A DNA stretch of 20,745 nucleotides, taken from a virus. The position numbers and the translations under genes are program-made. The notes below the pieces were generated by a model. That model was not told the origin of the DNA. It saw only the letters and a list, made by a program, of their open reading frames with translations, and made no database searches. Position 1 is the stretch's first letter. Every line of letters starts with the position of its first letter. Below are positions 1-20,745 of the stretch, piece after piece. The stretch spans positions 1 to 20,745 of the IMG/VR virus record IMGVR_UViG_3300037502_001667. The stretch is one strand, 5' to 3'.

Positions 1-1
1 A

Positions 2-211
2 CGTGCTGAGATTCGTAGACAAATACCTTCACGCAAATCTGTGCAAGAAGGTAAACCGGATCGCATTGCCGATATATTAGAAGAAGCCGCCAATGAGATT
101 GAGCGGCTTCGTTTGCTTTATGCCGGCGACATGATGAGCGACAAAGGCTATGAAGAAAGTACGTTTGAAAAACAACAAGAGTTTAATCGCAAAAGAAATT
201 ATCCGCTATGA
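2..211 (+). CDS. C-terminal end of a hypothetical protein (5' truncated)
   Basis: An open frame runs from the window edge to a TGA at 209-211, giving 69 visible residues that end in RKRNYPL. It contains a short acidic helix (ILEEAANEIERLR) of the kind common in small phage proteins and no motif I can assign. The stop overlaps the next start as ATGA (208-211), so the two genes are translationally coupled and this frame is very likely a real gene tail. The start lies outside the window. Confidence 0.6.
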   Translation, partial: RAEIRRQIPSRKSVQEGKPDRIADILEEAANEIERLRLLYAGDMMSDKGYEESTFEKQQEFNRKRNYPL

Positions 212-804
212 ACATTTTTTATCTTGATAATGATCCAAAAGTCTGTGCGCAAATGCACCTAGACAAGCATGTTGTCAAAATGATTCTAGAGTATTGTCAA
301 TTGCTTTCAACTGCGCACCGTGTCATTGATGGCACTCAAGTCTCTGCGCTATCCAAAACAGGTCGCAAAGTGACTAGATGGCTATTAAACGATGAACGTG
401 AAAGCGTTATCTATTCGGCTACACATATCAATCATCCATCGGCCGTGTGGGTCCGCCAATCGGATAAAAACTATGATTGGCTGTATTCTCTGTTGCAGGA
501 ATTGATGACAGAGTACACCCATCGATATGGCAAGATTCATGCATGTTCTAAATTAGAAATGATGCTTGCTACGCTACCTAGAAACATTCCTAAGCAACCA
601 TTTACTGAACCTACTCCTGCCATGCCAGATGAGTATAAAGTGTCTGGAGACTCAATTCAATCCTACAAAAATTACTATATACATGAGAAGCACAGATTTG
701 CGAAATGGACAAAACGTAATACACCAATCTGGTTTACCGAAGGTTGCAGACAAGAACTAGCGAATCAGATTGATGAGGAATTGAAAACATATGCCAACGT
801 ATAA
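208..804 (+). CDS. Conserved phage protein of unknown function (198 aa)
   Basis: Starts at the ATG of an ATGA overlap with the gene upstream. The N-terminus is distinctive: MNIFYLDNDP, then H17-x-D19-K20-H21-x-x-K24, followed by a helical LEYCQLL segment. From memory, proteins opening in this way recur in aquatic T4-like phages, where they are usually labelled hypothetical. A resemblance to pyrimidine-dimer glycosylase-type families is possible but I cannot show it. The conserved His/Asp/Lys cluster suggests a catalytic or metal-binding site (inference). The middle (about 65-110) is rich in aromatic and His residues, and the C-terminus is basic then acidic. The end overlaps the next gene by 14 bases. 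Confidence 0.75.
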   Translation: MNIFYLDNDPKVCAQMHLDKHVVKMILEYCQLLSTAHRVIDGTQVSALSKTGRKVTRWLLNDERESVIYSATHINHPSAVWVRQSDKNYDWLYSLLQELMTEYTHRYGKIHACSKLEMMLATLPRNIPKQPFTEPTPAMPDEYKVSGDSIQSYKNYYIHEKHRFAKWTKRNTPIWFTEGCRQELANQIDEELKTYANV

Positions 805-1027
805 TTTTATTGATAAGAATACTGGAGAAGTCATAGAGCGAATGATGAAGATTGCTGAGAGAGAAGAATTTCTCAAAGACAATCCAAATTATGAGCCTAT
901 ACTATTGGGGCCTCCTGGAATTGGTGACCCTGTTCGTTTAGGAATCAGAAAGCCTGACCAAGGTTTTCGTGAGGTCTTACAGAAAGCGAAAGCGGCTCAC
1001 CCTAGAGGAGATGTTAATACTTTCTAA
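791..1027 (+). CDS. Small conserved phage protein, FmdB-like N-terminus without cysteines
   Basis: A 78-residue protein whose start lies inside the end of the previous gene. It begins MPTYNFIDKNTGE and continues with an EREEFLKDNP segment, a pattern I recall from small conserved proteins of T4-like cyanophages. The opening resembles FmdB-type zinc ribbons (MPTYEY...), but there is no cysteine, so it cannot bind zinc in that way. The C-terminal half is Gly/Pro-rich then basic (QKAKAAHPRGD). The function is unknown. Tight packing between the previous gene and phoH supports its being real. Confidence 0.7.
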   Translation: MPTYNFIDKNTGEVIERMMKIAEREEFLKDNPNYEPILLGPPGIGDPVRLGIRKPDQGFREVLQKAKAAHPRGDVNTF

Positions 1028-1038
1028 AAAGGGCTTTA

Positions 1039-1824
1039 ATGGCTAGAAAAACTATACCTACCGCCAACACAGATTCTGATTCAACTCCAGGACCTAAGAG
1101 TCAGAAGCAAATCACAAACTCATTAAAGATAAGGATAGATGATCTAAAGACATTCGATCCACTAACAGACCACCAGAAACTTTTCTTTGACGCATACAAG
1201 AGAGGCGACTATTTTATAGCATTACACGGTGTTGCTGGTACAGGTAAAACATTCATTGCGATGTATAAATCTCTAGAGGAGGTTTTGGACAAATCAAATC
1301 CATTCAAAAAAATCATCGTAGTAAGGTCAGCCGTTCAGTCAAGAGAGATTGGACACTTGCCAGGTGATGTTGCAGAGAAAATGGAAATCTATCAGCAACC
1401 ATATCGTCAAATTTGCGAAACTTTATTTGCTAGAAAAGACGCATGGGATCGCCTTGAAGAGCAGGGTTATGTGCAGTTTATCTCCACATCGTTTATTCGT
1501 GGTATGAGTTTCGATGATGCAATCATCATTGTAGACGAAATGCAAAACATGAATTTTGAAGAGATAGATACAGTCATGACACGGGTAGGTTATCGTTCTA
1601 AGATTATTTGGTGCGGCGACTATCGCCAGACCGATCTTAGAAAAAGCAACGACAAATCGGGCATTCTAAAATTCTTTGACATTGCACATCACATGAAAGC
1701 ATTTACAAGAATTGAGTTTGATGCGGATGACATTGTTCGTTCGTCACTAGTTAAAGATTACATTATAGCGAAGATGCAATATGAAGACAACATCGAAAGA
1801 GCAAATATTAACAAGAGTAACTGA
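1039..1824 (+). CDS. phoH: PhoH-like P-loop ATPase
   Basis: A 261-residue protein of the PhoH family, related to the N-terminal ATPase half of superfamily 1 helicases. Visible motifs are Walker A GVAGTGKT at residues 64-71, the PhoH signature VRSAVQSREIGHLPGD at 95-110, Walker B IIIVDEMQN at 162-170 and a sensor-like WCGDYRQTD at 191-199. The first 30 residues are a low-complexity Ser/Thr/Lys tail. PhoH is an auxiliary gene common in marine and freshwater phages. It is often linked to phosphate stress, but its role in infection is unsettled; RNA binding or helicase-like activity is plausible. The last 44 bases overlap the next gene in another frame. Confidence 0.93.
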   Translation: MARKTIPTANTDSDSTPGPKSQKQITNSLKIRIDDLKTFDPLTDHQKLFFDAYKRGDYFIALHGVAGTGKTFIAMYKSLEEVLDKSNPFKKIIVVRSAVQSREIGHLPGDVAEKMEIYQQPYRQICETLFARKDAWDRLEEQGYVQFISTSFIRGMSFDDAIIIVDEMQNMNFEEIDTVMTRVGYRSKIIWCGDYRQTDLRKSNDKSGILKFFDIAHHMKAFTRIEFDADDIVRSSLVKDYIIAKMQYEDNIERANINKSN

Positions 1825-2587
1825 TCCAGACGTTTACGCATTTTTGAATCATTTCGATGATGTAAAATGGGAGCAGGCCTTTCATTCTGTTAAACTTGGA
1901 CAACAAAGCATTAACAGAAACCGACTCATACTCGGCATGAGGTCTGCCGATATTACGTTCAAAAAACTATCACGAAAACTTCTTGAACTAAACTTTCCAG
2001 AGAGTCGCTTGACTGAACTGGAGAATCGTTATTACACAGCCGATGATCTTGGCTTTGCGATTGAGAAGTCGGCCGACAATCGAATTGACTTGCGTGTGTA
2101 CTTTGAAATCAAGTACACCAATGCAAAGTGGTTTGAAGTAAAAGGCGAACGTATGAAAAATCAAGACTACTATACGATGCCTTTGTTCGTTGGCTTCAAG
2201 TGGAAACACGATGAGCCAAAAGTGATTACATCAAACTACAACTTCATTCAATACATGGACGGCAATCAGTTGCTTGATCGCTTGTCTAAAATTTCAGAAT
2301 ACATACCATCACCAATTCGCCGTGAACTTGCAAACAAGTCTATTGATGATGTTAAAGAATACGTTGTCATGGAAGTGAAAGACAACGACACAAAACGATT
2401 CTCCTATGATGTTCGCTTTGACATAAACAAAGTTTACCTCAGAGACTTCTCAGCAAAAGAAATCGTAGACAGATTCAGAATTAACTTTGATGCATTGAAA
2501 GAATTCAATGGACTTTCCGTTGGGCACGTTTCAGGCGGTAAAGATAAAAACGGCGAAGACTTTCTCACACTTTACTTTGTAGTGTAA
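1781..2587 (+). CDS. Unrecognised 268-aa phage protein
   Basis: I do not recognise a family. The frame starts with MKTTSKEQILTRVTDPDVYA inside the end of phoH, an overlap of 44 bases. The next in-frame ATG lies after the VKLGQQ segment and would remove a well-formed helix, so the early start is preferred. The middle (about 85-160) alternates charged and aromatic residues in a beta-like pattern (RIDLRVYFEIKY, AKWFEVKGERM). The C-terminus again looks beta-rich and ends FLTLYFVV. There is no signal peptide or membrane segment. Its place between phoH and an exonuclease suggests a nucleic-acid or metabolic role, which is inference only. Confidence 0.75.
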   Translation: MKTTSKEQILTRVTDPDVYAFLNHFDDVKWEQAFHSVKLGQQSINRNRLILGMRSADITFKKLSRKLLELNFPESRLTELENRYYTADDLGFAIEKSADNRIDLRVYFEIKYTNAKWFEVKGERMKNQDYYTMPLFVGFKWKHDEPKVITSNYNFIQYMDGNQLLDRLSKISEYIPSPIRRELANKSIDDVKEYVVMEVKDNDTKRFSYDVRFDINKVYLRDFSAKEIVDRFRINFDALKEFNGLSVGHVSGGKDKNGEDFLTLYFVV

Positions 2588-2638
2588 TGCTACATATATG
2601 AGTTGCTATCCCGCTTAATGATACTTTTATGACACATA

Positions 2639-3301
2639 ATGTTTACACACAAACCTATACCATTCGATGACCTGAAGACGGTGACAATTGACGGAAAGAG
2701 ATTCTATCAAACACCAGAGGGCAACACTTATCCTTCCGTTACCTCAGTCACCGGGCTATACAATAAGAAAGAAATTCTTGAATGGCGTAAGCGTGTAGGC
2801 GAAGCGGAAGCAAATAGAATCTCAACCAAAGCCTCAAGCAGAGGCACCAGAGTGCATAAACTCTGCGAAGACTATCTAAACAATGAACTGAACACGGATC
2901 GATACATGCCAGACTCGGTTGGTATGTTCAAGTCTATTCAGCCAATCATTGACCAATACGTGGATAACATCTACGCAATCGAAGCGCCGCTGTATTCTGA
3001 TCATCTAAAAGTAGCAGGCAGAGTAGACTGTATTGCAGAGTTTGATGGCAAACTCTCTATCATCGACTTCAAGACTTCCAGTAGACAAAAGAGCGAAGAT
3101 AAAATCCAGAACTACTTCATGCAATGTGCGGCATATGCTGTTATGTTTGAAGAGAGAACTGGCATACCAGTACCGAGAATTGCTATCGTCATTGCAGTTG
3201 ACTCGGATCATCCACAAGTGTTTGTCAAAAAGAGAAACGACTACATCGGTATGTTTAAGACTTACCGAGAAATGTTTGACAACCAATCAGTTTTCAGTTA
3301 G
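2639..3301 (+). CDS. PD-(D/E)XK exonuclease, MGME1/RecB-like
   Basis: A 220-residue nuclease of the PD-(D/E)XK superfamily. Visible elements are SSRGTRVHKLCEDYL (residues 67-80, with the conserved RGT..H), E115 in AIEAPLYS, the acid D130 in AGRVDCIAEFDGKL, the D143-F-K145 core of motif III in IIDFKTS, and a Q/Y motif near 162 (QCAAYAVMF). This order matches the phage and mitochondrial MGME1-type single-strand exonucleases often found in T4-like cyanophages. A role in processing DNA ends or degrading host DNA fits. A 51-base gap precedes it, with no clear Shine-Dalgarno site just before the ATG, so the start is likely but not certain. Confidence 0.85.
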   Translation: MFTHKPIPFDDLKTVTIDGKRFYQTPEGNTYPSVTSVTGLYNKKEILEWRKRVGEAEANRISTKASSRGTRVHKLCEDYLNNELNTDRYMPDSVGMFKSIQPIIDQYVDNIYAIEAPLYSDHLKVAGRVDCIAEFDGKLSIIDFKTSSRQKSEDKIQNYFMQCAAYAVMFEERTGIPVPRIAIVIAVDSDHPQVFVKKRNDYIGMFKTYREMFDNQSVFS

Positions 3302-3310
3302 AATAATGAT

Positions 3311-3610
3311 ATGAAAAATTGTGAACAAGAAATCCTTTTGATTGCACAGGAAGAATGCGCTGAAGTCACACAGGCTATCAGCAAAGTCTTTCGTTTTGGT
3401 TTTGATGCAAAGCATCCTAACGAAGCATTCAACAATCGCCAACGTCTAGAAGAAGAGATTGGCGACCTTCAATGCATGATTAGCCTCATGATTGAACATG
3501 GTATCATCAAGGAAGAAAACTTGATGAAAGCAGAGGCTAAGAAGTTTGAGAAATTGAAGAAGTGGTCAAATATTTTTGAAGAGGAAAAGAATGTCAAATA
3601 TGTATGTTGA
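3311..3610 (+). CDS. MazG-like nucleotide pyrophosphohydrolase
   Basis: A 99-residue all-alpha protein with the MazG/NTP-PPase metal-binding pattern: E14-E15-x-x-E18 in AQEECAEVTQ, then E48-E49-x-x-D52 in LEEEIGDLQCMI. These acids bind Mg2+ in the family, which removes pyrophosphate from (d)NTPs and in phages has been proposed to alter (p)ppGpp or nucleotide pools. The length fits single-domain MazG proteins. It ends 20 bases inside the start of a second protein of similar design, so the two are probably made together. The substrate cannot be read from sequence. Confidence 0.85.
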   Translation: MKNCEQEILLIAQEECAEVTQAISKVFRFGFDAKHPNEAFNNRQRLEEEIGDLQCMISLMIEHGIIKEENLMKAEAKKFEKLKKWSNIFEEEKNVKYVC

Positions 3611-3944
3611 TGTTGCTACATTCATCGGCGCTTGTGATCAGCCTAGAAGCGAGAAGAATGCAGAACTGTATAAGCGATTAATCGAAGAAGAATACGGCGA
3701 GTTTGTATTTGCAGAAAAGAGTCACGATGAAGTTGGTGAACTTGATGCATGTATGGATATGATTTGGGTCATTCTCGGCTACTGTCATATGCGTGGATGG
3801 GATGTCAACGGCGCATGGCATGAAGTTGCACGAAGCAATCTAGACAAGATTGATAAAGTTACCGCCAAAGTTGTCAAGCGTGAAGATGGTAAAGTACTAA
3901 AACCTGAGGGATGGAAACCACCAAATTTGACACGATTTGTATAA
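3591..3944 (+). CDS. Second MazG/HisE-type NTP pyrophosphohydrolase-like protein
   Basis: A 117-residue protein starting MSNMYVDVATFIGA. The ATG at 3591 is chosen over an upstream TTG (3576) because AGAGGAAAAGA just upstream is a good ribosome-binding site for it. The NTP-PPase acids are present: E32-E33-E34-x-x-E37 in IEEEYGEF and D52/D56 in LDACMDMIWVILG, followed by SNLDKID, a stretch typical of HisE-like phage proteins. It probably hydrolyses a nucleotide or phosphoribosyl-nucleotide pyrophosphate bond (family-level inference). The stop codon lies inside the late-promoter box that serves the tmRNA gene. Confidence 0.8.
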   Translation: MSNMYVDVATFIGACDQPRSEKNAELYKRLIEEEYGEFVFAEKSHDEVGELDACMDMIWVILGYCHMRGWDVNGAWHEVARSNLDKIDKVTAKVVKREDGKVLKPEGWKPPNLTRFV

Positions 3945-3947
3945 ATA
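3940..3947 (+). promoter_or_regulatory. T4-type late promoter box for the tmRNA gene
   Basis: Exact TATAAATA, the T4 late-promoter consensus read by the gp55/gp33/clamp system. With the box at -13 to -6, transcription would begin at about A3953, just before the acceptor half of the tmRNA. It shares bases with the stop codon of the preceding gene. No other gene starts nearby, so the promoter appears dedicated to the tmRNA. Confidence 0.75.
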
Positions 3948-4015
3948 GTTTTATTGCTGTATGAAGCAAAGAGAAACGGGTTCTGGACGGCGGTTCGATT
4001 CCGCCCAGGTCCACC

Positions 4016-4132
4016 AGTAAACTCTCTGAGTGACTACACTGGAACAACTGAAATACTTGCCAAAGTCGACCAATGCAAGGACCAGCCAGGAAGTAGGGTC
4101 ACCGTGAATTCAAGTATCGCAGAGAGTTTACT
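4016..4132 (+). repeat. Inverted repeat closing the tmRNA intervening segment
   Basis: AGTAAACTCTCTG at 4016-4028 is the perfect inverse of CAGAGAGTTTACT at 4120-4132 (13 pairs). A second inner helix pairs ATACTTG (4053-4059) with CAAGTAT (4111-4117). The helix lies between the encoded CCA and the first acceptor base G4136. It would bring the two tmRNA halves together in the precursor before the roughly 119-base intervening segment is removed. Processing by RNase P at G4136 and by tRNA 3'-end enzymes at CCA is what is known for permuted tmRNAs; it is inferred here. Confidence 0.85.
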
Positions 4133-4222
4133 AATGGGCCTGACAAGGTTTCGACAGGGCAAAGAGTAACAGAGTGGACAGCACGGTAGGCGATGACCGT
4201 AAATCAAGCAAAATCTATAAAC

Positions 4223-4255
4223 GCAAACGATGAAAAGTTCGCATTGGCTGCCTAA
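4223..4255 (+). other. tmRNA proteolysis-tag reading frame
   Basis: GCA AAC GAT GAA AAG TTC GCA TTG GCT GCC TAA encodes ANDEKFALAA. With the alanine carried by the tmRNA itself, the added tag is A-ANDEKFALAA, two residues different from the E. coli tag (encoded ANDENYALAA). The ALAA end is the ClpXP/ClpAP degron. GCA at 4223 is taken as the resume codon by alignment with E. coli, where an A-rich stretch also precedes it. Confidence 0.92.
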
Positions 4256-4264
4256 GTAAAGGCA

Positions 4265-4313
4265 CCTAGGGTTTCGGTGGGGTTCCTAGTAACAGAATAC
4301 CCCACCATTTTTT
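4265..4313 (+). terminator. Pseudoknot-like 3' structure and terminator of the tmRNA
   Basis: Two interleaved helices are possible: CTAGG (4266-4270) with CCTAG (4285-4289), and GGTGGGG (4276-4282) with CCCCACC (4300-4306). This is the order of an H-type pseudoknot, as found downstream of the tag in tmRNAs. The second helix is followed by ATTTTTT (4307-4313), so it can also act as an intrinsic terminator. Both roles may be true at different times. Confidence 0.75.
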
Positions 4314-4335
4314 AACACACACAAAGGAGACACAC

Positions 4336-4548
4336 ATGTCCAAAACACCATATGAAATCAGACTTGAACTATTGAAAATGGCTCAGGATCAAGTGACACA
4401 ACGATATTATCAGAAGATGGATAATCTTCGACATAATTCGTCCATTAAAAACGATCCATTGCCACTCAATGAAGTACCTCAGTTTCCATCATCACAAGAA
4501 ATTCTTCTAGAAGCAGAAGTGCTGAAGACTTTCGTGGACAAACAATAA
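4336..4548 (+). CDS. Small conserved T4-like phage protein (70 aa)
   Basis: Begins MSKTPYEIRLELLKMAQDQV, a pattern I recall from short conserved proteins of T4-like cyanophages. The start is fixed by AAGGAGA at 4324-4330, five bases before the ATG. The protein is mostly helical with a Pro-rich middle (DPLPLNEVPQFPSS) and no cysteine, signal or membrane segment. It sits alone between two terminators, so it either needs its own promoter (none seen) or is reached by readthrough from the tmRNA. The function is unknown. Confidence 0.75.
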   Translation: MSKTPYEIRLELLKMAQDQVTQRYYQKMDNLRHNSSIKNDPLPLNEVPQFPSSQEILLEAEVLKTFVDKQ

Positions 4549-4555
4549 CCTGAGG

Positions 4556-4580
4556 GGTGGGGCGAAAGCCCCATCTTTTT
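4556..4580 (+). terminator. Intrinsic terminator with GAAA tetraloop
   Basis: TGGGGC (4558-4563), loop GAAA, GCCCCA (4568-4573), then TCTTTTT. The stem can be extended by a G-U and a G-C pair. It follows the 70-aa gene directly and lies immediately before the methyltransferase start, so that trio depends on readthrough or an unseen promoter. Confidence 0.85.
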
Positions 4581-4583
4581 ATT

Positions 4584-5078
4584 ATGCAATCTAAAGAAGA
4601 ACTTGAACTGTGGTATCGCAATCCCGATCCATGGAACTACAAAAACAATCCAGCCGATCTGAAGCGTAAAGCAGAACTGATCATGGCTCTCAACGAAGTG
4701 AATTCGTTCAACGAATATGAACGTGCGCTAGATATTGGCGCAGGAGAAGGCTTTGTAACGACTAGCCTTCCAGCAAAAGAAATTCACGCAATCGAAATCT
4801 CAGACATAGCCGCATCTAGGCTACCATCAAATGTTCAGCGTGTCATGGCACCGTGCGTCAAGAAATATGACTTGGTGATGACAACTGGAACACTATACAA
4901 ACAATACGACCACAAGCAAATCAAAGACTGGATCGAATCCTGTTCGAACAGGCACATTCTTGTTGCAGGCATCAGAGACTGGCTCATTGATTACAAGTTT
5001 GGTAAGGTCATCTTCGAAAAAGAATTCGCATATAGAGAATTCCAACAAAGAGTAATCATCTATGAAATTAGCACATAA
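4584..5078 (+). CDS. SAM-dependent methyltransferase, NodS-like
   Basis: A 164-residue class I methyltransferase. Motif I (SAM-binding) is LDIGAGEG at residues 49-56, and E71 in AIEIS is placed to bind the SAM ribose. The opening DPWNYKNNPADLKRKAE resembles the N-terminus of NodS-type N-methyltransferases and sugar-linked methyltransferases. The ATG at 4584 is chosen because the frame upstream runs through the terminator hairpin. No Shine-Dalgarno site is visible, so translation may be weak or the start atypical. It overlaps the deacetylase gene by 17 bases. Methylation of a sugar or surface glycan is the likely role from context, but a small-molecule or nucleic-acid target is not excluded. 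Confidence 0.8.
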   Translation: MQSKEELELWYRNPDPWNYKNNPADLKRKAELIMALNEVNSFNEYERALDIGAGEGFVTTSLPAKEIHAIEISDIAASRLPSNVQRVMAPCVKKYDLVMTTGTLYKQYDHKQIKDWIESCSNRHILVAGIRDWLIDYKFGKVIFEKEFAYREFQQRVIIYEIST

Positions 5079-5580
5079 CATCGGCAACTATCATCATAGC
5101 AACTACAACACTAGAGAGCAGATTTTAAGTTGTCAGGAACCGATTGGCTTCGATGGCATCTATCTGAACGTATATGAAAATCAAGATGTTCTTGTTGGCA
5201 AGTCTGGCATTATGTTTGTTATGGGCGATTTCTTTGGGAAGGACAATCGTTTCGACCTCGCACATGTGCCCGCATTGGAGCACTATTGCACCCTTGAGCA
5301 AGTCCAAGAATTGTGCGACAAATACGATTTTGAACTCGGTTGGCACACCTGGTCGCACAGAGACTTGACAAAACTATCAAAAGATGAGATAATGTATGAA
5401 GTGACTGCACCGTTTCCATGTAAGCATTTTGCGTACCCATACGGTACGTTCAATCAACTGGTAATCGATTGCGTCAAAGCCGCAGGATATGAGAAGGGTT
5501 GGAGTGTTACTCAAGGTAGCAGAAACCCTAACGATCCGGACTACAACTTCAAGATATACAGAGATTATATTGGATGGTAA
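5062..5580 (+). CDS. Polysaccharide deacetylase, NodB-homology (CE4) family
   Basis: A 172-residue CE4-type protein. Motif 2 is H95-TWS-H99 in ELGWHTWSHRDLTKLS, giving the two metal-binding histidines. Motif 3 is AYPYGTF at 124-130. The segment FVMGDFFGKDNRFD (52-65) matches the usual strand and loop after motif 1. Motif 1, normally (T/S)FDDG, reads GFDGIYLNVYEN (29-40), as if one of the two aspartates were missing. That may impair or alter the metal site. The family removes acetyl groups from N-acetylglucosamine or similar sugars in glycans or peptidoglycan. It overlaps both neighbours and is translationally coupled to them. Confidence 0.8.
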   Translation: MKLAHNIGNYHHSNYNTREQILSCQEPIGFDGIYLNVYENQDVLVGKSGIMFVMGDFFGKDNRFDLAHVPALEHYCTLEQVQELCDKYDFELGWHTWSHRDLTKLSKDEIMYEVTAPFPCKHFAYPYGTFNQLVIDCVKAAGYEKGWSVTQGSRNPNDPDYNFKIYRDYIGW

Positions 5581-6188
5581 CCGTTGTCATTGCATCATTT
5601 CATTATGGACACTTAGCCGCACATGCGATAGAAAGCATACTCTGCCAGACTAGAAAGGCAGACAAGATTCTATTCGTTGACGATGCGGCTGGAGACTGTC
5701 AGCACCTTAGAAAACTATATCCTGAGGTAGAGTTTACATTCCGTGACAAAAATCTCGGTGTCGTAGACAACTTTCAGGATATGCTTTTCAAAGTCAATAC
5801 ACCAAAAGTACTGTTTCTAGGCGCAGATAACTGGCTCAGAGCAGACGCACTAGAACTTCTACTAGCACAAGATACAGATATTGTCACATACGATATCATG
5901 GTAACAGGTACTTTGCGTGAAAATATCGCTAGAACGTACCCCACAAGACAGCGGCAAGGCGACTTATACTGGGATCGTACAGGATCGTGGCATGGGTCGA
6001 TGCTATATAATACTACACTTGCCAAAAAAGTTGGTGGGTATGCAAAAGGCACCTCAGTCCATAACACGGAAGAGGACATGGTTCTATGGCAAAGAATGCT
6101 AAAGAAAGGTGCCACAGTTTCTCATGTACCACAAGGACTTCTCTACTACAGGAGACACAGAGAGAACTTTTTCAAATATAAAACCTGA
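5574..6188 (+). CDS. Family 2 glycosyltransferase (short, soluble)
   Basis: A 204-residue GT-A fold protein. It opens VTVVIASFHYG, has FVDDAAGD at 34-41 (nucleotide-binding acids), FRDKNLGVVDNF at 56-67, FLGADNW at 81-87 as the DxD-like metal site, WHGSMLYN near 139-146, and EED (166-168) for the putative catalytic base. No membrane segment is visible, unlike the much longer NodC or chitin synthases. It overlaps the deacetylase by 7 bases, so methyltransferase, deacetylase and glycosyltransferase form one coupled unit. It may transfer a sugar to host surface glycan, a phage structural protein or a small molecule; the acceptor is unknown. Confidence 0.85.
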   Translation: MVTVVIASFHYGHLAAHAIESILCQTRKADKILFVDDAAGDCQHLRKLYPEVEFTFRDKNLGVVDNFQDMLFKVNTPKVLFLGADNWLRADALELLLAQDTDIVTYDIMVTGTLRENIARTYPTRQRQGDLYWDRTGSWHGSMLYNTTLAKKVGGYAKGTSVHNTEEDMVLWQRMLKKGATVSHVPQGLLYYRRHRENFFKYKT

Positions 6189-6202
6189 AAGGAGGGTAAA
6201 AC

Positions 6203-6775
6203 ATGTTTAAGTACATCTTTTATGGGGTGTTCTTTAGTGTTTTCGTTTCCTTGTCTATCATGACAATGGCTTCACTAGCCAGCGACATTGATATTCACGG
6301 AAAACTACCAATCAAGGCAACTTACAACGACCTATCTAAAGACGCCAAAAGGCAGGTCACATGTCTTGCAGAAAACATTTACTTTGAAGCGGCTACAGAG
6401 CCATACAAAGGAAAGAAAGCAGTAGCATTCGTTACAATCAATCGACTACAAACTGGCAACTACGCAAACGATATTTGTGGCGTAGTGTATCAAAAGACTG
6501 GCGGCACTTGCCAATTCTCTTGGTACTGTGATAAGACTGTTACCGCTAAACGCTTGACAATCAAGCATACTACATTGTATAATGAGATATTGGAGTTAGC
6601 AACCTATGTGTTTCTTAACTTCGATAAACTAGAGGACGTAACTAAAGGTTCAACGTATTACCATGCAGTCTACGTCAACCCACAATGGAGACTACAGAAA
6701 GTACATCAAATTGGAAACCACATCTTCTACCGATCTAGAAAAGACAACATTGACAGAGGAAAGAGTATCATCTAA
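6203..6775 (+). CDS. SleB-type cell-wall hydrolase (probable endolysin)
   Basis: A 190-residue protein with an N-terminal hydrophobic segment (residues 4-25, IFYGVFFSVFVSLSIMTMAS) ending near SLASD, either a signal peptide or a signal-anchor-release sequence. The rest matches Hydrolase_2/SleB: CLAENIYFEAATEPYKGKKAVAF with the family's catalytic Glu region, TINR, then CQFSWYCD, then TYYHAVYVNPQW and IGNHIFYR. SleB enzymes are lytic transglycosylases or amidases on peptidoglycan. AAAGGAGGG at 6188-6196 is a strong ribosome-binding site. It is the likeliest lysis enzyme in this window; cleavage of the leader could not be judged. Confidence 0.85.
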   Translation: MFKYIFYGVFFSVFVSLSIMTMASLASDIDIHGKLPIKATYNDLSKDAKRQVTCLAENIYFEAATEPYKGKKAVAFVTINRLQTGNYANDICGVVYQKTGGTCQFSWYCDKTVTAKRLTIKHTTLYNEILELATYVFLNFDKLEDVTKGSTYYHAVYVNPQWRLQKVHQIGNHIFYRSRKDNIDRGKSII

Positions 6776-6776
6776 T

Positions 6777-7016
6777 ATGAACGAAAACGGCGTAAAAATT
6801 TTCATCACCATCGCAGTCTGTGCTACGATTATCATCACAACAGCAATCATTGGTGGATACTACTACAACATGAATGACAGAAATCGTATGTCTCAGAACA
6901 TTGAGAATGCAATCAACAAAGGCGTTGATCCTATCTCTGTCAAATGTGCCTATGAAACTACGGTGAATAGCACTTGTATTGCTTACGCCGCTACTGCGGC
7001 CGCAAAGGCAAAATGA
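6777..7016 (+). CDS. Small single-pass membrane protein (79 aa)
   Basis: The ATG at 6777 follows directly after the SleB stop. An earlier in-frame start lies entirely within SleB and is not used here. Residues 6-28 (VKIFITIAVCATIIITTAIIGGY) form one membrane helix, followed by a polar tail with two cysteines (KCAYETTVNSTCIAYA) and an Ala-rich end. I recall similar small proteins in T4-like phages, with no known function. Its position next to the endolysin makes a holin or spanin-like lysis role possible, but there is no lipobox or second protein to support that. Confidence 0.7.
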   Translation: MNENGVKIFITIAVCATIIITTAIIGGYYYNMNDRNRMSQNIENAINKGVDPISVKCAYETTVNSTCIAYAATAAAKAK

Positions 7017-7264
7017 ATAGCAAAGTCAACTCATTAAAGATACTCACACAAAAAGAATTCGAATCTGCTATCAAAGAAATTATGAAGGTAAAGTCACCAA
7101 TCACTATGATTGATGCAATCCTTCATTTTTGTGAACAGACAAATGTTGAGGTTGAAACTGCCGCATCTCTCATCTCTAACAAGATGAAAGGTGTGATAGA
7201 AAACGAAGCCATCAAACAAAATCTGATTCACAATAATCGTGCGAGATTGCCCATCGGAGAATAA
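7013..7264 (+). CDS. 33: Late-promoter transcription accessory protein, gp33-like
   Basis: An 83-residue protein starting MNSKVNSLKILTQKEFE. The ATG at 7013 forms an ATGA overlap with the preceding gene. The core TMIDAILHFCEQTNVEVETAASLISNKMKG is the pattern of gp33-type co-activators of T4-like phages, followed by a short basic and hydrophobic tail (RARLPIGE). In T4, gp33 binds the RNA polymerase beta flap and links it to the sliding clamp so that late promoters fire. The presence of TATAAATA boxes in this window fits. The assignment is from memory of the family pattern and could be off. Confidence 0.65.
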   Translation: MNSKVNSLKILTQKEFESAIKEIMKVKSPITMIDAILHFCEQTNVEVETAASLISNKMKGVIENEAIKQNLIHNNRARLPIGE

Positions 7265-7270
7265 GTTGTT

Positions 7271-7861
7271 ATGGATGCACTAGAGGCTTATAAACTCTAC
7301 GTTGCGGTGAAGAATCACTTTACTGTTGACTCTTATGACATGTTCAAGTATAATAGAAAAGTCAACGTAACGATGGACTCTTTCCTGAAAAGAAAAGATC
7401 GAATCTTTTTTGCCAAACTAGGTAATCGCAAGGACAAATACCTTGAGGAATTCCTAGTTGCAAATTTTTTACAAGACCCGAAGATTTGGGTAGGCGAACT
7501 ATTATCTGAAGAATGTGAAGAGCGATATAAGGCTTGGAGAAAAAAACAAGAGTCTCTGTCTTATGTCTTTAAGAATGAAATGTCCTTTATAGAAGGATGG
7601 GATGCACAAGAATTGAATGTTTGGTTTAGTACACCTGATGGTGATCATCCAAACGTCATCAAAAAATATCTCAGAAATGAGATATCGCTGGAGACATTAG
7701 TGATATTGAATCAACTTTTAGGTTTTATGAAACAGTATGATAAAGCAATCCGTGATCCCATCTATAAAGGAGTTAGTGACCTATGCCGCAAATACCAGCC
7801 CTTCTTAAAAGTGGACCTCCAGCGACAAAGAAAACAGTTGAGGGAACTGGTGCAGAATTGA
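7271..7861 (+). CDS. 59: DNA helicase loader, gp59
   Basis: A 196-residue, largely helical protein (T4 gp59 has 217). It opens MDALEAYKLYVAVKNHFT, followed by YDMFKYNRKVNVTMDSFLKRKDRIFFAKL and FLVANFLQDPKIWVGELL, which match the gp59 pattern of T4-like phages. gp59 loads the gp41 helicase on gp32-coated forked DNA. Its gene lies directly upstream of gene 32 here, as its partner relation suggests. GGAGA at 7257-7261 is a plausible ribosome-binding site. The C-terminus is strongly basic (LQRQRKQLREL), fitting contact with DNA or the acidic gp32 tail. Confidence 0.88.
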   Translation: MDALEAYKLYVAVKNHFTVDSYDMFKYNRKVNVTMDSFLKRKDRIFFAKLGNRKDKYLEEFLVANFLQDPKIWVGELLSEECEERYKAWRKKQESLSYVFKNEMSFIEGWDAQELNVWFSTPDGDHPNVIKKYLRNEISLETLVILNQLLGFMKQYDKAIRDPIYKGVSDLCRKYQPFLKVDLQRQRKQLRELVQN

Positions 7862-7980
7862 GGGTGAATGTTGGTAGTAAAGTTTGCGCCTTACTATTAC
7901 CCAAGAAAGATGTGTCTGTGCATATAAATAAACATGTAGAGGGCACTCTACATACAAACACACATAGCATCATACTTTAA
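7783..7980 (+). CDS. Possible 65-aa overlapping gene between gp59 and gp32
   Basis: An open frame begins inside the end of gene 59 and ends 43 bases before gene 32. AAAGGAG at 7766-7772 lies ten bases before its ATG. The product starts MPQIPALLKSGPPATKK and has a beta-like second half (ELRVNVGSKVCALLLPKK, DVSVHINKHVEG). It reads through the late promoter and the gp32 leader hairpin. I know no homologue, so it may be a chance frame. The overlap with gp59 coding bases weakens codon-based arguments. Confidence 0.3.
   Translation: MPQIPALLKSGPPATKKTVEGTGAELRVNVGSKVCALLLPKKDVSVHINKHVEGTLHTNTHSIIL
7923..7930 (+). promoter_or_regulatory. T4-type late promoter box upstream of gene 32
   Basis: Exact TATAAATA. 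With +1 thirteen bases from the first T, transcripts would begin at G7936, the first base of a hairpin stem. That gives gene 32 a late transcript of its own in addition to expression from upstream genes, as T4 gene 32 also has several transcripts. Confidence 0.65.
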
Positions 7981-8017
7981 TACATTCAAATACATTTAAT
8001 ACATTTTCATACGGAGA
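7934..8017 (+). promoter_or_regulatory. Gene 32 leader: hairpin, AU-rich repeats and ribosome-binding site
   Basis: A perfect 8-pair hairpin (ATGTAGAG 7934-7941, loop GGCA, CTCTACAT 7946-7953) is followed by about 58 bases with almost no G. This stretch includes three ATACATT repeats at 7980, 7990 and 7999, then GGAGA at 8013-8017 before the ATG at 8024. T4 gene 32 mRNA is autoregulated by gp32 nucleating on a folded 5' element and spreading over an unstructured AU-rich leader. This layout matches that logic, though a pseudoknot partner for the loop was not found. Confidence 0.6.
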
Positions 8018-8023
8018 ATACAT

Positions 8024-8935
8024 ATGGCTACAAATTTTGCAGAACTCAAGCGTTCACGCAACAAGGACTTGGAGAAACTTACTAGCGAAGTCACCAAGTT
8101 GAATAGCAAAGAGGACGGTAAAAAGTCCTACGAAGACACAAGGTTCTGGAAACCTGTTGTCGATAAGGCTGGTAACGGATTCGCTGTTCTACGATTCCTA
8201 CCTGCACCCGAAGGCGAAGACATGCCTTGGGTTCAATTGTTCTCACACTCATTTCAAGGTCCTACTGGACAATGGTACATTGAGAACTCACTCACTACAC
8301 TAAACAAGAAAGACCCAGTTTCTGAGTACAACACTCAGTTGTGGAACTCTGGCAATGATTCTGATAAAGATGTTGCCCGTAAGCAGAAGCGCAAACTGTC
8401 TTACATTGCTAACGTGTACGTTGTCAAAGACCCTGCCAATCCTGATAATGATGGCAAGGTATTCCTCTTCAAGTTTGGTAAGAAAATTTTCGACAAGTTG
8501 AATGACTTGATGAATCCAGAGTTTGAAGATGAAACTCCAGTCAACCCATTTGACCTCTGGGAAGGTGCGAACTTCAAGTTGAAGATTCGTAAGGTTGAAG
8601 GCTATCAGAACTATGACAAATCTGAGTTTGATACCGCTGGCGCATTGTCAGAAGATGACGATGACTTGGAGCGCATTTGGAAGTCTGAGTACAAACTTCA
8701 AGAATTCCTTGAAGAAAAGAACTTCAAGACTTACGATGAACTCAAGGCTAAGTTGAACAAGGTTCTTGGTTTGGATGGTGGTGAGCCTGTCAGCAAGCCT
8801 GCTGGTCCTGCTGTTCGTGCTACAGAAACTGAAGCATTTAAGCCTGCCGCAAAGAAGCCTACTGCTGAGAGTGCATCATGGAATGATGACGATGATGAAA
8901 ATCTGAGTTACTTTGAGAAACTAGCAGAAGATTGA
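8024..8935 (+). CDS. 32: Single-stranded DNA-binding protein, gp32
   Basis: A 303-residue gp32 homologue (T4: 301). The basic N-terminus (LKRSRNKDLEKL) is the cooperativity region. The core has FWKPVVDKAGNGFAVLRFLPAPEGEDMPWVQLFSHSF and the OB-fold segments LSYIANVYVVKDP and GKVFLFKFGKKIFDKL. The C-terminal acidic tail (WNDDDDENLSYFEKLAED) is the domain that recruits partners such as gp59. T4's zinc site (His64, Cys77, Cys87, Cys90) is not conserved: H75 is present, but WYIENS replaces the Cys-bearing segment and the whole protein lacks cysteine. It coats ssDNA in replication, recombination and repair. A strong terminator follows directly. Confidence 0.93.
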   Translation: MATNFAELKRSRNKDLEKLTSEVTKLNSKEDGKKSYEDTRFWKPVVDKAGNGFAVLRFLPAPEGEDMPWVQLFSHSFQGPTGQWYIENSLTTLNKKDPVSEYNTQLWNSGNDSDKDVARKQKRKLSYIANVYVVKDPANPDNDGKVFLFKFGKKIFDKLNDLMNPEFEDETPVNPFDLWEGANFKLKIRKVEGYQNYDKSEFDTAGALSEDDDDLERIWKSEYKLQEFLEEKNFKTYDELKAKLNKVLGLDGGEPVSKPAGPAVRATETEAFKPAAKKPTAESASWNDDDDENLSYFEKLAED

Positions 8936-8953
8936 TCTAACGCTAGAAATAAG

Positions 8954-8978
8954 AAACCCACCGAAAGGTGGGTTTTTT
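8954..8978 (+). terminator. Terminator between convergent operons
   Basis: AAACCCACC (8954-8962), loop GAAA, GGTGGGTTT (8967-8975), with the T run to 8978. It is a good intrinsic terminator for gene 32 transcripts. Read from the other strand the stem is followed by TTTCTTATTTC, so it may also end the tape-measure operon, though less cleanly. It fills most of the 44-base gap between the two stop codons. Confidence 0.88.
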
Positions 8979-8979
8979 G

Positions 8980-11900
8980 TTAGCCTGCTCCGAAAGAGCC
9001 TTGATAATCGTTACCCCATCCATAGCCGCCTGATAGACCTCTATTAGATGAGCCAAGAATTGGATGATAGTCTCTGACGTTATCATCACGCATAACAGTA
9101 ATCGATGTTGGTCTAGAAGCAATAACAGTAGAGTTATCGATGACAGAATTGTTTGTAGTACCGCCACCTTGCTGATATGGTCCCATACCGCCATACTGTT
9201 CACTTAGATATGCACCAGTTGTTCCTGATGCAACTGCGCTTGCGTAACCAACTCCACCAATGCTTGCTTCGCCCGCAATTGCTTGACCTGTGATTGCAGA
9301 AACGATTGGTGATTCTGCAACGGCTTGCATTGCAACGATATCTCTTATACCTTCGCCGTAAGTTACTGCGCCAAGAGACTCATCAACAAACTGTTGAGTT
9401 ACGCCAGGCAAATTCTCTCCAGCGGCTTCTTTAGCCTTCGCTCTGATACTCAATCGAACACCTTCAATGAATGTGTCGTATGACGATGCCAGTGCATTTG
9501 CAGTCTTGAAGTCTCCCGCTTTCATTGCGGCATCAAAGGCAGCCAAGTGTGCATCTTTAGCCGCTTGAAGATCACTATACTTTGTAACGTCAAGAATTGT
9601 AGTCAGATTGGTATTTTCTTTTACAATGTCTGCCATTGCACTCTTAGCCATATCTAGTTTAATCTTCTCAAGTTTTTCTGGACTATAAACTTTACCTAGA
9701 TAGTTTTGCAGAGTGGCTTGCATCTTTTGATCACCACCGAACGCCTCAGTCATCTGAGATTTGACATTCGCCGCAGCCAATCTTGTTGCGGTATCTGTAA
9801 TAGCCATACCAAGAACGTCAGTAATTTCTTCTGCGGTATAGCCAAGCATTCTAAATGCATTGTCAGCGGCTACTGTTGCATTAGCCAAACGTCTAAATGC
9901 GTCCACGTTAGTTTCTAACTTACCCTCAATTTCTTTTCTGTATTGTGTGATTTGAGGATATACACTAGTCAACATGTCTTCGGTGTAACCGACCAACATG
10001 TCTTCAATAGCCTTTTTCTGTTGTTCTGCACTTAGACCTTTTAGTTCAATCTTTACATCTTTGGTAAAGTTTCTAAATGAACTGCTATCTAAACTCAATG
10101 CTTTTGCGCTGTCTTCAACAATCTTAGTGCTGTCGTTGACTGCATTTTGAATAGACTTAACAAATTCAGCATCGGCTGCGGTGTATTGTGTATAGCGTTT
10201 GTCAGAACGATACTTGCCGCCTTTTTCTAAAATCTCAGCATAGTTTTGTAGATTTGTGCCTGAACCTGTTGCTAATGTTCCGGTAATACCCTGACCTGTA
10301 ACTTCTGGTGCTTTACGACCAAACAGTCTATTAACAACTGCACCTACAGTACCTGCGATGAAACCGCCAGTTGGATCAAAGAAAGAACCAATAGCGGCAA
10401 CCGCCTTGCCTGCACCAGACTTATATCCACCAGACAACATACTCTGTAAACTATATGCTAGTGCGGCGTTACCAATAGCACCCATTACAGCGCCGGCTTG
10501 TGCGCCAAATGATGCACTACCGAATGTTGAGTTGGCACCAAACATTTGACTGAATGAAGAACCGCCACCAAACGCAGAACCAGACAAGCCTCCACCGAAA
10601 TCTGTTAGTGCTTGTGATCCGATTTGAGTGCCAAACTTACCAAGACCAGAACCAATCAGACCTGTTGGACTGAACTTACCTGCCATCAACATTGTACCAA
10701 GATTTGACAAACCAGCCATAGCGGCTCCAGGCCCACCGGTGAACAATGAGTTCATAAAGTTGCCTGAGATATTGTTGATGCCTGCTTGCAAGAAAGTGCT
10801 ACCAAGAGTATCGCCTTTCAGACCAAGACCACGACCAATTGCTGAACCTAGAGTGAAGCCGGCGAAGTTCTTTGTGTATCCTATTAAGTTTGCAAACGGA
10901 TTTGCTCCACCCATGCTAACCATTGTAGAACCCGGAGCACCAGAAGCAATGTATGCTTCATTCATTGCTTCCATTTCATTTGCCGGACCGCCTCCAGGAG
11001 TTGTTCCTGACGTTCCTCCAAATGCTCTACCGAAAAGGTTCTTAAATCCATCAAAGATTGCGCCGAAGAATCCTTTACCTTGTTGACCTTGACCAGTAGC
11101 ACCTCTAGCCAATGCATCACCAGCATCCTTTGCTGATGCTTCATCTATTTTAGCGGCAGTTTGTGCGCCAGTAACAAGCAATTGAGAAGACGTTTTTGCG
11201 GCTTCAAATTGTAATCTACTTGATGCCTTTGCACCTTCAAGTAGCATGTTCGCACCCATAGCAGGACCAGCAATGAATGGGTCCATGCCGGCATCGACTT
11301 TGTACATGCCCATACCATCAGGTGCGGCAGCAAACATTCCAGCAAGAGGACCTGTAGAAATATCTGCTAGTGTCTGAGAGAACTGGCCGATAGCAGTATC
11401 AATTCCTTTTTTACCTGTAATAGATTCTAGGAATGTTCTAGCGTCTGTTGCAACACCAGTCATACCAAACACCAAGTCTGCGTATGCTTCTTTCTTATTA
11501 CCCTGCGCAAAGTTATTCAATGCACGGTTTAGCAATCCTGCATCCATACCAAGCGCAGGTGCGATAACTTGATTGACTGCTTGGTTAGCATAACTTCCCA
11601 ACAACTTCTGGAAGATCATGCCCATGCCGCCGCCCTGTTGCTTACCGAACAGTTTTTCACCTAGGCTCTTGAATGATGCGCCAAGATATTTGTCAATGAT
11701 AGAAGAACCACCCATCATAAATGCTTGTGGTCCTGTTACACCTAGATTACCAATTGCGCTTCTTAGTGTGCCTTCATAAATGCTTCTAGCAGTTTGATTA
11801 AATTGCTTGTAAAGATTCTCACGTTCTTGTCTGAATCTTTCATTTTCTGCTTTTACTCTAGCGGCGGCTTCTTCTCTATTTCTAGCATCTCTCTCTTCGT

Positions 11901-14900
11901 TTCTATTCGCTTCTTCTTGTGCAATAGCAATTTGCTGTTCCATCAAAGCGATGCTTTCTTCCTCTCTTCTAACACGTTCAAGTTCACGTTCTTTATCTTC
12001 GGCAGACAAAACTTGTTCGATTGTTACAGGATCGCCTTCAGTTCCTTTTGGTGGTGGCTCACCTCCAGAGGTGGTAGGACCCTGAATGTCTGAGTAATTT
12101 GCGTAGTCTGTAGTGTCTCTGCTACCTCCAGCCAATGCAGAGACAGGACGAATGTTTGGATTTCTATTACCACCGCCATAATAATAACTAGAAGCCTTGC
12201 TTCCGCCTTCCATCTGAACCATTGCTCTCATCACATCAGGCAATAGACTCTCAGGAATTTTATCATTAGGTTTTAGACCAACTGCCGCACCCACAAAATT
12301 AATGTAATTGCCAGTTTTGTTTTCACTAGGAGGTGCATACTTATTAATGAACTGACTTAATGTTAATCCGCTTCGTTGAGTGTCAATGCGCAATTGTTGA
12401 TACATTGCTCTCATGCCTGCTTCAGGCGTATCGAATCTTGCGAATCCTCCTTCACCTCTTGTAGCACCTTCTAGAACATAACCTGGTCTTGTCAATGAGT
12501 CATAATATCTCAGATTGCCTGGATTATTGTTTCTTACAGAGAGCGGTTGCTGTCCTGATGGTGGAGAGTAAGAAGCACCGACCATAAATGGACTTGTAGC
12601 CTCTCCTGGAATGGACACTCCAGGAACTGGAGTTACTGCCGCCGGTGCTGAAGGTCTTCTGTTTGTAACAGCAGGTGGTGCCGCAGTTGTTGCTGGCTGT
12701 GGTGCTGAAGCAGTAGGTGTTGCCGATGCCGTTGATGGCTTTGGTGCGCCCTCATCCATTCTATTGAATGATGCACGTTCAAAGCCTTTCATGTTGTCAA
12801 ACACGGCACCAATTCTAACGCCAAAGACTTCCATACTCTTTAGTTTTTCAACTAAAGAATTGAATGCGTCAATAAAGAAGTTGATTGACGATTCAAATGC
12901 GCCAATCATAATATTAACAAGTTTAGAGATAGGCGCTTTTAGAGTTGCACCAATCAATTCAAATGTTGCAGTAAAGCCTCTCATGAATGAATCGTAGAGA
13001 CCTTTGATACCACCTATCATCTTGTCTGGATTGAAAGTCAAAATGCCGACCATCAATTCAATGACGGATTTCAAACTGCTACCGATTGTTTCAAATGCAA
13101 TCTTAGCGTATGAGCCGATGAACTTGTAGATAGCCATCATTGGCTCTGAGGTTAGGATGCCACCCCAAAATCTGAAGAAGTCCATAATCTGACCGGCAAT
13201 CTCATCTGTCAGTTTAGTGATTGCCGCAGTCATGTCTTTCTGCATTGTTGTTTCTTCGCCTGTCATGAGTTTAGCGAAGAAGTCAATAATGCCGAAGAAA
13301 CTTCCGAAGAAGCCACCAACGAAACCTTTTAGTCTATCTGCAAGTGTAACGTCTTCAGCCGCCTTGCCTAGTGTTTCTGCAAGACCTGCGGTATCGAATG
13401 CAGCCTGTAGACCATCGATTGTAGTGAAGACCCATCCGATAATTGGTAGTGCTTTGACAAACTTACCAATCACTTTCATCATTACGTCTAGGTCTGTTAT
13501 CGATGCTAGGAATCTTCCTAGACCTTTAGTGCCTTCTACGATTGAATCGCCGACACTCTTGACGAAGCCAAATACTTTACCTAATGCTTCGCCGACAGAA
13601 TCGATGACTTTCATCAATCCTTCTGGAATAAGATTCTGTAGTTTCTGTAGTGTTGATGTTGCATCAGCGACTGAGCCAGTGACTTTCGTAATATCTGGCA
13701 CTTGTCTAGTTACGTCAGTTGCTTGTTCGTATGCTCTGATTGCAACCAAATCGTCTGCGGTGCGTTCAAAGCCAGGCTTGTTCATAGCCGCCTTGGCTCT
13801 AGCCGCTAAGTCTGGATCAACGCCAGCGGCGCCTGCGCCAGCAGATGGAAGTTTTGTTCTAATATCAGATACAAATGAACGACCGATATTTGCTAGATCG
13901 TCAGCAATAGTTGCGGCTGCTTTACCGACTGCGCTACCTTTAATTGCATCGGCAATCGCAGTAAATTTTGTATCGATTGCAGAAGTTAGAGTAGCAAACT
14001 TAGTGCTGATTGTGTCACCGAGTTGGTTTGCACTCTTGACAAAATCCATACTCTTGATGCTATCTGAAATAGCAGTCAAGCCTGTAGAGATTGCTACAGG
14101 AATTTTAGCAAATGAAGCCTTGATAGAACCAAACAGTTCATCAATATATTTTACAAGATCGCTTTCTTGAATTGCTTTGACTGCGGCTCTAATCTTACCT
14201 GCAAACTCAGCAGGAAGTGCCTTTATGTCATCAATTAAACTACCAAATGCTTTTCCTAGATTGCTTTCTCTGATGAGTTTAATCAAGTCACTAAAGCCGT
14301 CAGAAATTCCTTGTAGTAGTTTCTGAGCCGCACCTTTTAATGCTTCAAACTTAAAGATATCAGAAAGATTGGACAACAATCTTTGAATTGCTTTTGTTGT
14401 TTCTGGAAGAGCATTTTTCAACACTCCAATCAGATCATCAATCCAACCTCCAAGTTTTGCGGGTATATACTTTAGAAGTTTAGCAAGATCATCAAACAAA
14501 GCGCCAAAGCGAGCCGGTAGATTCTTAAAGAATTTTGCAAGATCACCCAACCAACCGGCAAACTTGCCTGGTAAGTTTTTGAAAAATTTTGCAAGATCAC
14601 TTAGCCAACCAGCGAATTTTCCTGGAAGTTCTTTGAAAAACTTTGCTATGTCATCAAGAAACTTTCCTATTCTTAACTTGAAGTTTTTGAATAGGTCGCC
14701 TAACTTGAATGCCTTTATCAAGTCAAACAGTTTCTCTAGTGCTTTGAGTAGTTTATTGAATCCGTCTTTGAGTGCCTTAGCCAAAGCAAGAAGCGGCGCA
14801 AGTAGATTTTTCCACCAAGAGTCTTCTTTACCCTTACCTAGAAGGGCTTCAAGAATTTTCTTTAGATAGTCATTGCTTTCTTTTTGTTCGCCAAGAATGT

Positions 14901-15144
14901 CTGTGTACAACTTGCGCTGTTCATTTGCATTCTCTTCTGCGATACCTCTTTCGGCTCTTCTTTGTTCTTGCTCTTTTCGAAGTGCTGAGGTTTGATTTTT
15001 GAGAGCCTTTTCAATACTACCCAACGCTGGACCAAGTAAGGCAGGATTGGCGGACACAAATGCCCCTTTCATTCCGGATGCAAATCCAGAAATCTGTTTA
15101 CCAATCTGATCGCCTAGTTTACCTACTAAACTACTATCTGCCAT
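8980..15144 (-). CDS. Giant tail tape-measure protein with embedded peptidoglycan-hydrolase-like domain
   Basis: A 2054-residue protein, in the position of T4 gp29 (590 aa) after gp26/51. Residues 45-105 are a charged helix. Residues 165-236 are four 18-residue repeats (DLAKFFKNLPGKFAGWLG type). Strongly hydrophobic segments lie near 551-578 and 603-623. A Pro/Ala/Thr linker precedes a domain at about 865-985, opening RNNNPGNLRYYDS with GFARFDTPEAGM and INKYAPPSENKTGNY, which resembles virion-associated murein hydrolases. A highly charged coiled coil follows (about 1046-1115), then a long Gly/Ala-rich hydrophobic stretch and a Gly-rich end. It should set tail length, leave the tail during injection, and open peptidoglycan. 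The start is the only ATG in a suitable place; AGAAG lies upstream. Confidence 0.9.
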   Translation of the reverse strand: MADSSLVGKLGDQIGKQISGFASGMKGAFVSANPALLGPALGSIEKALKNQTSALRKEQEQRRAERGIAEENANEQRKLYTDILGEQKESNDYLKKILEALLGKGKEDSWWKNLLAPLLALAKALKDGFNKLLKALEKLFDLIKAFKLGDLFKNFKLRIGKFLDDIAKFFKELPGKFAGWLSDLAKFFKNLPGKFAGWLGDLAKFFKNLPARFGALFDDLAKLLKYIPAKLGGWIDDLIGVLKNALPETTKAIQRLLSNLSDIFKFEALKGAAQKLLQGISDGFSDLIKLIRESNLGKAFGSLIDDIKALPAEFAGKIRAAVKAIQESDLVKYIDELFGSIKASFAKIPVAISTGLTAISDSIKSMDFVKSANQLGDTISTKFATLTSAIDTKFTAIADAIKGSAVGKAAATIADDLANIGRSFVSDIRTKLPSAGAGAAGVDPDLAARAKAAMNKPGFERTADDLVAIRAYEQATDVTRQVPDITKVTGSVADATSTLQKLQNLIPEGLMKVIDSVGEALGKVFGFVKSVGDSIVEGTKGLGRFLASITDLDVMMKVIGKFVKALPIIGWVFTTIDGLQAAFDTAGLAETLGKAAEDVTLADRLKGFVGGFFGSFFGIIDFFAKLMTGEETTMQKDMTAAITKLTDEIAGQIMDFFRFWGGILTSEPMMAIYKFIGSYAKIAFETIGSSLKSVIELMVGILTFNPDKMIGGIKGLYDSFMRGFTATFELIGATLKAPISKLVNIMIGAFESSINFFIDAFNSLVEKLKSMEVFGVRIGAVFDNMKGFERASFNRMDEGAPKPSTASATPTASAPQPATTAAPPAVTNRRPSAPAAVTPVPGVSIPGEATSPFMVGASYSPPSGQQPLSVRNNNPGNLRYYDSLTRPGYVLEGATRGEGGFARFDTPEAGMRAMYQQLRIDTQRSGLTLSQFINKYAPPSENKTGNYINFVGAAVGLKPNDKIPESLLPDVMRAMVQMEGGSKASSYYYGGGNRNPNIRPVSALAGGSRDTTDYANYSDIQGPTTSGGEPPPKGTEGDPVTIEQVLSAEDKERELERVRREEESIALMEQQIAIAQEEANRNEERDARNREEAAARVKAENERFRQERENLYKQFNQTARSIYEGTLRSAIGNLGVTGPQAFMMGGSSIIDKYLGASFKSLGEKLFGKQQGGGMGMIFQKLLGSYANQAVNQVIAPALGMDAGLLNRALNNFAQGNKKEAYADLVFGMTGVATDARTFLESITGKKGIDTAIGQFSQTLADISTGPLAGMFAAAPDGMGMYKVDAGMDPFIAGPAMGANMLLEGAKASSRLQFEAAKTSSQLLVTGAQTAAKIDEASAKDAGDALARGATGQGQQGKGFFGAIFDGFKNLFGRAFGGTSGTTPGGGPANEMEAMNEAYIASGAPGSTMVSMGGANPFANLIGYTKNFAGFTLGSAIGRGLGLKGDTLGSTFLQAGINNISGNFMNSLFTGGPGAAMAGLSNLGTMLMAGKFSPTGLIGSGLGKFGTQIGSQALTDFGGGLSGSAFGGGSSFSQMFGANSTFGSASFGAQAGAVMGAIGNAALAYSLQSMLSGGYKSGAGKAVAAIGSFFDPTGGFIAGTVGAVVNRLFGRKAPEVTGQGITGTLATGSGTNLQNYAEILEKGGKYRSDKRYTQYTAADAEFVKSIQNAVNDSTKIVEDSAKALSLDSSSFRNFTKDVKIELKGLSAEQQKKAIEDMLVGYTEDMLTSVYPQITQYRKEIEGKLETNVDAFRRLANATVAADNAFRMLGYTAEEITDVLGMAITDTATRLAAANVKSQMTEAFGGDQKMQATLQNYLGKVYSPEKLEKIKLDMAKSAMADIVKENTNLTTILDVTKYSDLQAAKDAHLAAFDAAMKAGDFKTANALASSYDTFIEGVRLSIRAKAKEAAGENLPGVTQQFVDESLGAVTYGEGIRDIVAMQAVAESPIVSAITGQAIAGEASIGGVGYASAVASGTTGAYLSEQYGGMGPYQQGGGTTNNSVIDNSTVIASRPTSITVMRDDNVRDYHPILGSSNRGLSGGYGWGNDYQGSFGAG
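14437..14652 (-). repeat. Four 18-residue (54-bp) tandem repeats in the tape measure
   Basis: Residues 165-182, 183-200, 201-218 and 219-236 each follow the pattern D-(I/L)-A-K-(F/L)-(F/L)-K-x-(L/I)-P-(G/A)-(K/R)-(F/L)-(A/G)-(G/A)-(W/L)-(L/F/I)-x. The period of 18 equals five turns of an alpha-helix. The middle copies are also close at DNA level, indicating recent duplication. Confidence 0.88.
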
Positions 15145-15159
15145 TTGTTTTTCTTCTTT

Positions 15160-16106
15160 TTATCTACGTCTAGACTTGGCTTTCATGTTAGCCGATTCTT
15201 CTCTCTGCCTCTGACTTTCATCCTTAATCCATTGTGTTAGTAGGGTTACATAAATGTCCCTCTCAAAGGGCATCATTTCTTCCAACTCAGTCAAACTATA
15301 TTTATGATGCTGTACTAATGAAAAATTTGTTTTATAGTAATTGACTAAGTTTTCGTGAGAGAGACTTAGCCGAAAAAACTCGCCATACCTTCAAGATCGG
15401 CAGAGTCTTCACAACCGCAAGCAGGGCATGTCCACTTAATGGTATGCTTCAACTTAGGCATTGTTTGGAAGAACTGCGTGACTTTAGCAAATTGTTCTTG
15501 TGACAAATCGTTGATGAATGCGGCAATCTCTTCAGGCGTTGATTCACTTGAAGGATATACGTTTTCAGCATCGTAAATGTAGTCAACACTTTCACAAATA
15601 ACTGAAACGATAGATTCAATCTGAGATTGAGACTGTGCTGCCTGCATCTTGTCAGCAAGTGCAATAGTTGGATACTTCAAGCAAAGTCCAATGTTGTTTT
15701 CAACATCCAACTGAATCTTTGGATTGTGTTCTTCAGGTTTCTGAACTTCAACTTCCATCAGATTCAATTTGAAGTCATGCAAGTGTTCGCATGTCTTGCC
15801 TTTGCTGTTTGTTTTGTTTGCGTGACCTAGACGCAAATCGACTTGTTCACCGATAGACTTTGCTCTCAAACGTAGGAAGAAATATTCCAAGTCAAACATT
15901 GGCAATTGATCTACATCAATCTCATCGATTGCGCAGTTGCCAATAATCTGTTTGATGGCACGAAACATCTCGCCTTGCTCTTGGCTTTCAAGGGCCATCA
16001 AAAGAATCTTCTGTTCCTTTACTAGAAACGGACGATACTTGACAGGTGAGTTTGATGATGGAAGTGTCAACTCAAAGATTGGTGATTTAATTTTTGGTAA
16101 AGCCAT
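15160..16106 (-). CDS. gp26-gp51 fusion made by -1 frameshift (tail assembly chaperone long form)
   Basis: The zero frame gives gp26 (246 aa) ending at 15366. At 15378-15372 on this strand lies T_TTT_TTC in the gp26 frame, a classic -1 slippery heptamer. A hairpin follows at once (CTAAGT 15369-15364 with ACTTAG 15350-15345). After slipping, the ribosome reads 70 further codons (RLSLSHENLV... to KAKSRRR) and stops at 15160. The extension has no suitable start of its own before NYYKTNFSLVQHHKYSLTELEE, and its pattern is that of gp51-like or tail-chaperone C-terminal parts. The layout just before a tape-measure gene is that of lambda G/GT. Predicted fusion 315 aa. Confidence 0.82.
15299..15306 (-). 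promoter_or_regulatory. Possible variant late promoter before the tape-measure gene
   Basis: CATAAATA on this strand, one base from the T4 late consensus, lies inside the frameshift extension about 150 bases before the tape-measure start. Variants with this first base are tolerated in T4. Chance occurrence in AT-rich coding DNA is quite possible. Confidence 0.25.
15364..15378 (-). promoter_or_regulatory. -1 frameshift slippery site and start of stimulatory hairpin
   Basis: Reading the coding strand: TTTTTTC (15378 to 15372), a one- or two-base spacer, then CTAAGT, which pairs with ACTTAG at 15350-15345 (a further G-U pair is possible). The zero-frame stop of gp26 lies inside the stem. The spacer is shorter than the usual 5-9 bases, so stimulation may differ from the standard arrangement. 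Confidence 0.75.
15366..16106 (-). CDS. 26: Baseplate hub/tail assembly protein, gp26 (short form)
   Basis: A 246-residue protein of the T4 baseplate hub family (gp26-like). It starts MALPKIKSPIFELTLPSSNSPVKYRPFLVKEQKILLMA, a typical opening in which KYRPFLVKEEK is conserved. The middle is acidic and helical. A small zinc-knuckle-like C-P-A-C-G-C lies near residue 230, just before the frameshift site. AAAGGAG upstream (16110-16118 region) gives a good ribosome-binding site. In context it should act as the short tail-assembly chaperone that keeps the tape measure soluble, or as a hub component; T4 work names it a hub subunit. Confidence 0.85.
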   Translation of the reverse strand: MALPKIKSPIFELTLPSSNSPVKYRPFLVKEQKILLMALESQEQGEMFRAIKQIIGNCAIDEIDVDQLPMFDLEYFFLRLRAKSIGEQVDLRLGHANKTNSKGKTCEHLHDFKLNLMEVEVQKPEEHNPKIQLDVENNIGLCLKYPTIALADKMQAAQSQSQIESIVSVICESVDYIYDAENVYPSSESTPEEIAAFINDLSQEQFAKVTQFFQTMPKLKHTIKWTCPACGCEDSADLEGMASFFG

Positions 16107-16145
16107 AATATGCTCCTTTAATTGTGTAGTACATTAGAAAAAACT

Positions 16146-16919
16146 TCAGGTGCCACCGAGAATAACTTGTGACTGAAAAGTAATAGTTGGATATCCTGGA
16201 GGAAGTACAGGACCAACAAAATTTGGATCAACGCTTACGAAATTTGTTGGAATCAGAGGCTTCTTCAAGAAATCAACAGTATGATATCTATAAGACAACG
16301 TAACATTGAATCTCTGATAGGTATCGTTCTCTTCCCAACTTGCAGTCATAGGACTCAAAGCAAGAGGAAAGATATTTTCGCAAGTGTATTTGACAAGTTG
16401 AACGCCACGGTCGTTGACTTGATAGACATTAAGTTTGCCACCATATGCGTATTCATCGTAATAACGAACAAGACCACCGGTAACGTCATTGATGTTACGA
16501 TTTTTGTGAGGATTGAAAACAATGTTGTCCATCCAAATTTCAAAGTATGCTCTCTCACGCATGTCTTGTGAAGCCATGATTGTGAGATTGATATCGTTAT
16601 ATGTTGTATCGTAAGCGTACTTTACAGTTGCGCCATATGAAGTATCATCAACTGTCGCAATTGTTTTGCCTGGAAGTTCAGCCGCCTCGCAACGAAACTT
16701 GAAAGTGTCGTTTAGATTGCCGTTTGCAAAGTTGTTTGAACGAAACCAATCAGCAACACCATCACCATCTCTAGCGGAACCGTATAGTGTAGCGCCACCA
16801 GAAGTCTTAGAACGTCCGTTGATAAGATTTTGAATTGTTTGTGGAAGCGTAATCTCAGCGAAGAACTGGTTTGGTCTTACTGGTGCGTATCTACTCTTAA
16901 ATTCGGATATGCTAAACAT
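16146..16919 (-). CDS. Tail-tube-fold baseplate protein, gp54-like tube initiator
   Basis: A 257-residue protein with the gp19/gp54 tail-tube pattern: RPNQFFAEITLP near the start, FKFRCEAAELPGKTI (the FxCxxxxLPG motif), then NDINLTIMASQDMRERAYFEIWMDNI, and a late EENDTYQRFNVTLSYRYHTVDF strand pair. In T4 both gp19 (163 aa, tube) and gp54 (320 aa, tube initiator on the baseplate) share this fold. The size, single copy and placement next to gp26 favour gp54, but gp19 is not excluded. Its start overlaps the stop of the preceding gene by one base. Confidence 0.65.
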   Translation of the reverse strand: MFSISEFKSRYAPVRPNQFFAEITLPQTIQNLINGRSKTSGGATLYGSARDGDGVADWFRSNNFANGNLNDTFKFRCEAAELPGKTIATVDDTSYGATVKYAYDTTYNDINLTIMASQDMRERAYFEIWMDNIVFNPHKNRNINDVTGGLVRYYDEYAYGGKLNVYQVNDRGVQLVKYTCENIFPLALSPMTASWEENDTYQRFNVTLSYRYHTVDFLKKPLIPTNFVSVDPNFVGPVLPPGYPTITFQSQVILGGT

Positions 16920-17515
16920 TAAATTTTACTCCTGCTATCGGTCCAGACGGTTTCTTTGGTTGCTTTTTGGAATCGCTCAAACGGCAAGAACAAAGCAATA
17001 TCCCATTCAACAGCAGTAATTTCCAAAAACGGTGAGCGAACGTGATCATTCAAATAGTGTTTTACTGTAGGTTTGAAGGCTTTATATTTAGACGCACCTT
17101 TTAGAATGTTGTATGACAGACGAACTTTTGTTGTTATATCATACTTCTTATTTGTCACGGTGCCATAGATTGCGTCCATAAGTTTAGCACGAAGAACTGG
17201 CGGCAAATAGTGAAAGTTGATGCCTAGAAAGCCATCGCTGTACTTTTCGACTGGAAAAATAAGGGGAAATGAGTCATAGTATGGCAAAGTCTTTTTGCCT
17301 TTAGGATCATAGCGAAACAGGTACATGTTACCAGGCTCAACATCACCGACTTGACGTTTCTTTTCAAACTGACGGACAACTCTACTAGGCTGAATAGAAG
17401 ACATGCCTTGAAACTGGCGTGCGGCATCACGATACCATTCTCTAGCCTGTGCGGTTCTAGCGGGTACCTGTCCGGCTTGAATGCCTTGATAGATGAGTTC
17501 CTTAAATACTAACAT
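16919..17515 (-). CDS. Conserved T4-like structural-operon protein of unknown function
   Basis: A 198-residue protein. Distinctive stretches are MYLFRYDPKGKKTLPYYDSFPLIFP and GFLGINFHYLPPVLRAKLMDA, which I recall as conserved in T4-like cyanophages next to gene 4, without an agreed function. The N-terminus is helical and Gln/Arg-rich and the C-terminus ends in a basic WTDSRSKI. There is no signal or membrane segment. AGGAAT precedes the ATG. A head or tail completion role is suggested by its operon only. Confidence 0.75.
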   Translation of the reverse strand: MLVFKELIYQGIQAGQVPARTAQAREWYRDAARQFQGMSSIQPSRVVRQFEKKRQVGDVEPGNMYLFRYDPKGKKTLPYYDSFPLIFPVEKYSDGFLGINFHYLPPVLRAKLMDAIYGTVTNKKYDITTKVRLSYNILKGASKYKAFKPTVKHYLNDHVRSPFLEITAVEWDIALFLPFERFQKATKETVWTDSRSKI

Positions 17516-17546
17516 AAATTCCTAGGATAAATATTGCGTTCATACA

Positions 17547-17554
17547 TATTTATG
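17547..17554 (-). promoter_or_regulatory. Possible variant late promoter in the gp4 / unknown-gene gap
   Basis: CATAAATA on this strand, one mismatch to the T4 late consensus. Predicted start near 17541, about 26 bases before the ATG at 17515, in the short gap after the gp4 stop. The intergenic position makes it more credible than the copy inside gp26/51. Confidence 0.4.
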
Positions 17555-17990
17555 TCAAATCTTTCTCTGTCAGTATCTTAAAGTCCCACTTTCTGTCGTT
17601 ACAGTACTCTTTCGCCGCCTTCCATTTTGCTTGATTGACGCCCCAAGTCATGATTTCATTCAACATTCTTCTGGTAGGCTTAGTGCCGCTTGGTACTCTT
17701 TTAGGTTCTTTGGTTTGTGCCATAGGCTTGACCTCAATTAGAGAGGATTTAAGCGTTCCGTTGGAGTCACGATACTGAACCCAAAAGTCTACAAAGTAAC
17801 GATGCCATCGGCTATCTAGTGGCGATACATAGGGTACGACAATCTCTTCCGAAGACCACTTCAGAATGGATGAATTTGTATCACAGTAGACCATGAATCT
17901 GCGCTCCAACAGACTGCGATAGATGATGTTTGTTGGATCACCGTCATACTTTGATGGATTTTTAGGTTTGTATCTGCCTCTGTATGCCAT
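17550..17990 (-). CDS. 4: Head completion protein, gp4 (TnsA-like nuclease fold)
   Basis: A 146-residue protein (T4 gp4: 150). It matches T4 gp4 along its length: MAYRGRYKPKNPSKYDGDPTNI with T4's MAYSGKWVPKNISKYRGDPKKI, YRSLLERRFMVYCD, WSSEEIVVPY, the nuclease-like acids YFVDFWVQ and LIEVKP (a D...ExK pattern), and KWKAAKEYCNDRKWDFKILTE. gp4 acts late in head maturation, before tail joining. It is the first gene of the leftward structural operon. Confidence 0.92.
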   Translation of the reverse strand: MAYRGRYKPKNPSKYDGDPTNIIYRSLLERRFMVYCDTNSSILKWSSEEIVVPYVSPLDSRWHRYFVDFWVQYRDSNGTLKSSLIEVKPMAQTKEPKRVPSGTKPTRRMLNEIMTWGVNQAKWKAAKEYCNDRKWDFKILTEKDLT

Positions 17991-17997
17991 AGCGAAT

Positions 17998-18005
17998 TAT
18001 AAATA
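17998..18005 (+). promoter_or_regulatory. T4-type late promoter box for the gp48 operon
   Basis: Exact TATAAATA in the 56-base divergent gap. Predicted start near 18011. The first gene starts at 18047 with AAGGAA six bases upstream. Confidence 0.75.
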
Positions 18006-18012
18006 TGTGATG

Positions 18013-18020
18013 TATTTAGA
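18013..18020 (-). promoter_or_regulatory. Possible late promoter for the leftward structural operon
   Basis: TCTAAATA on this strand differs from TATAAATA at one base. Predicted start near 18007, about 17 bases before the gp4 ATG at 17990. Its place in the divergent gap, overlapping the initiation region of the rightward late promoter, suggests the two compete. No Shine-Dalgarno site for gp4 is visible in the short leader. Confidence 0.45.
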
Positions 18021-18046
18021 CATTATTACCCCAATCAAGGAACCAA

Positions 18047-19033
18047 ATGGCAAAATCCGTCTTTCACTTAACATCTGATTCTGGCACAGACAATGTGTAT
18101 CCAGATGCTGAAGGGTTTCCGACTACTGATGGTTCGGGAAGACCATCGCAAGATGCGACAAGATATGGTGTGCTAGGGTTTTCGCCTGGTGCCAACATTC
18201 AATATCCAATCAACAATGATGGTTACAACATACCATTTTTGAGATTCACGTTTCTTGATGCATTCGGCGCTAGAATTACACAAGCGCCTAAAATCGTTGT
18301 TAAATTGCCAAACGCATTTAACGTATCTAACTTTTCAGACTACAGTAAGACTGATCAGATTTTTGGTGGTCGTGATCAGTTAAACTCTGCCATTAGTGCA
18401 AAAAGATCGAATGATGCTACTAAAGAAGGATTTGATCCTACAAATTATATATCAAGTGCAGGCGAAGCATTTCAATACACACTTGAAAAAGGCTTGTCTG
18501 GTATTCTAGGCTTCATCGGCTCAGCAGGTCTAAACAGTATCAGTCAATACGAATTTTTACAACGTCAAGCAGTTAATCCGCAAGCACAGTTGCTGTACAA
18601 AGGACCTCAGTACAGGAAGTATCAAATTCCTGTAGCAATGCGACCAAGAAATAAAACAGAGGCAAGAAACTGTATTGCAATTATTAACGCATTCAGATTG
18701 GCATCATCACCGACAATACCATCAGGTTCAGGACCTTTAGGTGCAGCCATCGGTCCAGGCACATCATACACATTTGGTTATCCGCATCTAACACAGTTTA
18801 ATATTAACTTCATGAAGATTACGGGTAACGATTCTGAGTTGACCACTTTGTTTAGAAGCAAAGCGTGTGCTATTGATTCAGTTAGTGCAGATTATGGCGG
18901 ACAAAAAATGACGTTTTTTGAAGACGGCGTTCCAACAGAAATCAACTTCACAATTCAGTTGACAGAAATCACACCAAGAACAGTTGGCGATGCAAAGTTC
19001 GATGCCAATCGTGCAACCAACACTATCGTATAA
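18047..19033 (+). CDS. 48: Baseplate tail-tube cap, gp48-like
   Basis: A 328-residue protein starting MAKSVFHLTSDSGTDNVYP. The central NPQAQLLYKGPQYRKYQIPVAMRPRNKTEARNCIAIINAFR is the pattern of gp48/tube-cap proteins of T4-like phages. It is followed by a Gly/Pro-rich loop and a tube-like strand set (FGYPHLTQFNINFMKI, SVSADYGGQKMTFFEDGVPTEINFTIQLTEI). gp48 caps the baseplate hub and begins tube polymerisation with gp54. AAGGAA precedes the start. The gene is separated from the gp54-like gene and transcribed the other way. Confidence 0.8.
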   Translation: MAKSVFHLTSDSGTDNVYPDAEGFPTTDGSGRPSQDATRYGVLGFSPGANIQYPINNDGYNIPFLRFTFLDAFGARITQAPKIVVKLPNAFNVSNFSDYSKTDQIFGGRDQLNSAISAKRSNDATKEGFDPTNYISSAGEAFQYTLEKGLSGILGFIGSAGLNSISQYEFLQRQAVNPQAQLLYKGPQYRKYQIPVAMRPRNKTEARNCIAIINAFRLASSPTIPSGSGPLGAAIGPGTSYTFGYPHLTQFNINFMKITGNDSELTTLFRSKACAIDSVSADYGGQKMTFFEDGVPTEINFTIQLTEITPRTVGDAKFDANRATNTIV

Positions 19034-19038
19034 AAATC

Positions 19039-19557
19039 ATGTTTCAACTATTTCCAAGAATTGATTATCAAATCGATGAGTACGACAGACTCAGAGCGGT
19101 AGACATTACCATCTCAGCGAAGATTAAAAAGTATTTACGATCTTATCGTGCATTAGCGTTACGTCCATATATTGTAAAGAATGGAGACTTGCCAGAGATT
19201 GTCGCAAATAAGATTTATGGATCACCACGTTACAGTTATATTTTAATTGCAATCAATGATGTGCAAAGCGTGTATGATGACTGGCCTAAAAACTTTGAAG
19301 TGTTCAAAGATTACATTAAAGAAAAATATGGTTCTATCGGATACGCACAGTCAACAACTCATGCTTGGTATACGGGTCAAGGGCACATTGTTAGCGAAGA
19401 GTATTGGTTGTCAATTACCGATTCGGGTAAGTACACAAAGACAATCTATGAGTATGAAAGCGATTTGAACGATAAGAAAGCAGAAATCAACATCATGGAT
19501 TTTAGATACGTTGTAGACTTCGAATCTAAACTTCAAGAAATTCTAGTGAGTAATTAA
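19039..19557 (+). CDS. 53: Baseplate wedge protein, gp53
   Basis: A 172-residue protein (T4 gp53: 196). It opens MFQLFPRIDYQIDEYDRL. Residues 42-75 carry a LysM-like segment, YIVKNGDLPEIVANKIYGSPRYSYILIAIND, matching T4 gp53's YYIKGSPRPEELANAIYGNPQLYWVLLMCND. The remainder has YDDWP, a Tyr-rich stretch and a conserved end (NIMDFRYVVDFESKLQEIL). gp53 is a baseplate wedge component that joins neighbouring wedges around the hub. The start lies five bases after the gp48 stop. Confidence 0.88.
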   Translation: MFQLFPRIDYQIDEYDRLRAVDITISAKIKKYLRSYRALALRPYIVKNGDLPEIVANKIYGSPRYSYILIAINDVQSVYDDWPKNFEVFKDYIKEKYGSIGYAQSTTHAWYTGQGHIVSEEYWLSITDSGKYTKTIYEYESDLNDKKAEINIMDFRYVVDFESKLQEILVSN

Positions 19558-19559
19558 GT

Positions 19560-20745
19560 ATGTCGGCAGACCTTCAATTAACGGCATACCTTCCGGGACA
19601 ATTAGAGCAATCATTGACGGCAGCCTTCGCAGGCGCAGCCGGTCCGACTTCCACAGAAACTTACATTACCGATTCGTTCGTTCTAGCAGAATGCACGATG
19701 ACGATTAAGAGTGGGCGTGTGATCGATTTGCAAGCAGTCATTCAAGAAATAGTTTTCTTTGAAGACATGTTCAGCCCAAACATCACAGGCACCATTCTTA
19801 TTCAAGACATGGCCGGCGGTCATGAAAAGTTTATTCTCACTGGTGGTGAGAAACTGACAATTCGTGTCATGCGTGGTGATCGAAGCGAAACAATTATCAC
19901 AAGAGCAGACTTAGTTGTTTACGAAATTTCAAAGATGAAAGTAGACAATCAAAACTCTCTAACATACGAACTAAGATTTACAACAGAAGCGGCAATCAAG
20001 TCACACAAAAAACGTGTGTTCAAGAGTTTTGGTACAGACAGAAGAATTTCAAGCATCGTCAAAAAACTCTACAAAGAAATCAACAATGAATATAAAATCT
20101 TTATTCAAGATTTTTCTACTGCCGCAGAACGTCCATTCATTTGTCCTGGATACAATCCAATTGAAGCCATTCAGTTTATAGCAAAAAGAGCATGTTCAGA
20201 TGGCAATTACTATGTGTTCTTTGAAAGAGTAAACACAAACATCATCACAGGCAATAACTTCAGCCACTACTTTGCAAACGTAAAGTACATTAAAGACTAT
20301 TTTATAAGTAGAGGCGTACCAAGACTGACAGTTCAGCCTGCAATTCGATATACTACAAATCCTGGACAAACAGAGATTCAAATTCGATCATATCAAATAC
20401 AGCAAAATTTTAATCACATGACTGCAATGACGCAGGGCTATTACAACTCAAACGTAAAGACACTTGACTTGCTAACTAGAGGTGTAACAAACTCCACCAT
20501 CAACTACAAGCAAAGAAATGCAAATCAACTCGGTGACGTTTACCGTAATGCTTATCTAGATGCATACAACATTTTCAACGTATATGATCAAGGAGATGTT
20601 CCCGGTGAAAGATTGATTGTTGCGCCACAATCTGATATAATCTCAAATAAGTCTGAGTGGATCAAGCAAGACGTATATGGTGCGATTACCAATAGCGCAA
20701 TTAGATTGATCATTGAAATACCAGGCGGCAATAACAAGATCGGTG
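19560..20745 (+). CDS. Baseplate hub-like structural protein (3' truncated by window)
   Basis: The frame is open from ATG 19560 to the window edge, 395 codons. It begins MSADLQLTAYLPGQLEQSL, then has a tube/hub-like segment DLQAVIQEIVFFEDMF, SPNITGTILIQDMAG and KLTIRVMRGD, followed by KSHKKRVFKSFGTDRRISSIVKKLY and RPFICPGYNPIEAIQFIAKRA. This pattern fits a gp27-like hub protein of T4-like phages, whose trimer joins tail tube to the central spike. gp27 in T4 is 391 aa, so this version is longer. The ATG lies two bases after the gp53 stop. No strong ribosome-binding site is visible. Confidence 0.65.
   Translation, partial: MSADLQLTAYLPGQLEQSLTAAFAGAAGPTSTETYITDSFVLAECTMTIKSGRVIDLQAVIQEIVFFEDMFSPNITGTILIQDMAGGHEKFILTGGEKLTIRVMRGDRSETIITRADLVVYEISKMKVDNQNSLTYELRFTTEAAIKSHKKRVFKSFGTDRRISSIVKKLYKEINNEYKIFIQDFSTAAERPFICPGYNPIEAIQFIAKRACSDGNYYVFFERVNTNIITGNNFSHYFANVKYIKDYFISRGVPRLTVQPAIRYTTNPGQTEIQIRSYQIQQNFNHMTAMTQGYYNSNVKTLDLLTRGVTNSTINYKQRNANQLGDVYRNAYLDAYNIFNVYDQGDVPGERLIVAPQSDIISNKSEWIKQDVYGAITNSAIRLIIEIPGGNNKIG

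What the first reader, a model, noticed from the sequence alone, without database searches (positions are those of the whole stretch)
3953..4313. Phage-encoded circularly permuted tmRNA
All key tmRNA parts are readable: a T-arm with encoded CCA, an acceptor stem with the G3-U70 alanine pair formed between segments 120 bases apart, a D-arm-like region, a PK1-like stem and a tag frame ANDEKFALAA. The halves are in reversed order. Permuted tmRNA is known from alphaproteobacteria, some cyanobacteria and some betaproteobacteria. Phage copies are, as far as I know, rare. A phage copy would supply ribosome rescue while host mRNAs are being destroyed, or redirect tagged proteins.
Basis: partly seen in the sequence, partly recalled or inferred. 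Interest (0 to 1): 0.9.

Follow-up and report, generated by a model that had tools for sequence, protein, structure and literature searches.

The report
Two-piece tmRNA of a T4-like phage
This virus of bacteria carries its own gene for a ribosome-rescue RNA, written with its halves in reversed order so that it would work as two RNA pieces; it is real and well preserved, but such genes were already known in related phages.

Summary
Window 3955-4313 (+) is a complete, apparently functional circularly permuted (two-piece) tmRNA gene: ARAGORN calls it permuted with tag ANDEKFALAA, and Rfam scores 137 bits (tmRNA_permuted) and 124.6 bits (beta_tmRNA). The contig is a T4-like phage. Phage permuted tmRNA is already published (Melnitz, 2022), there at the same locus, so this is a new member of a known kind, not a rarity.

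Comparison adds: (1) all 121 tmRNAs that ARAGORN found in related phage loci are permuted, and lie downstream of the exonuclease on the same strand wherever both are present. (2) The discarded spacer is constrained: its ends form a covarying helix (8.3 of 9 pairs; 5.7 shuffled), followed by UGAU/UAAU. (3) The 3' hairpin covaries. (4) A T4 late-promoter box, TATAAATA, lies at 3940-3947; within one mismatch it is enriched there in relatives (40% against 4%). (5) No SmpB in 20 phage records.

Most likely function: late-infection trans-translation using host SmpB, AlaRS and proteases. Expression, processing and activity are untested; direction of phage-bacterium transfer is unresolved.

The parts
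3940..3947 (+). T4-type late promoter box TATAAATA
   Evidence: Exact match; 3 in the whole window on both strands, 0.67 expected; enriched at this place in relatives
3955..4016 (+). tmRNA acceptor piece (3' half of the tRNA-like domain), ending in encoded CCA 4014-4016
   Evidence: Rfam RF04321/RF01850 alignment; 5' end approximate
3989..4005 (+). T arm, stem 3989-3993/4001-4005
   Evidence: 5/5 pairs
4006..4012 (+). 3' strand of the acceptor stem (U4010 = position 70)
   Evidence: 7/7 pairs with 4136-4142
4017..4135 (+). Spacer (intervening sequence) absent from mature RNA; arms 4017-4028 and 4120-4131 pair; UAAU 4132-4135 precedes the mature 5' end
   Evidence: Fold and inverted repeat; covariation in relatives
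4136..4313 (+). tmRNA coding piece, starting with the 5' strand of the acceptor stem 4136-4142 (G4138 = position 3)
   Evidence: Rfam and parser; 3' end approximate
4223..4255 (+). Tag reading frame ANDEKFALAA plus TAA
   Evidence: ARAGORN; codons
4276..4306 (+). 3' hairpin GGTGGGGT/ACCCCACC with loop TCCTAGTAACAGAAT; the loop bases 4285-4289 could pair with 4266-4270 to make a pseudoknot (pairing read by eye)
   Evidence: Inverted repeat; compensatory arms in relatives
2639..3301 (+). PD-(D/E)XK exonuclease upstream, syntenic anchor of the locus
   Evidence: phrog_298, Pfam PDDEXK_1, synteny

Best explanation
A circularly permuted tmRNA gene of a T4-like phage. Transcription most likely starts just downstream of a T4-type late promoter. 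The precursor folds as one long helix: acceptor stem, then an internal loop with the CCA end opposite AAU, then the spacer helix. Host tRNA-processing enzymes (RNase P at U4135/G4136; tRNase Z or other 3' nucleases at A4016) remove the spacer, leaving an acceptor piece and a coding piece held together by the acceptor stem. Host AlaRS charges it through G3-U70. With host SmpB and EF-Tu it enters ribosomes stalled on cut or nonstop mRNAs, adds (A)ANDEKFALAA, frees the ribosome and marks the product for host proteases. This keeps ribosomes available late in infection. Shown: anatomy, conservation, covariation, locus, promoter motif, no SmpB in the phage records searched. Inferred: transcription timing, processing, charging, tagging, benefit.
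For: ARAGORN and Rfam. G3-U70 in 120 of 121 parsed phage copies, nearly all with full acceptor and T-stem pairing, over 11 different acceptor stems. Spacer helix covariation, 8.34/9 pairs against 5.70 +- 0.12 shuffled, with TGAT in 68 and TAAT in 6 of 79 before the mature 5' end. The 3' hairpin keeps its pairing with 19 different arms. The tag is coded in 16 synonymous ways (but this set was chosen by tag). Same-strand order phoH - exonuclease - tmRNA in about 90 relatives and in Melnitz. TATAAATA at 3940 and its enrichment in relatives. A two-piece tmRNA has been shown to function in Caulobacter (Keiler 2000, as cited in PMC3985003).
Against: No RNA, processing or infection data. The window is a 20.7-kb fragment, so a phage SmpB elsewhere in this genome is not excluded. 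The late box is exact in only 12 of 89 distinct relatives; several others show sigma-70-like TTGACA...TATAAT sites, so timing may differ between phages. Buchholz et al. assigned an early promoter to the Melnitz gene. The host and its own tmRNA are unknown.
Confidence: 0.82

Rival explanations
1. It is a processed two-piece tmRNA, but its main benefit is tagging rather than rescue: phage-chosen tags send selected host or phage fragments to proteolysis, recycling amino acids or shaping the proteome.
For: Tags differ strongly between phages at the same locus (ALAA, RLAA, LMAA, LLAA and SLAA endings among 33 exonuclease-selected copies; RIAA, AIAA and RYA endings in Stenotrophomonas and Xanthomonas phages). 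Buchholz et al. proposed tagging of host proteins.
Against: The window tag ANDEKFALAA is an ordinary betaproteobacterial-type tag, also found in bacterial one-piece tmRNAs, so nothing marks it as redirected.
Confidence: 0.1
2. The phage RNA competes with the host tmRNA for SmpB or AlaRS and inhibits host trans-translation, as reported for the shortened tmRNA-like RNA of mycobacteriophage DS6A.
For: The DS6A RNA inhibits endogenous tmRNA when expressed in E. coli (PMC11915505). No phage SmpB was found, so the phage RNA would draw on the host's.
Against: DS6A lacks the tag frame; here tag, resume region, both hairpins and full acceptor are kept, which a mere competitor would not need.
Confidence: 0.04
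3. A recently captured bacterial gene or a decaying passenger without benefit to the phage.
For: Very similar acceptor and tag in Cupriavidus copies; tmRNA genes are common sites of gene exchange.
Against: Same locus in many phages, compensatory changes in three helices, intact tag, no decay.
Confidence: 0.03

Closest known systems
ssrA of Methylophilales phage Melnitz EXVC044M (MZ577097; PMC9004378)
   Same: Permuted two-piece tmRNA in a T4-like aquatic phage at the same locus: PhoH - PD-(D/E)XK nuclease - small ORFs - tmRNA - gp33 - gp59 - gp32-like; TATAAATA at the same distance, -77; the spacer ends in UGAU.
   Different: Melnitz is alpha-type (RF01849, 106.7 bits; tag ANDNYVPVDYALAA; 142-nt spacer) and is followed by a glutamine riboswitch RF01739. 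The window gene is beta-type, tag ANDEKFALAA, without such a riboswitch. Several cassette genes separate it from gp33.
Betaproteobacterial permuted tmRNA (Rfam RF01850; e.g. Cupriavidus L221, L212)
   Same: Full-length model match (124.6 bits); GGTTTCGACAGGG motif; acceptor GGGCCTG/CAGGTCC and tag ANDEKFALAA are identical to the extra Cupriavidus copies.
   Different: Spacer of 119 nt against about 30 nt in bacteria (median 32); carried by a phage; lower score than Cupriavidus genes (248-283 bits).
Permuted tmRNAs of Stenotrophomonas and Xanthomonas phages (Marzo, QDWS359, Rb1, X1, BUCTxx99)
   Same: Permuted form; four of the five have a spacer helix and TGAT; T-arm segment 76-81% identical.
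   Different: Other phage lineages, other loci (tRNA genes or ribonucleotide reductase near by), other tags; BUCTxx99 has almost no spacer.

Membership tests
Permuted (two-piece) tmRNA, RF04321 | Covariance-model match over the whole model above the gathering score | tested here: met
   137 bits against 47, model 1-213, not truncated
Permuted (two-piece) tmRNA, RF04321 | Acceptor piece encoded before the coding piece, with a spacer between | tested here: met
   3955-4016, spacer 4017-4135, coding piece from 4136
Permuted (two-piece) tmRNA, RF04321 | Alanine identity: G3-U70 in a 7-bp acceptor stem, discriminator A | tested here: met
   G4138-U4010, 7/7 pairs, A4013
Permuted (two-piece) tmRNA, RF04321 | Open tag frame ending in a protease-type tail | tested here: met
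   ANDEKFALAA stop
Permuted (two-piece) tmRNA, RF04321 | Precursor cut into two pieces that stay paired | not testable with these tools
   No RNA data; covariation of the spacer helix only suggests selected processing
Permuted (two-piece) tmRNA, RF04321 | Acts with SmpB | tested here: inconclusive
   No SmpB gene in 20 related phage records; host SmpB is presumed; the window is a fragment
Betaproteobacterial subtype, RF01850 | Best-scoring clade model | tested here: met
   beta_tmRNA 124.6 bits (cut-off 84) was kept as best of its clan; lower overlapping matches of the clan were dropped
T4-like phage | T4 replication and structural genes in the contig | tested here: met
   gp32, gp59, gp33, gp53, T4 baseplate, tail tube, DNA end protector, head closure

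The most novel reading that the evidence does not exclude
Permuted tmRNA is an old fixed gene of T4-like phages, and phages were the vehicle that spread the permuted form between bacterial lineages (alpha- and betaproteobacteria, and the extra dispersed copies in Cupriavidus). In the tree of 140 permuted tmRNAs the bacterial groups branch among phage copies, but one bacterial clade is not rejected (p-AU 0.63), nor one phage clade (p-AU 0.235), nor extra plus housekeeping Cupriavidus copies as one clade (p-AU 0.55). With 148 columns the data cannot decide.
Probability: 0.12. Interest if true: 0.75.

Novelty: new member of a known kind. Interest (0 to 1): 0.42.

Why it matters
A phage that brings its own ribosome-rescue RNA, in a form that needs precise processing by host enzymes, is a natural test of how far lytic phages depend on trans-translation. 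The comparison adds testable points that I did not find in the papers read: a fixed locus in T4-like phages, a late-type promoter motif, a spacer whose end helix and UGAU are under selection, and tags that vary at one syntenic position. It also suggests that the early-promoter reading of the Melnitz gene should be checked by RNA sequencing.

Tried and rejected
(1) Phage origin of the permuted form: tree and AU tests do not decide. (2) The ORF just downstream (4336-4548) as gp33: no match to the gp33 family and no real hit on Melnitz gp33; the gp33 of the window lies in 6974-7264. (3) Phage SmpB: none in 20 records. (4) Glutamine riboswitch as in Melnitz: none. (5) A ribozyme or other Rfam RNA in the spacer: none with E up to 5; the spacer shares no 9-mer with those of the other parsed tmRNAs. 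(6) A sigma-70 promoter just before the gene: none found by consensus scan. (8) Nearest cultured phage by tmRNA DNA: only short T-arm matches. (9) Cyanobacterial permuted tmRNAs could not be sampled. (10) My first tmRNA parser missed 81 of 175 copies through too strict motifs and was replaced. (11) The fold of the whole precursor alone is only mildly stabler than shuffles (z -1.96), so fold energy was not used as evidence.

Full report
WHAT IS THERE. ARAGORN finds one tmRNA in the window, of the permuted kind, at 3924-4346 (+), tag ANDEKFALAA. Against Rfam, 3955-4255 matches the whole of tmRNA_permuted (137 bits, cut-off 47) and 3913-4314 the whole of beta_tmRNA (124.6 bits, cut-off 84). Reading the sequence and a rule-based parser give the anatomy: T stem 3989-3993/4001-4005; acceptor 4136-4142 with 4006-4012, all seven pairs, including G4138-U4010 (G3-U70); A4013 and CCA 4014-4016; spacer 4017-4135 (119 nt); tag 4223-4255; hairpin 4276-4306.

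WHOSE GENOME. The window is a whole 20,745-base virus record, probably a fragment of a genome. It carries PhoH, a PD-(D/E)XK exonuclease, gp33, gp59, gp32, DNA end protector, head closure, tail tube, baseplate and gp53 homologues: a T4-like phage, host unknown.

CONSERVED LOCUS. I fetched 80 viral contigs by the exonuclease and another set by the tag DNA. ARAGORN found 123 tmRNAs, two of them the window and its own sub-locus L001, and every one is permuted. It does report one-piece genes in bacterial loci of the same session, so this is not a blind spot. Where exonuclease and a parsed tmRNA are both present, the tmRNA lies downstream on the same strand, mostly within 0.4-2.8 kb, with phoH further upstream. 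Melnitz has the same order. Among exonuclease-selected loci with at least 3 kb downstream, 29 of 58 have a tmRNA by ARAGORN, and Rfam added permuted tmRNAs in 2 of 10 ARAGORN-negative loci that I rescanned. The gene is therefore common but not universal, as Buchholz et al. also wrote (17 of 47 Melnitz-like contigs).

SELECTION ON THE SPACER AND ON THE 3' HAIRPIN. The spacer should be absent from the mature RNA, yet its ends pair. In the window 12 perfect pairs (13 with A4016) extend the acceptor stem. Over 79 distinct pairs of spacer arms in phages, 8.34 of 9 positions pair on average, against 5.70 +- 0.12 when the 3' arms are shuffled among sequences (highest of 1000 shuffles 6.04); all nine positions use several pair types; the four bases before the mature 5' end are TGAT in 68 and TAAT in 6. 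Relatedness inflates such a contrast, but with 67 distinct 5' arms and compensatory pair types chance is not a reasonable account. Bacterial permuted tmRNAs show a weaker form of the same helix (7.27 against 5.0), with shorter spacers (median 32 against 82 nt; the bacterial set holds two doubtful parses, L237 and L246). I infer that the helix presents the two cleavage sites to host tRNA-processing enzymes; that is not shown. The 3' hairpin also keeps its pairing with 19 different 5' arms around a nearly invariant loop.

EXPRESSION. An exact T4 late box TATAAATA lies at 3940-3947. The window has only three such boxes on both strands, and the other two (7923, 17998) also lie just before T4-type genes, gp32-like and a baseplate tail-tube-cap gene (genes). 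Across 89 distinct phage loci the best 8-mer 60-100 nt before the CCA end has at most one mismatch in 40%, against 4.2% in control stretches upstream (the binomial value 3e-26 ignores relatedness). Melnitz has the exact box at the same distance. Other relatives show TTGACA...TATAAT-like sequence instead (by eye), so timing may vary. Buchholz et al. placed the Melnitz gene under an early (BPROM sigma-70) promoter; RNA data are needed.

PARTNERS AND TAG. No SmpB gene was found in 20 phage records, six of them deposited phage genomes, so host SmpB is presumed. Tags vary widely at the same locus, and cultured Stenotrophomonas and Xanthomonas phages carry permuted tmRNAs with further tags. The window's tag is an ordinary one that bacteria also use.

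ORIGIN. A tree of 140 permuted tmRNAs puts the window with phage copies bearing the same tag, Melnitz with the alphaproteobacteria, and bacterial groups among phage groups. AU tests reject neither one bacterial clade nor one phage clade. Direction of transfer is unresolved.

COMPARISON WITH WHAT IS KNOWN. Membership in the permuted tmRNA family is met on every feature that can be tested by sequence; processing and charging are not testable here, and the SmpB partner is inconclusive. Two-piece phage tmRNAs were published in 2022 (PMC9004378), and virus genomes were included in the 2025 tmRNA database survey (PMC11915505). This is a new member of a known kind, at a locus already seen in Melnitz, with a different (beta-type) tmRNA and no riboswitch. 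The added value lies in the comparative facts above.

Noticed in passing
L203, L208, L211-L214, L217, L223-L226 (Cupriavidus); compare L221: Cupriavidus pinatubonensis HN-2 has a housekeeping permuted tmRNA (ANDERFALAA) plus four extra permuted copies (ANDEKFALAA, encoded CCA) on three replicons, two of them on one plasmid; other Cupriavidus genomes and plasmids carry similar ones. The shared unit is about 400 bp, and in at least two copies an H-NS family gene lies just upstream.
   Followed up: partly
L286-L290: Cultured Stenotrophomonas and Xanthomonas phages of several lineages, including QDWS359 of the Mesyanzhinovviridae, carry permuted tmRNAs; several are unannotated in the deposited records, and one (X1) has a tag ending in RYA.
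   Followed up: partly
L040, L041, L068, L290: Phage permuted tmRNAs with almost no spacer (about 4-12 nt), too short for the spacer helix, hence perhaps processed differently.
   Followed up: no
L027, L053: Phage permuted tmRNAs with the unusual tag GAYNAPLALAA and CTT in place of the encoded CCA.
   Followed up: no
window 4336-4548: A 70-aa ORF of unknown function with relatives in 76 of the fetched phage loci, lying downstream of the tmRNA on the same strand wherever both are present.
   Followed up: partly
window 4557-6775: Cassette between the tmRNA and gp33: weak methyltransferase match, polysaccharide deacetylase, glycosyltransferase family 2 and cell-wall hydrolase; not between tmRNA and gp33 in Melnitz.
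   Followed up: no
window 8953-8976: Perfect hairpin with T run between the gp32-like gene and the convergent 2054-aa ORF, likely a two-way terminator; it gives a weak sroH match.
   Followed up: no
L237: A bacterial permuted tmRNA with a very long predicted tag (28 aa) and a spacer of only a few bases.
   Followed up: no
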